A stretch of 64,000 nt of DNA from Fulvimarina pelagi HTCC2506. GTDB lineage: Bacteria; Pseudomonadota; Alphaproteobacteria; Rhizobiales; Rhizobiaceae. Both the position numbers and the translations under genes were made by a program. The notes beneath the pieces were generated by a model that made no database searches, was not told the origin of the DNA, and saw only the letters and a list, made by a program, of their open reading frames with translations. Numbering within the stretch: position 1 is the stretch's first letter; each line of letters starts with the position of its first letter. Of the stretch, positions 1 through 64,000 are shown one piece after another. The DNA lies in assembly GCF_000153705.1 (NCBI RefSeq), contig NZ_DS022272.1:1371839-1435838 (forward strand), read 5' to 3'.

Positions 1-564
1 GGTCAGGTTAATTGCACGCCAGCGTCGAACGCGCACCGGATGGAGGAACTTTATCGGCAGGAAGGTCGCTACGGCGCACAGCACCACGAAAAGAAATGCC
101 GTCAGCTCGTTCGGATTGATCGCGAAAAGCGTGAAGACCAACATGTTCCAGCACACTGGAAAGCCGCGAAAGAAGTTGTCCTTCGTCTTCATCCGGAGGT
201 CTGCGTAATAGATCGCACTGGTAATCACGATCAGTGCGGCTGCCACGAATGAAAGCGGCCTCCCGATGATGCCGGAGTGATAGAGTGCGACCGCCGGAAT
301 GAGGCTGAAGGTCGAATAGTCGATCACCGAATCGAGCATGTCGCCGGACCAGTTCGGAAGCCGGCGCTTGATCTCAAACTTCCTCGCGATCGGGCCATCG
401 ATTCCGTCGACGAACAGACCGACGCCGAGCCATAGGAAGGCATCGACGAATCGTCCCTCACCCGCTGCGATGAGGGACAAGAAGGCGAAAAAAGCGCCTG
501 TCGCAGTGAAGATGTGAACGAGAAAGGCCCGCCATTGCGCAAATCGGCTCAGATTGAAGGACAT
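1..564 (-). CDS. pcs: Phosphatidylcholine synthase (3' end cut by window edge)
   Basis: Integral membrane CDP-alcohol phosphotransferase that condenses CDP-diacylglycerol with choline to give phosphatidylcholine, the one-step Pcs route of rhizobia and relatives. Reading the minus strand from the ATG at 562-564 gives 188 codons to the window edge with no stop. The Pcs form of the family motif is visible: D56-G57-x2-A60-R61, twelve residues, then G74-x3-D78-x3-D82, followed by several hydrophobic helices. The 564 start gives an N-terminus of the length usual for Pcs, with an aaaggtg sequence upstream. An in-frame ATG at 625-627 would add 21 residues rich in Cys, Asp and His and looks less likely. 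Divergent from the hydroxylase gene at 742. Confidence 0.9.
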   Translation of the reverse strand, partial: MSFNLSRFAQWRAFLVHIFTATGAFFAFLSLIAAGEGRFVDAFLWLGVGLFVDGIDGPIARKFEIKRRLPNWSGDMLDSVIDYSTFSLIPAVALYHSGIIGRPLSFVAAALIVITSAIYYADLRMKTKDNFFRGFPVCWNMLVFTLFAINPNELTAFLFVVLCAVATFLPIKFLHPVRVRRWRAINLT

Positions 565-741
565 GAAGTCGAAGGCACCTTTGTCGTGGTCACAAGCGCT
601 GCAATCTGTCGCTGCATGAAGAGTCATCGTGCTTATGGACATAGCAGCATTCGCTTGTAATTCGCGGGGTCTGGGAACGAATTTTCGGTCCTGCCTTTCA
701 ACCGAAGCAGCGACTGAAACCTTCAGAGGCGAAAGGAAGTC

Positions 742-1965
742 ATGGAAAAGCGCGAAATCGCCGTCGTCGGTGGCGGGTTGGCCGGAAAAGCCATGGCGAT
801 CGCCCTCGCCCAGTCCGGCTTTGACACGGTTCTCATCGCCCCTTCCGGGAAGTCCGACACACGCACGACTGCGCTGATTGGCTCGTCGATGGCGTTTCTC
901 GAACGCATCGGTCTGGAGGCAAACGTCAGTGCAAAAGCTGAGCCACTTGCCGTCATGCGTCTGATCGACGACACGGGCCGGCTCCTTCGCGCGCCGAGCA
1001 TCGAGTTCCGGGCGACGGAGATTGACCTGCCTGCCTTCGGATACAACATCAAAAACCGAGATCTTGCGGAGATCCTGGACGAGGCTGCCGGTAAAGAAGG
1101 AAATCTCGAACGGCGTGACGCAAGTGCCACCGCCTTCGAGACAGATCGAGATGGAGCCGTGGTTCGCCTGTCCGACGGCGAAGAAATCGGCGTGAGCCTG
1201 GTCATTGCAGCCGATGGGCGGAAATCTGCGATGCGCGAAGCTGCCGGCATCAAAACCCGCACCTGGCGGTATCCGCAAACGGCACTCGTGCTCAACATTT
1301 CGCACGCTGTCTCGCACAATTCGGTCTCGACAGAATTTCACACCCGAACCGGACCTTTCACGCAGGTACCGATGCCAGGTCGCAACTCTGCGATCGTTTG
1401 GGTCGAGAAGCCCGACCTCGCCGAACTTTATGTCGATCTGAAACACGAGAAGCTCGAACGCATCATCGAAGACAAGATGCATTCGATTCTTGGGAAGGTC
1501 ACGATCGAAAGCGAAATCAGTGCTTTCCCGCTCTCAAGCGCAACGGTGGAGCGCCTCACGGACGAACGCTTGGCCCTCATTGGCGAAGCAGCCCACGTGT
1601 TTCCCCCGATCGGTGCCCAAGGGCTCAACCTCGGCTTGCGCGACTGCAGCGTCCTACTCGACTGCCTGGAAGAAAGCCGCGACGATCCCGGCCGGCGTTC
1701 GACCCTCCTACGTTTCGAAGCCAAGCGCCGCGGCGACGTTTCAAGTCGCACAGCCGGCGTGGACGCCCTGAACCGGTCGCTCCTCACTGACTTCCTGCCG
1801 ATCCAACTCGGCCGGTCCGTCGGACTCACCGCGATGGCGGCATCGTCTCAGCTGCGACGTTTTGCAATGCGCGAAGGCGTGTCGCCGGGAGCCGGGTTCT
1901 TCGGTCTGCCGAAGACGCTAAGTGAATGGGCTCGTCGGAAGCAGTCCTTCGGTAATGAGATATAG
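742..1965 (+). CDS. UbiH/UbiF/COQ6-family FAD-dependent hydroxylase
   Basis: Flavoprotein monooxygenase of the ubiquinone-ring hydroxylase family, 407 residues, the usual length. The N-terminal Rossmann dinucleotide motif GGGLAG lies at residues 10-15. The second FAD motif (GEAAH at 281-285, then PxxGAQGLNLGLRD) has Glu where many family members have Asp. The ATG is preceded by an aggaag Shine-Dalgarno at good spacing. It probably hydroxylates a polyprenyl-phenol intermediate of ubiquinone synthesis, but the ring position (UbiH, UbiF or a rhizobial UbiL/UbiM-like role) cannot be told from sequence. Its 3' end overlaps the convergent AEC gene by 48 bp. Confidence 0.85.
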   Translation: MEKREIAVVGGGLAGKAMAIALAQSGFDTVLIAPSGKSDTRTTALIGSSMAFLERIGLEANVSAKAEPLAVMRLIDDTGRLLRAPSIEFRATEIDLPAFGYNIKNRDLAEILDEAAGKEGNLERRDASATAFETDRDGAVVRLSDGEEIGVSLVIAADGRKSAMREAAGIKTRTWRYPQTALVLNISHAVSHNSVSTEFHTRTGPFTQVPMPGRNSAIVWVEKPDLAELYVDLKHEKLERIIEDKMHSILGKVTIESEISAFPLSSATVERLTDERLALIGEAAHVFPPIGAQGLNLGLRDCSVLLDCLEESRDDPGRRSTLLRFEAKRRGDVSSRTAGVDALNRSLLTDFLPIQLGRSVGLTAMAASSQLRRFAMREGVSPGAGFFGLPKTLSEWARRKQSFGNEI

Positions 1966-2880
1966 GAACAGGGCCACGCTCAGCACCGAAAACGCAGTGG
2001 AAACGAGGACAGTCGCCGAAGCGCGCTCGATCCAGACATCATATTGCTGGGCGAGCACGAAAACGTTCGTCGCCGCTGGCAATGATGCCATCAGCATGGC
2101 CGTGTGCACCCAGACCGGATCGACGTCCGGGACGAAGCCGAGCAAAAGCCAGATGATCATCGGGTGAACGACAAGCTTGATCGGCACCAGCCAGGCGAGC
2201 TCCACGGGCACGCGCTTCAGCCGCCGAAGTGCCAGCGTCACGCCCATTGCGAAGAGCGCGCAAGGGGCGGCAGCATCGGCGAGGAGATTGAGGAAGCGCT
2301 CGGCGGGTTCAGGTGGCTCGAACCCGATGATCGCGGCGCCGACGCCGAAGATGGTCGCGATGATAAAGGGGTGGGTGAAAATACGCCGTAGCGCCTCGCC
2401 CGCGAGGCTTCCGACGGTCGCACCACCGCCGGCGGCAAGCGCCATGAGGAGCGGCGCCATGGTGAAGTGCAGGATGTTGTCGAAGCAGAAGATCAGCGCC
2501 ACCGGTACCGCCGCGCCGCTGCCGAAGGCCGCCAACGCGAGACCCGGGCCCATATAGCCGATATTGCCGTAGGCGCCCGCAAAGCCCTGGATCGTAGACG
2601 CGGCGAGATCGCCACGCGTTTTCCAAAGGCCGAGGGCAACAGTTCCGGCAAAGGCGGCGAAAGTGCCAGTGGTCGTTGCGGCGATGAAGCCGATCCGCGT
2701 CAATTCTTCAACAGGCGTTTTCGACAGAAGCTGAAAGAACAACGCCGGCAGCGCGAGATAGATGACGAAGACGTTGAGCCAGGCGAGGCCCGAAACCGGA
2801 TGATCGACGAGGCGCCCTGTCAGGAAGCCAAGGGCAATGAGACCGAAGAACGGCGCGATGAGGCCGAAGATTTCGAGCAT
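1918..2880 (-). CDS. AEC-family (auxin efflux carrier type) permease
   Basis: Predicted inner-membrane carrier of 320 residues with about ten hydrophobic segments spread along the chain. The N-terminal half contains the Leu-Pro-Ala-Leu-Phe-Phe patch after helix 2, and the C-terminal half contains the Ala-Asn-Val-Phe-Val-Leu-Ala-Gln-Gln-Tyr segment typical of AEC transporters. Bacterial members move organic acids such as malate or malonate, or amino acids; the substrate here is unknown. The start at 2878-2880 was chosen because family similarity begins at MLEIFGL. Upstream in-frame starts would add some 44 Arg-rich, non-family residues. Convergent with, and overlapping, the UbiH-type gene. Confidence 0.85.
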   Translation of the reverse strand: MLEIFGLIAPFFGLIALGFLTGRLVDHPVSGLAWLNVFVIYLALPALFFQLLSKTPVEELTRIGFIAATTTGTFAAFAGTVALGLWKTRGDLAASTIQGFAGAYGNIGYMGPGLALAAFGSGAAVPVALIFCFDNILHFTMAPLLMALAAGGGATVGSLAGEALRRIFTHPFIIATIFGVGAAIIGFEPPEPAERFLNLLADAAAPCALFAMGVTLALRRLKRVPVELAWLVPIKLVVHPMIIWLLLGFVPDVDPVWVHTAMLMASLPAATNVFVLAQQYDVWIERASATVLVSTAFSVLSVALFLYLITEGLLPTSPFT

Positions 2881-2999
2881 CGGAGGGCGATATGTCCGGT
2901 CGGAAGGCCGGAACCGCCAGTGCGCCGAAATGCGTTCGGTTCTTGCGTGCCGGCCCGGAACTTGGCTATTGCGGTCGACGTAACGGAGTTGAGTTCTCG

Positions 3000-3323
3000 A
3001 TGCAAACCGCACGCTTCTTCATAGGTCAGATCGTCAAGCACCGGGTCTATCCGTTCCGGGGTGTGATCTTCGATGTGGATCCGGTCTTCGACAACACCGA
3101 GGAATGGTACGAGGCGATTCCTGCTGAAGTGCGACCGCGAAAGGATCAGCCCTTCTATCACCTCTTCGCGGAGAACGCCGAAACCGAATACGTCGCTTAC
3201 TGCTCGGAGCAGAACCTCGTGCCAGACGAAAGCGGCCAGCCGGTACGCCATCCCCAGATCCGCGAGATGTTCGATGGGCCCTTCGAGGGTGCCTACAAGC
3301 TGAAAGCGCCGATCCATAACTGA
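3000..3323 (+). CDS. hspQ: Heat-shock protein HspQ (YccV-like)
   Basis: Small 107-residue protein of the hemimethylated-DNA-binding/YccV fold, related to enterobacterial HspQ, which acts as a specificity factor for the Lon protease. Recognisable landmarks are the N-terminal F-x-I-G-Q-x-V-x-H-R segment, YPFRGVIFDVDP at about residues 16-27, the NTEEWY segment, the QPFYHLF stretch and a C-terminal PEG-like PFEGAYKLK. The ATG at 3000 lies a few bases after a ggagttgag sequence. An upstream in-frame start at 2892 would add a 36-residue Arg/Gly-rich leader that the family does not have. Divergent from the AEC gene. Confidence 0.9.
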   Translation: MQTARFFIGQIVKHRVYPFRGVIFDVDPVFDNTEEWYEAIPAEVRPRKDQPFYHLFAENAETEYVAYCSEQNLVPDESGQPVRHPQIREMFDGPFEGAYKLKAPIHN

Positions 3324-3477
3324 GCGAAGCAATCGCTAACGCTTCCGCAAACGGTGACACCTTTTGCAGAAAAGTGAGCGAAACAGCGCTTTACTCGAAC
3401 AATTGTTAACCATCCGGTCCCACATTGCTTGCGCAAAGGCTTCGCGACGCGCGTCAGTACCAAGGGAGACAGCCGGG

Positions 3478-4065
3478 ATGGCGTTCGAAATCTCAAGCTC
3501 GGAAGGCGAGTACAGCGCAGTCTCCGTCGATATCCTCGGACGGTTCATGCGGTCGGACACCTCCGAGTATCCCTGTCGGATTGAGGAGATGTCGCCCGGG
3601 GCGGTGCAGGTCATTGCACCCGTTGCGCCCGACATACGCGAACGAATCATCGTCTACGCCGATCACGTGGGACGCCTCGAGGGAGAAGTCGCGGAGCTGT
3701 TCGAAGGTGGCTTTTGCTTGAAGACGCTGGCTTCAGAGCGCCGACGGGAGAAGCTCGCTGCCAAGCTGACGTGGCTGACCAATCGCCAGCTCCTCAACCT
3801 TCCGGAAGACCGCCGGCACGAACGTGTCCAGCCTGAAAACCCTTTCCGGGACATCGTGCTCGATGATGGCCGACGCTATAAGGTCAAGATCATCGACCTG
3901 TCGCTGTCCGGCGCCGCGCTTCAATCTAAGGTACGGCCGGTCATCGGCACTTCGATTACACTCGGTGCGATGCCCGGTCGGATCATCCGGTATCTAGAGG
4001 ATGGTTTTGCCGTTGAGTTTTCGAGCGTCCTCAACGAGGATTCTCTACACCGACTCTTCCGCTGA
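3478..4065 (+). CDS. Tandem PilZ-domain protein
   Basis: Soluble 195-residue protein, probably a cyclic-di-GMP receptor. The C-terminal half carries a canonical PilZ signature: R112-R113-x2-R116 (RxxxR) followed by D140-x-S-x2-G145. The N-terminal half (residues about 15-85) has a similar beta-barrel pattern with E-M-S-P-G but no proper RxxxR, so it is probably a degenerate non-binding PilZ domain. The ATG at 3478 follows an aagggagac ribosome site; starts further upstream give residues unrelated to the family. No flagellar or polysaccharide gene lies beside it, so its output is unknown. Confidence 0.8.
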   Translation: MAFEISSSEGEYSAVSVDILGRFMRSDTSEYPCRIEEMSPGAVQVIAPVAPDIRERIIVYADHVGRLEGEVAELFEGGFCLKTLASERRREKLAAKLTWLTNRQLLNLPEDRRHERVQPENPFRDIVLDDGRRYKVKIIDLSLSGAALQSKVRPVIGTSITLGAMPGRIIRYLEDGFAVEFSSVLNEDSLHRLFR

Positions 4066-4106
4066 CGGGAGTTCGCTGTCCTCTTCGTGGGCGTCTCGTT
4101 CGGCAG

Positions 4107-4844
4107 CTATCCGCGGCCGATGAACGGCATCTTTGTCGCCATGACCGTCATGAATTGAACATTCGTGTCGAGCGGCAGCTTCGCCATGTGGAGGACGGAC
4201 GTTGCCACATGCTCCACGTCCATCACGGCTTCGGCGGCGATCGATCCGTCGGCCTGGGGAACGCCCTCGGTCATTTTTTGCGCCATCTCGGTGAGAGCGT
4301 TGCCAATATCGATCTGACTGCAGGCGATATCGAACTTGCGCCCGTCTAGGCTGAGCGAACGGGTCAGGCCGGTCACAGCGTGCTTCGACATCGTGTAGGG
4401 AACCGAGCCCGGACGCGGGGCATGCGCCGAGATCGAGCCGTTATTGATGATCCGTCCGCCCTGAGGCTGCTGCCGTCGCATCAGCGCGAAGGCGGCGCGG
4501 GCACAGAGGAACATGCCGGTGATGTTGATCGACGAAACCTTCATCCAGTCGTCGACCGCAATCTCGTCGATCGGCGCACCGGCTACGTTGACGCCGGCAT
4601 TGTTAAAGAGGACGTCGAGACGGCCGAAGCGATCGGCAATCGCGACGAAAGCTGTTTCCACCGCTCGCGGGTCGGACACATCCGCCGGCAGAACGAGCGA
4701 GGTCTCCTCGTAGCCCGTTGCCGTCCCGCGCAGCGGCTCTTCGCGTCGCCCGATCAGCGCGACATTCCACCCCTCTTCGAGGAATGCGCGCGCACATGCT
4801 TTGCCAATACCGCTACCGGCGCCCGTCACTAGAATCGTCTGCAC
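4107..4844 (-). CDS. SDR-family oxidoreductase, GTG start
   Basis: Classical short-chain dehydrogenase of 245 residues, NAD(P)-dependent. Landmarks are TGAGSGIG at residues 7-14, NNAG in strand 4, the catalytic Ser in the NNGSISAH segment, and Tyr-x3-Lys in YTMSK. The best start is GTG at 4842-4844: it sits 5-6 bases after gaggtgg and places the glycine motif at the standard distance from the N-terminus. There is no ATG in this frame near that point. The substrate cannot be inferred. The C-terminal FMTVMATKMPFIGRG tail is shared by a rhizobial SDR subgroup of unknown function. Confidence 0.85.
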   Translation of the reverse strand: MQTILVTGAGSGIGKACARAFLEEGWNVALIGRREEPLRGTATGYEETSLVLPADVSDPRAVETAFVAIADRFGRLDVLFNNAGVNVAGAPIDEIAVDDWMKVSSINITGMFLCARAAFALMRRQQPQGGRIINNGSISAHAPRPGSVPYTMSKHAVTGLTRSLSLDGRKFDIACSQIDIGNALTEMAQKMTEGVPQADGSIAAEAVMDVEHVATSVLHMAKLPLDTNVQFMTVMATKMPFIGRG

Positions 4845-4973
4845 TGGAATCCACCTCGCATGAATACCTTCGGCCCGGTCCGGACCGAAGCGGATTCGAT
4901 TTCGACGACAACGGGTATCCTCTGATTGCGACCAAGGCCAGTGTTCTCTTGGCGATGTTGAGCGTCCACGCAT

Positions 4974-5003
4974 GAAAAAAGCGGCCCCGCAGGACCGCTT
5001 TTC
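4974..5003 (-). terminator. Rho-independent terminator of the Met-rich protein gene
   Basis: Read on the minus strand, AAGCGGTCC and GGGCCGCTT-type arms pair around a TGCG loop and are followed by a run of T. It begins 22 bp after the stop codon of the gene ending at 5026, which it should terminate. Confidence 0.8.
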
Positions 5004-5025
5004 GATGCGACGAAGATACCTTGAT

Positions 5026-5559
5026 TTATTGGGCCGTTGCGCCCGATTCGCCCATCGGCGCGTCACCTTCCATCATCTCGCCCTCTGCCGGCTCCATGCC
5101 ACCTTCGGGCTGCATTTCGCCGGAGTTCATTCCGCCTTCCGACTCCATGCCGGCAGGCGTTCCGACCCGGAAAACCTTAACGACCGGTGCGCCGTTCGCC
5201 ATGGTTGGGGTATCGACTTCGGTCGAGCCTTCGCCGAAGTCGTACGTATCGTTGCCGTTCGTTTCGTCGTGCAGCATTGCGGCGTAGCTCATGCCGGGCT
5301 CAAGTGCCATGTCGGTAGTCACGCTCACATCGGCATTCTCACCCGCCATGACGGCAGTGTGCCCGATCGACTGCGGCACGACGGGCTGACCGTCCTGAAC
5401 CTGATGAATCACAAGATAGCCCGCACTCGTCGCGGTGACAGACGGCAACGTAACCGAGCTGCCCTGAGCGACCGCGCCGTTGACGTCGATCGACTGCGCG
5501 AAGGCTGCAGTCCCGAACGCGACGAGCATTCCTGCGGTCGTCGTCATGAGAGTCTTCAT
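5026..5559 (-). CDS. Secreted DUF7282-like protein with Met/Gly/Glu-rich tail
   Basis: Predicted periplasmic or surface protein of 177 residues. A Sec signal peptide spans residues 1-21 (MKTLMTT..., cleavage after AFA). The central part, with VTLPSVTA, a DGQPVVPQSIG stretch, TTDMALEPGMSY and NDTYDFGEGSTEVDTP, resembles DUF7282-type beta domains found in secreted proteins. The last 40 or so residues form a low-complexity tail with seven Met in repeated Gly-Gly-Met/Glu steps and no His or Cys. The ATG at 5557-5559 follows gggagaaacttc. Function unknown; a metal-related or interaction role for the tail is conjecture. It has its own terminator and is probably monocistronic. Confidence 0.75.
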   Translation of the reverse strand: MKTLMTTTAGMLVAFGTAAFAQSIDVNGAVAQGSSVTLPSVTATSAGYLVIHQVQDGQPVVPQSIGHTAVMAGENADVSVTTDMALEPGMSYAAMLHDETNGNDTYDFGEGSTEVDTPTMANGAPVVKVFRVGTPAGMESEGGMNSGEMQPEGGMEPAEGEMMEGDAPMGESGATAQ

Positions 5560-5743
5560 GAAGTTTCTCCCTGCATTGGTTCCGATTGTCCGGGGATCGC
5601 AAACGCTCATCAGCGTGATCGGCGAAGGCCCCGATCCGACCTGAGGAAAATCGTTCCGGTTAGCGTTCGTTCCAATCAGATGGAAATCTCTCGGAAGACT
5701 CAGCTTTGGTCGCGCATCATTTGCACTAGTCGAGATACGAGCT

Positions 5744-6358
5744 TCAGGCTGGTTTGGTGACACGCCGAAGCGTTAGGTTGATCCGGCCGCCGTTCTTCAG
5801 AAGCGTCGACGTCGACGGATAAATGCGGTCGACACCGTGAAAACTCAGGCGCCCTTCCCCACCAAGGATCACCACATCGCCCGAACGCAGCTTGATCGAA
5901 GTCGTCCGCCCGTCGCGGTCCCGTTCGCCGACGCGGAACAGACAGTCGTCGCCGAGCGAAACCGACACGACAGGTGCAGTGAAATCTTCTTCGTCCCGAT
6001 CCTGGTGGAGACCCATCTTCGCCGTTTCCGAATAGAAGTTGACGAGGCAGGCCTCCGGGGGCGCGTCGTGCCCACTCACCTCCTTCCAGAGCTTGAGGAG
6101 CCGTTCAGGTATAGGCGGCCAGACCTCTCCGCTGTCCGGGTGGCGGGCCTGGTACCGATAACCGGACCGGTCGGCTACCCAGCCGAGTTCACCGCAGTTC
6201 GTCATCTTCACCGAAAGCGGCTTGCCGGAGCGCGGCATGACCGGCTGGAACAGCGGCGCTGCTCGCACCACAGATCGGACATCCTCGACGAGATCCTCTT
6301 GCTCGCGCCGGCCGAGATGGCCCGGAATATGCCGGACCCCTTTCGGCAGCACGTTCAC
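5744..6358 (-). CDS. alkB: AlkB-type 2-oxoglutarate/Fe(II) dioxygenase
   Basis: Repairs 1-methyladenine and 3-methylcytosine in DNA or RNA by oxidative demethylation. The 204-residue protein has the iron ligands H118-x-D120 and H174, and the 2-oxoglutarate/substrate motif R192-x-N194-x-T196-x-R198. The gene starts with GTG at 6356-6358, and that codon overlaps the TGA of the upstream luxR-type gene (GTGA), so translation is likely coupled. No ada or alkA homologue lies nearby. Control by a quorum-type regulator rather than Ada would be unusual but is only inferred from the arrangement. Confidence 0.92.
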   Translation of the reverse strand: MNVLPKGVRHIPGHLGRREQEDLVEDVRSVVRAAPLFQPVMPRSGKPLSVKMTNCGELGWVADRSGYRYQARHPDSGEVWPPIPERLLKLWKEVSGHDAPPEACLVNFYSETAKMGLHQDRDEEDFTAPVVSVSLGDDCLFRVGERDRDGRTTSIKLRSGDVVILGGEGRLSFHGVDRIYPSTSTLLKNGGRINLTLRRVTKPA

Positions 6359-7065
6359 GAGAGATAACCGAGTTGCGCGGCCATCGCGACAGTATGAGTC
6401 CGATTGGACGCATCGAGCTTCCGCTGAGCCGCGGTGAGGTATTGGGAAATCGTATACTCAGAAAGGCTCAGCACGATGCCGATTTCTGAGGACGTTTTAC
6501 CGAGCATCGCGAGCCTGAGGCAGTCGCGCTCACGTGGCGTCAGCGGATTGTTCCTGCGATTCTCGTCGAAGCGCACCGCTGCGAGCATTCCAAAGAACAC
6601 GAAGGCGAATGACTGCATTTCATAAATCACGGTGCGACTCGGAAGAGCGTTTGGTCCGGCGAAACTGAGTGCGCCGCACATCGCTGTCATGCCATGGACC
6701 GGGAGCAAGACACCTTCCGACCATCCTGCCTCGGCAACGAGTCTGGCGCCTTTGGAAGGCTTGGGATCCGAGATGCCGTAAAGCGTGTCGATGTCCCATT
6801 CGAAAGGCATAGGATCCGTCGAAAGCGTCGCGACGACGACCTTGTGACGATGGAGCTCAGCGGCCTCGTAAGACCGTTGAAACCCGTGGGACCAATTGCC
6901 CATAAGATAGCGCGTCTGCAAACCCTGCTCGTCGGTCGATGGCAGTGCTAGCGCCGCGGCATAGGTGAAGCCGTACGTATTGCCTGCCATAGCCAAGGCC
7001 GCCTCGAGATCGGCCTCGTTCCATGGCTGTCGCATGGTCGTCAAATTGATTATTGGCGACGTCAC
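6355..7065 (-). CDS. LuxR-type regulator with autoinducer-binding-like domain (solo)
   Basis: Transcription factor of 236 residues with an N-terminal autoinducer-binding-like domain (about 15-165) and a C-terminal LuxR helix-turn-helix (about 174-236; LTPRERDCLRLA, TVAMAAQLGYL). Counting from the conserved spacing of TraR, W57 corresponds to F62, Y61 to Y66, D70 to K75 and W85 to W90. Two ligand-contact positions are therefore changed, including the Asp that binds the acyl-homoserine lactone amide. No luxI lies in the window, so this is a LuxR solo. It overlaps alkB by 4 bp. An alternative start is Met11. The ligand may not be an AHL. Confidence 0.85.
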   Translation of the reverse strand: MTSPIINLTTMRQPWNEADLEAALAMAGNTYGFTYAAALALPSTDEQGLQTRYLMGNWSHGFQRSYEAAELHRHKVVVATLSTDPMPFEWDIDTLYGISDPKPSKGARLVAEAGWSEGVLLPVHGMTAMCGALSFAGPNALPSRTVIYEMQSFAFVFFGMLAAVRFDENRRNNPLTPRERDCLRLAMLGKTSSEIGIVLSLSEYTISQYLTAAQRKLDASNRTHTVAMAAQLGYLS

Positions 7066-7480
7066 CCAGGCGACCCCGCATCGCTGCGTATGAGCCCGAC
7101 CGGACGAATCCCCGTTTGCATCGCCGTGCTTTTCATCGCCGCATCGCCTCTCGTTCGGGCCCGCTCATCCTCGTGATCCAGCGCGCCATTCCGTGCCCGA
7201 CCGATTCAGCAAGAGATCGGTGTGTTTGGCAACCGCTGTTTTCACCGCAAATGTCGAATTGCTCCTAATGCCCGTGCTGCGATCTCGCTCGGTTGGATGA
7301 AGTTCCAAAAAGTTCCCGCATTGCACAAAATCACCTCTTCGCAGACGCAAAGAGATCACGTTTCTGTCAAGAAACTCCTCGATAGGAGCTTCGTCAGCGG
7401 CAACGAGGGGCCCGGGGGCCAGCCGCCGCGATCGAATGGGGTAGCGCACATGTCCATGATGGGCGGAGCGCTTGGAATGA
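7066..7480. other. 415-bp intergenic gap between luxR-type gene and rlpA
   Basis: This holds the divergent promoters of the luxR-type gene and rlpA. No lux-box-like 20-bp palindrome, convincing hairpin or gene with a ribosome site was found. Short open frames here lack family resemblance and codon bias. Confidence 0.5.
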
Positions 7481-7873
7481 ATGAGAATACGCATGAAGAT
7501 CACCGCTAAGACCATCCTCGCCGCAGCCGTTCTGGCCTTTGCTTCCGCTGGTTCGACTGTCGTTCTGACCGAGACCGCCGCCGCCGCTTCTGCTGGTGGC
7601 CATGCTTCCTACTACGGCAAACGCTTCCATGGCCGCACCACGGCAAATGGCGAAACCTTCAACATGAATGCCATGACCGCTGCGCATAAGACGCTTCCGT
7701 TCGGCACTAAGGTGAAGGTCACGAACCGCAACAACGGCAAGTCCGTCGTTGTGCGCATCAATGATCGTGGTCCGTTCGTCGGGGGCCGTGTCATCGATCT
7801 TTCCCGCGGCGCCGCTGCGAAGATCGGCATGATTAATTCCGGCACCGCTGACGTCAGCATCGATATTCTCTAA
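7481..7873 (+). CDS. rlpA: RlpA-like double-psi beta-barrel protein
   Basis: Short (130-residue) exported RlpA-family protein; members cut naked glycan strands or bind septal peptidoglycan. A signal peptide covers about residues 1-36, rich in Ala. The mature part is essentially one DPBB domain: GHASYYG, the H-G-R-x-T-A-N-G-E segment, [10 protein letters not shown], and the R-I-N-D-R-G-P-F motif carrying the catalytic-type Asp. It lacks the C-terminal SPOR domain of E. coli RlpA, as is common in rhizobia. A second ATG 12 bp downstream (7493) is an equally possible start. Confidence 0.88.
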
Positions 7874-7979
7874 GAACAACGGGAAAAGAGCGAGGCTCGA
7901 ACGAAAGGCGAGAGATCGCCGGGGCGCAGCTCGATCCAATCAAATAACAGACCGGCGGATGTCGGTCGTACGACGGCAG

Positions 7980-8011
7980 GCGGCGTTTCCCAGGCGGATG
8001 CGCCGCTTTTT
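7980..8011 (+). terminator. Possible terminator after rlpA
   Basis: GCGGCG and CGCCGC arms surround a 15-nt loop and are followed by five T. The stem is short, but the position about 110 bp after the rlpA stop is reasonable. Confidence 0.4.
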
Positions 8012-8342
8012 CGTTTTGACCGACGACGGTTCTGCGCTGACGCTCAGCCTGTGCCTAAAACATTCCACCTTGATACAAGAGATATGAGCATAGGCTTCGA
8101 AGCTTTTCTTCGAAGGGCCTAGGCTCCCAGCGTCATCGGTCAGGCTTGTATTCCGGCCGCTCGATGATACTCCTTCATTGAAAAACATGGCCTACTTCAC
8201 ATCTAGCGGCGTTGTAAGCGGACAGCAGAGACCGCACCTTGATCCGGATCGACAGCAATGGGCTAAGTCGATCATGCTTCGTAGCGCTCCTTCAGGGAAT
8301 TAAACGAACGATCGGACAGCTAGTGAAAGGAGAGATAACCCA
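8012..8342 (+). promoter_or_regulatory. Upstream region of chvI
   Basis: About 330 bp without a gene, holding the chvI promoter and leader. An aaaggagag Shine-Dalgarno lies 9 bp before the chvI ATG. No ChvI-type operator or riboswitch could be recognised by eye. In Sinorhizobium, Agrobacterium and Brucella pckA is divergent from chvI; it is absent here. Confidence 0.5.
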
Positions 8343-9053
8343 ATGCCGACCATCGCCCTCGTCGATGACGACCGCAACATATTGACGTCAGTGTCGATCG
8401 CGCTCGAGAACGAGGGATACAAGGTCGAGACCTATACCGATGGTCTCTCCGCGCTCGACGGTCTGCAGGCGAGCCCCCCCAATCTGGCGATCTTCGACAT
8501 CAAGATGCCGCGTATGGACGGAATGGAGCTCCTGCGCCGGCTGCGCCAAAAATCCGACATTCCAGTGATCTTTCTGACATCCAAGGACGAAGAGATCGAC
8601 GAGTTGTTCGGTCTGAAGATGGGAGCTGACGACTATATTCGGAAACCCTTCTCCCAGCGACTGCTCGTGGAGCGCGTCAAGGCAATACTGCGGCGCGGCG
8701 CAGCCCGGGAGGCGAGTCCGGTAAGGGCCGGCAACGTTACCAATCCGGAAACGTCCTTGGAGCGCGGCCAGCTTGTGATGGACCAGGAGCGCCACACCTG
8801 CACGTGGAAGAGCATGCCGGTGACGCTTACGGTGACCGAGTTTTTGATCCTGCAATCGCTGGCGCAACGGCCGGGCGTGGTGAAATCGCGGGATGCGTTG
8901 ATGGATGCGGCCTATGACGAGCAGGTCTACGTAGACGACCGCACTATCGACAGCCACATCAAGCGGCTACGAAAGAAATTCAAGGCGATCGACGACGATT
9001 TCGACATGATCGAAACGCTCTATGGCGTAGGATATCGTTTCCGCGAGATGTAA
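8343..9053 (+). CDS. chvI: OmpR-family response regulator ChvI
   Basis: Cytoplasmic DNA-binding response regulator (236 residues) of the ChvG-ChvI (ExoS-ChvI, BvrS-BvrR) system, which senses acid and envelope stress in alphaproteobacteria. The receiver domain (1-115) has acidic residues D8-D10, phosphoacceptor D52, a Thr/Ser at about 79-80 and K101. A winged-helix output domain (about 140-235) ends with the [14 protein letters not shown] segment and GVGYRF. Orthology rests on the neighbouring chvG and PTS genes and on the close fit to the rhizobial form. It starts the chvI-chvG-hprK-EIIA-ptsH cluster. Confidence 0.95.
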
Positions 9054-9186
9054 CTGTGGACGACTCGCAATCGGACGTTCAATCTCGTCCTCTATGCCGC
9101 CGGGGCAATGACTTGGCGCTTACTTCCGCCCTGAACACGGCCGAAACTACCGGCGGCCATAAGACAATGGAGTTGGCGCGGCACTG

Positions 9187-10983
9187 ATGGCATCGGTCTC
9201 CGACGCGAGCGACAACGAGGAAAGGCGGCGACGTGAGTTGTCGCGGCGCAGACGGTTGCGCCGTTTTCCCTTCGTCAGACGCATGCTGTTCCGCTCGCGC
9301 TGGCTGTTGTCGCACACGATCTTCTCGTCGCTGACACGGCGCATCGTCTTCCTCAATCTCGTCGCACTCATCGTCCTCGTCTCGGGCATCCTCTATCTCA
9401 ATCAGTTCAGAGCGGGCCTGATCGATGCGCGAGTGGAAAGCCTTCTGACGCAAGGCGAGATCATGGCCGCGGCAATCGCCTCTTCAGCGACCGTCGACAC
9501 CAATTCGATCACCCTCGACCCCGAGCGCCTTCTGGAACTCCAGGCCGGTGACACGCTGACGCCCTCATCCAGCGGGACCGAGAGTTTGGATTTCCCGATC
9601 GAGCCGGAGCGTGTCGCACCGTTGCTGGGTCGACTGATCTCACCGACGCGGACGCGGGCTAGACTGTACGATCGCGACAGCAATCTCATCCTCGACACAC
9701 GACATCTCTACGCGCAGGGGCAGGTCCTTCGATACGATCTGCCGCCGATTGAGCCTGAGGAAGAAACGCTTATCGACGACGCGGTCGGCTGGTTCGAACG
9801 CCTGTTTTCCGGCAGCGAGCTTCCAACCTATCAGGAAACGCCAGGAGGCTCGGGCACCACCTACCCGGAAGTTGTCAATGCGCTGACGGGCGGACCGGCG
9901 ACAGTGGTGCGGGCAACAGAAAACGGCGAACTGATCGTTTCGGTGGCGGTGCCGATCCAGCGTTTCCGTGCGGTCCTCGGCGTCCTCCTTCTCTCCACAC
10001 AGGGCGGTGATATCGACAAGATCGTGCAAGCCGAGCGGACTGCAATTGTGCGGACTTTCGCGGTGGCGGCCCTTGTAACAATCGCCCTGTCGATATTGCT
10101 TGCGTCAACGATCGCAACCCCTCTGAGAAAGCTTTCAGCCGCGGCCGTTCGCGTGCGGCGCGGAGTGAACGTTAGGGCTGAAATACCTGATTTCGGCGAT
10201 CGTGCGGACGAGGTGGGCAATCTCGCCGTGGCGCTCAAGGACATGACGCGGGCGCTCTATGCACGGATCGATGCTATCGAGTCGTTTGCAGCCGATGTCA
10301 GCCACGAACTGAAGAACCCCCTTACCTCGCTCAGGAGCGCGGTTGAGACCCTGCCGCTCGCCAAGAGCGAGACGAACCGCGAGCGTCTCCTTGAGATCAT
10401 TCAACATGACGTGCGGCGGCTCGACCGCTTGATTACCGACATCTCCGACGCTTCCCGTCTCGATGCAGAACTCGCGCGACAAGAGGCCCACACAGTCGAT
10501 ATAGCCAAGCTCCTGGACAATGTGGTCCAAGGCGTGCGCGGGAGGGTCCAGCCGGATCGAAAGACGAAAATCGAACTGAAGGTTCAGCCGATCCCGGCTA
10601 ACGTCAAAGGCGGAACCGAGGTTGTCGGGCACGATCTCAGACTTGGCCAGGTCTTCACCAATCTCATCGAGAACGCCCGATCCTTCGTCCCCGACGAAGG
10701 CGGACGCATCGAAATCAACGTGCGCCGTCGCAGCAATCGTCTGGTGGTGACGGTCGAAGATAACGGGCCGGGTATACAGGCAGAGGACATCGACCGCATC
10801 TTTGAGCGCTTCTATACCGATCGGCCTGACGCGGAGGCCTTCGGCCAGAATTCCGGTCTCGGCCTTTCGATCAGCCGTCAGATTGTCGAGGCCCACGGCG
10901 GCACGATTCGCGCTGAGAATGTCATCGAGAACCAGACCGTGCGCGGAGCTCGCTTCATCGTCTCCCTGCCGGCCGGCAGCTGA
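9187..10983 (+). CDS. chvG: Sensor histidine kinase ChvG (ExoS/BvrS)
   Basis: Inner-membrane sensor kinase of 598 residues, partner of ChvI. An Arg-rich cytoplasmic start is followed by TM1 (about 53-71), a roughly 210-residue periplasmic sensor region (in relatives bound by ExoR), TM2 (about 286-308), HAMP, HisKA with phosphoacceptor H373 (VSHELKNPLTS), and HATPase with N-box NLIENA, G1 DNGPGI and G2 GLGLSIS. The gap to chvI is 133 bp, so an internal promoter is possible. The Arg/Glu-rich first 35 residues are a little longer than strictly needed; a later start is possible. Confidence 0.94.
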   Translation: MASVSDASDNEERRRRELSRRRRLRRFPFVRRMLFRSRWLLSHTIFSSLTRRIVFLNLVALIVLVSGILYLNQFRAGLIDARVESLLTQGEIMAAAIASSATVDTNSITLDPERLLELQAGDTLTPSSSGTESLDFPIEPERVAPLLGRLISPTRTRARLYDRDSNLILDTRHLYAQGQVLRYDLPPIEPEEETLIDDAVGWFERLFSGSELPTYQETPGGSGTTYPEVVNALTGGPATVVRATENGELIVSVAVPIQRFRAVLGVLLLSTQGGDIDKIVQAERTAIVRTFAVAALVTIALSILLASTIATPLRKLSAAAVRVRRGVNVRAEIPDFGDRADEVGNLAVALKDMTRALYARIDAIESFAADVSHELKNPLTSLRSAVETLPLAKSETNRERLLEIIQHDVRRLDRLITDISDASRLDAELARQEAHTVDIAKLLDNVVQGVRGRVQPDRKTKIELKVQPIPANVKGGTEVVGHDLRLGQVFTNLIENARSFVPDEGGRIEINVRRRSNRLVVTVEDNGPGIQAEDIDRIFERFYTDRPDAEAFGQNSGLGLSISRQIVEAHGGTIRAENVIENQTVRGARFIVSLPAGS

Positions 10984-10994
10984 CGCCCGCCATC

Positions 10995-11450
10995 ATGCGC
11001 GAGAACGTTCACGGAACGGCGCTACTTATCGGGCGGGTCGGCATTCTCATCCGCGGCCCGGCGCAAAGTGGTAAGACAAGTCTTTGCATCTCGCTCCTCA
11101 GGCGAGCAGCTTCGATCTCCCAGACCGCCTATCTGATTGCCGACGACCGAGTCGACCTTCGCACCTGCGAAGATCAGATCATCATGAGTTCGCCTGAAGC
11201 TCTCACGGGGCTCGTTGAAATTGCCGGCATCGGGATCGTCCGCGAGGAGACCGCAGAGTCCTCCCCGCTTTTACTGCTCGTAGACCTCGTTGCGGCGGAA
11301 GAACGCACACGGATGCCCGATGAGGACGCCAGTATCCATATACTGCATGGGCACAGGGTTCGGCGGATTGCGTTGCCGATGCGCGACGCAGCATTTTCTG
11401 CCGATGTGATATTAACGCTCCTGAAGAACGATGACTGGCGACTTGGCTAA
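10995..11450 (+). CDS. hprK: Short HPr kinase/phosphorylase (HprK C-terminal domain only)
   Basis: 151-residue form typical of alphaproteobacteria, which lacks the N-terminal domain of Gram-positive HprK. It phosphorylates and dephosphorylates HPr on the regulatory serine. The Walker A motif GPAQSGKTS is at residues 21-29. The HprK signature E-I-A-G-I-G-I follows about 45 residues later, and an Asp-rich DDRVDL lies between them. It starts 11 bp after chvG, so it is probably cotranscribed. Together with the EIIA and HPr genes downstream it forms a PTS branch with no sugar permease here. Confidence 0.92.
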   Translation: MRENVHGTALLIGRVGILIRGPAQSGKTSLCISLLRRAASISQTAYLIADDRVDLRTCEDQIIMSSPEALTGLVEIAGIGIVREETAESSPLLLLVDLVAAEERTRMPDEDASIHILHGHRVRRIALPMRDAAFSADVILTLLKNDDWRLG

Positions 11451-11619
11451 AAGTCGTCTTGCTTTCTAAATCAGAACGTTGGACCTTATTCAAAACAAGC
11501 GACGCTCGCACCAGCAAGACGCGTTAGAGTACGAGACCGGCCAATGGCGAACGGCCAGAATCTCGAGTGAATACCGGGAGGGCGACGATGGGGATACGGC
11601 TTAGGGATGTTCGGCCCAG

Positions 11620-12021
11620 ATGATCGGCCTCGTCCTCGTAACCCACGGCCGTTTGGCCGAGGAATTTCGCAACGCGCTCGAACACGTCGTCGGGCCGCAG
11701 GAAGCCTTCGAGACGATCTCGATCGGGCCTGAAGACGACATGGAGCAGCGTCGGACCGACATCATCGAAGCTGTCGGTCGGGCCGAGCGCGGTAAGGGCG
11801 TGATCATCCTCACGGACATGTTCGGCGGAACGCCGTCGAACCTCGCAATCTCCGTAATGGACGGAAGCCGTGTCGATGTTTTGGCCGGCGTAAACCTTCC
11901 TATGCTGATCAAACTGGCCAGCGTTCGGGTAGAAAAGCCGCTCGATCAGGCCTTAATCGAGGCACAGGAAGCGGGTCGCAAGTATATCAACGTGGCGAGC
12001 CGTGTGCTGAGCGGGACATAG
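11620..12021 (+). CDS. manX: Mannose-type PTS EIIA protein
   Basis: 133-residue cytoplasmic EIIA of the mannose (EIIA-Man/ManX) superfamily. The phosphoacceptor is His9 in the LVTHG segment; the fold-typical ILTDMFGGTPSNLA and LAGVNLPML segments follow. No EIIB, EIIC or EIID lies in the window, so it is taken as a regulatory rather than transport EIIA, as in other alphaproteobacteria where this branch influences ChvGI signalling and carbon/nitrogen control. The start at 11620 fits the family N-terminus exactly. Five bp separate it from ptsH. Confidence 0.93.
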   Translation: MIGLVLVTHGRLAEEFRNALEHVVGPQEAFETISIGPEDDMEQRRTDIIEAVGRAERGKGVIILTDMFGGTPSNLAISVMDGSRVDVLAGVNLPMLIKLASVRVEKPLDQALIEAQEAGRKYINVASRVLSGT

Positions 12022-12025
12022 GGAC

Positions 12026-12373
12026 ATGAGACGCATCCCACTCCTTGATGACGAAAGCGGGCAATCGGTCGTCGACCGACACGAACGGCGAACCGCCAAC
12101 GACAAGGTCGAACGGGTGCTGACGATCTGCAATCGCCGCGGTTTACATGCCCGGGCGTCCGCCCGGTTCGTCCAGACCGTCGATCAGTTCGACGCCGAAG
12201 TAACAGTCAAGCGGGATGGCATGTCTGTTGGCGGCCTCTCGATTATGGGCCTGATGATGCTGGCGGCGACAAATGGTTCCGACATTCATGTCTTCGCCAC
12301 AGGCCCCGATGCTGGCGCCGTCGTCGCTGCTTTAGCCGAACTCGTGAACGACCGGTTTGGCGAGGACTCCTGA
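12026..12373 (+). CDS. ptsH: HPr phosphocarrier with N-terminal extension
   Basis: 115-residue HPr. The catalytic His is H41 in NRRGLHARAS, and the HprK target is S72 in GLSIMGLMML, exactly 31 residues later as for His15/Ser46 of classical HPr. About 25 extra residues precede the HPr domain and are rich in Asp, Arg and Gln. Short N-terminal extensions occur in rhizobial HPr, but a start further in cannot be excluded because no good Shine-Dalgarno plus ATG exists there. Phosphate should come from a PtsP/EI-Ntr-type enzyme encoded elsewhere. Confidence 0.93.
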   Translation: MRRIPLLDDESGQSVVDRHERRTANDKVERVLTICNRRGLHARASARFVQTVDQFDAEVTVKRDGMSVGGLSIMGLMMLAATNGSDIHVFATGPDAGAVVAALAELVNDRFGEDS

Positions 12374-12601
12374 CGCGTTATCTGCTTCCGAGCCGATCTA
12401 GTCCGCCAGAGGCCTGCATATGCGCCTCACGGCATGTCCCCACTTCCCCTGCACTGCGACGAATTGAACGCGCCATCTCCGGCACGTAGCCTTCATTCAG
12501 CTCGTAGAATAAGGGGGTTGCAGGCGTGCTCATGCAGCGCTTCGCGCCGACGGACTTTGCGCCGACTTCATCACGCGAAGCAGTTATCCCAAGACATCAA
12601 C

Positions 12602-12623
12602 ACATAAACATTTCTTTATATCC
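12602..12623. promoter_or_regulatory. SahR-type operator-like palindrome upstream of ahcY
   Basis: In the 347-bp gap between ptsH and ahcY there is an AT-rich imperfect palindrome, ATAAA-6 nt-TTTAT, with CAT and ATATCC flanks, about 100 bp before the ahcY start. It resembles the operators reported for ArsR-family SahR regulators, which respond to S-adenosylhomocysteine and control ahcY, metH and metK in Proteobacteria. The rest of the gap shows no gene and no SAH-riboswitch-like fold that could be recognised. Confidence 0.5.
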
Positions 12624-12720
12624 GCTTGTGATCAATCCCGCTTGCTGTTACACCGACGCTGGACGTGACGCGGTGCGGAATGCATCGCGATCCTAGGCTT
12701 TGACAAAACAAGGGATTGAT

Positions 12721-14133
12721 ATGGACACCCGTATGGACACCCAGAACGATTATGCGATCGCCGATATTTCGCTCGCCGATTATGGTCGCAAGGAAATTGA
12801 GATCGCAGAAACCGAGATGCCCGGCCTCATGGCCTGCCGCGAGGAATTTGGTGCCGAGAAGCCCCTCAAAGGCGCACGCATCACCGGTTCATTGCATATG
12901 ACGATCCAGACAGCAGTTCTTATCGAGACCCTGAAAGCGCTCGGAGCCGATATCCGGTGGGCGTCCTGCAATATCTTTTCGACCCAGGACCATGCTGCGG
13001 CGGCAATTGCCGAAGGCGGAACACCGGTTTTCGCCATCAAGGGCGAGAGTCTCGAAGACTACTGGTCGTATACGGACGCGATTTTCCAGTGGCCGGACGG
13101 CGAACCCTCCAACATGATCCTCGACGACGGCGGCGATGCTACGATGTACATCCTTACGGGTGCACGTGCCGAGGCTGGCGAAGACGTACTTTCCAACCCG
13201 GAGTCGGAGGAAGAGGAAGTCCTCTTTGCGCAGATCAAGAAGCGGATGGCTGCGACTCCTGGCTTCTTCAAAAAGCAGCGTGATGCCATCAAAGGCGTCA
13301 GCGAAGAAACGACGACTGGCGTTAATCGCCTCTATCAGTTGCAGAAGAAGGGGCTGCTCCCGTTCCCGGCGATCAACGTCAACGACTCGGTCACGAAGTC
13401 GAAGTTCGACAACAAGTACGGCTGCAAAGAGAGCCTCGTTGACGGCATTCGCCGTGGCACCGACGTGATGATGGCGGGCAAGGTCGCTGTTGTCTGCGGC
13501 TATGGCGACGTCGGCAAGGGTGCCGCCTTGTCACTCCACGGAGCCGGGGCACGGGTAAAGGTTACAGAAGTCGATCCGATCTGCGCCCTCCAAGCGGCAA
13601 TGGACGGTTTCGAAGTCGTCACGCTCGAAGACGCTGGTCCGAACGCCGATATCATCATCACCACGACCGGCAACAAGGACATCGTCACCCTCGACCACAT
13701 GCGTTCGTTCAAGGACATGGCGATTGTGGGCAATATTGGCCACTTCGACAATGAGATTCAGGTCGGCGCCCTGCGCAACCATCAGTGGACGAAGATCAAG
13801 CCACAGGTTGACATGATCTCGTTCCCCGATGGCAAGAGAATGATCCTCCTCTCCGAGGGCCGGCTTCTGAACCTTGGCAACGCGACCGGTCATCCGAGCT
13901 TTGTGATGTCCGCCTCGTTCACGAACCAGGTGCTTGCTCAGATCGAGCTCTACAAGAACACCGCGCAGTACGAGAACAAGGTCTATGTTCTGCCGAAGCA
14001 CCTCGACGAAAAAGTCGCTCGTCTTCACCTCGGCAAGCTTGGCGCAAACTTGACCGAGCTGAGCCAATCGCAGGCCGACTACATCGGCGTTGAGCGGCAA
14101 GGTCCTTACAAGCCGGAGCATTACCGCTACTAA
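12721..14133 (+). CDS. ahcY: Adenosylhomocysteinase
   Basis: NAD-dependent cytosolic hydrolase that splits S-adenosylhomocysteine into adenosine and homocysteine, closing the methyl cycle. 470 residues, usual bacterial size, including the bacterial/plant-type insertion. Landmarks are the [11 protein letters not shown] segment, the NAD-binding G-Y-G-D-V-G-K-G motif, the N-I-G-H-F-D-N-E-I segment, and the C-terminal Pro-Tyr-Lys-Pro-x-His-Tyr-Arg-Tyr signature. The start at 12721 follows an aaggga site; another in-frame ATG lies 12 bp further in (12733), and one upstream at 12700 lacks a ribosome site. A strong terminator follows. Confidence 0.97.
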
Positions 14134-14164
14134 GCCGACGCAGTCGATCAACCGAGATCGACCC

Positions 14165-14200
14165 AAGCCACCGAAGTCAATTGCTTCGGTGGCTTTTCTT
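14165..14200 (+). terminator. Rho-independent terminator of ahcY
   Basis: Perfect 12-bp arms AAGCCACCGAAG / CTTCGGTGGCTT enclose a 7-nt loop and are followed by a T-rich run, 32 bp after the ahcY stop. It separates ahcY from the divL transcription unit. Confidence 0.93.
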
Positions 14201-14356
14201 TTGTTCTGTTCCTCTTTTGGACTTATTGTGCTGACTCCCACAGTGTTAGATAGTGGCGAGATCATGGCGGCTATGGCTGGCGGGGCCGCCCTGTGTGTAT
14301 CGCGTTGCTCGGTCAATTCGATTTTGAAGATGCGGCGAATAACGGGGATCTGAAAA

Positions 14357-17005
14357 ATGAACGAGGGGGTGTTCGTATCGCGCGGCGACGCGCGCGAGGC
14401 TGATTGGATTCAAACCTCTTCCAGTGGTGAAATCCTACCGAGAATAATGAGCAGTTGGGCATCAGACGCGGCTGTTCGCTCGTCTTGTCGCATTCTGGCC
14501 TTCGCGTCTCTAGCAGTTTACACCCCGACATCCGCGATGGCGCAGACAGGCCTTATTAATGGTTCCGCGCCCATCACGGCGCTCGCCCTGATTGCGGTTG
14601 CACTCGGTACGATGATGGTCTGCGCCGTCTATCTGATGAAGTACCGAGCGGCGCTCACTCACGAGAACGAGCAATTGCGTGCTGAGCTTGTTGACCGCTC
14701 GCAGGAAGCAAACGAATTCAGGGCGCTCCTCGGTGCGAGCGATCAGCGCCTTCTCGTCTACCGCGACTCCGAGATCCCACGCGTTTTTGGCGAACTGCCG
14801 AAGGAAGCCGGATCACCGCGCTCGCCACAACGGTTCCTCGAATTTTCCGGCTGGCTACCCATCGAAGTCGCAGGGGACCTCGCGGCGGCGATCGAAAATT
14901 TGCGCAACAACGCGGTATCCTTCGCCATTTCGCTCGACACACGGTCGAACGAGCTGATTGAGGTGACGGGTCGTACCCATGGTGGCCTCGCCCTCGTGAG
15001 GTTTACGCACACCGCGGGCCTGCGTGCGAAGCTGAAAAGGGCCGGCAGCGAGCTCACTGAAGCCCTCGGCACAATCGATACGATGCAGGCGCTGCTCGAC
15101 ACTGCACCGTTGCCAGCTTGGCTCCGCGACCGAGAGGGCAAGCTCTACTGGGTCAACCAGGCCTTCTCGAAGGCGGTAGATGGCGGATCGCCGGACGAAA
15201 CGGTCGAGAACGGCACAGAATTTCTAGCCGAGAACGATCGACGTGAGGTGGCAAGCGCCGTCTCCCAATACGGCCTGTACGCCGGCAAGCTCTCGACCGT
15301 AGTCGATGCCGACCGGCATATCTTTGACGTAACCGAACTCGCCGGCCAACTCGGAACTGCAGGCCTCGCAATCGACGTCTCAGAGACCGAAAACATCCGG
15401 CGCGAGTTGCGCCAGACCATCGACAGCCAGTCCGAAACGCTCGACAAACTCGGCACGGCGGTGGCCCGCTTCGATCCTGAAACGCGGCTTGTTTATTATA
15501 ACGCGGCGTTCAAGAACCTCTTCGAACTGACCGACACTTTCCTCCAGTCTGACCCCGATCACGTCGCATTTCTTGACCATCTGCGCCATGCCGGAGTCTT
15601 GCCGACGGAGACTGCGTTTCCGAGCCAGCGGCGCAAGGAGGACCTTGCCGCATACAGCGCAACCGATCCGACGGAAACGATGTGGCACCTCTCGAGCGGA
15701 CGTACGCTGCGGGTCGTGGCGACACCCCATCCGCAGGGCGGCGCGACCTTCGTTTTCGAGGATATTACCGAGCGCCTAAAGCTGGAGATGGAGATCAAGA
15801 CCGTCGCGCGACTTCAGCGCGAGACTCTCGACTATCTCGGAGAAGGCGTTGCCGTTTTCGGCGGCGACGGACGCCTGCAGCTCTCTAACCCTATCTTCGG
15901 CGAGATGTTCGAGTTCGACGCTGCATTCCTGAAATCTAAGCCGCGCATCCAGACCTTCGAAGACACCGCTGGTGTTCGGATCGAAGACGGGACATTCGAT
16001 GGCACGGGCTGGAAAGGCCTTTCGGTTCTCGTCACGTCGATCGACGAGAACGGGCGAAATTCGGAAAACGGAGAAGTACGCCTTTCGAATGGCATGACCC
16101 TCGCCTACAAGGCAGTGCCGCTGCCTGCAGCCCAGACGATGCTGACATTTTCCGACGTCTCGGACGCTCGGGCTGCTGAACGCATGCTCCGCGAAAAGAA
16201 CGATGCGCTGGAAGAGGCCAACCGCATCAAGTACGACTTTGTCTCTTTCATGAGCTACGAATTGCGCTCGCCGCTTACCACCGTCATCGGCTTCTCGCAG
16301 CTTCTCGCCGAGCCGGAGCTCGGTACGCTCAACGAGCGTCAGAGCGACTACCTGGATCATATCACGTCGTCGACGCGATCCCTTCTCGCCATGGTCAACG
16401 ATACGCTCGATCTCGCGACGATCGACGCCGGCATCATGGAACTCGAGGTCTCACACGTCGACATCGCGGCGCGTGTCGAGAATGCCGTTGAGGGCGTGCA
16501 AGAGCGTCTGCACGAGAACCAGCTTAGAGTGGAGGTCGATTTGACGAAGAGTGGCGACGTCCTTGAGGCGGACGGTGCGCGGCTGACGCAGATCCTCTAC
16601 AACCTCCTTTCCAACGCAACGAACTTCGCTCCTCAGGGCTCCGAAATCGAACTGAAGGCCTGGAAGTCCGAAACAGGGTCTGAAGTATGCTTCGCCGTCA
16701 CTGATCGCGGACCGGGCATTCCGGCCGATCAGGTCGATCGCATCTTCGAACGCTTCGAAACCAACGCCGAGGGAGGACGATCGTCTGGTCCAGGATTGGG
16801 CTTGTCGATTGTTAAGAGCCTCGTGGAGCTGCATGGTGGAGAGATCCGTGTCGAGACGCCGAATGGCGGCGGCACACGTGTCATCTGCGCCCTCCCCGCT
16901 TCGCAGGACCGGCCCGATCCCGAACATCCGATCGGCAGCGATGCAACAGGGTCGACCAAAGAGGCTGGGACGAAGGCTTCAACCTATCGGGATGCCGCAG
17001 AATGA
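14357..17005 (+). CDS. divL: DivL-type PAS sensor pseudo-kinase (Tyr in place of His)
   Basis: 882-residue membrane-anchored histidine-kinase relative. Segments: hydrophobic stretch 43-60, TM about 72-94, coiled coil about 97-120, then three PAS-like units (about 245-345, 360-470, 490-600), HisKA (about 622-690) and HATPase. The H-box reads SFMSYELRSPL with Tyr634 where kinases have the phosphorylated His, the hallmark of DivL, which tunes CckA-CtrA signalling in the alphaproteobacterial cell cycle. The N-box (NLLSNA), G1 (DRGPGI) and G2 (GPGLGLSIV) are intact, so ATP binding is likely kept. The last 4 bp overlap the tsaE-amgK fusion. Starts downstream, for example Met31, are possible. Confidence 0.88.
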   Translation: MNEGVFVSRGDAREADWIQTSSSGEILPRIMSSWASDAAVRSSCRILAFASLAVYTPTSAMAQTGLINGSAPITALALIAVALGTMMVCAVYLMKYRAALTHENEQLRAELVDRSQEANEFRALLGASDQRLLVYRDSEIPRVFGELPKEAGSPRSPQRFLEFSGWLPIEVAGDLAAAIENLRNNAVSFAISLDTRSNELIEVTGRTHGGLALVRFTHTAGLRAKLKRAGSELTEALGTIDTMQALLDTAPLPAWLRDREGKLYWVNQAFSKAVDGGSPDETVENGTEFLAENDRREVASAVSQYGLYAGKLSTVVDADRHIFDVTELAGQLGTAGLAIDVSETENIRRELRQTIDSQSETLDKLGTAVARFDPETRLVYYNAAFKNLFELTDTFLQSDPDHVAFLDHLRHAGVLPTETAFPSQRRKEDLAAYSATDPTETMWHLSSGRTLRVVATPHPQGGATFVFEDITERLKLEMEIKTVARLQRETLDYLGEGVAVFGGDGRLQLSNPIFGEMFEFDAAFLKSKPRIQTFEDTAGVRIEDGTFDGTGWKGLSVLVTSIDENGRNSENGEVRLSNGMTLAYKAVPLPAAQTMLTFSDVSDARAAERMLREKNDALEEANRIKYDFVSFMSYELRSPLTTVIGFSQLLAEPELGTLNERQSDYLDHITSSTRSLLAMVNDTLDLATIDAGIMELEVSHVDIAARVENAVEGVQERLHENQLRVEVDLTKSGDVLEADGARLTQILYNLLSNATNFAPQGSEIELKAWKSETGSEVCFAVTDRGPGIPADQVDRIFERFETNAEGGRSSGPGLGLSIVKSLVELHGGEIRVETPNGGGTRVICALPASQDRPDPEHPIGSDATGSTKEAGTKASTYRDAAE

Positions 17006-18618
17006 ACCATATGCTGTCGCTCAAGGAGACCGGTAAAAGCACAACTGGATCTTTGCTTACGGTGTTTGGGGAACAACTCACGGCGATGACCGCTTTGAAG
17101 ACGATCAAAATCGTCGAACTGGCCGATGTCGCGGCGACCGAGCGCCTCGGGGAAGACTTGAGTCTCGTCCTCAAGCCGGGCGACGTGATTGCACTCTTCG
17201 GTGACCTCGGTGCCGGAAAGACGAGCCTCGTCCGAGCCGCCATTCGCGCCCTTACCGAAGACGACTTTCACGAAGTACCCTCCCCCACCTTCACGCTCGT
17301 ACAGAGCTACGATGGCCGAATCCGAACCTCGCATTTCGACCTCTACCGGCTCGCCGATGAAGCCGAAGTTGCCGAACTCGGTTTCGAAGAGGCCGCGGCG
17401 GCTGGCGCTGTTTTCGTCGAATGGCCGCAGAGGGTGGTGAGCGTCCTCACCCGTGCGAATGTCGCCATTGAGTTTAGGACAAGCGCGAATGGCGGCCGAC
17501 AAGCGGCGGTCGCAGCGTCTGGTGATGCCATCGAGCGGATCGAACGTACCCTCGAGATCCGCGATTTTCTTGTTTCGAGAGACCTTCCGACGAACCGTCG
17601 CCGCCATTACACCGGCGATGCATCCTCGCGCAGGTATGAAAGGGTGGAGGTCGACGACGGCTCGCTGGTACTGATGGACTCGCCCCCTCAGCCGGATGGT
17701 CCGCCGATCAGAGGCGGTCTTCCCTATAGCCGGCTCGTGCACCTTGCGGAGGATGTCCGCCCCTTTGTCGCTGTTTCTCGCGCACTTTCCAAAGCTGGCT
17801 TCTGCGCGCCGCGCATTCGGGAACAAGACCTCGAACGCGGTCTTCTTCTTGTCAGCGATCTCGGCACGAAGTCGGTGCTGAAAGAAGACGGCTCGCCCGA
17901 TCCTGAACGCTATCGCGCAGCCGTTGAGTGCCTTGCTCGCATGCACTCCGGCGATTGGCCCCACGACCTTCCGATCGAGGGCGAAGCCATACACCACGTC
18001 GCCGCATTCGACATCAACGCAATGATGACCGAGGCCGAACTCCTCCTCGACTGGTACGTGCCGGACGCGCTTGGGAGAGTGGCGACTGCGGACGAGAGGG
18101 AACGCTTCTACGAAGCCTGGTCTTTGGTGTTCGACGAGATCGCCGATGCCGAGACCAATCTCGTTCTGCGCGACTTCCATTCGCCCAATATCATTTGGCA
18201 GCCGAACGCAATTGGCGTAGCGCGGATCGGGCTCATCGACTTCCAGGACGCGCTGATAGGCCCGACCGCTTACGATGTCGCCTCACTCGCACAGGACGCC
18301 AGGGTCAATATACCACCGGAACTCGAAGCCTCGCTGGTATCGACCTATGTCGCGGCGCGCAGAGCAGGGAATCCTGGTTTCAAACCGTTCATGTTCGAGC
18401 GCGACTACGCGGTGATGGCCGCGCAACGAGCCACGAAGGTTTTGGGAATCTTCGTGCGCCTTTCCGTCCGCGATCAGAAACCGCAATACAGGCGTCACAT
18501 TCCCCACGTAACCGGCTATCTCGGGCGGGCCCTCGACCATCCGACGCTTGCTGCGGTCAAATCGCTCTACGCCGATTGGGGCATCGTCGGAAGCAAGCTG
18601 ACATCAAGACGCGCATGA
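17002..18618 (+). CDS. TsaE-AmgK fusion: t6A ATPase plus cell-wall sugar kinase
   Basis: Two-domain protein. Residues about 30-175 are TsaE, the ATPase of the tRNA t6A37 complex, with Walker A GDLGAGKTS at 67-75 and the T-H-F-D-x-Y-R-L / E-W-P segments. Residues about 200-530 are an aminoglycoside-phosphotransferase fold of the AmgK type (N-acetylmuramate/N-acetylglucosamine 1-kinase), with catalytic D391 in RDFHSPN and metal-binding D413 in IDFQD. It overlaps divL and murU by 4 bp each (ATGA), so the three are translationally linked. The start may be the overlapping ATG or Met29 (17086), where TsaE similarity begins. Confidence 0.88.
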   Translation: MNHMLSLKETGKSTTGSLLTVFGEQLTAMTALKTIKIVELADVAATERLGEDLSLVLKPGDVIALFGDLGAGKTSLVRAAIRALTEDDFHEVPSPTFTLVQSYDGRIRTSHFDLYRLADEAEVAELGFEEAAAAGAVFVEWPQRVVSVLTRANVAIEFRTSANGGRQAAVAASGDAIERIERTLEIRDFLVSRDLPTNRRRHYTGDASSRRYERVEVDDGSLVLMDSPPQPDGPPIRGGLPYSRLVHLAEDVRPFVAVSRALSKAGFCAPRIREQDLERGLLLVSDLGTKSVLKEDGSPDPERYRAAVECLARMHSGDWPHDLPIEGEAIHHVAAFDINAMMTEAELLLDWYVPDALGRVATADERERFYEAWSLVFDEIADAETNLVLRDFHSPNIIWQPNAIGVARIGLIDFQDALIGPTAYDVASLAQDARVNIPPELEASLVSTYVAARRAGNPGFKPFMFERDYAVMAAQRATKVLGIFVRLSVRDQKPQYRRHIPHVTGYLGRALDHPTLAAVKSLYADWGIVGSKLTSRRA

Positions 18619-19379
18619 CAAACGCAGCGACGACAATGATCTCCGCAAAAGGACTCCAAAGCTGCCGGCCAACGACTGCCATGATGCTCTCAGCTGGCCT
18701 TGGAAAGCGGTTGCGGCCGGTCACATCCACCGTGCCCAAACCCCTCGTTGAGGTTCACGGCAAAGCGCTGATCGATTACGGACTGGACGCACTTGTGCGG
18801 GCTGGCATCGAGACGGTCGTCGTCAACGTCCATTATCTGCCTGACTTGATGCGTGCGCATCTGCGCAAGCGCAAGGACATCGAAATCGTAGTCTCGGATG
18901 AAAGCGATCTTCTGCTCGATTCCGGCGGTGGGATTGTGAAAGCCCTCCCACATCTCGGCACCGATCCGTTTTTCGTGCTCAACTCCGACACGTTCTGGAT
19001 CGAGAGCTATCGCGCAAATCTCGATGTTCTCGCTGATCTCTGGCGCCCGGAAAAGATGGACGTCAGCCTGCTGATCGCCGATATGGCGCAATCGACCGGC
19101 TACGACGGACGCGGCGATTTCGTGATGGACGCAGCCGGGCGGCTGATCCGGCGCGAGGAACGGGACATGTCGCCATTCATCTACGCCGGGGCGGGCATCT
19201 TTAAGCCCGAGCTCTTCGAAGGATACGAGGCGAAGCCCTTTTCACTCAACCGAGTTTTCGATACGGCGATCGAAGGCCAGCGCCTCTTCGGTGTCCGTCT
19301 GAGCGGTCTCTGGCTCACCGTCGGAACGCCAATCGCAATCAAGCAGGCGGAGGCCGCCCTCCTCGCCAGTGCGGCCTGA
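18615..19379 (+). CDS. murU: MurNAc-1-phosphate uridylyltransferase MurU
   Basis: 254-residue nucleotidyltransferase that converts MurNAc-1-phosphate and UTP to UDP-MurNAc, the step after AmgK in peptidoglycan recycling; in Pseudomonas this bypass lowers fosfomycin sensitivity. The N-terminal signature LSAGLGKRLRP (about 25-35) and P-K-P-L are followed by D-S-G-G-G-I, N-S-D (metal binding) and a W-x-x-V-G-T-P end. The start ATG at 18615 overlaps the stop of the fusion gene. A later ATG at 18636 is possible. In rhizobia addB-addA-trxA usually come next; they are absent here. Confidence 0.88.
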   Translation: MTNAATTMISAKGLQSCRPTTAMMLSAGLGKRLRPVTSTVPKPLVEVHGKALIDYGLDALVRAGIETVVVNVHYLPDLMRAHLRKRKDIEIVVSDESDLLLDSGGGIVKALPHLGTDPFFVLNSDTFWIESYRANLDVLADLWRPEKMDVSLLIADMAQSTGYDGRGDFVMDAAGRLIRREERDMSPFIYAGAGIFKPELFEGYEAKPFSLNRVFDTAIEGQRLFGVRLSGLWLTVGTPIAIKQAEAALLASAA

Positions 19380-19522
19380 TCGAACTCGTTCTTTTACAAA
19401 CAGCTTTCCCGATTTAGATAGCGGTGCAAACACGCTTAGGCTATCGATGTCCGCCGTGACCCGACGATGTCCGAAGGGCCAGCCAGAAGCTCCTATGCGG
19501 CTTCGATAGGAAAGATCGACCC

Positions 19523-19882
19523 ATGCGCCCTCGCCTTCTGCCAATCATCGCGGCAGCTGTCTTCGCCACTTCTTCAGCCTTTGCAGATCCGTCAGGCAGC
19601 TATACGATCTCCGGAACCAATCCGGATGGATCCGCCTACAATGGGTCCGTTCTGGTTGCGAAGGTCGGGGAGACGTTCACCGTAAACTATACGGTCGGCG
19701 CTCAGACCTTCACCGGGACGGGGCTCGGTGACGACGACGTCATCTCGATCGGCTACACAGCGGGTGGACAGGATGTCGGCGTCGCGCTGATGGTCGCCGA
19801 CGGGAATGGCGGCTTCGAAGGTGTGTGGGCTTATCTGGGCTCGAAATCCATGGGTCAGGAGAGTTGGACCGCCGCGCAATAG
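19523..19882 (+). CDS. Small exported protein of unknown function
   Basis: 119 residues with a clear signal peptide (cleavage after SSAFA, residue 21). The mature part is short, Gly-rich and probably all-beta, with S-Y-T-I-S-G-T-N-P-D-G-S-A-Y, a TVNYTVGAQTFTGTG segment and a final GVWAYLGSKSMGQESW. Similar small periplasmic proteins occur in alphaproteobacteria without assigned function. An aggaaag site lies 8 bp before the ATG. It ends 12 bp from the convergent ABC exporter gene. Confidence 0.7.
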   Translation: MRPRLLPIIAAAVFATSSAFADPSGSYTISGTNPDGSAYNGSVLVAKVGETFTVNYTVGAQTFTGTGLGDDDVISIGYTAGGQDVGVALMVADGNGGFEGVWAYLGSKSMGQESWTAAQ

Positions 19883-19894
19883 GTGCAGCGATCG

Positions 19895-21796
19895 CTATTC
19901 AGCAGCCTCCCGATCGAGATCGCCGATAAAGCCGCCGGACTGGCGTTCCCAAAGTTGAGCGTAGAGCCCGCCCCGGCGAATGAGATCGGCATGGCGCCCC
20001 TCTTCGACGATCCGGCCTTCGTCGATGACGATAAGGCGGTCGAGCGAGGCGATGGTGGAGAGGCGGTGAGCAATCGCGATCACCGTCTTTCCCTCCATCA
20101 TATGATTGAGATTGCCCTGGATCGCCGCCTCGACTTCCGAATCGAGAGCACTCGTCGCCTCGTCGAGAAGGAGAATCGGCGCATCCTTCAGAAGGACGCG
20201 CGCGATCGCGATGCGCTGCCGCTGGCCGCCGGAGAGCTTGATGCCGCGCTCGCCGACGGTCGCCTTGTAGCCGCTATTGCCCTTCGGATCGCGGAGCGTC
20301 GGGATGAAATCCGCCGCATTGGCACGCGCGGCCGCATCAAAGACCTCCTCGTCCGAGGCCTCGCTGCGCCCATAGGCGATGTTCTCGCGGATCGAGCGAT
20401 GGAGCAGTGCCGTGTCCTGGGTGACTACGCCAATCGCTGCCCGAAGCGAGGCCTGAGTCACATCCGAGATGTTTTGGCCGTCGATCGTGATGCGACCGTC
20501 CTCGACGTCGTAGAGCCGCAGCAACAGATTCACGAGCGTCGTCTTTCCGGCACCGGAACGCCCGACGAGGCCGACCTTCTCACCCGGGTTGATGGCAAGC
20601 GAAAAGTTCTCGATGACACCGTCGCCCTTACCGTAGTGGAAGGTGATGTCCTCGAAGGCGACCGCGCCCGTCTCGACCTTCAGCGGCAGCGCGTCCGGCT
20701 TGTCGATGAGGTTCGGCAGCGGGCTGATCGTCGCGACGGCATCCTGAATCGTACCGTAGTTCCTCACGAGCCCGTTGATGTTGAACATCATCCAGCCGGA
20801 CATCTGGTTGAGCCGCAGCACTAAGCCGAGCGCCGCGGCGACCCCGCCGGTCGTCACGGACCCTGCCTGCCAGCCGATGATCGCGACCCAGCCGACGCCG
20901 GTCATCATCAGCCCGTTGAGGATGGCGATCGCGGTTCGGATCGTCGTCAGCGCGCGGCAGAGTCGGCGCACTGCTTCGACATATCTGGCAAAGCCGTCCT
21001 TGACGAAGGCGTCTTCCTTGCGGGTCGAGTCGAAGAGCTTGACCGAAAGGATGTTGGTGAAGCTGTCGACCACCCGGCCGGTCCAGACCGAATTCGCGTT
21101 CGCACGCTCGCGGCCGAGAATGCGGATCTGCGGCAGGAGATTGCGGATCATCCAGATATAGCCGAGCGACCAGAGCGCGAGCACCACCGACATCCGCCAA
21201 TCGATCGCTCCGAGGATCGAAATCGTCAGGACGACGAAGGTGATGAAGGACCAGAAGGTCTGCAGGATCGTGATGACGAAATCGCCTGTCGCCTGCCCTG
21301 CCTGCTGTACCTTCTGGGCGAGCCGGCCCGCAAAGTCGTTCTGGAAGAATGTGTAGCTCTGCTCGATGATCCGCCGATAGCTCTGCCAGCGTATGCGGTT
21401 AAAGAAGCTCGGCGCGATCATCTGCTCTTCGAGTACAGAGGCTGCAAAGAGGACGAGTGCGCGCCCGATCAGTGTCACGAAGAGCAGGCCGGCGATCAGC
21501 CAAAAGTGCTCGGCGAGGAACGTCGCTGGCGAGGTTCCTTCCATCGCGTCGACCAGCCAGCCGACGCCGGTGAACATGATCGCCTCGACAAGCCCCGTTA
21601 GTCCGCCACAGATGAGTAGACCAATCAGCGGCCATTTAGCTTGCTTGGCGAAATGCCAGATGAACTGGTTGGCGTTGTTCGGCAGCGGATCCAGGTGGCC
21701 GATCCGATTGAAGCGCGCGTGCTTTTCCGCTTCTCCATTGTCCTCGAAGGGATCGAGGACGTTTTCGAAGCGCTTGAGAAAGCCGTCCATCATCAT
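19895..21796 (-). CDS. ABC exporter half-transporter (permease + ATPase), second of pair
   Basis: 633-residue ABCB/MsbA-like half-transporter. A soluble start (FENVLDPFEDN) is followed by six TM helices (about 45-340) and an ATPase domain with Walker A GRSGAGKTT, signature LSGGQRQR, Walker B ILLLDE with the catalytic Glu, and the H-loop IAHRLST. The ATG overlaps the TGA of the upstream half-transporter, so the two are cotranslated and may form a heterodimer. Both have intact catalytic residues, unlike exporters with one degenerate site. The exported substrate is unknown. Confidence 0.92.
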   Translation of the reverse strand: MMMDGFLKRFENVLDPFEDNGEAEKHARFNRIGHLDPLPNNANQFIWHFAKQAKWPLIGLLICGGLTGLVEAIMFTGVGWLVDAMEGTSPATFLAEHFWLIAGLLFVTLIGRALVLFAASVLEEQMIAPSFFNRIRWQSYRRIIEQSYTFFQNDFAGRLAQKVQQAGQATGDFVITILQTFWSFITFVVLTISILGAIDWRMSVVLALWSLGYIWMIRNLLPQIRILGRERANANSVWTGRVVDSFTNILSVKLFDSTRKEDAFVKDGFARYVEAVRRLCRALTTIRTAIAILNGLMMTGVGWVAIIGWQAGSVTTGGVAAALGLVLRLNQMSGWMMFNINGLVRNYGTIQDAVATISPLPNLIDKPDALPLKVETGAVAFEDITFHYGKGDGVIENFSLAINPGEKVGLVGRSGAGKTTLVNLLLRLYDVEDGRITIDGQNISDVTQASLRAAIGVVTQDTALLHRSIRENIAYGRSEASDEEVFDAAARANAADFIPTLRDPKGNSGYKATVGERGIKLSGGQRQRIAIARVLLKDAPILLLDEATSALDSEVEAAIQGNLNHMMEGKTVIAIAHRLSTIASLDRLIVIDEGRIVEEGRHADLIRRGGLYAQLWERQSGGFIGDLDREAAE

Positions 21797-23685
21797 TCGG
21801 CGGCCCTCACGGACTCGGGTTCGGCAGGCTCCGCGCCGAGCAGAAAACCGCCGGCCTGCCGTTCCCAGAGTTGGGCGTAGAGACCGCCGGACCCGACCAG
21901 TTCGCCGTGGGTTCCTTCCTCAAGGATCCTGCCCTCGTCGAGAACAATGAGACGATCGAGCGCAGCGATTGTCGATAGGCGGTGGGCAACGGCGATGACG
22001 GTCTTGTTCTCCATGAGGCGATAAAGATTGTCCGAGATTGCAACTTCTACCTCTGAGTCGAGCGCGCTGGTCGCCTCATCGAGAAGGAGGATCGGCGCAT
22101 CCTTCAGCATAACGCGGGCAATCGCGATGCGCTGACGCTGGCCGCCGGACAATTTGACGCCCCGCTCGCCTACCTCGGCATCTAGTCCGCGCTGGCCCTT
22201 GTGATCGATAAGCTCGGCGACGAAGTCGTCGGCCTTCGCGGCCTTGAGTGCCTCTTGCACCTCGGCCTCAGTGGCGTCGGGCTTGCCGTAGAGAATGTTC
22301 TCGCGGATCGAGCGATGCAGCAGCGAGGTGTCCTGCGTCACCATGCCGATCCGCTCGCGAAGCTGGTCCTGTCCGGCTTCTGAGACATCGAGGCCGTCGA
22401 TGGTGATGCGACCTTTCTCTACGTCGTGAAAACGCAGCAGCAAGTTGAGGATCGTCGACTTGCCGGCGCCGGATCGGCCCACGAGCCCGATCTTTTCGCC
22501 GGGCCTGATACGCAGCGAGAAGTCGTCGAGGACGCCCCCCTCCTTGCCATAGTGGAAGGTGACATTCTCAAAAGCGATTGCCGCGTGCCGTACTTCGAGC
22601 GGCGCAGGCTGGCGCTTGTCGACCACTTGATGCGGTCGCTTGAACGTCTCCATGCCGTCTCGGATCGTGCCGAGGTTCTCGAACAGGGAAGAGACCTCCC
22701 ACATGATCCAGTGGCTCATACCCTGAACGCGCAACACGATACCGATAGCTGCCGCGATCGCGCCGGCGGTGACGAGCCCGCCGGTCCAAGTGATGACCCC
22801 GACCGCTCCAACGCCGAAAAGCAGAAGCGAATTCAGGAACTGCAACACAAAGATGAACTGCGTGATCAGACGCGACTGGTCGTAGACTGGATGAAGGAAT
22901 ATGCGCATTGACTGACGCGCATATTCGGCCTCGCGCCGGGTATGGGCGAAGAGCTTCACCGCCTCGATGTTGGCGTAGGCGTCAACGACCCGGCCCGTCA
23001 TCTCCGCGCGCGCATCGGCTTGACGCTGGGAGACACGATCCAGCCGAGGAATAAAATAAACGAGCATCACGACGTAAAGAACGACGTAACCGACGAAGGG
23101 CAGCGTCATGCGCCAGTCGGTGGCGCCCACCACGACCAGGATGCCTGACATGTAGACGACGATATAGAGGAACACGTCGATCGACTTGACGATGACCTCG
23201 CGTACCGCGAGCGCCGTCTGCATCAGCTTTTGTGAAACTCGACCAGCAAATTCGTCCTGAAAGAACGAGACAGAATGACCGAGCAGCCAGCGATGCATCG
23301 TATAGCGAAAACGCATCGGCAGATTGCCGAAGATAGCTTGGAAGCTTACGAAGCCATCGAAGAGCATCAGAGCGGGCAAGACGACAAGAATGAGGACGCT
23401 GAGCCCCGTCAACTGCCAACCATAATCCGCCAGGAACGTCTCCCGATCTGCAGCTGCGAACCAGTCGATAAGGTCACCGAGAAACGCGAACAGCGAGACC
23501 TCGATCGCCGAAAAAGTGAAGGTGAGGATGACCAGTGCGGTCAGCAGACGCCATGCCGGCTTGGCGAAATGCCAGATGAAGGCCCCCACCGAATGGGTCG
23601 GCGGCGCGGAAATCGGCATTTCGGGGAACGGATCGAGGAGCCGTTCGAAACGAGCGAACATCGTCAAACCAGTGGGTGATGCCAC
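21793..23685 (-). CDS. ABC exporter half-transporter (permease + ATPase), first of pair
   Basis: 630-residue partner of the downstream gene, with the same architecture and about the same length. It has F-E-R-L-L-D-P-F-P near the N-terminus, six TM helices, Walker A GRSGAGKST, signature LSGGQRQR, Walker B LLLLDEATSALDSE and H-loop VAHRLST. The similar N-terminal 'LDPF' and WHFAK motifs in both proteins indicate an old tandem duplication. The start is Met1 at 23685 or Met9 at 23661; homology begins near FARFERL. Divergent from trmL. Confidence 0.92.
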   Translation of the reverse strand: MASPTGLTMFARFERLLDPFPEMPISAPPTHSVGAFIWHFAKPAWRLLTALVILTFTFSAIEVSLFAFLGDLIDWFAAADRETFLADYGWQLTGLSVLILVVLPALMLFDGFVSFQAIFGNLPMRFRYTMHRWLLGHSVSFFQDEFAGRVSQKLMQTALAVREVIVKSIDVFLYIVVYMSGILVVVGATDWRMTLPFVGYVVLYVVMLVYFIPRLDRVSQRQADARAEMTGRVVDAYANIEAVKLFAHTRREAEYARQSMRIFLHPVYDQSRLITQFIFVLQFLNSLLLFGVGAVGVITWTGGLVTAGAIAAAIGIVLRVQGMSHWIMWEVSSLFENLGTIRDGMETFKRPHQVVDKRQPAPLEVRHAAIAFENVTFHYGKEGGVLDDFSLRIRPGEKIGLVGRSGAGKSTILNLLLRFHDVEKGRITIDGLDVSEAGQDQLRERIGMVTQDTSLLHRSIRENILYGKPDATEAEVQEALKAAKADDFVAELIDHKGQRGLDAEVGERGVKLSGGQRQRIAIARVMLKDAPILLLDEATSALDSEVEVAISDNLYRLMENKTVIAVAHRLSTIAALDRLIVLDEGRILEEGTHGELVGSGGLYAQLWERQAGGFLLGAEPAEPESVRAAE

Positions 23686-23854
23686 ATCGTATCGATGCGG
23701 GATATGAGAAGACTGGAGGGGAACGCAGCAGCATTCCGAGCGTCAATCATCGCGCGTCCGCGACAAGTTCGGATATAGGCGCTCGTCGGCGCGATCACAC
23801 CGCATGCTCGCGAGCCTTTGATCGCACGAAACACCATAAGAGAGCAGAGGTGCC

Positions 23855-24307
23855 ATGGCGATTTCAATCGCACTGTACCAGCCGGACATCGCAGGCAATA
23901 CCGGCGCGGTGATGCGGACAGCCGCCTGTCTCGATCTTCGGATCGAGATCATTGAACCGACCGGCTTCGAACTCTCCGATCGCTCGCTGAAGCGGGCCGG
24001 CATGGATTATCTGTCACTTGCGAACCTCACCAAGCATTTAGATTTCGAGGCGTTTGAAGCGTGGCGCAAACGCGCAGGCCGACGACTGATACTTCTGACG
24101 ACGAAGGCCGACACTGTCGTCTGGGATTTCGAATTCCGCGATGACGACATCGTCATGTTCGGGCGCGAGACCGCCGGGGTGCCGGTGGAGGTCCATGCGG
24201 CGGCTGATGCGCGGTTGACGATTCCGATGCAAACAGGCGCCCGATCGATGAACCTGTCGGCGTCCGTCGCTCTCGTCTGCGGCGAAGCGGTGCGTCAGCT
24301 GCGTTAG
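23855..24307 (+). CDS. trmL: tRNA (cytidine34-2'-O)-methyltransferase TrmL
   Basis: SPOUT-class methyltransferase of 150 residues that 2'-O-methylates the wobble base of certain leucine tRNAs. The family start IALYQPDIAGNTGAVMRTAAC is clear, and the knot region carries FGRETAGVP, the P-M-x-x-G-A-R-S-M-N-L-S segment and a short C-terminus. A ribosome site (agcagaggtgcc) precedes the ATG. In many rhizobia trmL lies beside petABC or hemF; hemF is 3 kb downstream here. Confidence 0.95.
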   Translation: MAISIALYQPDIAGNTGAVMRTAACLDLRIEIIEPTGFELSDRSLKRAGMDYLSLANLTKHLDFEAFEAWRKRAGRRLILLTTKADTVVWDFEFRDDDIVMFGRETAGVPVEVHAAADARLTIPMQTGARSMNLSASVALVCGEAVRQLR

Positions 24308-24420
24308 CGTTGAGTGGTTTTGCCGACCGTGCCGTTTCGGCCGACCAGGCATCAATCGCCTCGACCGATACCCCTTTTGTCCGCTATCGCACAAAGCGTG
24401 ACAACCCGAGGAGGCTTCTG

Positions 24421-25332
24421 ATGATCCGGAACTTCACCGCCGAGGACGTGACTGATCAATCCGGCCGGACCTTCTTCGTGACAGGCGCGAATTCGGGGAT
24501 CGGTCTCGAGACCGCGCGAGTGCTCGCAGCAAAGGGCGCCCGAGTGCTTCTCGGATGCCGGACGGAGGCCAAGGCCCTGTCCGCCATGGCCGACATCCGG
24601 CTCGAACATCCGAACGCCGATCTCGGCTTCGTTCCCCTCGACCTCGCCGATCTTGGCTCGGTACGAGGAGCGGCTGCAAAGGTTAAAGCGGAGGAGCGCA
24701 TCGACGTTCTTGTGAACAACGCCGGGGTCATGGTGCCGCCGCTTGGACGCACGAAGGATGGGTTCGAATTGCAGTTCGGCGTTAATCATCTTGGCACCTT
24801 CGCACTAACTGGCCTTCTCCTCGACCAGTTGTTTGCACGCCCCTACGCGCGGATAGTCATCACGAGTTCGATTGCCCATCGCAGTGGCGAGATCGATTTC
24901 GACGACATCGACGCGCAAGCGGACTACAACCGACTGAAGCGCTATCGGATGAGCAAACTCGCCAACCTCCTGCACATGTATGAGCTCGACCGCCGGCTGC
25001 GCGACGCCAAGGCCGATGCGATCGCACTCGCTTGCCATCCAGGCGTCGCTGCAACGAATCTGATGCGCTTCCTGCCCGGTCCTGCAAAGCTGTTGATGAT
25101 GCCAGGTCGTCTCCTTCTGAACTCCGCGGCCGAGGGTGCCTGGCCGACCTTGGCGGCCGCGACCTCGCCCAAGCTCGACGGTGGAGCCTATGTCGGCCCC
25201 AGCAAGCGAGGCGAGACGGCCGGTCCGGCGGCCATCGCGAAATCGGCGGAACGCGCCCGCAACTCCGAAATTGCCGAGCGGCTTTGGGCGGTCTCCGAGG
25301 AGAAAACGGGCGTCGAATACCGCTTCGCGTGA
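24421..25332 (+). CDS. SDR oxidoreductase, retinol-dehydrogenase-like
   Basis: 303-residue short-chain dehydrogenase of the RDH/WW-domain-oxidoreductase-like group. It shows TGANSGIG near the N-terminus, R/GCRT after strand 2, LDLADL, NNAGVM, NHLGTF, S-S-I-A-H, and a Tyr-x3-Lys in YRMSK, followed by the CHPGVAATNL segment seen in this group. The start at 24421 is supported by gaggagg 8 bp upstream; an in-frame start at 24310 has none. Cofactor is probably NADP (Arg in GCRT). Substrate unknown. It may be read through from trmL, 113 bp upstream. Confidence 0.87.
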   Translation: MIRNFTAEDVTDQSGRTFFVTGANSGIGLETARVLAAKGARVLLGCRTEAKALSAMADIRLEHPNADLGFVPLDLADLGSVRGAAAKVKAEERIDVLVNNAGVMVPPLGRTKDGFELQFGVNHLGTFALTGLLLDQLFARPYARIVITSSIAHRSGEIDFDDIDAQADYNRLKRYRMSKLANLLHMYELDRRLRDAKADAIALACHPGVAATNLMRFLPGPAKLLMMPGRLLLNSAAEGAWPTLAAATSPKLDGGAYVGPSKRGETAGPAAIAKSAERARNSEIAERLWAVSEEKTGVEYRFA

Positions 25333-25465
25333 GATGACTCCGATCCCGTTCTGATAAGAAAAGCCCCTACGGCATGCCCATGGCGGAGACGTCAAAGATG
25401 CAGTATCCGGCCCTGAACCACGCTCCGTTTGGTACGGTAAGGCTGCACATTCTGTAGGTCGCGCG

Positions 25466-26782
25466 ATGCTTAAAGTCTTGTCCGGGGTCTGGGCCCTCCT
25501 GATCGGAATTGTGTTGATCATGCTGGGCAACGGCATGCACTTCACATTGATTGGACTGCGCGGCGGCATCGAAGGTTTCTCAGCCTCCGAGTTAGCCGTC
25601 GTCACGTCTGGCTATTACGTTGGCTTCCTGTCGGGCGCGCAGTATACGCCAACGCTCATTCGCCGCGTGGGGCACGTACGCGTCTTCGCGGCGCTCGGCA
25701 GTTTCATGTCGGCCGGGCTGATCGCTTTTCCACTGATTGCCGAACCGTGGGCATGGACTGCCTTGCGCATCCTGCTTGGCTTCTCGATGTCAGGCATCTA
25801 CGTCGCAGCCGAAAGCTGGTTGAACGAGGCCGCGACCAACGAGACTCGCGGCAAGGTCCTTTCGGCCTACATGATCGCCCAAACGCTCGGCATCATCGGC
25901 GCTCAGTGGCTTTTGACTCTCGGCGATGCGGCGACATCCGTTCTCTTCATCGGCGCGTCGATCCTCGTGTCGATATCCTTCGCTCCGATTCTTCTCACCG
26001 TCGCCCCGGCGCCGAAGACGGAAATCACGCGACCGATGTCGCTCGCCAAACTCTTCACCAGTTCGCCGCTCGGCACCGTCGGGATTTTCCTGCTCGGCAG
26101 CGTCTACGCGACCCAGTCAGGCATGGGGGCGGTGTTCAGCACTCAGATCGGCATGACGACAGCCCAGATCGCCCTTTTCGTCGCGATGCTTTTCGGCGGA
26201 GCGTTGGTGTTTCAGTACCCGATTGGCTGGCTTTCGGACAGGATGGACCGGCGCGCACTCATATTCGGAGCATCTGCCATCGGCGCCGGCTTCTGCGCAA
26301 TCGGCTGGATCAGTGGTGACAGCCTCTGGCCGCTGATGGCCTCGGCCTTCGTCGCCGGAGGCATGACGACACCGCTCTACGCGCTGTTCCTCGCCTACAC
26401 CAACGACTTCCTGGGCGCCGAAGACATGCCCGCAGCCTCCGGCGGTCTTGTCTTCACCTTCGGTCTCGGTGCCATACTGGGTCCGCTGGCCACCGGCTAT
26501 GCGATGCAGTGGGTCAGCCCCTATGCGTTCTGGCTGGTGCTGAGCGGGACGTTCGGAGGGATCGCGCTCTACGCTCTCTATCGCATGACCCAACGCTCGA
26601 CGGTGCCGGTCAGCCAGACCGAGAGCTATATCGGCGTTACGCCGACATCGTCACCGGTGGCAGTGGAAGCTGCCGGCGCTTGGGCGGTCGAGAAAGCCGA
26701 GCAGTCGGACACCTCGGCGGGAGCAGACGGAGAGATATACGACAGCGAACCGGCTGATCACGCGAACAAGAATGTGATTTGA
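25466..26782 (+). CDS. MFS transporter, YcaD-like
   Basis: Inner-membrane major facilitator of 438 residues with 12 predicted helices and a roughly 55-residue hydrophilic acidic C-terminal tail. The pattern with G-Y-Y-x-G-F-x-x-G in helix 2, E-S-W-L-N after helix 4 and G-W-L-S-D-R-x-D-R-R in the second half fits the YcaD group of uncharacterised transporters. Substrate unknown. No regulator lies beside it; the gap upstream is 133 bp. Confidence 0.88.
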   Translation: MLKVLSGVWALLIGIVLIMLGNGMHFTLIGLRGGIEGFSASELAVVTSGYYVGFLSGAQYTPTLIRRVGHVRVFAALGSFMSAGLIAFPLIAEPWAWTALRILLGFSMSGIYVAAESWLNEAATNETRGKVLSAYMIAQTLGIIGAQWLLTLGDAATSVLFIGASILVSISFAPILLTVAPAPKTEITRPMSLAKLFTSSPLGTVGIFLLGSVYATQSGMGAVFSTQIGMTTAQIALFVAMLFGGALVFQYPIGWLSDRMDRRALIFGASAIGAGFCAIGWISGDSLWPLMASAFVAGGMTTPLYALFLAYTNDFLGAEDMPAASGGLVFTFGLGAILGPLATGYAMQWVSPYAFWLVLSGTFGGIALYALYRMTQRSTVPVSQTESYIGVTPTSSPVAVEAAGAWAVEKAEQSDTSAGADGEIYDSEPADHANKNVI

Positions 26783-26826
26783 GGCTGTGCGGCGGCTTCT
26801 GCACTAGATGCAAGTGTCTAGCGCTT

Positions 26827-27084
26827 TCAGTCCGCCGTCGGCAGCCGCCGCATCGTGAACTCGACCGAGCCATCATCCACCAGACGCCAGCTTTCAACCT
26901 GGGTCCAGTAGGCAGCCTTCGGATAGCGTTCGAACCACTCGCGCGCCTTGATGCGCGCTTCCTCTCGAGGCAGCGTGAACGTCTCGCGCACAAAATGCGC
27001 CGCCGGATCTTTCTCGGCCTGACGCGCACGTTGCAGTTGCCGCCGCAGTCCGCTTAGAGGGGGATCAAATTGGCCGGAGGTCAT
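26827..27084 (-). CDS. Small conserved hypothetical protein
   Basis: 85 residues, no signal peptide. The core is strongly helical and charged (LRRQLQRARQAEKDP, an EEARIKAREWFERYPKAAYWTQVESWR stretch given here only in outline) and ends in a short beta hairpin. This Lys/Arg/Glu-rich pattern with a Trp-Phe-x-x-Tyr-Pro core recurs in small Hyphomicrobiales proteins of unknown role. The start at 27082-27084 follows aggaagaaacc; starts further upstream reach 27207 but lack a site. Convergent with the MFS gene and divergent from hemF. Confidence 0.65.
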   Translation of the reverse strand: MTSGQFDPPLSGLRRQLQRARQAEKDPAAHFVRETFTLPREEARIKAREWFERYPKAAYWTQVESWRLVDDGSVEFTMRRLPTAD

Positions 27085-27320
27085 GGCCGGTTTCTTCCTG
27101 AGCTTCCCGTCTTTGAATGGGTCGTTGTTTCCTATCCAATTTAGCGTGCGCCGATCGTGATTGCGAATCGGTAAATTGCACGCCCTCGATAATACATTCA
27201 CTCGCATACTTCGGTGGTGAACTGCTCAATTTTGCGAGAAGTTTTCATTGCCAGAGCGGCATGCAACCGCCATACCGCGAGAGAGGGGTCCGCACGCACG
27301 GACGGCATGAACCGGGGACG

Positions 27321-28238
27321 ATGAGCTTTATGGAACGGGAGAACCTGCCCGAGGGGCTGCCGGACAATATCGAGATGAAAAAGGCGACTGCGCGCGCTTG
27401 GTTCGAAGCATTACGCGACCGAATCTGTGCGGTCTTCGAGGATCTCGAGAAAGCTCATGGCGAAGAAACGGGGTTGGAGCCGGGCCGGTTCGAGCGGACC
27501 GAATGGCATCGCGATAACGAGGGTGGCGGCGGCGTCATGTCGATGATGCACGGCCGGGTCTTCGAGAAGGTCGGCGTCCACACTTCGACTGTTCACGGCG
27601 AATTCTCCGAAGAGTTCCGTAAGAACATCCCCGGTGCGGAAGAGGATCCGACATTCTGGGCGTCGGGCATCTCGCTGATCGGGCATCTACGCAATCCGAA
27701 CGTGCCGGCAGTGCACATGAATACACGGATGGTGGTGACGACGCGTCAGTGGTTCGGCGGCGGCGCCGACCTGACGCCGACACTCGAACGGCGTCGTACG
27801 CAAGAAGATCCTGATACGCGAGCGTTTCACAAGGCCCTTCAGTTCGTCTGCGACAGACACTCGAAGGTAGCGGACTACGGACGCCTGAAGGAATGGTGCG
27901 ACGAGTACTTCTATCTGCCCCATCGCCAGGAGACGCGCGGCGTCGGAGGAATTTTCTACGACTATCTACACTCGTCCGACGAGGTGGGCGGTTGGGACGC
28001 GGATTTTGCGTTCACACGCGACGTGGGCAAAGCCTTCATCGTTGTCTATCCACATATCATCAAGCAGAACGTAGGGCAGCCCTACACCGAAGCCGACCGG
28101 GAAGAACAACTGGTTCGCCGTGGCCGCTATGTGGAATACAATCTGCTCTACGACCGTGGAACGCTGTTCGGTTTGAAAACGGGAGGCAACGTGCAATCTA
28201 TACTGTCCTCGATGCCGCCCGTAGTGAAATGGCCTTAA
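27321..28238 (+). CDS. hemF: Oxygen-dependent coproporphyrinogen III oxidase
   Basis: Cytosolic homodimer that uses O2 to convert coproporphyrinogen III to protoporphyrinogen IX in haem synthesis. 305 residues, usual length. Landmarks are GGGGVMS, the invariant VHMNTRM and [10 protein letters not shown] segments, H-R[12 protein letters not shown], and the C-terminal Y-N-L-L-Y-D-R-G-T-x-F-G-L segment. The ATG at 27321 follows ccggggacg. The open frame runs on upstream to 27117, but without homology. No FNR box was seen in the 236-bp upstream gap. Confidence 0.97.
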
Positions 28239-28240
28239 AT

Positions 28241-28254
28241 ACTAAATAGTTAGT
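28241..28254. promoter_or_regulatory. Short AT-rich palindrome between hemF and small gene
   Basis: ACTAA-4 nt-TTAGT lies just after the hemF stop in a roughly 75-bp AT-rich patch (28236-28311) leading to the small gene at 28330. It may be part of that gene's promoter or operator. No known regulator site matches it. Confidence 0.3.
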
Positions 28255-28329
28255 TAGATATCATAATAGAACCTTTTGATCTTTTCCCCATTTCTGATAT
28301 GTTAATCGACGATGCGGGAGGAAAAGAGA

Positions 28330-28527
28330 ATGTATGAACTGGATTGCGCCGGGGTAATCCCCGGATGTGCGCGCGTAATTCGTGCGGACACCGAGTCAGA
28401 AGTCTTCAGCCGCGCCGTAATGCAAGCCCGCCGAATGGGGTACGATCGTCTTCCGGCGGCAATGCTCGACAGATTTCGCGAGAACATGACCGAAGTCTCC
28501 GAACGGTCCATCCAAGCAGCTGGTTGA
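28330..28527 (+). CDS. DUF1059-like small protein
   Basis: 65 residues resembling the DUF1059 family. It has an N-terminal Y-x-L-D-C-A-x-V-I-P-G-C with two Cys, then an R-V-I-R-A-D-T-E-S-E core and a helix ending in ARRMG. A gggaggaaaag Shine-Dalgarno precedes the ATG at 28330; an in-frame ATG at 28312 is less well placed. It has an AT-rich promoter region and its own hairpin terminator, so it forms an independent unit. Function unknown; the Cys pair could be redox- or metal-related. Confidence 0.75.
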   Translation: MYELDCAGVIPGCARVIRADTESEVFSRAVMQARRMGYDRLPAAMLDRFRENMTEVSERSIQAAG

Positions 28528-28542
28528 CCTCTCAGCATTTAG

Positions 28543-28568
28543 ACGACCCGCCGCTTGCGGCGGGTCGT
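28543..28568 (+). terminator. GC-rich hairpin after DUF1059-like gene
   Basis: ACGACCCGCCG / CGGCGGGTCGT arms, at least 11 bp, perfectly paired around a tiny loop, 15 bp after the stop codon and followed by ttctt. A strong stem with a weak T tail. Confidence 0.7.
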
Positions 28569-28647
28569 TCTTCGAGAGACCACCTCAGTCCAAATTTTCC
28601 GGGTAGAGTGACCGGACGTAGGTGATGGCGAAACACAACGCCGGCAT

Positions 28648-29037
28648 TCAGTGGCATTGTGCTTTCGCGCATCCAAGCGGCTCGCGACGCGTCCAAACGA
28701 ACGCGAGGACAATTACGAAGATCCCTCCTTGAACCAGGAGGATGGTCACTGACAGTCCCAAAAAGCCACCCAGCATCAGCGTAAGGATCATGACCAGCGT
28801 CGCCAGCCATTTCGCCCTGCGCGAAATAGCGCGTTCAGCACGCCAATCGCGGATCGCCGGTCCGAAACGAGGATGATCGAGCAGCCAAGCTTCGAGCTTC
28901 GGTGAGCTTCTAGAGAAAGCAAACGCGCTGAGGATCAAAAACGGGGTGGTCGGGAGAAGTGGCAGAACAACTCCTAGAGCAGCGAGCAGAACCGCAGAAG
29001 TTCCGACGGTCAACCAGAAGAGACGAGCGGGGTTCAT
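28648..29037 (-). CDS. DUF454 (YbaN-like) membrane protein
   Basis: 129-residue inner-membrane protein with about four hydrophobic segments. The DUF454 signature is plain: L-P-L-L-P-T-T-P-F-L-I-L-S-A-F-A-F-S-R-S-S-P, then W-L-L-D-H-P-x-F-G-x-x-I-x-D-W and a pair of C-terminal helices. The start at 29035-29037 matches the family N-terminus (MNPARLFW); an earlier in-frame start at 29142 would add a non-family leader. Function unknown; in some bacteria relatives sit beside haem or tetrapyrrole genes, and here hemF is 400 bp away. Confidence 0.85.
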   Translation of the reverse strand: MNPARLFWLTVGTSAVLLAALGVVLPLLPTTPFLILSAFAFSRSSPKLEAWLLDHPRFGPAIRDWRAERAISRRAKWLATLVMILTLMLGGFLGLSVTILLVQGGIFVIVLAFVWTRREPLGCAKAQCH

Positions 29038-29472
29038 GGCGGTCCGTTGCGAGTGCGGTTGCGCTAGAATCTCAGTGAAGGTCAAACGCCGAACGTCAGG
29101 CGCCGTTGCGGTGCCTGCGGATAAAATGGGCCTGATCGACACCGAAGTACGTCGTGATCGTCACTCGATTTCCGTCTCTTGCAAAGGGAGCAACGTGATC
29201 AGTTGTTCCCGCTCGCTCATCGGTCTTGACCAAACTTAGATCGGCTTTCCACAGTGGCACGCCATGCGAAAGCAGCGGCGAGAAATCCTCTCACTTCCTC
29301 GATCGACATCAACCACGAACCGATGTTTCTAAGCTCTGTCTCCGATCGCTTTCTGCAGCGAGAAGAGGCACGCCGGACATTGACTGGGCACTATGAAGCT
29401 ACGAACCAAAACCCAGCAAGCAATAAACCTTCCAGCTTGACGCCGACAACGGCACCGACGACCTTCCAGATC

Positions 29473-30078
29473 ATGACAGCGATTCGATCCATTTGCGTCT
29501 ATTGTGGCTCTTCGCCTGGCCGCGATCCGACCTTTGTCGATGCGGCGAACGAGCTTGGCAGGGCAATTGCCCGAGCTGGAGTTCGCCTCGTTTATGGCGG
29601 CGGCACGCGGGGCGTCATGGGCGCCGTCTCCGAAGGCGTCATTCAAGGCGGTGGGCAGGTGACAGGGATCATTCCGCGTTTCCTCATCGATATGGAAGCC
29701 ACGGAGCGTGAACTGAAACGCCTGGACGAATTGGTCATCACGGAGGACATGCACGAGCGCAAGCATATGATGTTCCAACGGTCCGACGCATTCGTCGCGT
29801 TGCCAGGAGGAATAGGAACCCTCGAGGAACTGATTGAGATCCTCACCTGGGGCCAGCTTGGACGGCACAAGAAGCCTATCGTCATCGCCAATCTCAACGG
29901 CTTCTGGGACCCGCTGAAGAGCCTGTTGGACCATATGGACACAGAAGGCTTTATCCATCGATCCCAGCATGTAAAGCCGATCATGACCGCCGATATCGCG
30001 TCGGTGCTCCCTGAAATCGAGAAGGCCATGGCGCAGACGACGAACGGAGGCCGTCGTCAGATCATCGAGAAGCTCTGA
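29473..30078 (+). CDS. LOG-family (TIGR00730) nucleotide phosphoribohydrolase
   Basis: 201-residue Rossmann protein of the LONELY GUY/YvdD family, which releases the base from nucleoside 5'-monophosphates (cytokinin riboside monophosphates in plant-associated organisms; AMP and others in many bacteria). The signatures are YCGSSPG near the start, YGGGTRGVMG, R-K-H-M-M-F, and the catalytic PGGIGTLEE. Family similarity begins at the ATG at 29473. The frame stays open back to a GTG at 29254, but those 73 residues have no counterpart in the family. No strong ribosome site is visible. Confidence 0.92.
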   Translation: MTAIRSICVYCGSSPGRDPTFVDAANELGRAIARAGVRLVYGGGTRGVMGAVSEGVIQGGGQVTGIIPRFLIDMEATERELKRLDELVITEDMHERKHMMFQRSDAFVALPGGIGTLEELIEILTWGQLGRHKKPIVIANLNGFWDPLKSLLDHMDTEGFIHRSQHVKPIMTADIASVLPEIEKAMAQTTNGGRRQIIEKL

Positions 30079-30210
30079 CCTCGTCAGGACCGATGCGAAT
30101 TCGCTGAGATACGCCGCCAGCTGTTCTGCGGGCTTGCGCGCCTATACGCACCGCCTCACGCACCCTAGTTCCGGCACACCAATCATCCCAGGCAGGACCA
30201 CCCGCAAGCA

Positions 30211-31761
30211 ATGGCCGACAAACAAGCGAACCCGAAAATCGAAGTCCGCGTCGCGGAGAAGGAGGATGTCGATGCTATCATCGCTCTCTCCGCGAAGGTG
30301 TTTCGTGACGAAACGCCCTACACGCGCGGCATGATCCTCGGCCAGATGTCGGCGTTCGCGGAAGGGCAGTTCGTCGTCGTCTTCGAGGGCGAGATCGTCG
30401 GCTATGCGGCGACCATGATGCTGCCGGAAAAGAAGGCACTCGGCCAGCATACCTGGGCGGAGGTCACCGGTGGCGGCTATGCTGCGATGCACGACCGCAA
30501 GGGCGAGTGGCTCTACGGCATGGAAGTGTGCGTCGATCCCGACCGGCGGCGCCTGCGCATCGGTAAACGCCTCTATGACGCGCGTCGGCGCCTTGCGACC
30601 GACAAGCAATTGAAGGGGATTGCTTTCGGTGGGCGTATCCCCGGCTTTCGGCGCAACAGGAAAAAGTTCGACACAGCCGAGGATTATCTCGAAGCGGTCA
30701 AGAGCAACGACGTGAAGGACCCCGTCGCGACCTTCCACCTCAATGCGGGCTTCGAACCGATCCGGCTGCTCAAAGGCTACTACCCCTCTGACAAGGAGTC
30801 CGGAGGGTACGGCGTTCTCATGGTCTGGCGGAACCCGTATTACGATCCGCAGCGCGAGGAGCAGCCGGTCAATCGCGGCAATCCGGACGTGGTGCGCGTC
30901 GCGACGGTGCAGATGAAGGCACGCACGATCAGCAAGCCGCAGGAATTCTACGATGCCGTGGAATACTTCGTCGAAGTCGCGTCGGAATACGGCGGCGATT
31001 TCGTCGTATTTCCCGAGCTTTTCACGCTGATGCTGATATCCTGTGAGCCGGAGGAGCTCGATCCTGAGGCGGCTATCCAGCGTCTCACCGAACATACACC
31101 GGAATTCGTCGAGAAACTGACCGACATGGCGATCCGGCGGAACATCAACATCATTGGTGGCAGCCACGCGACGAAGACCGAAGATGGCGACATCCAGAAC
31201 GTCGGCTACGCCTTCCTTCGCGACGGCTCGGTGCATGCCCGCGAGAAGATCCATCCGACGCCCAACGAGCAGACCTACTGGCAGATCCAGGGCGGCGATC
31301 CGATCGACGTGATCGAGACCGACTGCGGGCCGGTCGGCATCATGATCTGCTACGATTCGGAATTTCCGGAGATCGGGCGCCGTCTCGCCGATCAGGGCGC
31401 GCGTATTCTCTTCGTCCCGTTCAACACCGATACCCGGCACGGTTATCTGCGCGTCCGCTACTGCTGCCAGGCCCGGGCGGTCGAGAACCAGTGCTATGTC
31501 GTGACGAGCGGCATGACGGGCAATCTCGGCAATGTCGACAATCTCGACATCGAATACGCCCAGTCCGGTATCTTCACGCCATGCGACTTCCCCTTCGCGC
31601 GCGACGGTATCGCGGCAGAGGCATCCGAGAATGTCGAAATGGTGACTGTCGCCGACCTAAACCTCGCGACGCTGTCCTGGGCGCGCTACGAGGGCTCGGT
31701 AAAGAACCTGCGCGACCGCCGGCTCGATCTGTACCGCACAACATGGTCGGACGGCGGCTGA
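30211..31761 (+). CDS. GNAT acetyltransferase - nitrilase superfamily fusion
   Basis: 516-residue two-domain protein. Residues 1-210 are a GNAT fold with the acetyl-CoA loop R-R-x-R-I-G-K-R-L. Residues about 225-510 are a carbon-nitrogen hydrolase with the complete triad E269 (FPELF), K346 (EKIHP) and C380 (MICYDSEFPE). This bifunctional arrangement is widespread in bacteria, but its substrate is not settled. Amidase action on an N-acylated or deaminated metabolite is plausible from the family. Stand-alone gene, convergent with rarD with only 7 bp between stops. Confidence 0.9.
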   Translation: MADKQANPKIEVRVAEKEDVDAIIALSAKVFRDETPYTRGMILGQMSAFAEGQFVVVFEGEIVGYAATMMLPEKKALGQHTWAEVTGGGYAAMHDRKGEWLYGMEVCVDPDRRRLRIGKRLYDARRRLATDKQLKGIAFGGRIPGFRRNRKKFDTAEDYLEAVKSNDVKDPVATFHLNAGFEPIRLLKGYYPSDKESGGYGVLMVWRNPYYDPQREEQPVNRGNPDVVRVATVQMKARTISKPQEFYDAVEYFVEVASEYGGDFVVFPELFTLMLISCEPEELDPEAAIQRLTEHTPEFVEKLTDMAIRRNINIIGGSHATKTEDGDIQNVGYAFLRDGSVHAREKIHPTPNEQTYWQIQGGDPIDVIETDCGPVGIMICYDSEFPEIGRRLADQGARILFVPFNTDTRHGYLRVRYCCQARAVENQCYVVTSGMTGNLGNVDNLDIEYAQSGIFTPCDFPFARDGIAAEASENVEMVTVADLNLATLSWARYEGSVKNLRDRRLDLYRTTWSDGG

Positions 31762-31768
31762 GGAGACA

Positions 31769-32716
31769 TCATGTCTTACTAGGCGCATCTGCCATCGGTG
31801 CGCCGCCCTGGGTGCTGGCGCCGCGACGCCGGCGGCGCTCCGCCCTCGCCTGACGCAAGAGCGTGATCGTATAGAGTACCAGCGCCGCCCAGATAAAAGC
31901 GAATGCAACGAGTTGCCAGACGCTGAACGGCTCGCCGAACAGAAAGACTGCGGTGAGGAAGAGTAGTGTCGGCACCGCATATTGCAGGATGCCAATGGTC
32001 GCGAAATGAAGAAGCCGTGCGCCAGCCGCGAAAAGGATGAGCGGAACGGCGGTAAGCGGACCGGCGCCGACAAGCAGCAGCGTCTCGGAGAGCATCCCTC
32101 CGAAATGCTGGTCACCGAGCATCGACAGAACGGCAAGCGCCAGGGGCGTCAAGAGAACGACTTCGAGGAAGAAACCCTCGCTCGCATCCACCTTCACGAC
32201 CTTGCGGATCAGTCCATAGGTGCCGAATGAGCAGGCGAGCACAAGGGCGATCCAAGGAAGGCCGCCGGCTTTGACCGTCATGATCGCGACGCCCACGAAC
32301 GCCAGCGCTATGGCGACCCCCTGCAGCCGCGTCGGCCGTTCCCGGAGGACGAGCGCGCCGAGGGCAACGTTGATCAGCGGATTGATGTAGTACCCGAGGG
32401 CGGCATCGATCGCCTGGTTCGAGACGATGGCATAGACGTAGACGCCCCAGTTCGCCGAGATCAGGATCGCGGTGAGGGTGGCGAGACCGACCGTTCGCAG
32501 GTCAGTGAGATAGCCGAGCGTATGCTTGAGACGGCCTTGATAAACGAGAAGCAGCGCCGCGAAGGGCAACGCCCACAGAATACGATGCGCGACAATTTCG
32601 AGAGGCGAAACGTGGTTCAGCGCCTTCATATAGAGTGGTAGCACGAGGCCCCAGATGCCGTAGGCACCCAGCGCCAGGAACAGACCGCGGCGCGTCTCAG
32701 ACTCGGAAATTTGCAT
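31769..32716 (-). CDS. rarD: RarD-like EamA permease
   Basis: Inner-membrane permease of the drug/metabolite transporter superfamily with ten TM helices, 315 residues, closest in pattern to RarD. It has E-T-R-R-G at the start, Y-G-I-W-G, the E-I-V-A-H-R-I-L-W segment, NWGVYVYAI, and Y-Y-I-N-P-L-I-N-V. The C-terminal 25 residues are a basic Arg-rich tail. I chose ATG 32714-32716, where family similarity starts; an ATG at 32755 adds 13 residues. Substrate unknown; the name comes from chloramphenicol sensitivity in E. coli. A conspicuous inverted repeat lies upstream (32784-32814). Confidence 0.85.
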   Translation of the reverse strand: MQISESETRRGLFLALGAYGIWGLVLPLYMKALNHVSPLEIVAHRILWALPFAALLLVYQGRLKHTLGYLTDLRTVGLATLTAILISANWGVYVYAIVSNQAIDAALGYYINPLINVALGALVLRERPTRLQGVAIALAFVGVAIMTVKAGGLPWIALVLACSFGTYGLIRKVVKVDASEGFFLEVVLLTPLALAVLSMLGDQHFGGMLSETLLLVGAGPLTAVPLILFAAGARLLHFATIGILQYAVPTLLFLTAVFLFGEPFSVWQLVAFAFIWAALVLYTITLLRQARAERRRRRGASTQGGAPMADAPSKT

Positions 32717-32783
32717 GGAGTAGCCTGCTGCGACAGATTCAATGTCGGCAGCCATATCAGGACCGAGCGTCCCACGCGTCCCG

Positions 32784-32814
32784 ATTTTTGATGATCGCTG
32801 GGATCAACAAAAAT
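32784..32814. repeat. 31-bp AT-rich inverted repeat upstream of rarD
   Basis: Two 13-bp arms, ATTTTTGATGATC and its near-complement (12 of 13 pair), flank a 5-nt GCTGG spacer. It lies 29 bp before the 32755 start or 68 bp before the 32716 start of rarD. It has no T tail on the rarD strand, so an operator or leader hairpin is likelier than a terminator. Confidence 0.55.
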
Positions 32815-33090
32815 TATGGATTGGCCGATGAGGCGAGTGGAGACTTGTCCTGATGGCCAATTGCTTCCGGACGCTGAGCGACGATGACCTCGCATATGAA
32901 GAAGTACGCTTCCCCGCAGTCCTTCGTTCTTGTCTGGCAACGCCCGAGGTCATTCGCGAATGTTTAGCGAGATAGGACGCCGCGCGGTTGAGGCGTCCGG
33001 AGGGCACTCGAGTCGTACGAGCGAAGACGCGAAAGGCGTCGGTTCAGCCAGGGCCCAAGCCATCCCAATCGCCGAAGTGTTCCGTGCCTA
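32815..33090. other. Intergenic region between rarD and pip
   Basis: Together with the inverted repeat this makes a gap of about 335-370 bp. No gene with a ribosome site or family resemblance was seen. It contains the downstream side of pip (minus strand), but no terminator with a T run was recognised. Confidence 0.4.
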
Positions 33091-34050
33091 TCAGTTCCCC
33101 GCAAAGCGATCGGTTGCGGTCAGTAGTTCTTGGAGAATGCCGGGTTCCGCGAAGGCATGACCCGCACCCTCGACCATCCGGTAGTCGGCCTTCGTCCAAA
33201 CCTCTGCAAGCTGCCACGAGGTAATGGCGGGCGTCACGATGTCGTAACGCCCCTGTACAATGACGCCAGGAATGTTCGAAAGACGCGCCGCGTTCCCGAT
33301 CAGTTGGCCATCCTCAAGCCAGAGGCCGTGGTAAAAGTAGTGATTCTCAATCCGCGCGAAAGCGATCGTGGTATCGGATACGGATGGCGCGCTACGCGGG
33401 ACCGCGCCCGAGCGGAGCATCACCGTCGCTGACTCCCACTGGGTCCAACTTGCCGCTGCAGCGGCGCGGACCGCGCGGTCCGGATCGATCAGGCGCCTGC
33501 GATAGGCACCGATGATATCGTCCTGCTCCGATCGCGGGACCTGAGCGAGAAAGCTCTCCCATTGATCGGGAAACAGGCGGTTCGCGCCCGTTTCGTAGAA
33601 CCAGGCGAGCTCGGCTGGGCGACCGGAAAAGACGCCGCGTAGAATCATGGCGGAGACGTTGTCGGGATAAGTCTCGGCGTATGCTAGCGCCAGCGTGGCA
33701 CCCCAAGAACCACCGAACAGCACCCATCGGTCAATTCCGAGTTTCTTCCTGAGTATTTCCAGGTCGCTAACAAGATGCCAGGTCGTGTTCGATTCAAGGC
33801 TCCCAAGCGGGGTCGACCTCCCGCAACCGCGCTGATCGAACAGAATGATGCGGTAGCGCGCGGGATCGAACAGCCGACGATGCTGGGGTGAGGAACCGCT
33901 CCCCGGTCCGCCATGAAGGAAGACAACAGGCTTGCCGTCTGGGTTGCCGCAAAGCTCGTAGTAGAGTTCGTGTCCTTCGCCCACTGCAAGCCGGCCCGTG
34001 TGATAGGGGTCAATCGCTGGATAGGCCTTACGTGGGGATTGCGTGTCCAT
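33091..34050 (-). CDS. pip: Proline iminopeptidase
   Basis: Alpha/beta hydrolase of peptidase family S33 that removes N-terminal proline, 319 residues. Landmarks are the oxyanion LHGGPG segment, D-Q-R-G-C-G-R-S, the nucleophile Ser in GGSWG, the GRYDIVTP segment with the catalytic Asp, and the catalytic His in GAGHAFAEPG. Its length and order match bacterial cytosolic Pip. It lies 210 bp downstream of cysS on the same strand, so readthrough is possible. Confidence 0.95.
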   Translation of the reverse strand: MDTQSPRKAYPAIDPYHTGRLAVGEGHELYYELCGNPDGKPVVFLHGGPGSGSSPQHRRLFDPARYRIILFDQRGCGRSTPLGSLESNTTWHLVSDLEILRKKLGIDRWVLFGGSWGATLALAYAETYPDNVSAMILRGVFSGRPAELAWFYETGANRLFPDQWESFLAQVPRSEQDDIIGAYRRRLIDPDRAVRAAAAASWTQWESATVMLRSGAVPRSAPSVSDTTIAFARIENHYFYHGLWLEDGQLIGNAARLSNIPGVIVQGRYDIVTPAITSWQLAEVWTKADYRMVEGAGHAFAEPGILQELLTATDRFAGN

Positions 34051-34260
34051 GGAGCGTCAGATCATGTTTGTATTGATGTGCGGTGTTCCGTCGTACGCAT
34101 TATTCGCCGTCGAAACCAAGGTCGGCTATCTGCAGGAAACTTCAAGCGTTTGGGCCGCTTCGAACGGCGCTTTTCTTAACAGCCGACAGTTCCGCTACAT
34201 ATATTCCAGTTATGCCGCGCTGAACCCGGTTTTCTGGAAGATCACATAAGGTCGAGCCGA

Positions 34261-35940
34261 TCAACGCTTCAGCTCCCAGGTGGTCAAGCGCTCACCGGTT
34301 TCAGGGTCTTTTGAATCCTTCAGCTGGATACCTTTCTCCGCAAGCTCGTCGCGGATCCGGTCGGCTTCGGCCCAGTTCTTGTCGCCGATGAAAGCGAGAC
34401 GTTGTTCAACGAGACGCTGTATCTCTAACTCGGAGATTTGCTCAGTTTTCTCGACGTGAACTATCCCACGCTCTGAAACAAAGTATTTCAGCTGCTCGTT
34501 TGACAGACTTGAGGCCTCAAACTGCGCATCACGTATCGACGTGTTCGCGGCAATTGCTCGTAAATTCAGCAGCTTGTTTTTTTCTCTAAGCGCCGAATGC
34601 GGTGACATTCCAATGGAGAGCGTCCCGGTGCTATAAACGCCTATGATCTCGGGTCTAAAAATTCCAAGGAATTCGAGAGACGCGATTATCTGAGTTACTT
34701 TACCAAATTCACTCTTTCTTACATTCGAAACAGCTTCTCTAACGTACCGAAGAGCTAGGGAGATGTTTAGATCATCCTCTAGCGCTTCTACAAAACCTGG
34801 CACAAAATCCCGGAGCTCCAACTCCTTTCGTAAACTCCAATTATTCAGTATTTCCTCATAGTCGAACTTCTGCGCTAGCCGGCTCAGCTCTTCCGCTGCC
34901 TCCTCCAGCCGCTTCACCGAAAAATCGATCGGCTCGCGGTAATGCGTCATCAGCATCGCTAGCCGCAGCACTTCGCCGGGCCATTTGCGGCCACCGAATT
35001 TCTCGGTGTGCAACAGGTCGTGGATCGTGATGAAGTTGCCCTCGGACTTGGACATCTTCCTCCCCTCGACCTGCACATAGCCGTTGTGCATCCAGACCTC
35101 GGCCATCGACGCCGTGCCGTGGGCGCAGCGAGACTGGGCGATCTCGTTCTCGTGGTGCGGGAAGATGAGATCGAGGCCGCCGCCATGGATGTCGAAGGTC
35201 TTGCCGAGATGGGCCTCGCTCATGACGGAGCACTCGATATGCCAACCTGGACGGCCGCGGCCCCACGGTGACCCCCAGCCCGGTTCGTTCTCGTCGGACA
35301 GCTTCCAGAGCACGAAGTCGCCGGGATTGCGCTTGTGGCTGTCGACGGCGACGCGGGCGCCGGCCTGCTGCTCGTCGAGCCTCCGCTTCGACAGGCTCCC
35401 GTAATCGGGCATGGAGGTGACGTCGAATAGCACCTCGCCGCCCGCCTCGTAGGCATGGCCCTTCTCGATCAGCGTCTCGATCATCGCGACCATGTCGTGG
35501 CCGTTCGCGTGGCCGGACACGTAGTCCGTCGCGCGCGGCTCCACCGTCGGAGGCAGGCAGCAAAGCGCGGCGATGTCGGTGTGGAACTGCTCGGTCGTGC
35601 GCGTCGTCACTCGGCGGATCGCGTCGTTGAGCGGCATGTCCGGAAAGTCGCGGGCGGCGCGGGCGTTTATCTTGTCGTCGACGTCCGTGATGTTGCGGGC
35701 ATAGACGACGTGATCCTCGCCGTAGAGGTGGCGCAACAGCCGGAACAAGACATCGAAGACGATCATAGGACGAGCGTTGCCTATGTGCGCGTAATCGTAG
35801 ACCGTCGGCCCACAGACATACATACGAACGCGCTTCTCGGCTTCGGGAATTTCCGCATCCCGCCAGTCGAGCGGAACGAAGTCCTCTTTCTGGCGCGTCA
35901 TCGTATTGCTCAGTCTGAGACCGCGAAAGCCTGCTCTCAT
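34261..35940 (-). CDS. cysS: Cysteinyl-tRNA synthetase with unusual C-terminal third
   Basis: Class I aminoacyl-tRNA synthetase, 559 residues against about 460-500 in most bacteria. The catalytic part is normal: zinc ligand C43 in [13 protein letters not shown] at 52-55, [16 protein letters not shown] and KMSKS at 295-299. From about residue 361 to 515 (roughly 34395-34860) the DNA turns AT-richer: 22 of 60 bases are G/C at 34681-34740, against 42 of 60 at 35221-35280. The encoded anticodon-recognition region looks diverged and enlarged. The last 40 residues ([12 protein letters not shown], then LKDSKD and TTWELKR) are canonical again. No frameshift was found, so the protein is probably active. 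No second cysS lies here. Confidence 0.93.
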
Positions 35941-36109
35941 TGGCCTATCCCGTCGAACCTGTCTGCCTGATCGGATGCGTGCTTCCGGTAGGCGGAAACT
36001 GCGCCGATTTCAAACGCGACCCCGATGGAACTCTGTCAGACCAAGCTTGTTGGTTGTGCAAGAGTATAGCCGCGGCCCGTTAACGACACGGTTACCATAA
36101 GCGCGGACA

Positions 36110-36129
36110 GCGTGGCGTCAGCGCCACGC
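36110..36129. repeat. Perfect hairpin upstream of cysS / small gene
   Basis: GCGTGGCG-TCAG-CGCCACGC, an 8-bp perfect stem with a 4-nt loop, in the 297-bp gap between cysS and the small gene at 36238. It has no T tail. Its role is unknown: leader hairpin or operator. Confidence 0.5.
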
Positions 36130-36160
36130 ACTGAGACGCCGACCCGTTCCCGAATGAAAT

Positions 36161-36175
36161 TCCTACCGGGTAGGA
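36161..36175. promoter_or_regulatory. 15-bp operator-like palindrome
   Basis: TCCTACC-G-GGTAGGA, perfect 7-bp arms around one base, 62 bp before the small gene at 36238. The position suits a regulator site controlling that gene. No matching regulator family could be assigned. Confidence 0.45.
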
Positions 36176-36237
36176 GGGTTTCGCCCTCAAAGCGTCTCAA
36201 TTTGGGAGCGGCTGATTTGGGCACGAAACCAGCAGGC

Positions 36238-36429
36238 ATGAAGGCCATGAAGCAGATCGAGATCCAGTTCCGTTCGCGGCGCGAGCGTGAGAACGAGATT
36301 CACTTAGAAGACAACTACCGGCAACTCGGCAACCCTGCGATCCTCGCAGCGGCCCGATATTGCGGCAAGGCACGCGAGTCGGTGCTGCAGACCAAATCTC
36401 AGCCAGCATACATTTCGGCCGGCGAATGA
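36238..36429 (+). CDS. Small basic protein of unknown function
   Basis: 63 residues (or 60 from the second ATG at 36247), hydrophilic and basic. A Lys/Arg/Glu-rich first half (IEIQFRSRRERENEI) is followed by N-Y-R-Q-L-G-N-P-A-I-L-A-A-A-R-Y, which should form a helix. No domain recognised. Reality is supported by context: a 15-bp palindrome 62 bp upstream and a strong hairpin starting 10 bp after the stop codon. The frame is open further upstream to 36112 without ribosome site. Ribosome sites for either ATG are weak (agcagg, gaagg). Confidence 0.5.
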   Translation: MKAMKQIEIQFRSRRERENEIHLEDNYRQLGNPAILAAARYCGKARESVLQTKSQPAYISAGE

Positions 36430-36438
36430 CAGCACAGC

Positions 36439-36475
36439 GAGCGGGGCTGGCGACAGGCGGCGAATGGCCCCGCTC
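36439..36475 (+). terminator. Terminator-like hairpin after the small gene
   Basis: Perfect 9-bp arms GAGCGGGGC / GCCCCGCTC with a 19-nt loop, followed by actcttt. It begins 10 bp after the stop of the small gene and may also serve the convergent SRAP gene. Confidence 0.65.
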
Positions 36476-36518
36476 ACTCTTTCGAAATGCGCAATAAGAG
36501 CGACGTTTTGATCGAGGC

Positions 36519-37304
36519 TCAAATGAGCTTCAGCTGATCCACATCATCGCTATGCGACCCTGTATCGGCCTCACGAGCAGTCTTGGTCTCTCCAGTGGAT
36601 CTTATAGGGTGTTCATCGACCGGTTCCTGGATTGAGGGATCGGCGTTCATGACCTTGTTGACCGCAGTCCCGATCCGCACGATCTCGAAGCCGCGTACGG
36701 CGGACCCGGCAATGAGATCGGCGACGCCCGCCGGGTTGTAGTCGCGGCAATCCAGCCATCGCTCGAACTCTCCCTCCTCGATCGCGACCGGCATTCGGTC
36801 GTGAATATCCGCGGGCGGGCCGGATGCTTTCGTCGTGACTATCGCGGCTGTGTCGATCTCGCCGCCATCCGGGTCGATCGTGGTCTCCATCAGTCCCGCG
36901 AAGGCAAAGGGTCGACCGAATTTCGGCCGAAAGAGAAAAGGCTCGGACGGTCCGCCGCCAGTGCGGCGCCATTCGTAGAATTCAGTCGCGGGAATCAGGC
37001 AGCGCCGATATTTCATCGCTGCGCGGAACGAATTCTTCGTTGCCGCCGTCTCCCCGCGCGCATTGATGAGCAGCGGAAATTTCGATGCGTCCTTCACCCA
37101 GGACGGGATCAGCCCCCAGCGAGCCAGTTGGGCCGATCGGTTTGCTCTGTTGGCGTCCGGGCGGTCTTGGTGCCCGCCGATCGCGATGAGGATGGGCTGT
37201 GTTGGCGCGATGTTGTAGCGTGGCGGGAACTCGTCGATCTCATCAAGCGACAGGAATTCCGCGACGATCTCGGGGGAAGCATGAAGGGCAAAGCGTCCGC
37301 ACAT
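36519..37304 (-). CDS. SRAP/YedK (HMCES-type) abasic-site DNA-protein crosslinker
   Basis: 261-residue SOS-response-associated peptidase family protein. The mature nucleophile is Cys2 (MCGRF start), which forms a thiazolidine crosslink with abasic sites in single-stranded DNA. Other family marks are RYNIAPTQP, WGLIPSW, NARGETAA, the conserved Glu/Tyr in PATEFYEW, and the active-site His in IHDRMPV. The start at 37302-37304 is fixed by the need for Cys at position 2. The 30-residue C-terminal tail is hydrophilic and probably disordered. Divergent from a NUDIX hydrolase with about 75 bp between starts. Confidence 0.93.
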   Translation of the reverse strand: MCGRFALHASPEIVAEFLSLDEIDEFPPRYNIAPTQPILIAIGGHQDRPDANRANRSAQLARWGLIPSWVKDASKFPLLINARGETAATKNSFRAAMKYRRCLIPATEFYEWRRTGGGPSEPFLFRPKFGRPFAFAGLMETTIDPDGGEIDTAAIVTTKASGPPADIHDRMPVAIEEGEFERWLDCRDYNPAGVADLIAGSAVRGFEIVRIGTAVNKVMNADPSIQEPVDEHPIRSTGETKTAREADTGSHSDDVDQLKLI

Positions 37305-37378
37305 CGGAAGAGGGAACAGCGCCACGGCGGCGCCGTCAAGCAGTTGATGATTTCGATAGACTCGTGTGCCCCGGTGCA

Positions 37379-37837
37379 GTGCCATTGACCCGGCAGCCGC
37401 AGATAGCAGTCTCCGCCGCCCTCTTCCGCGGCGAAGAACAACTCCTGATCGAGCGCCAGAAGGGCCAGACACTTGAAGGTCTCTTTTCGTTTCCGGGCGG
37501 ACGGGTCGGCTTCGGCGAGACGCTCAGGCAGGCGGTCGCGCGCGAAGTTCGGGAAGAGGTCGGCCTCAACGTTGTGGAGGAGAGCTTCGTCTTCGTGACG
37601 AATCACGAGGCGATCTACGAGGATTTCCACTTCGTCATCGTGGTCTTCGCGGCCCAGATCGGCGCAGACGCCAATCCGGTCGCGGGCAGCGACGCCGCAG
37701 CTGTAACTTTCGTCCCTAGCGAATCACTACCCCATCTCGAAAACGACGGCCAAACGACCCCGAGCCTCGCGTCAATCTCGCGGCAGGCACTCAGCATGTT
37801 GCTACTGAGGCACAGTTCGGTTGAAAAGGGTTCATAG
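37379..37837 (+). CDS. NUDIX hydrolase
   Basis: About 150-residue hydrolase of nucleoside diphosphate derivatives. The Nudix box is complete: G-x5-E-x7-R-E-x2-E-E-x-G-L, in the segment beginning GGRVGFGETLRQ. The start is uncertain because no ATG exists near the beginning of homology. GTG at 37379 or TTG at 37385 place the first beta strand (PQIAVSAALF) correctly; the frame is open upstream to 37199 but overlaps the SRAP gene. The substrate may be ADP-ribose or a damaged nucleotide; undecided. Confidence 0.82.
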   Translation: MPLTRQPQIAVSAALFRGEEQLLIERQKGQTLEGLFSFPGGRVGFGETLRQAVAREVREEVGLNVVEESFVFVTNHEAIYEDFHFVIVVFAAQIGADANPVAGSDAAAVTFVPSESLPHLENDGQTTPSLASISRQALSMLLLRHSSVEKGS

Positions 37838-37884
37838 ACAAGACTTGTCTTGAAATTGCCGAACCCGAGGCCGACTGCTCGCAG

Positions 37885-38358
37885 ATGCACATATTCTTAA
37901 GGTTCTCGTTCACGTGGCTGTTGTCAGCCGTCCTGATGATCTCGGCCGTCTCGATCTCCCCCGGCACTGCTCAGGAAGCGCAAAGCGAGGCCACCGAGGA
38001 GTCGGAATCGACGAATAAGGAGGCCGAACCGGAAAGTGCCGCTAACCGTCCGAGCGAAGGGCCGTTCATCGAGGCGATGAGTCGGCTCTCGACTGTACTT
38101 GGTTCGATGCATTTCCTTCGCGAGCTTTGCGCGGACGAGGAGAAGTCGACTTGGCGGGGCGAGATGGCCGCGCTCATGGAGGCGCAGTCTCCGAACGATG
38201 CAGACCGTCGCCGTCTGATCGCCAGCTTCAACAGCGGGTATCGAGCCTACGAGTCGACCTACCGGCACTGCACCGAGGCGGCGCGCGTCGCGCATAACCG
38301 CTATCAGACCGAAGGGGCGAACCTGTCGCGGGACATCCTCACCCGCTACGGGAATTAA
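37885..38358 (+). CDS. TIGR02301 family exported protein
   Basis: 157 residues. A signal peptide covers about 1-29 (cleavage after GTAQ), followed by a Glu/Ser-rich linker (30-60) and a conserved helical domain beginning R-L-S-T-V-L-G-S-M-H-F-L-R-E-L-C. That domain also contains W-R-x-x-M and R-x-x-L-I-A-S-F-N-x-G-Y-R-x-Y, the hallmark of the alphaproteobacterial TIGR02301 family of unknown function. Two Cys (in ELCAD and HCTEA) could form a disulfide. Starts 47 bp after the NUDIX gene on the same strand. Confidence 0.85.
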   Translation: MHIFLRFSFTWLLSAVLMISAVSISPGTAQEAQSEATEESESTNKEAEPESAANRPSEGPFIEAMSRLSTVLGSMHFLRELCADEEKSTWRGEMAALMEAQSPNDADRRRLIASFNSGYRAYESTYRHCTEAARVAHNRYQTEGANLSRDILTRYGN

Positions 38359-38463
38359 TCAATCGTCAACGATCTTCGCACTGCAGCCGCGACAATCGTC
38401 ACGTTCGTGGTAATAAATCTTAAACGGATCGAAGGATCCGAAACGAAGAAAAGGGATGCCGTC

Positions 38464-38724
38464 ATGCTGGAACTGCCGAAATCGGAACTCGACGAGATCA
38501 TCCAGGCGGAAAAGAAACAGGTCGCCCTCGAATATCACAACGAAGCCTGGGCCGACGGCATCAGCGAAGGCATCGAATCGGAAATTCTCGCAGAGACGGC
38601 GCTGTCCACTGCGATGATCGAACTCGTTCGCCTCCACGGCGAGGCTCATGCAATGGAAATGCTGGACGATCTGCGCCGGCGCGTAGAGTTCGGTGAGTTC
38701 CGGGCGAACCCGACTCTACAATAA
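38464..38724 (+). CDS. Small conserved hypothetical protein
   Basis: 86 residues, acidic and helical, no signal peptide. It begins MLELPKSELDEIIQAEKK and continues with a hydrophobic-charged helical pattern ending in LDDLRRRVEFGEF. The ATG at 38464 has aaaaggga 8 bp upstream; a GTG at 38407 in frame is less likely. Similar short proteins are common in Hyphomicrobiales without known role. Confidence 0.6.
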   Translation: MLELPKSELDEIIQAEKKQVALEYHNEAWADGISEGIESEILAETALSTAMIELVRLHGEAHAMEMLDDLRRRVEFGEFRANPTLQ

Positions 38725-38790
38725 GTAACCGCCTGAAGTCCGTCCGGTCGCTGACGGCGCTTTCACCAATCCAAGCTCCCGGGGAAGACG

Positions 38791-39684
38791 ATGCCGCCTT
38801 CCATGAGATCGATAGCCATCATGGCATTTTGCGTGAGGCTTCTCGCCTCTGGGCACGCTTCAGCCCTGTCGCAGATCGTCGATGACGACGGCAACGCCAC
38901 GGGTGAAATTCGGGACGGTATCGTGGCAGTGCCATTGCCACCATTACCGGGAACCGAAGAAGGCGCATCGCCCGCTCAGGAGGGAGAGACGCTTGATCCG
39001 TCGCGACCCGACGAGGATACGCCGCTCCCGCCGACCGATGCGGCGCCCCCTCCCCCCGTCACGCCGACCGCCGGAGAACCGGCGTCCAACGGTCCCGCCG
39101 AAGAACCCGAAGAACCGTCGCTAGAGGAGCCGAGCGGCGCAGCAACGCCAGAGGCTGGCGAAGCCCCCGGTGGGTCGTCGACCGAATCGAGTGCCGTCGA
39201 AGCGGAGCCGCTCGCGACCTCAAAGGTCAGGTACAACGCCGAAGAATTGCCGCGGCCGGTCCGCGATCTTCGCGGGCGTCTGATGGAGATCGCCCGCAGC
39301 GGTGAGATCGAAGGGCTGCGGCCCTATATCGAGACCGGTGCGGAGGAAACCGTCCTCTCCTTCGGCGGCAGCGTCGATGATCCGATCGAATTCCTGAAGG
39401 CTTCGTCCGGCGACGATGACGGGATCGAAATCCTCGCCATCCTGCTCGAACTCCTCGAAGCCGGCCATGTCGTGCTCGAACCGGAGACCGAGAACGCGCT
39501 CTATATCTGGCCCTACTTCGCCCAGGCTCGCCTCGACCAGCTGACCAAGCCGCAGAAGGTCGAACTCTTCGAGATCGTCACCGCTGGCGACTACCAGATG
39601 ATGCTCGAATTCGGCGCCTACAACTTCTATCGGCTGGGCATAACCCCCGAAGGCCGCCTCGCCTATTTCGTCGCAGGCGACTGA
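38791..39684 (+). CDS. Exported protein with Pro/Glu-rich linker and unknown C-terminal domain
   Basis: 297 residues. A signal-like N-terminus (about 1-26, AIMAFCVRLLASGHASA) is followed by a roughly 120-residue linker rich in Pro, Glu, Ala and Thr (about 50-150), then a folded domain (about 155-297) with VRYNAEELP, R-G-R-L-M-E-I-A-R-S-G, and Y-I-W-P-Y-F-A-Q. The last domain is a recurring one in rhizobial exported proteins, function unknown. The linker suggests it spans or reaches through the envelope. A single gene with cggggaag before the ATG. Confidence 0.7.
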   Translation: MPPSMRSIAIMAFCVRLLASGHASALSQIVDDDGNATGEIRDGIVAVPLPPLPGTEEGASPAQEGETLDPSRPDEDTPLPPTDAAPPPPVTPTAGEPASNGPAEEPEEPSLEEPSGAATPEAGEAPGGSSTESSAVEAEPLATSKVRYNAEELPRPVRDLRGRLMEIARSGEIEGLRPYIETGAEETVLSFGGSVDDPIEFLKASSGDDDGIEILAILLELLEAGHVVLEPETENALYIWPYFAQARLDQLTKPQKVELFEIVTAGDYQMMLEFGAYNFYRLGITPEGRLAYFVAGD

Positions 39685-39814
39685 CCTCAGACCGCACCAG
39701 GATCACCCAACTGCCCCCGCCCCTTTACCGTCGGTTCGGGCTAAGCACCAAACGCGTCGATGGAATCTCGAGGCCCGCCTTCACCTCGATGCGAGGCCGT
39801 GGCAAAAGACCTCC

Positions 39815-41734
39815 ATGCTGCAGATCAACGACCTCTCCGCGCGCGTCGCTGGACGCCTTCTCATCGACCATGCGAGCCTGACGCTGCCGACCGGAACCAA
39901 GGCGGGCCTCGTCGGCCGCAACGGCGCGGGCAAGTCGACGCTTTTCCGGGTCATCACCGGCGATCTCGCCTCCGAAAGCGGCTCGGTGAGCATGCCCTCG
40001 AACATGACGATCGGCCAGGTCGCGCAGGAAGCGCCGGGCACCGAAGATTCGCTGATCGAGATCGTGCTCGCCGCCGACACCGAGCGCGCGCGCCTGATGG
40101 CCGCTGCCGAGACCGAGACCGACCCGACGAAGATCGCGGACATCCACACGCGTCTCTTCGATATCGACGCCCATTCGGCCGAGGCGCGCGCCGCGTCGAT
40201 CCTTGCCGGCCTTGGCTTTGACGATGCGGCGCAGGCTCGGCCGGCCTCGTCCTTCTCAGGCGGCTGGCGCATGCGCGTCGCCCTTGCTGCGGTGCTCTTT
40301 TCGAGCCCCGATCTTCTGCTGCTGGACGAGCCGACGAACTATCTCGATCTCGAAGGCACGCTCTGGCTCGAAAACTTCGTCTCACGCTATCCGCACACGG
40401 TTCTGCTGATCAGCCACGATCGCGACGTTCTCAACAATGCGGTGTCATCGATCGTCCATCTCGACCAGAAGAAGCTCGTCTTCTATCGCGGTGACTTCGA
40501 TTCGTTCGCGCGGCAGCGCGCCGAGAAGATCGAACTCCTGCAGAAGCAGACGGCCAAACAGGCCGAAAAGCGTAAGCATATGGAAGCCTTCGTCGCGCGG
40601 TTCCGCGCCAAGGCATCGAAGGCGAAGCAGGCCCAGTCGCGGCTGAAAGCGTTGGAAAAGCTCGAGCCGCTTCAGGCGATCGTCGAAGAAAGCGTGACGC
40701 CGATCGGCTTTCCGGCGCCAGAGAAGCAGCCCGCCTCGCCCATCATCGCAATGGAGGACGTCAGCGTCGGCTATACGCCGGGCCAACCGATCCTCTCTTC
40801 GCTCGATCTCCGGATCGATACCGACGACCGGATCGCCCTTCTCGGTCAGAACGGCAACGGCAAGTCGACCTTCGCGAAGCTTCTCGCCGAGCGGCTCGGC
40901 GCCGAGGACGGCACGCTGACTAAGGCGCCCGGCCTGAAGGTTGCCTATTTCGCCCAGCACCAGATCGACGATCTGAGGCCGCAGGAAAACGCGATCGAAC
41001 ACGTGCGTCGGCTGATGCCGGACGCACCGGAGCCAAAGGTGCGTGCACGCGTCGCCCAGATGGGCCTGCCGCGCGAGAAGATGGAGACCGTCGCCGACAA
41101 GCTCTCGGGCGGCGAAAAGGCGCGGCTACTGCTTGGCCTCGCAACCTTGCATGCGCCTCATCTTCTCATCCTCGACGAGCCGACCAACCATCTCGACATC
41201 GAGGCCCGAGACAGCCTGATCCATGCGCTCAACGACTATCCGGGGGCGGTCGTTCTCATCAGCCACGACCGGCATATCGTCGAGGCGACGGTCGATCGGC
41301 TCTGGCTCGTCGAGGGCGGATCGGTGCAACGCTTCGAGGGCGATCTTTCCGAATACAAGCGGTTGGTTTTGTCTGGTAAAAAGCAGGGCAAGGGACCGAA
41401 AAAGGAGGCGGCAAAAACGACCGAACCGACGCCTGTGCCAACTGTCGAGCCCGCCGCACCGAAAGCGGAGATGCGGCGCCAGTCCGCCGAAAAGCGCGAT
41501 CGGCTAAAGCCGATGAAGCGCAAGATCGACAAGCTCGAAGCGGATATGGCGAAGCTTCAGAAGGGTCTCGCCGAGGCCGAGGGCAAACTCGCAGACCCTG
41601 CGCTCTACCAGAGCGATCCGGCGAAGGTCACCGAACTCAACCGCAAACGTGCGGACGCCGAACGTTCACTTCAGGCAGCGGAGGAAGAGTGGCTCACGCT
41701 CTCCGGGGAATACGAAACGGCCCTTGCAAGCTGA
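39815..41734 (+). CDS. ABC-F family ATPase
   Basis: 639-residue soluble protein with two ABC domains and no membrane part, a ribosome-associated translation factor type. Domain 1 has Walker A GRNGAGKST, signature FSGGWRMR and LLLLDEPTNYLDL; domain 2 has GQNGNGKST, LSGGEKAR and LILDEPTNHLDI. A linker helix pair (about 245-300) is rich in Lys/Ala, and a C-terminal Lys/Glu-rich coiled coil (about 555-635) fits the Uup/EttA-like subgroup. The exact subgroup cannot be fixed. The ATG at 39815 starts directly at the MLQINDL family N-terminus. Confidence 0.92.
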   Translation: MLQINDLSARVAGRLLIDHASLTLPTGTKAGLVGRNGAGKSTLFRVITGDLASESGSVSMPSNMTIGQVAQEAPGTEDSLIEIVLAADTERARLMAAAETETDPTKIADIHTRLFDIDAHSAEARAASILAGLGFDDAAQARPASSFSGGWRMRVALAAVLFSSPDLLLLDEPTNYLDLEGTLWLENFVSRYPHTVLLISHDRDVLNNAVSSIVHLDQKKLVFYRGDFDSFARQRAEKIELLQKQTAKQAEKRKHMEAFVARFRAKASKAKQAQSRLKALEKLEPLQAIVEESVTPIGFPAPEKQPASPIIAMEDVSVGYTPGQPILSSLDLRIDTDDRIALLGQNGNGKSTFAKLLAERLGAEDGTLTKAPGLKVAYFAQHQIDDLRPQENAIEHVRRLMPDAPEPKVRARVAQMGLPREKMETVADKLSGGEKARLLLGLATLHAPHLLILDEPTNHLDIEARDSLIHALNDYPGAVVLISHDRHIVEATVDRLWLVEGGSVQRFEGDLSEYKRLVLSGKKQGKGPKKEAAKTTEPTPVPTVEPAAPKAEMRRQSAEKRDRLKPMKRKIDKLEADMAKLQKGLAEAEGKLADPALYQSDPAKVTELNRKRADAERSLQAAEEEWLTLSGEYETALAS

Positions 41735-41778
41735 ACACCTGAACCGGATCGTTCCCTAACGTTATCTTTTTGCAACTT

Positions 41779-41796
41779 TGTTGCGCCGACGCAACA
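41779..41796. repeat. Inverted repeat upstream of membrane protein gene
   Basis: TGTTGC-6 nt-GCAACA, perfect 6-bp arms, 47 bp before the membrane protein start at 41843. Possible operator. Confidence 0.35.
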
Positions 41797-41842
41797 TGAC
41801 GAACTAATCGCCCAATTGGGCTTTGGAAACAAAGCGTTCGTC

Positions 41843-42604
41843 ATGTCACGGCCCAGCTTCGCTCGCCATTTTAGGATCTTACGCGGACTCGCTCCGAGCA
41901 GTTCGCCGAACAGCATAGATTTACCGGAAGCAGTTCCCTTGGCACTCTCTGATACATTTGCGTCCGCAACAAACCGCGTCGGCACGTTCACTTCGGGTGG
42001 CTTGGCAACTTTTCTGTCCCGCAGGACAACCAACGAGATCGCTGTTTGTCTGGGTTTCGCGCTTGCGTGTCTGATGATCGCGGCGTTGGCTGCGCTAGTG
42101 GCATATCCGTTCGATACGCTGAAAGTCGGGCCGGTCGAAAACGGCTGGTTCGAGAGCGCCCAAACATTCGCACTCGGACTGACAGTGCTCTTGTCAGTTG
42201 AGGCATTGTTGAAAGCGCGCCACGAGATCTTTTACTTTTCTGCGACCCTCGTCATACTACTACCGCTCGCTATGGTGCGGGAAACTCCGCGCTGCGGATC
42301 GCCCTTCTACGACGGCGGGCTCTGCCTGACGGCCAATGGCAAGGCGCTCACCGTCATGATCGCCATTGCACTCGTCGTCGCGCTAGTCGCAATCCGGCGT
42401 GTCTCGTTCGCACGGTCGTGGCGAGAACTCACCTTCTTTTACGCCGTTCCCGTTGCCGTGACTCTTTCGATGTTGGTTGGAGCGGAAATCCTTGGAAAGC
42501 TCATCTATGTTTGGGCGGAGGAGATCTTCGAACTTGCAGCCTATCTCAACCTCTTCGGGCTAGCCCTCGCCGTCCGGATGCGACCTTCTTGGTTCTCCGC
42601 TTAG
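41843..42604 (+). CDS. Six-helix membrane protein of unknown function
   Basis: 253 residues. A soluble N-terminus of about 55 residues is followed by six hydrophobic segments (EIAVCLGFALACL..., AQTFALGLTVLL..., FYFSATLVILLPLA, ALTVMIAIALVVALVA, FYAVPVAVTLSMLVG, and a last one in AAYLNLFGLALAV). Between TM3 and TM4 lies a short loop with two Cys (R-E-T-P-R-C-G-S-P-F-Y-D-G-G-L-C), likely periplasmic and possibly disulfide-bonded. Acidic E-S, E and R-E residues next to the helices are regular. No family recognised. The start at 41843 is uncertain (an ATG at 41816 is in frame). Confidence 0.65.
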   Translation: MSRPSFARHFRILRGLAPSSSPNSIDLPEAVPLALSDTFASATNRVGTFTSGGLATFLSRRTTNEIAVCLGFALACLMIAALAALVAYPFDTLKVGPVENGWFESAQTFALGLTVLLSVEALLKARHEIFYFSATLVILLPLAMVRETPRCGSPFYDGGLCLTANGKALTVMIAIALVVALVAIRRVSFARSWRELTFFYAVPVAVTLSMLVGAEILGKLIYVWAEEIFELAAYLNLFGLALAVRMRPSWFSA

Positions 42605-42658
42605 ATTTCCGGACAGTCGCTATGAGAGGCACTGGTCGCCACTCTGGTGAGTTGGTGG

Positions 42659-43111
42659 TCAGCGCTTCTTGATCCACCGCCGATCTTCTGACTGCTGCCA
42701 GTAGGTCACTTCGTGGCCAGCGCTTTTCTCGACTTGCCATTGCTCGCGCGCATGCGCCATTTGGTCGGTATCGAACGCGTCGAACATATAAACGCCGCGG
42801 ATGTAACCGGTCAGATCACCGGGCGTCGCGCCGTCGACCATGAATCGGACGTCTGGTTTGTTCGCAAACTGGTCGGCGCGCGTTGTCAGAAGAATCGGCT
42901 GGCTCTCGGGGTGCGCCTCGGCGTCGGTGCCATGCGGCAGAAAACTCTCCTCGCTGAACGTCCACAGTACGTTGTCCAGGCTGTCGCGGCGTTCCTCGCT
43001 GGTGCACTGTACGACGACGCGCCAACCGCGGGCGAGCGATCGCTGAAGCAACTCAGGCAGGGCGTCCTCGAGCCGGCTCTCAGTCAAGTGATAAAACAAC
43101 ACCTCCGCCAC
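42659..43111 (-). CDS. holC: DNA polymerase III chi subunit
   Basis: 150-residue HolC, which links the clamp loader to SSB in the replisome. Family marks are the start E-V-L-F-Y-H-L-T, A-L-P-E-L-L-Q-R-S-L-A-R-G-W, the D-N-V-L-W-T-F segment, F-L-P-H-G, and P-I-L-L-T. It lies 18 bp downstream of pepA on the same strand, the normal pepA-holC pair in alpha- and gammaproteobacteria. Confidence 0.94.
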   Translation of the reverse strand: MAEVLFYHLTESRLEDALPELLQRSLARGWRVVVQCTSEERRDSLDNVLWTFSEESFLPHGTDAEAHPESQPILLTTRADQFANKPDVRFMVDGATPGDLTGYIRGVYMFDAFDTDQMAHAREQWQVEKSAGHEVTYWQQSEDRRWIKKR

Positions 43112-43129
43112 CAGACAACCGCCCTCTCG

Positions 43130-44632
43130 TCAGCGGGCCTCGTAGTGATCGCGCACGAGTCGTTCAAGCAGGCGCACGCCGAAGCCTGACGCCCAGGACT
43201 GGTTGTAGGCATTCGACGGCGATCCCATAGCCGTCCCGGCAATGTCGAGATGGGCCCAGGGGACGTCGTTCACGAAACGCTGCAGGAACTGCGCGGCTGT
43301 GATAGAGCCCGCGGCTCGGCCCCCGCCGATATTCTTGATATCTGCGAACTTGCCCTCAATCATCTTGTCATATTCCGGCGCGAGTGGCAGACGCCAGACC
43401 TTCTCACCACTCACTGTTCCCGCCGAGAACAGCCGATCTGCCAACTCGTCATTGTTGGAAAAGAGACCGGCATGATGATTGCCCAGCGCGACGACGATCG
43501 CGCCGGTAAGGGTCGCAAGATTGACCATGAACTTTGGCTTGAACCGATCCTGACAGTACCAGAGAGCATCGGCGAGAACGAGCCGACCTTCGGCATCGGT
43601 GTTTAGAACTTCGATCGTGGTCCCGGACATCGACGTCACGATGTCCCCTGGTCGCTGTGCGTTGCCGTCGACAGCGTTTTCTACAAGGCCGATGATGCCG
43701 ATGGCATTGACCTTCGCCTTGCGGGCGGCAAGCGCGTGCATCACGCCGACGACGGCGGCCGAACCGCCCATGTCACCCTTCATCTCATCCATCGATCCGG
43801 CGGGTTTTATCGATATGCCGCCGGTGTCGAAGACGACACCCTTCCCGACGAAAGCCACAGGCTGCTCGCCCTCTGGCCCGCCGTTCCAGCGCATCACTAC
43901 GAGGCGTGGTGGGCGTGGCGAGCCTTGAGACACACCAAGCAGTGCATGCATCTTCAGCGCTTCGAGTTCGCTCTGCCCAAGCACTTCTACTTCGACGCCG
44001 AGGTGTTTCAGCGCTTCTGCCCGTTCGGCGTACTCGACCGGGCCGAGAACGTTGGCGGGTTCGTTTACGAGATCACGTGCGAGCATCGTACCGTCGCTTA
44101 AAGCGCGTTCGGCTTCGAAGGCCTTCTCGGCGCCGAAAACGTCGGAGACGAGTATCGTGACGGCGCTGGCCGGTTTGTCCTTGGCCTCCTCCTCGTCGTT
44201 CTCTTTCTTCTTGGTCTTATAACGATCGAATTCATAAGCCCGAAGTCGCATACCTGCGGCGATCGTCGCGGCCTGCTCGGGCGGAATCGGTCGATCCCCC
44301 GCAACCGCCGTCGAGACCGAGACCTTCTCCACTCCCTTCGTCGCGGCCGCAATCGTGCCGCCGAGCTTCAGCCAGTCTTCTTCGACTGGTTCGCGGTCGA
44401 GATGCGTGCCGATGACAAGAAGACGGTCGACGTCGATAACAGACGGCGACACAAGATCGAGCTTCGCAAGCGCCTTGCCCTTGAAACGGCTGGAAGTGGC
44501 GGCCTTCTCGACAAATTCGCGCAACCCGGAATGATGCTTCGAGAGGCTCACATCCTTGCCGGCCAGTATGACGAGGACACCCTCCGGCCTCCTGTCTAGA
44601 TCGGCAAATCGGATATCGGGAAGGCTTGCCAT
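43130..44632 (-). CDS. pepA: Leucyl aminopeptidase (M17)
   Basis: Cytosolic di-metal aminopeptidase of 500 residues that releases N-terminal residues. The catalytic domain (about 180-500) shows the [11 protein letters not shown] segment with the metal-binding Lys and Asp, and the M17 signature NTDAEGRL. The N-terminal domain (about 1-160) holds a Lys/Glu-rich insertion ([15 protein letters not shown]) near residue 140. In some bacteria PepA also binds DNA; nothing here tests that. First gene of the pepA-holC unit, divergent from lptF with a 272-bp gap. Confidence 0.96.
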
Positions 44633-44904
44633 GATGGGTCCAGTTTCTGAGTCTCATTATCAGGTTCGGCGGGCCGGAGCCCGCGAGGGTATTGAGTGCC
44701 TATCATGGTCCCCAACAGGGAGAAAACCAGTCCGCGCCTTTGCATAAACGGCAAATGTCGCGTTAAGGACGTTCATTCGCAGATCATTAGGTCAGATTCG
44801 ATACGTCCCGGTAGGGTCGAAGTTCGCTTGAGATCCAACCTTGGGGTCGCAATTTGGACGCGTTGAAGATCGAAACACGCCGGTGAACGTGAAGTAGAGG
44901 CCGG

Positions 44905-46101
44905 ATGACCCTTCTCGAACGCTATATCTTCCGCCGCGCTCTGATATCATCGGTCGGTTCCCTCGTATCGCTCGCTCTCATCGTCTGGATCGTTCAGGCC
45001 CTCTCGAGAATCGACATCGTCAAGACCAGCGCTTCAGCCGCTGGCAACATCCTCTGGATCGCGCTGATGCTCCTGCCTGACCTTGCGGCAGGCGTCGTTC
45101 CCTTCGCGATCCTGATCGGTGCAATTCAGGTGCTCAACGGCCTTAACGCAGACTCGGAGCGGGCTGTCATCGCTGCCTCCGGCGCGTCGATGCGGGTGAT
45201 TCTGAGACCGATCATATACCTCGGTCTTGCCGGTGGCATTCTCGTTCTGACTGTCGCACACGGAATAGGACCGCTCGCGTCTAGCGCTTTCTACAACGGC
45301 ATCCGTTCGATCAATGTCGACACCATCACCTTATTCCTAAGGCCCGGCAGATTTGAGCGGGTTTCGCCAGATCTCGTCATATCGGTCGGCGAAAGCAACG
45401 GATCGATCATCGAGAGTCTCTTTATTCAGGATACGCGCGATCCAAATCTCGATCTCACCTATTTTGCGGCCGAGGCTTCGATCCTGGACCAAGGCGACCA
45501 ATCAGTTCTCATGCTTTTCGATGGCCAGCTTCATCGTAAGCCGAAAACTGGCAATTCGGTCTCTGTCATCGAGTTTCAGACTTACGCCTTCGATCTCTCC
45601 AACCTCAGACCTGCTGACGATGGCGACTGGACCCGCACTTCCGAACTCTCGACATTGACGCTGATTGCTCCCGATCCGGACGACGAGATTTATCAAAAGA
45701 AGCCCGGGCGCTATGTCGAGGAAGCGACGGACCGTTTCACCTCATGGCTCTACTGCGTCGCTTTCGCTCTCTGGGCCATCGTATGTGCCGGTCAACCGCA
45801 AACGAACCGGCAGGCCTCGAACGCTGCTATGACGCTTGGTCTCGCCGGCGCCGTTGCTCTGAAGGCGGTGGCGTTCCTCGCGCTCAGCATGGTATCGCCC
45901 AATCCGAGCATGGCGATCTTTGTGTATCTGCTGCCGATCGCGGCCTGCGTTTTCAACGCCCTCCTGATCATGCGCGGGACGAACCTCGCTCAAATACCAA
46001 TTGTTCAAAGGACTTTCGATTTGCCACGCAGGCTTCTGTCGGGCCTGCGCAAGAGCTTGAATAGACAGTCTTCCGGATCGCCGGAGAGCGCCATCCGATG
46101 A
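44905..46101 (+). CDS. lptF: LPS export permease LptF
   Basis: Inner-membrane subunit of the LptB2FG complex that extracts LPS for transport to the outer membrane, 398 residues. It has three N-terminal TM helices (about 15-115), a periplasmic beta-jellyroll (about 130-265) and three C-terminal TM helices (about 275-360). The family start E-R-Y-I-F-R-R and the P-F-A-I-L-I-G-A segment are present. The gene overlaps lptG by 4 bp (ATGA), and the unit continues into lptD. The C-terminus is a basic tail. Confidence 0.95.
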   Translation: MTLLERYIFRRALISSVGSLVSLALIVWIVQALSRIDIVKTSASAAGNILWIALMLLPDLAAGVVPFAILIGAIQVLNGLNADSERAVIAASGASMRVILRPIIYLGLAGGILVLTVAHGIGPLASSAFYNGIRSINVDTITLFLRPGRFERVSPDLVISVGESNGSIIESLFIQDTRDPNLDLTYFAAEASILDQGDQSVLMLFDGQLHRKPKTGNSVSVIEFQTYAFDLSNLRPADDGDWTRTSELSTLTLIAPDPDDEIYQKKPGRYVEEATDRFTSWLYCVAFALWAIVCAGQPQTNRQASNAAMTLGLAGAVALKAVAFLALSMVSPNPSMAIFVYLLPIAACVFNALLIMRGTNLAQIPIVQRTFDLPRRLLSGLRKSLNRQSSGSPESAIR

Positions 46102-47180
46102 CCCGTTGGACGCTTAATCGCTACTTCTTTCGGCTCTATCTGGTCAATTTCTTCTCGACCGTGGTTGCAGTCAGTGCACTGGTCTTGCTCATCGATTTGG
46201 TCGAACTCGGCAGGCGTTCCGTCCTGGCAGATCAATCGTTAGGCGTACTGCTGCTTTTCTCTGCCTTGCGGGTTCCGGCCTTCATGGAGCAGGCCTTCCC
46301 GTTCATCATTTTGTTCTCTTCGATCTTTACGCTGATTTCGCTCAATCGGCGGCTTGAACTTGTCGTTGCCCGAGCCGCGGGCGTGTCGGCTTGGCAGATT
46401 CTGATGCCGTTTATCGCCGGTTCGCTGTTTCTCGGTCTTCTGGCCACTTTCGCCTACAATCCGCTTTCGGCCTACACGAAAGCTCAGGCTGCAAACATCG
46501 AATCTGCAGCAGAAGGCCGGGAGGTCGCGTCGTCGGCTCTGCAGACGCCCTGGTTGCGCCAAAACGCCGATGGCGTCAGGTCGATTATGGGCGCGACACA
46601 AGTTGCCGAGAACGGCCGCGTCCTCTCGAATGTCTCGGCGTTCGTAATGGCCGACGACGGTTCGGTTGAAACTCGTATCGACGCTCCAAGGGCCGAACTC
46701 GGAAACCAGGAATGGATCCTCTTGCGGCCGAGGGTGACGCGGATTGGTTACACTCCCCGCGATCTCGTCGAGTACCGCCTCCCGACGAGCCTCAGACCAG
46801 AGTATATCGAACAGAGACTGGCTGATCCTGAAACGATCTCGATTTGGGAACTCGGCTCAAAAATCGATGTCGCCGCGAGCTTGGGTTTTAACTCCATGGC
46901 ATTTTCCATGCAGTATCATACGCTCATCGCACAGCCTGCGCTGTTCGTGGCGATGACACTGTTGGCGGCGACGGTTGCCACGCGTTTCTCACGAACGGGG
47001 CAACCGGGGCGTATCTTTGTCGGTGGAGTGCTTGCTGGTTTTGTGCTGTACGTCGTGACATTCTTGGCCAAGGCCCTTGGCAGCAATGACGTCGTACCGC
47101 CAATCGTCGCGGCTTGGTTTCCGGTTCTGGCCGCGGGACTGTTCGGCGTAACGATCCTGCTGCATCAGGAGGATGGGTAG
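46098..47180 (+). CDS. lptG: LPS export permease LptG
   Basis: Partner of LptF, 360 residues, with the same six-TM plus jellyroll plan. It opens R-W-T-L-N-R-Y-F-F-R-L-Y and has P-A-F-M-E-Q-A-F-P-F-I-I-L-F-S-S in TM2 and the Asn-Arg-Arg-Leu-Glu-Leu coupling helix after it. The C-terminal helices have the FARTG-type loop (RFSRTGQPG). Coupled to lptF by the ATGA overlap, and its stop codon lies inside the start region of lptD. Confidence 0.95.
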   Translation: MTRWTLNRYFFRLYLVNFFSTVVAVSALVLLIDLVELGRRSVLADQSLGVLLLFSALRVPAFMEQAFPFIILFSSIFTLISLNRRLELVVARAAGVSAWQILMPFIAGSLFLGLLATFAYNPLSAYTKAQAANIESAAEGREVASSALQTPWLRQNADGVRSIMGATQVAENGRVLSNVSAFVMADDGSVETRIDAPRAELGNQEWILLRPRVTRIGYTPRDLVEYRLPTSLRPEYIEQRLADPETISIWELGSKIDVAASLGFNSMAFSMQYHTLIAQPALFVAMTLLAATVATRFSRTGQPGRIFVGGVLAGFVLYVVTFLAKALGSNDVVPPIVAAWFPVLAAGLFGVTILLHQEDG

Positions 47181-49653
47181 ATTGAGTGATTTGAGGGGAC
47201 GTGGCGCCTCGCTGATGGGGATCGGCGAACGCTCACGAAAATCGGTGCTTTTGTGTGGTACGGCCCTCGCTTTGTCCGCGGGCTTCACCGCGACTGGCAC
47301 TCAACACGCCAGCGCTCAGGCCGTGCCAGCGTTGAACGCTGAGGTCCCGGCCGACGCCCAGCTTTTTCTCGAAGCAGACACCGTTACCTATGATAGCGAA
47401 CGTGCCCTCGTCTCGGCGAGCGGCGGTGTTCAAGTGGATTACGGTGATTACAAAGTCGTCGCCAGAGAGCTTATCTACGATCAACGATCGAAGCGGTTGA
47501 TCGCACGTGGCGATGTCGAGCTGCAACAGCCGGACGGCAATCGAATCTATGCCGATCAGCTCGATCTGACCGATGATTTCCGCGACGGCTTCGTCCAGGC
47601 TCTTCGTATTGAAACTCCGGACAACACACGTTTCGCTGCCGCATCGGCGACTCGAGCAGATGGTTCGGTCACCACCTTCAACCGCGGCGTTTACACTGCC
47701 TGTGAGCCCTGCCGGGAAAATCCCGATCGTGCACCACTCTGGCAGGTGAAGGCACGTAAGATTGTCTGGGACCAGCAGGAAAAAGAGATCCGCTACTACG
47801 GCGCCCAGTTCGAGTTCTTTGGCGCCCCGATCGCGTATCTCCCTTATTTCCAGTCGCCAGATCCGACGGTGAAACGGAAGTCGGGCTTTCTGGCGCCGGA
47901 ATTTAAGTCTGGCGATGGGCGCGGCTACGGACTGCGCGTCCCATATTTCTACGCCCTGTCCGACGACAAGGACTTCACCGTCGCCGGTACTTACTACACC
48001 AAACAGGGGTTTCTCGGTGAGATCGAATACCGACAGGCGTTCCAGAGCGGCATCATTTCCGTGCAGTCCGCCGGTATCAGCCAGCAGGACCGCTTCGAGT
48101 TCGACGACAACACCCCCGACTATGGCAGCACCGATCGGGGGATGATCGGAACGAAAGGCCGTTTTGCGCTCTCGGATAAATGGACGTTCGGCTGGGATTG
48201 GCTCTTTCAGAGCGACGACAACTTCGCTAACACCTACGAAATCGACGGGTTCAGCGACACGATCAACGTCTCCGAGGTTTATCTGACGGGTCTTGGCGAT
48301 CAGAGCTTCTTCGACCTGCGGGTTCAGGAGTTTGACTATCAATCGATCAATCCAGATCGCGACGACCAACAACCCTCGGTTCTTCCCGTCTTCGATTACG
48401 AGCGCATCGAGCAGGAAGGGGTTTTGGGTGGCGAGGTTGAACTCGACTTCAACGTCGTTTCGCTAAGCCGCGACAAGTTCGACTTCACGAGAATCTGCAA
48501 TACGTCTCTCGTTCTCCGCGATGACTTCCGCGAAGTTTGCGTCCTGCCAGAAGATGGATTTTTCTTTAACCCCAATTTTAACCGCAACAACGGTCTAGAG
48601 GGCGATTACACGCGCGGGACGGCGGAACTTTCCTGGTCAGATCAGTATACCTTACCGAGTGGCTTGGTGTTGATACCGACTACCTCAGTCAGGGGGGACC
48701 TATACACCTCGAACATGGAGTCGCCCGGCTTCAGCAATCGATTTTTCACCGGCGGGCGGACTACGCTCTTGCTAGACGAGAGCGGTGCCGTCGACATCGA
48801 CGAGGCCGGCTCCCGCGGGATGGCGATGGCGGCTTTGGAGGCCCGTTATCCCTATCTAATTCAGGTAGGCGGTGTCTCGCATGTGATCGAACCGATCGCG
48901 CAGGTGATTGCCCGCACGGACGAAGAAGATATCGGTCTAATCCCGAACGAGGACGCGGGCACGCTCGTCTTCAATGCGACGAACCTCTTTTCGTTTAACA
49001 AGTTTTCGGGATACGATCGTGTCGAAGGTGGGCACCGGGCGAATGTCGGTGTGCGCTACTCCGCAGATCTCGGTAATAGCTGGATGGTCAACGCAATTGC
49101 CGGCCAGTCCTACCACCTTGGAGGCCGCAATTCCTACGACCAGGTCGATCTCGCTTTGGCGGGGTTCGATTCCGGTCTCGAGACAGACAGCTCGGACTAT
49201 GTCGGTCTTGTTTCCTTGCAGACGCCGTTTGGTTTCACGATCGGCACGCAGGGACGCTACGACGAGGATGACTTCGAGCTAAAGCGCCAGGACGTGTTTA
49301 CGGAATACAGTTTCGGCTCTCTTGGCAGTGCGGCGGTCAGTTATACCAACATCGCTGCACAGCCCATCTACGGATCGCTCGACGATCGCAGCCAGGTATC
49401 TGGATCAGCCACCCTGAATTTCGCGACGAACTGGACGGCCCTTGCTGGAGCATCTTACGATATCGAAAACGATGCAGTCGTCGATCAGCGGTTCGGCATA
49501 CGCTACGCGGACGAATGCTTCAGTTTGCTCGTCAGCTATCGTGAGAGAACGGACCGTTATTCGCTGGAGACCAATGAAACGACGTTGATGTTCAATATCG
49601 GGCTCCGGACCATTTCCGACTTCGAGCAGACGGTCGACCTGGGCGCGCAATAG
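47173..49653 (+). CDS. lptD: LPS-assembly protein LptD
   Basis: Outer-membrane beta-barrel that inserts LPS into the outer leaflet, 826 residues. An N-terminal signal region (KSVLLCGTALALSAG..., cleavage near SAQA) is followed by an LptA/OstA-like domain (about 55-160) and the LptD barrel (about 200-826). A Cys-x2-Cys in ACEPC follows the LptA-like part, and further Cys pairs appear in the barrel (RICNT, REVCV, DECFS), as expected for disulfide-dependent LptD. The start is uncertain: ATG 47173 sits directly on the aggagg, TTG 47182 has better spacing (9 bp), and ATG 47215 is third. Confidence 0.93.
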   Translation: MGRLSDLRGRGASLMGIGERSRKSVLLCGTALALSAGFTATGTQHASAQAVPALNAEVPADAQLFLEADTVTYDSERALVSASGGVQVDYGDYKVVARELIYDQRSKRLIARGDVELQQPDGNRIYADQLDLTDDFRDGFVQALRIETPDNTRFAAASATRADGSVTTFNRGVYTACEPCRENPDRAPLWQVKARKIVWDQQEKEIRYYGAQFEFFGAPIAYLPYFQSPDPTVKRKSGFLAPEFKSGDGRGYGLRVPYFYALSDDKDFTVAGTYYTKQGFLGEIEYRQAFQSGIISVQSAGISQQDRFEFDDNTPDYGSTDRGMIGTKGRFALSDKWTFGWDWLFQSDDNFANTYEIDGFSDTINVSEVYLTGLGDQSFFDLRVQEFDYQSINPDRDDQQPSVLPVFDYERIEQEGVLGGEVELDFNVVSLSRDKFDFTRICNTSLVLRDDFREVCVLPEDGFFFNPNFNRNNGLEGDYTRGTAELSWSDQYTLPSGLVLIPTTSVRGDLYTSNMESPGFSNRFFTGGRTTLLLDESGAVDIDEAGSRGMAMAALEARYPYLIQVGGVSHVIEPIAQVIARTDEEDIGLIPNEDAGTLVFNATNLFSFNKFSGYDRVEGGHRANVGVRYSADLGNSWMVNAIAGQSYHLGGRNSYDQVDLALAGFDSGLETDSSDYVGLVSLQTPFGFTIGTQGRYDEDDFELKRQDVFTEYSFGSLGSAAVSYTNIAAQPIYGSLDDRSQVSGSATLNFATNWTALAGASYDIENDAVVDQRFGIRYADECFSLLVSYRERTDRYSLETNETTLMFNIGLRTISDFEQTVDLGAQ

Positions 49654-49737
49654 GATACGCAAAATTTCATGCTTTCGCCCCAACAAGGCTGTAATGGGCC
49701 TTACCTGACTTGCGTCGAAGACAAGGGATCGAAGAGC

Positions 49738-50688
49738 ATGCAAAAATTGGCGTCGTGGGTGATGCGTGGGACGATGATGGCCATGCTGGGGCTCGGCGGT
49801 CCGACATTGCTCGGACTCGCGCCGACGACCGCTCACGCGGCAAGCTCGGTCGCGGCCGTCGTCAATGGGATGCCTGTGACGACCTACCAGATACGCCAGA
49901 GAGCGGCCTTCCTGAAATTGCGGCGCGTCGGTGGGAACACCACTCAAAAAGCCACTGATGAACTGATCGACGAAGCGCTCAAGCGTCAGGAGATTCAGCG
50001 GCAGGGCGTCAATATTCCCGATGAGGAAGTGAACGCGGCCTATCTGAACTTCGCGAAGGGCAACAATCTATCCGAAGCGCAACTCGCAGAGGTTCTCGGC
50101 AGCGCAGGATTTTCACCGCAAGCCTTCAAGGACTACATCCGCGTTCAAATGGGCTGGGGTCAAGCCGCCTCCAGACGAATACAACGCGAGGAACGCCTCA
50201 CCGAGCAGGACGCGGTCCAGCGCATGCTTGCGCAAGGCGGTGAGAAACCCTCCACGACAGAATACACGCTGCAACAGGTTATCTTCGTCATACCAAACGG
50301 CCAGCGGGGCGCGATGCTCGCTAATCGCAAGCGCGAGGCGCAGGCCATGCGCCAGCGGTTTCAGTCCTGTGATTCGACATTGGCCTTCGCGCAAGGCCTG
50401 CGCGATGTGACGGTGCGCGACCTCGGCCGCGTTGCTCAGCCGGAACTTCCCTCCCTATGGAAGGAAGATGTCATGCAGACCTCGCCTGGCCGCGCGACGC
50501 CTACGAAAGAGACTGATCGCGGCGTCGAATTCATCGGAGTCTGCAATGCGCGCCAGATCTCGGACGATCGCGCAGCGCAAATGGTTTTCCAAGCCCGCGA
50601 CATGGAGTCTCTGAACGGAGACGGAAGCGGCGCCGATGCCGCACTCTTGAAGAAGCTCCGCGACGAGGCGCAAATCGTACGGCGTTGA
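49738..50688 (+). CDS. surA: SurA-like periplasmic peptidyl-prolyl isomerase/chaperone
   Basis: 316-residue exported protein. A signal peptide (about 1-35, TTAHA cut) is followed by a SurA N-terminal helical domain (A-A-V-V-N-G-M-P-V-T-T-Y-Q-I-R-Q-R, then L-I-D-E-A-L-K-R-Q-E) and one weakly conserved parvulin-like domain (about 170-265, YTLQQVIFVIP). The position between lptD and pdxA is the standard surA place. The ATG at 49738 follows caaggg; an in-frame ATG at 49669 adds 23 non-signal residues. Chaperone action is more certain than isomerase activity. Confidence 0.88.
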   Translation: MQKLASWVMRGTMMAMLGLGGPTLLGLAPTTAHAASSVAAVVNGMPVTTYQIRQRAAFLKLRRVGGNTTQKATDELIDEALKRQEIQRQGVNIPDEEVNAAYLNFAKGNNLSEAQLAEVLGSAGFSPQAFKDYIRVQMGWGQAASRRIQREERLTEQDAVQRMLAQGGEKPSTTEYTLQQVIFVIPNGQRGAMLANRKREAQAMRQRFQSCDSTLAFAQGLRDVTVRDLGRVAQPELPSLWKEDVMQTSPGRATPTKETDRGVEFIGVCNARQISDDRAAQMVFQARDMESLNGDGSGADAALLKKLRDEAQIVRR

Positions 50689-50701
50689 CGGGCAACCGAA
50701 A

Positions 50702-51754
50702 ATGACCCCCGACACTGGCGATCTTCCTCTCGCGATAACAGTCGGTGAGCCCGCCGGTATAGGTCCGGACCTTATTATCAGTGTCTATAAGTCAGGTCTG
50801 TTGCGTGAGACCGGGTGCTTCGTTCTGGCCGACCCGGACATGCTGAAGAGCCGGGCTGAACGTCTGGGAATGGCTCTCGACATAGTGACGCTTCGGTCGC
50901 CTGACGAGGTCGATGCCTGCACTGCGGGCGCCCTTCCCGTCCTCCCGCTGGTCAATCGCCAGAGCGACAGACCGGGTGAGATCGATCCCGCCAACGGCGC
51001 GGGGACGATCGAGGCAATAGACCGCGCGACGGCGCTTTCTCTCGACGGCGCGATCGCTGGCATGGTTACGGCGCCGATCGAAAAGAAGGCGCTTTACGAT
51101 GTCGGCTTCGGCCATCCCGGGCATACCGAATATCTTGCCCATCTGTGTTCCGAAGCTGTAGGGAGACCACTCGTTCCGGTCATGCTTCTCGCAGGACCGG
51201 ATCTTTCCTGTGTGCCGGTGACAATTCACGTTCCACTTGAGCAGGTGCCGCGGCTTCTGACCGAAGATCTGATCCTCACCACGTGCCGCATCGTCGCTCA
51301 CGACCTGAAGACGAAATTTGGTCTAACCCGGCCTCGGCTCGCGGTTGCCGGCCTCAATCCCCATGCTGGCGAGCGCGGCGCTATCGGACTGGAAGACGAG
51401 AGGATTGTGCGTCCAGCAGTCGAAAAACTCCGCGTCGAGGGCATCGACGCGAAGGGGCCGGTTCCGGCGGACACGATGTTCAACGCCCGGGCACGGAAGA
51501 CCTACGACGTTGCGATTTGCATGTATCACGATCAGGCGCTGATCCCGGCGAAAACGCTGGCTTTCGACGAGACCGTGAACATCACCCTCGGCCTGCCGAT
51601 CATTCGCACCTCGCCCGACCACGGCACCGCATTCGACATCACTGGGAAAGGCATTGCGCGGCCGGACAGCTTTCATGCGGCAATTCGCAAGGCGCGTGTG
51701 ATGGCGTCGGCCCAAGCTCGAGCAGACGATGCCGCAATGGCCTCACGTCATTGA
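50702..51754 (+). CDS. pdxA: 4-hydroxythreonine-4-phosphate dehydrogenase
   Basis: NAD-dependent, metal-dependent enzyme of pyridoxal phosphate synthesis (DXP-dependent route). 350 residues. It opens with the family segment [12 protein letters not shown], then has [10 protein letters not shown] with a metal His, and ends with [10 protein letters not shown]-x-K and [11 protein letters not shown]-x-G-K-G. It starts 14 bp after surA, and its stop overlaps the TTG start of rsmA. Confidence 0.95.
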
Positions 51755-52584
51755 GCACAATCGATGAACTTCCACCGCTGCGCACGGTTATCGCCGAGCA
51801 TGATCTCGTCCCGCGCAAGCAGCTCGGCCAGAACTTCCTCCTCGATCTCAACCTGACATCGAAGATCGCGCGGCAGGCGGCCCCCCTCGAAGACTGCATC
51901 GTCGTCGAAGTCGGACCGGGCCCCGGCGGCCTGACCCGCGCCCTTCTTGCCAATGGCGCATCACGTGTGGTCGCCGCTGAGAAGGATCCACGTTGCGTTC
52001 CAGTTTTGGAAGACATCGCAAAACGCTATCCGGGCCGGCTCGAAGTTCGGCAAATGGATGCGCTGGATCTCGACGTGGAGAGTATCGCTGAAGATCGAAC
52101 ACTGAAGATCGTTGCCAATCTCCCCTACAACGTCGGCACACAGCTCCTGGTGAACTGGCTATCGGTCGAGGCGTGGCCACCACGCTGGCAGAGTCTGACA
52201 CTGATGTTCCAGAAGGAGGTCGCCGAGAGGATTGTTGCCTTACCGAGCTCAAGCCACTATGGGCGCCTCGCCGTCCTTGCCGGTTGTAGGACGAAAGCGC
52301 GCATCCTGTTCGACATACCGCGACAGGCTTTCACGCCGCCACCGAAGGTCACATCTGCAGTCGTGCAGCTGACGCCGCGCGATGCGCCGCTGCCGGTCTC
52401 GCTTGCAGCACTCGAGAAGGTGACTCTGACGGCCTTCGGTCAACGCCGCAAGATGCTGCGCCAGAGCCTGAAGCCGCTCGGCGGGGAAGCGCTCTTGAAT
52501 GCCGTCGGCATCGACCCTCAACGCCGCGCTGAAACGCTGTCGATTGAGGAGTTTGTCGCGATCGCGAACGCCTGTAAGCTGTGA
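51751..52584 (+). CDS. rsmA: 16S rRNA dimethyladenosine transferase RsmA (KsgA)
   Basis: Dimethylates two adjacent adenines in helix 45 of 16S rRNA. 277 residues, of which the segment from [10 protein letters not shown] on is fully family-like, with the SAM motif [12 protein letters not shown] and the catalytic N-L-P-Y. The start is TTG at 51751-51753 overlapping the pdxA stop (TTGA); no ATG is available at the right place in this frame. Frame continues open upstream within pdxA but without homology. Convergent with gmk. Confidence 0.93.
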
Positions 52585-52602
52585 GGTCCCCGTCGAGCGG
52601 GC

Positions 52603-53271
52603 TTATTCAGTCGACTCTTTCAGCAGCTCTTCGGTGAACGCTTGGAGCCCAGGCCTGCGCTTGCGCTTCAACCGCTCGGCTATGATGATGGAGCGGACAG
52701 CTTCGTACGCCTGGTTTAGATCGTCGTTGACGATTACATAGTCGTAGTCTCGCCAGCGCTCGATCTCGACCCGCGAGTTCGCGAGGCGGATGGCAATCGT
52801 TTCTTCCGAGTCTTCCGCCCGACGACGAAGCCTAGAGCGTAGTTCGGCCATGGAGGGCGGCAGGATGAAGATCGAGACCACGTCCTCGCCGGCCTTCTCC
52901 TGCAGCTGTAGCGCACCCTGATAGTCGATGTCGAAGAGCATGTCCTGGCCGCCCTGCATCGCTTCCTCTGCGGGGCCACGCGGTGTCCCGTAGAAGTTGC
53001 CATGCACCTCCGCCCATTCAAGCAGCGCTTCGGAATCGCGGAGCCGGACGAACTCGTCCCGGTCGATGAAGCGGTAGTGAACTCCGTCGACCTCGCTGCC
53101 GCGGCGCTTCCGAGTGGTGACGCTGATCGACAACGCAAAACTGCGATCGGCCTCCATGAGCGTGTGCGCAATGGTCGACTTGCCCGCGCCGGAGGGTGAC
53201 GAGATGACCAACATGAGCCCGCGCCTGTCTATCGACGCATCCGTCTTCGCCTGATCCGTAGTTTTCTTCAT
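52603..53271 (-). CDS. gmk: Guanylate kinase
   Basis: Phosphorylates GMP to GDP. 222 residues with Walker [11 protein letters not shown] at about 24-33, the GMP-binding S-V-T-T-R segment with [13 protein letters not shown], and [10 protein letters not shown]. The first 15 residues are a short polar extension. It overlaps yicC by 4 bp (ATGA). Confidence 0.96.
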
Positions 53272-54152
53272 TCGATATTCTGAACCTGTTCGCGTAACTG
53301 ATCCACCGCGACCTTGAGATCGAGACCGATCGAGGTCAGGGAGACGGCGTTAGACTTGGAACAGATCGTATTCGATTCGCGATTCATTTCTTGCGCTAGG
53401 AAGTCGAATCGGCGGCCGACTGGCTCGCGTTCGGTCAGAAGCTCGCGGGCACTCGAAACATGACTGGAGAGCCGGTCGAGCTCCTCACCCACATCGGCCC
53501 TGATGGCAAGCATCGCGAGTTCCTGAAGAAGCCGCTGTTCGTCGGGCGCATGATCGACGATGTGTTTCGCCTGATCCGAAATTCGCCGTTTCAACTCGAT
53601 CGGCGATCGGCTCTGGTCTGCGCGGGCGCTCGCAACGAGCGCCTCGATGCGGTCGATGCAATCGGAAACCACGGCAGCGAGATTGCTCCCCTCGCTCGCG
53701 CGCGATGCATAGAGCGATTCGACCGCTGCCTCGAACGAGGCCTTCGCCGCGTCTAGAACCGCAGCCTCGATCGGCTGGCTTGCCCGAAACTCTTCGTTCG
53801 CCTCCATCACGCCCTTGATTGCGAGGAGGCCATCAGCCCGGGGCAGCGCAGCACGGCCTTCCGCGACGAGTCGGTCTGTGACGGAGAGAATTGCCTGAAG
53901 ACGGGCTTCGTCAATCGTAATGGATTTTTCGGACGCGCTGAGCCCGGCATTGAGAACGCCCTGGACGTTGCCTCTGGAGAGGAAGCGTCCAGCAGTCGCC
54001 CGTAGATACTGCTCTAGAACCTCGAACCCGGCGGGCAACCGGAGACGTAAATCGAGATTTCGGCCGTTGACGCTGCGAAGTTCCCAGCGCAACGCGGTAC
54101 CTTCGCTCTCGCAATCGACACGCGCAAAACCGGTCATACTGATCAGCGGCAT
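53268..54152 (-). CDS. yicC: YicC-family endoribonuclease
   Basis: 294-residue YicC/YloC family protein; E. coli YicC takes part in degradation of the small RNA RyhB. The family start S-M-T-G-F-A-R and the [14 protein letters not shown] segment are clear, with the C-terminal E[12 protein letters not shown]. It precedes gmk, an order kept in many Proteobacteria. Confidence 0.93.
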
Positions 54153-54217
54153 GTCCGGTTCCCCAATGAATATAAGGGTATCAGGGAACGCCGTCCCAAC
54201 GCACCCGGAAGCGCACT

Positions 54218-55327
54218 TTACTGGGTTGCTTGTTCAGCGTCGGCCCGCCGTTCGCGCTCTATTGCGCGGTACTTCTGGACGTTCCTGTTGTGCTCGTCGA
54301 GGGTCTCGGCGAAGACATGTCCCCCAGTGCCGTCGGCGACGAAATAGAAGTCACTCGTTTCGAGCGGATGGGCGACAGCCTCGAGAGCTTTGCGACCAGG
54401 AATCGCGATCGGACCCGGCGGCAAGCCACCGATGCGATAGGTGTTGTAGGGTGTATCGCTCTCAATGTCGGACCGAGTGATTGGCGCTTCGCTCGGTTTA
54501 CCGGCACCCCCGTATATCCCATAAAGGAACGTCGGATCAGACTGGAGCCGCATACCTTCTCGGAGACGATTGATGAAGACCGAGGCGACGTGCGGTCGTT
54601 CCGAAGCCACGCCTGTCTCCCGCTCGACGATGGAAGCGAGTGTTACGAACTGACCGATGTCCTCTACTGGCAGCCCCTCGTCTCTTCCCTCCCAGATTTC
54701 TTGGACCATCGCCTCTTGGGATTGCTGCATCGACTCGACGAGCTGTTCGCGTGTCATACCGCGCTGTACCAAATGTGTCTCGGCCTGAAGCATTCCCTCC
54801 GGTGGAAGCGAAGGCATCGGTCCGGTTAGTACCTCAGATTCCGCAATGCGCTGGAATGCGCGCTGCACCGTCCAGCCCTCCGGAATGGTAATAGCATGCT
54901 GAACGGACTCGCCGCGTGCGATCTTCTCCAGAACATCGCGCATCGAAACGCCCGGATCGAAAGCGTATTCGCCCGCTTTCAGCTGACTGCCAAGGTTTGC
55001 GAATCTAGCACCGAATTTGAAGATCTGCGCGTTCGAGATTACGCCGCGCTCCTCCAGGCCGTCGGCGATAGAGTTGAGAGAGCTGTTTCGGGCGACGACG
55101 AAGTTCGCCTCTTCCGCGAGAGGCCCCTGGTCTTCAAATTCACCCTTCCCCCAATAGAGCACGGCCCCGATCGCCAGGACACCGAAGAATGCCGCCGACA
55201 CGCACAAATTCAGGAAGATCACGAGCGGACTGTGTGCGAAACGCGAGCGCCGCTTCGGCTTGCCGCCACGTTTGCCGACCGGCACGGTGCCTGCGACCGC
55301 CTCCGAGCTTTCAAACCTCCGGTCCAT
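54218..55327 (-). CDS. mltG: Endolytic murein transglycosylase MltG
   Basis: Inner-membrane-anchored enzyme that ends nascent glycan strands. 369 residues: a basic cytoplasmic start, TM about 33-58, a LysM-like region, then the YceG catalytic part with Glu in A-S-I-V-E-R-E-T-G and the F-I-N-R-L-R-x-G-M-x-L-Q-S-D-P-T / Y-N-T-Y-R-x-x-G-L-P-P-G-P-I segments. The loop before the catalytic part reads EGMLQAETHLVQRG, where many family members have LLPDTY, a mild divergence. Downstream of fabF in the fab cluster. Confidence 0.93.
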   Translation of the reverse strand: MDRRFESSEAVAGTVPVGKRGGKPKRRSRFAHSPLVIFLNLCVSAAFFGVLAIGAVLYWGKGEFEDQGPLAEEANFVVARNSSLNSIADGLEERGVISNAQIFKFGARFANLGSQLKAGEYAFDPGVSMRDVLEKIARGESVQHAITIPEGWTVQRAFQRIAESEVLTGPMPSLPPEGMLQAETHLVQRGMTREQLVESMQQSQEAMVQEIWEGRDEGLPVEDIGQFVTLASIVERETGVASERPHVASVFINRLREGMRLQSDPTFLYGIYGGAGKPSEAPITRSDIESDTPYNTYRIGGLPPGPIAIPGRKALEAVAHPLETSDFYFVADGTGGHVFAETLDEHNRNVQKYRAIERERRADAEQATQ

Positions 55328-55438
55328 GCTAAACGCTCGCCCCCTTAACGACGTCCATCCCGAGACTTTCGTGCACCATGGTAATGTGGCAAAAGCCCGG
55401 CGTGCGCCTATCGAAGATGGCTTGGTCGCTCGGTGTTA

Positions 55439-56704
55439 TCAGTCGGCGACGCGCCGCATGACGAGCGATGCATTTGTGCCACCGAAGCCGAACGAGTTCG
55501 ACAGGGCGACGTCGATCTGCTTCTCGCGCTTTTCTTTCGCACAGAGATCAATTTTGGTCTCGACCGACGGATTTTCCAGATTGATCGTCGGCGGAGCTAC
55601 GTTGTCGCGGATCGCGAGCGCGGAAAAGATCGCCTCGACAGCGCCCGCCGCGCCGAGCAGGTGCCCGACAGCGGATTTCGTCGAAGACATCGTGATCTTA
55701 TCGGCAGCATCGCCGACCAGACGTTCAAACGCGCGCAATTCGATCTCGTCGCCCATGGGCGTCGATGTGCCGTGCGCATTGACGTAGTCGAGCTGGTCGG
55801 GCGTGATGCCGGCCCGCTTGAGGGCAGCCGACATGCAGCGATAGGCCCCGTCGCCGTCCGCAGCCGGCGCAGTGATGTGGTAGGCGTCGCCGGAAAGGCC
55901 GTAGCCGATGATTTCGGCATAAATTTTCGCGCCACGAGCCTTCGCATGCTCGTACTCTTCGAGCACGACGATGCCCGACCCCTCGCCCATGACAAAACCG
56001 TCGCGATCTCGGTCATAGGGACGCGACGCACGCTGCGGCTCGTCATTGAAATGGGTCGAGAGAGCTTTGCAGGCCGCAAAGCCTGCCAACGCAAGACGGC
56101 AGACCGGAGACTCGGTGCCGCCCGCCACCATGACGTCCGCATCACCGTACGCGACAAGGCGTGCGGCGTCGCCAATAGCATGGGCCCCGGTCGAGCAGGC
56201 GGTCACCACCGAATGATTCGGCCCCTTTAGCCCATGCCGGATCGAGACGTGACCGGAAGCAAGATTGATTAGACTGCCGGGAATGAAGAAGGGGGAAACC
56301 CGCCGAGGACCCTTTTCTGCCATGAGCAGTGAGGTCTTCTCGATTGTCTCGAGACCGCCGATGCCCGAGCCGATCAGCGCGCCGCTTCGAACCTGGTCCT
56401 CGTAGCTTTCAGGATGCCAGTCAGCATCGTCGAGGGCCTCGGCCGCAGCTGCAACTGCGTAGACGATGAAGTCATCGACCTTGCGCTGTTCCTTCGGCTC
56501 CATCCAGAGATCGGGATTGAAGGTCCCGTTCTGGCCATCGCCTTTAGGGATCTGGCAAGCGATCTTGCACGGCAAGTCGTCGACTTCGAAGGTGTCGACG
56601 CGGTTCGCCCCGCTTTCACCTTTCAAAAGCCGCTTCCAAGTGCTGTCGACATTCGCCCCCAGTGGGGACACCATGCCGACACCCGTGATTACAACTCGTC
56701 TCAT
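55439..56704 (-). CDS. fabF: 3-oxoacyl-ACP synthase II
   Basis: Condensing enzyme that extends acyl-ACP chains by two carbons. 421 residues with the catalytic Cys in T-A-C-S-T-G-A-H and the His residues in N-A-H-G-T-S-T and the K-S-A-V-G-H-L-L-G-A-A-G segment. It follows acpP by 130 bp on the minus strand and precedes mltG. Confidence 0.97.
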   Translation of the reverse strand: MRRVVITGVGMVSPLGANVDSTWKRLLKGESGANRVDTFEVDDLPCKIACQIPKGDGQNGTFNPDLWMEPKEQRKVDDFIVYAVAAAAEALDDADWHPESYEDQVRSGALIGSGIGGLETIEKTSLLMAEKGPRRVSPFFIPGSLINLASGHVSIRHGLKGPNHSVVTACSTGAHAIGDAARLVAYGDADVMVAGGTESPVCRLALAGFAACKALSTHFNDEPQRASRPYDRDRDGFVMGEGSGIVVLEEYEHAKARGAKIYAEIIGYGLSGDAYHITAPAADGDGAYRCMSAALKRAGITPDQLDYVNAHGTSTPMGDEIELRAFERLVGDAADKITMSSTKSAVGHLLGAAGAVEAIFSALAIRDNVAPPTINLENPSVETKIDLCAKEKREKQIDVALSNSFGFGGTNASLVMRRVAD

Positions 56705-56834
56705 ATCAAGCTACTATCGCCGAACCATTCGCATCGAACGAACGGCGTGCCTGTTGCATCGTCTCGGCGACGGCGGCACGCCTGAAGGCTCCGCGAACGC
56801 TCATGGATCGACGGACGCCCTTCACGCTCAGGCG

Positions 56835-57074
56835 TTAGGTGGTCTTGTTCTTCTCGATGAAGTTGACGGCGTCGCCGACGGTCAGGATCGTTTCAGCCGC
56901 ATCATCGGGGATCTCAACGCCGAATTCCTCTTCGAACGCCATAACGAGTTCCACCGTGTCAAGGCTGTCGGCGCCCAGGTCATCGATGAAGCTGGCATTC
57001 TCAGTGACCTTGCTCTCCTCGACCCCGAGATGCTCGACGACGATCTTCTTTACGCGCTCAGCGGTATCGCTCAT
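56835..57074 (-). CDS. acpP: Acyl carrier protein
   Basis: 79 residues, acidic. The 4'-phosphopantetheine attachment site is Ser37 in [11 protein letters not shown] tagagga Shine-Dalgarno lies upstream. Part of the fabD-fabG-acpP-fabF-mltG order. Confidence 0.98.
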
Positions 57075-57204
57075 TGTGAGTCCTCTATTCCAATGACCTA
57101 GTCGCCGCCCTCGTTAGACGTGCGACAAATGTTTATCAAGCGCCCTGCCGCTTTGCTGAGCAGGATAACGCTCTTTGTCTTAATCTCACCGGTCGGTCCG
57201 GCGT

Positions 57205-57942
57205 TCAGATCATCGCCATGCCGCCATTCACATGCAGCGTCTGGCCTGTGATGTAGGCAGCTTCGTTCGAAGCAAGGAAAACGGCGGTCGCCGCAACCTC
57301 GGATGCATCACCCATTCGTTTCATTGGTATGGCGCCCATGATCGCGTCGCGTTGCTTCTCGTTCAGCTTCTCGGTCATTGCGCTGGCGATGAAGCCCGGG
57401 GCGATGCAATTGACGGTCACGCTACGCGAAGCGATCTCGTTCGCCAGCGACTTCGAGAAGCCGATCATTCCGGCTTTGGCCGCGCAGTAGTTTGCCTGAC
57501 CGGGATTGCCGGTGACGCCAACGATCGATGTGATGTTGATGATTCGTCCGAAACGCCGACGCATCATCGAGTGCGTCAGGCCGCGCGTTATTCGGAAGGC
57601 GGCGGTAAGATCGATCTCGAGAACCTTGTCCCAGTCATCGTCGGACATGCGCACGAAGAGGCCGTCTTTCGTAATGCCGGCATTGTTGACGAGGATGTCG
57701 ACGCCTTCGAGTGCTTTGTCGGCCTCCTCGGCTAGCGCCTTCTGGCCGTCACGATCGGAGATGTCTGCAGGCAGCACGTGGACGCGTTCACCGAGCTCGG
57801 CGGCGAATTCGTCGAGAGCATCGCGGCGGGTTCCGTGGATGCCGACCGTTGCACCGGCGCCGTGAAGTGCGGCAGCGATCGAGCGGCCGATACCGCCGCT
57901 GGAACCGGTCACGAGCGCTTTGCGCCCCGTCAGATCGAACAT
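57205..57942 (-). CDS. fabG: 3-oxoacyl-ACP reductase
   Basis: NADPH-dependent SDR of 245 residues that reduces 3-oxoacyl-ACP. TGSSGGIG is near the N-terminus, with NNAGITKD, the catalytic S in N-I-T-S-I-V-G and Y-x3-K in YCAAK. The C-terminus T-G-Q-T-L-H-V-N-G-G-M matches FabG. Follows fabD by 69 bp. Confidence 0.97.
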   Translation of the reverse strand: MFDLTGRKALVTGSSGGIGRSIAAALHGAGATVGIHGTRRDALDEFAAELGERVHVLPADISDRDGQKALAEEADKALEGVDILVNNAGITKDGLFVRMSDDDWDKVLEIDLTAAFRITRGLTHSMMRRRFGRIINITSIVGVTGNPGQANYCAAKAGMIGFSKSLANEIASRSVTVNCIAPGFIASAMTEKLNEKQRDAIMGAIPMKRMGDASEVAATAVFLASNEAAYITGQTLHVNGGMAMI

Positions 57943-58011
57943 TGTCTACCTCTCGAATTGATCTTGGCAGCCACGGGTGAGTGCTAGAGGATCGATCGAT
58001 CCTCTGCTTGG

Positions 58012-58950
58012 TCAAACCCGTTCCTTCAAGAATGTGGCGATATCATCGGGTGTGCCGAGCGGTTTTGCCGAGAGTCGCTTGTCGATCCGGCGAGTCAGAC
58101 CCGAAAGCACCTTTCCTGCACCGATCTCGGCGAGATCGGTGACACCATTGTCTGCGGCGTAGAGCATCGACTCGTTCCATCGGACCGCGCCTGTCACTTG
58201 CTCGACCAAACGTTTGCGAATGGCTTCCGGATCGGTCGTCGCGTCTGCGGCGATATTCGAGATGACCGGAATTGCGGGTGCGGAGATGTTTGCTTCCTTG
58301 AGGGCTTCCGCCATCGTCTCAGCTGCCGGCAGCATCAGCGCGCAGTGAAAGGGTGCGGAGACCGGAAGCGGGATCGCGCGTTTGGCGCCGCGCTCCGGTG
58401 CGAGCGCGATCGCGCGCTCGACGGCGGCCTTCGTGCCGGAAATGACAATCTGGCCGCCGCCGTTGTCGTTCGCCGGTTCGCAGACCTCGCCGTCCGCCGC
58501 GGCGCCGCAGATGCCTTTCACGGCGTCCATGTCTAGACCGAGAATGGCCGCCATGGCGCCTGCGCCCTCCGGCACCGCCGCCTGCATGGCATCACCACGG
58601 ACCCTGAGAAGCTTGGCGGTATCGGTGACAGTCAGGGCGCGTGTCGCCGCCAGTGCCGAATATTCACCAAGCGAGTGACCGGCCGCATAGGCTGCATCGG
58701 TCACGGAAAATCCTTCGCTCTCGAGGGCGCGGATCGTCGCGAGGGAGACCGCCATCAGCGCGGGCTGGGCGTTCGCGGTCAGCGTCAGGGTCTCGATCGG
58801 GCCTTGGAATATAAGGGATGAAAGCTTTTCGCCCAATGCCTCGTCGACCTCGGCGAAGACGTCCCGGCTTTCGGGATAGGCATCGTGAAGCGCCTTGCCC
58901 ATGCCGACGCTCTGGCTGCCCTGCCCGGGGAATACGAGTGCCAAAGACAT
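58012..58950 (-). CDS. fabD: Malonyl-CoA:ACP transacylase
   Basis: Loads malonyl groups onto ACP. 312 residues with the start F-P-G-Q-G-S-Q, nucleophile Ser in GHSLGEYSALAA, and the catalytic His in A-P-F-H-C. The ATG at 58948-58950 follows ctggagg; a longer in-frame start at 59064 is not family-like. First gene of the fab block. Confidence 0.96.
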   Translation of the reverse strand: MSLALVFPGQGSQSVGMGKALHDAYPESRDVFAEVDEALGEKLSSLIFQGPIETLTLTANAQPALMAVSLATIRALESEGFSVTDAAYAAGHSLGEYSALAATRALTVTDTAKLLRVRGDAMQAAVPEGAGAMAAILGLDMDAVKGICGAAADGEVCEPANDNGGGQIVISGTKAAVERAIALAPERGAKRAIPLPVSAPFHCALMLPAAETMAEALKEANISAPAIPVISNIAADATTDPEAIRKRLVEQVTGAVRWNESMLYAADNGVTDLAEIGAGKVLSGLTRRIDKRLSAKPLGTPDDIATFLKERV

Positions 58951-59395
58951 GAAACGATTTCCTCCAGGATCTATCCGAGAACTGGCGCATACATTAAAGG
59001 CCGCCGCTCCCATTTCGGCAGTGGCATGTTCCGCGGCCGGACGCGGTGTCAAGTTCTGACGCATTCGAGCAGCCGAAGCTCACGCTGACAGTCCGCCTCC
59101 GTGTGGGCAGGCGAAAGGAGTAGGCGTGGTTGCGTTTGCACTGCAAAACCGCTATCTGCCGGCCGTCGACGTTCGTGAACCCAGCTGGGGGCTGAACGGA
59201 AGGCTTCCGGCATCGCCGGTTTCATGGGGATCAGAAGGTTCCCGGCTTCCCGTGTCTCCGCTCTCGACCGTTTTTCGCATGACGCGCCTTTCCCTCGATG
59301 TCCGCGCACGTTGCGGGCCAGAGAAAGGTCGCTGAGGCTTAGCCGTTGGGTTCGCGTGTTCATTCGGCAAAACGAAAATGGAAAGGCGAACCGAT
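58951..59395. other. 445-bp divergent region between fabD and rpsF
   Basis: Holds the promoters of the fab block (minus) and of rpsF (plus). A 69-codon open frame with GTG start (59126-59335) has an aaaggag site 5 bp upstream but no homology or codon bias that would prove it. It is given as a finding, not as a gene. No S6:S18 leader structure could be assigned with confidence. Confidence 0.45.
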
Positions 59396-59845
59396 ATGGC
59401 TCTCTACGAGCATGTATTCCTCGCGCGTCAGGACGTTTCGAACAACCAGGTCGAACAACTGGTCGAAAACCTGCGCGGAATTCTCGAATCCGGTGGCGGC
59501 AAGGTCGGCAAGGTCGAAAACTGGGGTTTGAAAACCCTGGCCTACCGCATGGATAAGAACCGCAAGGCTCACTACACCCTTATGAACATCGACGCCCCGT
59601 CGGCGGCGGTTCACGAGATGGAGCGCCAGATGCGCTTCAACGAAGACATCCTGCGCTTCATGACGATCCGCGTCGACGAGCACGAAGACGGCCCGTCCGC
59701 GATGATGCAGAAGCGCGACGACCGCGGCCCGCGCCGCGGCGGACGCGACGATCGTGGCCCGCGCCGTGATCGTGACGACCGTCCTCCGCGCGGTGACCGC
59801 GAAGACCGCGGCCCACGCCGCGAACGCAACAGCGATTCGGAGTAA
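59396..59845 (+). CDS. rpsF: Ribosomal protein bS6 with charged C-terminal tail
   Basis: 149 residues. The first 95 or so are the S6 fold ([13 protein letters not shown], an [11 protein letters not shown]-type core, Y-T-L-M-N-I). After about residue 108 comes an Arg/Asp/Gly-rich low-complexity tail of about 42 residues built from repeated D-R-G-P-R-R-like units. The ATG at 59396 has ggaaaggcg upstream. Followed by rpsR with a 6-bp gap. Confidence 0.96.
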
Positions 59846-59851
59846 GTCATC

Positions 59852-60100
59852 ATGGTCGATATCGCACAGCTTCCCACACGTCGCCCGTTCCATCGTCGGC
59901 GCAAGTCGGATCCGTTCTCCGGCAACGACGCGCCGAAGATCGACTACAAGGATGTCCGCCTGCTGCAGCGCTATATTTCCGAACGCGGCAAGATTGTGCC
60001 CTCACGCATCACGGCGGTTTCCCAAAAGAACCAGCGCGCCCTCGCCAAGGCGATCAAGCGCGCCCGCATCCTGGGCCTCCTGCCCTACGTCGTGAAGTAA
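59852..60100 (+). CDS. rpsR: Ribosomal protein bS18
   Basis: 82 residues, basic, binds 16S rRNA next to S6. The central [19 protein letters not shown] and the [11 protein letters not shown] segments are diagnostic. Cotranscribed with rpsF. Confidence 0.97.
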
Positions 60101-60261
60101 GTTCGGCACGCGCAAAAGCACTGCCACGCAAGCATAGCGGGACCGACAGGTTCGGCCCCGCCTCCTCTTCCCTCCGCATCACGGCAGCGGTCGGACGCGA
60201 CACACCGAAAGCCGGGTTGGGGCTTGTCCCCTAACTGCGACACGCAGGACAGCGACGAGAC

Positions 60262-61233
60262 ATGAAACCTTCCACGATCCTGATCGCGATCGGCGCGGCC
60301 GTAACAAGCGCCCTGCTCTTCGCAGGCCTTGCGACGCAGTCAGCACTCGCCGTCGGTTTCGCTCTCGCGACACCCGTCCCGATTGCAATTGTGGGTCTCG
60401 GCTGGGGCTCGGCCGCCGGCTTCATCGCGGCCCTTGCCGCCCCGATCCTGATTTTCGTCTTCACCGGCAACACACCGACCGCGCTGACGCTTGCCGTCGC
60501 GATGACGATCCCGACGGCCGTCTGCGCCGCTTTGGCGCTGCGCCGATTCGAGACCGCACCGTCCATCGAGGCGCAGCATGGGCCTCACGATATCCAGTCT
60601 ACAGCGACGGCAACCGGCTGGATGCCGATCGCCCGAATTCTCTTCGTTCTGACGACATTCGCGGCGATCGCTGCGTCTGATCGGCTGGCTGCTCGGTATG
60701 ATCCAGATGCGGTGCGCACCGCGATGATGGACGCCTTCGGGGAGTCGGGGACGGAACTGGATCCGGCGGCCGAGGTGCAGCTGGAAAATCTCGTCTCGGT
60801 GATCGTTGATCTCGTGCCACTGATCCAGCCATCGATCCTGACGTTGACCCTCGTCGTCTGCCTTCATTTCGGTTCGACAGTGGCACGGCGCTCGGGTCGG
60901 CTTGAACGTCCGAAGGACGACCTGCCTGAGGCCACTTCTATGCCCCAGGATGCGCTGCTGCTTTTTGCCGTGACGCTCGCCGGCACCTTCCTGACTGGTG
61001 GCGCCGGTCTCGTCGCGACGGTCTTCACGGGAGCATTCGGCACCGCCTTCGCGCTCGTCGGCCTTGCGCGGCTCCACCGGCGCACACGGGGTCGTCCGGC
61101 GCGCAGTCTCATTCTCTTCGTGGTTTATACGTCAATTCTCTTCCTCACCTTCCCGATCTTCGTCTTCCTCGTCATCGGCATCGTCGACGTGTGGCGCCAC
61201 GGAGAACGGCTCCTCCCGAAGCGGCCCGGCTGA
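60262..61233 (+). CDS. DUF2232 membrane protein
   Basis: 323 residues, about eight hydrophobic segments. In alphaproteobacteria a DUF2232 protein of unknown function regularly lies between rpsR and rplI, which supports this assignment. The N-terminal half has repeated Ala/Gly-rich helices; a soluble, acidic loop (about 160-185) sits in the middle. Gap to rpsR 161 bp, to rplI 55 bp. Confidence 0.85.
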
Positions 61234-61288
61234 CGGCAGCCGGTCCAAAACCATCCGACCAAACAAACAAACCCAAAGGATATCGAAC

Positions 61289-61924
61289 ATGGACGTCATT
61301 CTTCTCGAACGCATCGGCAAGCTCGGCCAGATCGGCGAGACCGTTCGCGTGCGCGACGGCTATGCCCGCAACTTCCTGCTGCCTACTGGCCGCGCTCTTC
61401 GTGCCAACGAGGCCAACCAAGCCCGCTTCGAGGCGCAGAAAGAGCAGATCATCCAGCGCAATGAAGAGCGCAAGGCAGACGCCCGCCAGATCGGAGACCA
61501 GATCGAGGGCAAGACCTTCGTCGCGGTGCGGTCCGCCGGCGAAAGCGGACAACTCTACGGCTCGGTTTCCGCGCGCGATATTTCAGAGATCATCGGCCAG
61601 GAAGGCTACAAGGTCGGCCGCAACGAGGTCGCGCTGCAGCAGCCGATCAAGCAGATCGGTGTCCACGACGTGACGATCGCACTGCATGCCGAAGTCGAGG
61701 TCGTTGTTAAGATCAACGTAGCCCGCTCGGCCGACGAAGCCGAGCGTCAGGCAGCCGGTGAGGACCTCACCTCCTACGAAGCTATCTACGGCATCGAGGA
61801 AGCTGAAGAAGTCAATGCCGAAGAGGTCTTCGAGAACGAGGAAGACGCCGAAGCCGTCCTCGCAGAGGGCGGCGAGCCAGTGGACGCCGAGGCGGAAGCC
61901 GAAAGCGAAGAGCAGCCGAGCTAA
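61289..61924 (+). CDS. rplI: Ribosomal protein bL9 with acidic C-terminal tail
   Basis: 211 residues; typical L9 is about 149. The N-domain (M-D-V-I-L-L-E-R-I-x-[15 protein letters not shown]) and C-domain (residues about 70-150, L-Y-G-S-V) are normal. From about residue 155 the chain is a Glu/Asp/Ala-rich tail of some 50 residues, common in rhizobial L9. The ATG at 61289 has aaagga upstream. Followed by a terminator. Confidence 0.96.
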
Positions 61925-61967
61925 ATCTAAAATCCACCGGATACGTGGTATCTGGCAAATCTTCCAG

Positions 61968-61996
61968 AGGGCCTCGCATTCGTGGGGCCCTTTTTC
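61968..61996 (+). terminator. Rho-independent terminator of rplI
   Basis: AGGGCC / GGCCCT arms around a 12-nt loop, directly followed by a run of T, 44 bp after the rplI stop. Confidence 0.75.
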
Positions 61997-62175
61997 GTTC
62001 AGTCATCCATGCTGGCATCCGAGCAATCCGCGATCCCCGCTTTTCTCCACAGCGATCCCCGCCGCCAGACGTCTGTCTGCGACACACGCGCAAATGCTCC
62101 GTGATGTGATTGTCTTCCCGGCGTCGGCTCGTGTATTTCGGTCAACACGGCGGCAGACGAGGATGCGAAACGACG

Positions 62176-63666
62176 ATGGCTCAGGCCCTTCGAAAGCTCG
62201 AGCAGGACGAACAAACGCTTTATCGGGAGGCGCCGAACAACCTGGAGGCCGAACAGGCGCTGCTTGGTGCCATCCTCGTCAACAACGACGCCTATTACAT
62301 CGTCCATGACTTCCTGAAGGCGGACCATTTCTACGAGCCGCTGCACCGGGACATCTTCGCCAAGGCCTCGGAGATGATCCGGATGGGCAAAATCGCCAAT
62401 CCGGTGACGATCAAGACCTTCCTCGCCGCCGACCAGCGCATCGGCGAGATGACGATCTCGCAATATATTGCGCGCCTCGCGGCGGAAGCGACGACCATCA
62501 TCAACACCGGCGACTATGGTCGCGCGATCTACGATCTGGCTATCCGCCGCTCGCTGATCCGGATCGGCGAGGACGTCGTCAATATTGCCTTCGACGCGCC
62601 GGTCGACATGGAGCCGAAGAGCCAGATCGAGGATGCCGAGCGCAGGCTCTTCGAACTTGCGGAGACCGGACGTTACGACGGAGGCTTCCAATCCTTCCGC
62701 GACGCGATCGACACGGCCGTCCAGATGGCGACAGCTGCAAAGGATCGCGACGGTGGTCTTTCTGGAATTTCCTGCGGAATGCACTCGATCGACCGGAAGA
62801 TGGGCGGCCTTCAACCATCCGACCTGATCATCCTCGCCGGCCGTCCCGCCATGGGAAAGACATCGCTCGCGACGAATATCGCTTTCAATGTCGCGTCGGC
62901 CTACGAGCCTGCAGAGCAGGCAGACGGGACCTTCAAGGCAAGGAACGGTGGGGTCGTCGGGTTCTTCAGCCTGGAGATGTCAGCCGAGCAGCTCGCGACG
63001 CGTATCATCTCCGAGCAGACGGAGATTTCGTCGTCCAAGATCCGCCGCGGCGAAATTAACGACACTGAGCTGCAGAAGCTGATCGCCTGCACGGAGATGA
63101 TGAGCAAAATCCCGCTCTACATCGACCAGACCGGCGGCATCTCCATCGCCCAACTTGCCGCCAGGGCCCGGCGGCTGAAGCGCCAGCGCGGCCTTGATCT
63201 CATGGTTATCGACTATGTGCAGCTGATGACCGGCTCTTCCCGGAAATCCTCCGAGAACCGCGTTCAGGAAATCACCGAGATTACGACCGGCCTCAAGGCC
63301 CTCGCGAAGGAACTCGGCGTTCCAATCATCGCGCTTTCCCAGCTCTCTCGACAGGTCGAAAGCCGCGAGGACAAGCGCCCCCAGCTCTCAGACCTTCGCG
63401 AATCCGGCTCCATCGAGCAGGACGCGGACGTCGTGCTGTTCGTCTATCGCGATGAATATTACCTAGCGAACCGCGAGCCGAAGCCCGGCACCGACGAGCA
63501 CCTGAAATGGGAGCAGGCACTGAACGAGGCGCGCGGGAAGGGCGATGTCATCATCGCCAAACAGCGCCACGGCCCCGTCGGAACGGTTTCGCTGGCTTTC
63601 CAGGCCGAATACACCCGGTTCTCTGATCTGGCGGACGACGCTTATCTGCCGGAACAGACCTACTAA
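62176..63666 (+). CDS. dnaB: Replicative DNA helicase DnaB
   Basis: Hexameric 5'-3' helicase of the replication fork, 496 residues. N-terminal primase-binding domain (about 20-125, N-L-E-A-E-Q-A-L-L-G-A-I-L), linker, then a RecA fold with Walker A GRPAMGKTS, S-L-E-M, V-I-D-Y-V-Q-L-M and L-S-Q-L-S-R-x-V-E. No intein. The ATG at 62176 was chosen because M-A-Q-A-L-R-K-L starts the family match; an in-frame ATG at 62110 lacks support. Confidence 0.96.
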   Translation: MAQALRKLEQDEQTLYREAPNNLEAEQALLGAILVNNDAYYIVHDFLKADHFYEPLHRDIFAKASEMIRMGKIANPVTIKTFLAADQRIGEMTISQYIARLAAEATTIINTGDYGRAIYDLAIRRSLIRIGEDVVNIAFDAPVDMEPKSQIEDAERRLFELAETGRYDGGFQSFRDAIDTAVQMATAAKDRDGGLSGISCGMHSIDRKMGGLQPSDLIILAGRPAMGKTSLATNIAFNVASAYEPAEQADGTFKARNGGVVGFFSLEMSAEQLATRIISEQTEISSSKIRRGEINDTELQKLIACTEMMSKIPLYIDQTGGISIAQLAARARRLKRQRGLDLMVIDYVQLMTGSSRKSSENRVQEITEITTGLKALAKELGVPIIALSQLSRQVESREDKRPQLSDLRESGSIEQDADVVLFVYRDEYYLANREPKPGTDEHLKWEQALNEARGKGDVIIAKQRHGPVGTVSLAFQAEYTRFSDLADDAYLPEQTY

Positions 63667-63676
63667 GGCACGCGTG

Positions 63677-64000
63677 ATGCGGCTTGAGGGACTGAGCGCG
63701 AATCTGGGAGCTGTGCACGAGCTCGAGGGTTCACTCCTCAGGCAGTTCGAGCGACTGCCACGGGTCGAGATCGATCGGGGTGCGTTAAAGCGAAATTGGG
63801 CGGCGCTTGCCTCCATCCATCCGAACGCCCAGACGGGTGCCGCTGTAAAGGCAGACGGTTATGGTCTCGGGGCGGTGGAAGTGAGCCGGGCGCTGTTCGA
63901 GGCCGGATGCCGAAATTTCTTTGTTGCCTGGCCGGAAGAAGGACAGATTGTCAGGAGCGCTCTGGCCCCCAAAAACAAGAACGCGCGCGTGTTCGTGCTG
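63677..64000 (+). CDS. alr: Alanine racemase (3' end cut by window edge)
   Basis: PLP enzyme that makes D-alanine for peptidoglycan. The 108 codons seen contain the PLP lysine segment A-V-K-A-D-G-Y-G-L-G and the E-I-D-R-G-A-L-K-R-N start of the barrel. The N-terminus carries about 25 residues before the usual family start. It begins 10 bp after dnaB; a GTG one codon earlier is possible. Confidence 0.92.
   Translation, partial: MRLEGLSANLGAVHELEGSLLRQFERLPRVEIDRGALKRNWAALASIHPNAQTGAAVKADGYGLGAVEVSRALFEAGCRNFFVAWPEEGQIVRSALAPKNKNARVFVL

Follow-up and report, generated by a model that had tools for sequence, protein, structure and literature searches.

The luxR-alkB locus

The window (the whole stretch of 64,000 nucleotides of Fulvimarina pelagi HTCC2506 DNA that was analysed) contains a gene coding for a LuxR-type regulator, which is followed by alkB, coding for a dioxygenase (Table 1). 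The luxR reading frame is real and its GTG start is consistent with the N-termini of the orthologs. On one side the gene is flanked by alkB and on the other by a gene which by eye is rlpA-like; pip is at neither side. By eye from the translations the rlpA-like gene is the first in a block on the opposite strand (7481..12373, +) which continues with homologs of chvI and chvG, then an hprK-like gene, and then the genes for PTS EIIA and HPr; luxR-alkB adjoins this block upstream and points away from it.

Table 1. Features of the luxR-alkB locus, with positions in the window
Feature	Position	Strand	Remarks
alkB, 2OG-Fe(II) dioxygenase (AlkB-type dealkylase)	5744..6358	-	4-bp overlap with the 3' end of luxR; sole match in the genome
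luxR-type solo regulator	6355..7065	-	236 aa, GTG start; two-domain protein
Codon of Trp90 (TraR W85 position)	6796..6798	-	Trp in 35/35 orthologs
Codon of Lys75 (TraR D70 position)	6841..6843	-	Lys in 18, Ser in 14, Thr in 3 of 35 orthologs; never Asp
Codon of Phe62 (TraR W57 position)	6880..6882	-	Phe in 35/35 orthologs
Second GANTC site (GAATC)	7106..7110	.	upstream of luxR; weak, post hoc
GANTC site (GATTC), candidate CcrM site	7203..7207	.	upstream of luxR; weak, post hoc

The regulator protein

The protein belongs to the LuxR family, since both Pfam domains score above their curated cut-offs: Autoind_bind at about residues 17-158 (47.9 bits, cut-off 23) and the GerE helix-turn-helix at about residues 174-229 (50.4 bits, cut-off 23.5). 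It falls outside the subfamilies to which it was compared. The best NCBIfam match is TIGR03541 (PA1136/HchA-associated regulators), where 68.9 bits stands against a cut-off of 215.6, and the scores for VisR and VisN are 47.9 against 300 and 36.7 against 250 bits. The plant-associated solos (OryR/NesR) are recognized by W57M, Y61W and a neighbouring pip gene; here the two residues are Phe62 and Tyr66.

The ligand pocket

The preliminary description had, from the conserved spacing in TraR, placed Phe62 at the position of W57 and Lys75 at that of D70, with Y61 and W85 retained as Tyr66 and Trp90. All four assignments were borne out by alignment. The closest solved structure is LasR (6mvn; phmmer E 1.4e-11), whose residues Y56, W60, Y64, D73, P74 and W88 (numbers counted by hand from the alignment) are opposite W58, F62, Y66, K75, V76 and W90, and a profile made from 30 orthologs has the same register over nearly the full length on both LasR (3.4e-18) and an engineered RhlR (2.4e-18). 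A shift of register placing Asp at position 75 is supported neither by the LasR alignment nor by the profile. The alignments also reveal two changes which the preliminary description had missed, from P71 of TraR to Val76 and from Y53 to Trp58. Gly118 is opposite LasR G113, which we take to be the equivalent of TraR G113. The canonical signature of AHL receptors (W57, Y61, D70, P71, W85, G113) is thus broken by W57F, D70K and P71V, while Y61 and W85 are kept. The remaining LasR and TraR positions are likewise presumed to correspond, which is consistent with the residue lists in PMC3821632.

It should be noted that an AlphaFold model made from the window protein and one ortholog was unusable (mean pLDDT 43.1), and the argument about the pocket is therefore one from sequence alignment alone. 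In AHL receptors D70 contacts the amide of the AHL. That D70 touches the ligand directly is stated in the available part of PMC3821632. In PauR and PluR, two LuxR proteins with non-AHL signals, the sensing of the signal is reported to be impaired when another residue, such as Asn, takes the place of the pocket Asp (available text of PMC4414361), so loss of the Asp should matter.

Compared with the AHL receptors LasR, TraR and RhlR, the window protein has the same two-domain architecture, aligns over nearly the full length and has kept the Y61 and W85 positions; it differs from them in W57F, D70K, P71V and Y53W, and in that its genome has no luxI match. Parallels are also found among solos already described. 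The available part of PMC4338825 lists W57F together with D70S for AvhR, for some proteins of solo group 3 and for group 6 (W57F/L). These share with our orthogroup W57F in alphaproteobacterial solos and a Ser at position 75, but they have other gene contexts, and W85 is changed too in AvhR and group 6. The same source, in that part, gives A, R, Q or N in place of D70 for the HchA group. The PA1136/HchA-associated solos (TIGR03541; SmoR) resemble the window protein as its best NCBIfam match and in having D70 replaced, but the match is far below the cut-off and their partner gene is hchA where the window has alkB. A non-AHL ligand, or none, is a reasonable interpretation of these residues, though not one specific to the window protein.

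Orthologs and evolution of position 75

In a first search, covering 61 genomes, five close orthologs with 62-74% identity were recovered besides the window gene itself, the next match being at about 32%. In the larger sample of the family the orthogroup was present in 35 of 394 genomes (E<=1e-50), representing 11 of 109 genera. A profile search of 397 genomes from the order (E<=1e-45) returned two matches, both of them known members from the family, and no ortholog from outside it. The orthogroup is confined to one family in the sampled genomes.

W58, F62, W90 and G118 are invariant in all 35 orthologs. The 18 proteins with Lys75 make up one side of a tree branch (SH-aLRT 97), and in this clade Y66, K75, R52, T51 and S134 are invariant as well. 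The outgroup consisted of the seven best-scoring other LuxR proteins of the family, a non-random choice; six of them have Ser and one has Gly at position 75, and none has Phe at position 62. Two other LuxR proteins of the order which have kept the Asp (L019 and L021) were in the alignment and excluded from the tree. The tree was made quickly and its outgroup branches are long; the Lys clade is well supported in it and the deeper order is not. Lys75 would most simply have arisen once, from Ser or Thr, and judged from the residues in orthologs and outgroup the pocket Asp was already gone at the base of the orthogroup, so that its loss is older than the window protein. The presence of Lys75 in 18 of the 35 orthologs rules it out as an oddity of a single protein; together with the fixation of F62 and W90 it argues that the substitution is maintained.

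In the Lys clade the entropy is 0.56 bits at the pocket positions and 0.89 bits elsewhere in the domain (permutation p 0.061). The difference is not significant, with p values of 0.054-0.087, and of 0.18 when a longer list of residues is used. The pocket positions thus vary no more than the other positions of the domain, and decay of the pocket is unsupported; if anything they seem slightly more conserved, which weakly favours ligand binding over ligand-free action.

This bears on a model in which the regulator is independent of any ligand, the pocket being just the folded core of the domain and the activity being set by the expression level or by partner proteins. VisN/VisR-type regulators are said to work without a ligand, and the last two thirds of the window protein are matched by the VisR model of NCBIfam (1e-12), although far under its cut-off. 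Three changed residues out of the six in the signature, and the tolerance for Ser, Thr and Lys at position 75 within the orthogroup, would fit such a model. This is at variance with the invariance of W58, F62 and W90, to which Y66, K75, R52 and S134 can be added in the Lys clade, and with a pocket that is not looser than its surroundings. We consider ligand independence possible but doubtful.

luxI and AHL signalling in Fulvimarina

The preliminary description stated that luxI is missing from the window. A search of the whole assembly (3,806,238 bases, 98.94% complete) extends this to the genome, with no match to luxI (PF00765), and the window luxR is the only match to PF03472. The same luxI model was positive in 32 of 61 relatives, which makes the negative result for the genome informative; it was positive in none of 14 named control genomes. 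The regulator is thus a LuxR solo, its genome being without a cognate luxI match. Among the 35 genomes with an ortholog, 22 have a luxI match (21 above the cut-off), in each case either on a different contig from the ortholog or at a distance from it of roughly 1 Mb or greater. Two other Fulvimarina genomes have luxI with a LuxR gene some 400-600 bases away (L041, L042), and the LuxR proteins in question have by eye kept W57, Y61, D70, P71 and W85. The window genome has no match to luxI and no second autoinducer-binding domain, while the two other Fulvimarina have a luxI with a canonical-looking LuxR nearby, which suggests that AHL signalling was lost in the window species or gained in the other two.

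A solo could still sense AHLs made by neighbouring bacteria, with a rearranged anchor replacing D70. Y66 and W90 are retained, luxI matches occur elsewhere in the ortholog genomes just mentioned, and oxo-C8-HSL is reported to be bound by SmoR, a solo linked to hchA in which two residues of the AHL domain are substituted (available text of PMC4432800). The window protein has all three of D70, W57 and P71 replaced, however, and the canonical receptors next to luxI in the two other Fulvimarina argue that AHL sensing in the genus has a receptor of its own. A Lys at the Asp position would presumably face the N-H of the AHL amide, which also counts against AHL sensing. We find this model very unlikely.

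The proposal in the preliminary description, that the protein senses a non-AHL ligand or acts without one, is supported in part, by the solo genome and by the absence of the AHL-anchoring Asp in an unshifted register. It needs qualifying in that the loss of D70 is seen throughout the orthogroup and in the outgroup, and a substituted pocket is no proof of a non-AHL ligand. A non-canonical LuxR solo with a non-AHL ligand or none appears to be the best reading of the sequence.

The partnership with alkB

The preliminary description had left the alkB partner unmentioned. AlkB-type homology and the iron-binding motif HxD...H are the marks of an AlkB dealkylase, and the partner gene has both. Its product matches an AlkB structure with E 1e-37, with HQD and the later His aligned, and scores 202.1 bits for Pfam 2OG-FeII_Oxy_2 (cut-off 31.2), while staying under the two NCBIfam AlkB cut-offs (192.5 versus 267 and 162 versus 231 bits).

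alkB is present in 26 of the 35 orthogroup genomes and is in 25 of these the downstream, same-strand neighbour of luxR, the exception (G391) having it on a separate contig. In the 30 ortholog loci which were extracted with 1.5 kb flanks the arrangement is found in 24. The spacing in these 24 pairs, with gaps counted up to the first aligned residue, is a 4-bp overlap in 7, a gap of 8-89 bp in 13 and a gap of 413-726 bp in 4. The gene itself is common, with one match in each of 48 out of 61 relatives. When the best 30 of these 48 alkB loci were inspected, 24 had no ortholog of the regulator nearby, and none of the 24 had a LuxR gene (E<=1e-4, window protein as query) or hslU within 1.5 kb; the pairing is therefore specific to the lineage.

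The remaining nine of the 35 genomes have kept luxR and have no alkB match at E<=1e-20, which makes alkB unlikely as the only target of the regulator and means that luxR cannot be retained for the sake of alkB alone. In these nine loci (L099, L101-L103 and L105-L109) luxR is near hslU and the downstream gene varies; by eye it is small phosphatase-like, a response-regulator receiver, OpgG-like or chemoreceptor-like.

hslU, transcribed divergently, lies upstream of luxR in 27 of the 30 loci and so accompanies luxR no less regularly than alkB does (24 of 30). The three exceptions are the Fulvimarina loci, none of which has hslU within 1.5 kb of luxR. They have kept the luxR-alkB pair away from hslU, so the two genes appear to have remained together through a move, and luxR-alkB was probably relocated once as a unit. 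The rlpA-like gene and chvI-chvG are upstream of luxR in the window genome and in F. endophytica, and in the third Fulvimarina genome (G002) the stretch examined contains the rlpA-like gene only. In several of the loci near hslU (L075, L076, L081 and others) a common string CTAGATGGG (reverse CCCATCTAG) was seen by eye upstream of luxR, close to the start of hslU. We take it to resemble the -10 element of heat-shock sigma-32 promoters, and as such it would serve the divergent hslU.

Some of the luxR-alkB signal could be due simply to linkage. Taken to its end, this gives a model where the two genes are neighbours by shared descent only and luxR regulates other genes, for example the divergent hslU or distant ones. 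Such a model has on its side the frequent hslU neighbour and the persistence of luxR, with varied downstream genes, in the nine genomes without alkB. The Fulvimarina pair which is kept although hslU is gone from its vicinity, the 4-bp overlaps, and the 25 out of 26 alkB genes found beside luxR speak against it, and we hold it as a tentative alternative only.

Control of the pair

In the adaptive response of E. coli the regulator gene ada and alkB form one operon (available text of PMC6813329). The window likewise has a regulator gene beside alkB, but the regulator is of LuxR type and has no Ada domain. Ada_Zn_binding has no match in the window genome, nor in 27 of the 35 orthogroup genomes including all three Fulvimarina, while 6 of 14 control genomes were positive, among them E. 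coli, B. subtilis and Caulobacter. Ada is thus not likely to be the controller in those 27. In Caulobacter, alkB-like and ada-like genes are reported to be in one operon and to be induced by methylation damage (available part of PMC10957082), and B. abortus is reported to be without a functional Ada response (PMC6813329, same part).

A 7-mer picked by eye, CGATTCG/CGAATCG, is found in 18 of 30 upstream regions, compared to a mean of 6.4 and a maximum of 15 in 300 shuffles, and is absent from all three Fulvimarina loci. In an unbiased ranking of 7-mers over 24 of the 30 upstream loci nothing exceeds the shuffles, and a shared operator upstream of luxR was rejected as none stands out. Within this 7-mer lies GANTC, which is the site of CcrM. 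Because alkB in Caulobacter is reported to be partly GcrA-dependent (available text of PMC6813329), the upstream GANTC sites were examined. They occur in 33 of 35 upstream regions, at 1.46 per 310 bases versus 0.38 in gene bodies; in the shuffles, however, 28.8 loci have a site (sd 2.0), with a maximum of 33, and the 51 sites in total are fewer than the shuffle mean of 59.4. In a narrower stretch, chosen post hoc and after removal of six near-identical loci, GANTC is in 26 of 29 loci versus 19.3 (sd 2.3), with none of 100 shuffles as high. AGNCT is likewise above all 100 shuffles in that stretch, and the upstream to body ratios of CANTG and AGNCT are similar to that of GANTC. Fulvimarina is the weakest case, with two sites upstream in the window genome, none in F. 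endophytica and a distant one in G002. The evidence is mixed, and the enrichment upstream of luxR is a hint only.

A model for the LuxR solo

The model we propose, and in which we place about as much belief as doubt, is that a LuxR solo with a non-AHL pocket (W57F, D70K and P71V, with Y61 and W85 kept) is co-transcribed with alkB. luxR and alkB would form one transcription unit, and on the most economical reading the regulator would control its own operon and thereby alkB, probably acting on other genes too. It would bind a small molecule which is not an AHL, or else work ligand-free.

A bolder version is unlikely, in our opinion. It supposes that the clade lost AHL recognition by going from Asp via Ser/Thr to Lys and took over alkB in a group of genomes most of which (27 of 35) lack Ada. 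A small, perhaps acidic, metabolite and not methylated DNA would then gate alkylation repair.

Solos with W57F and D70S are already in print. The word alkB occurs zero times in the main texts of PMC4338825 (the 2015 survey), PMC10134790 (the 2023 subgroup review) and PMC4357305 (the census), and alkylated zero times in that of PMC4338825; the available part of PMC3925955 mentions an alkB gene and LuxR regulators, not as neighbours. In the literature searched, with subscription journals largely outside it, neither the luxR-alkB pairing nor a Fulvimarina LuxR was found. The conserved pair is the useful fact to come out of the analysis, and it may be new.

Broken AHL signatures occur commonly among LuxR solos, and for many such proteins ligands and targets are elusive. 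A near-constant and well-understood partner such as alkB gives a concrete promoter and a phenotype, sensitivity to methylating agents, to work with. The luxR-alkB pair would add a non-Ada control of AlkB in alphaproteobacteria and, if the bolder version is true, there would together with the hchA-linked solos be two groups of LuxR solos tied to damage-repair or chaperone genes.
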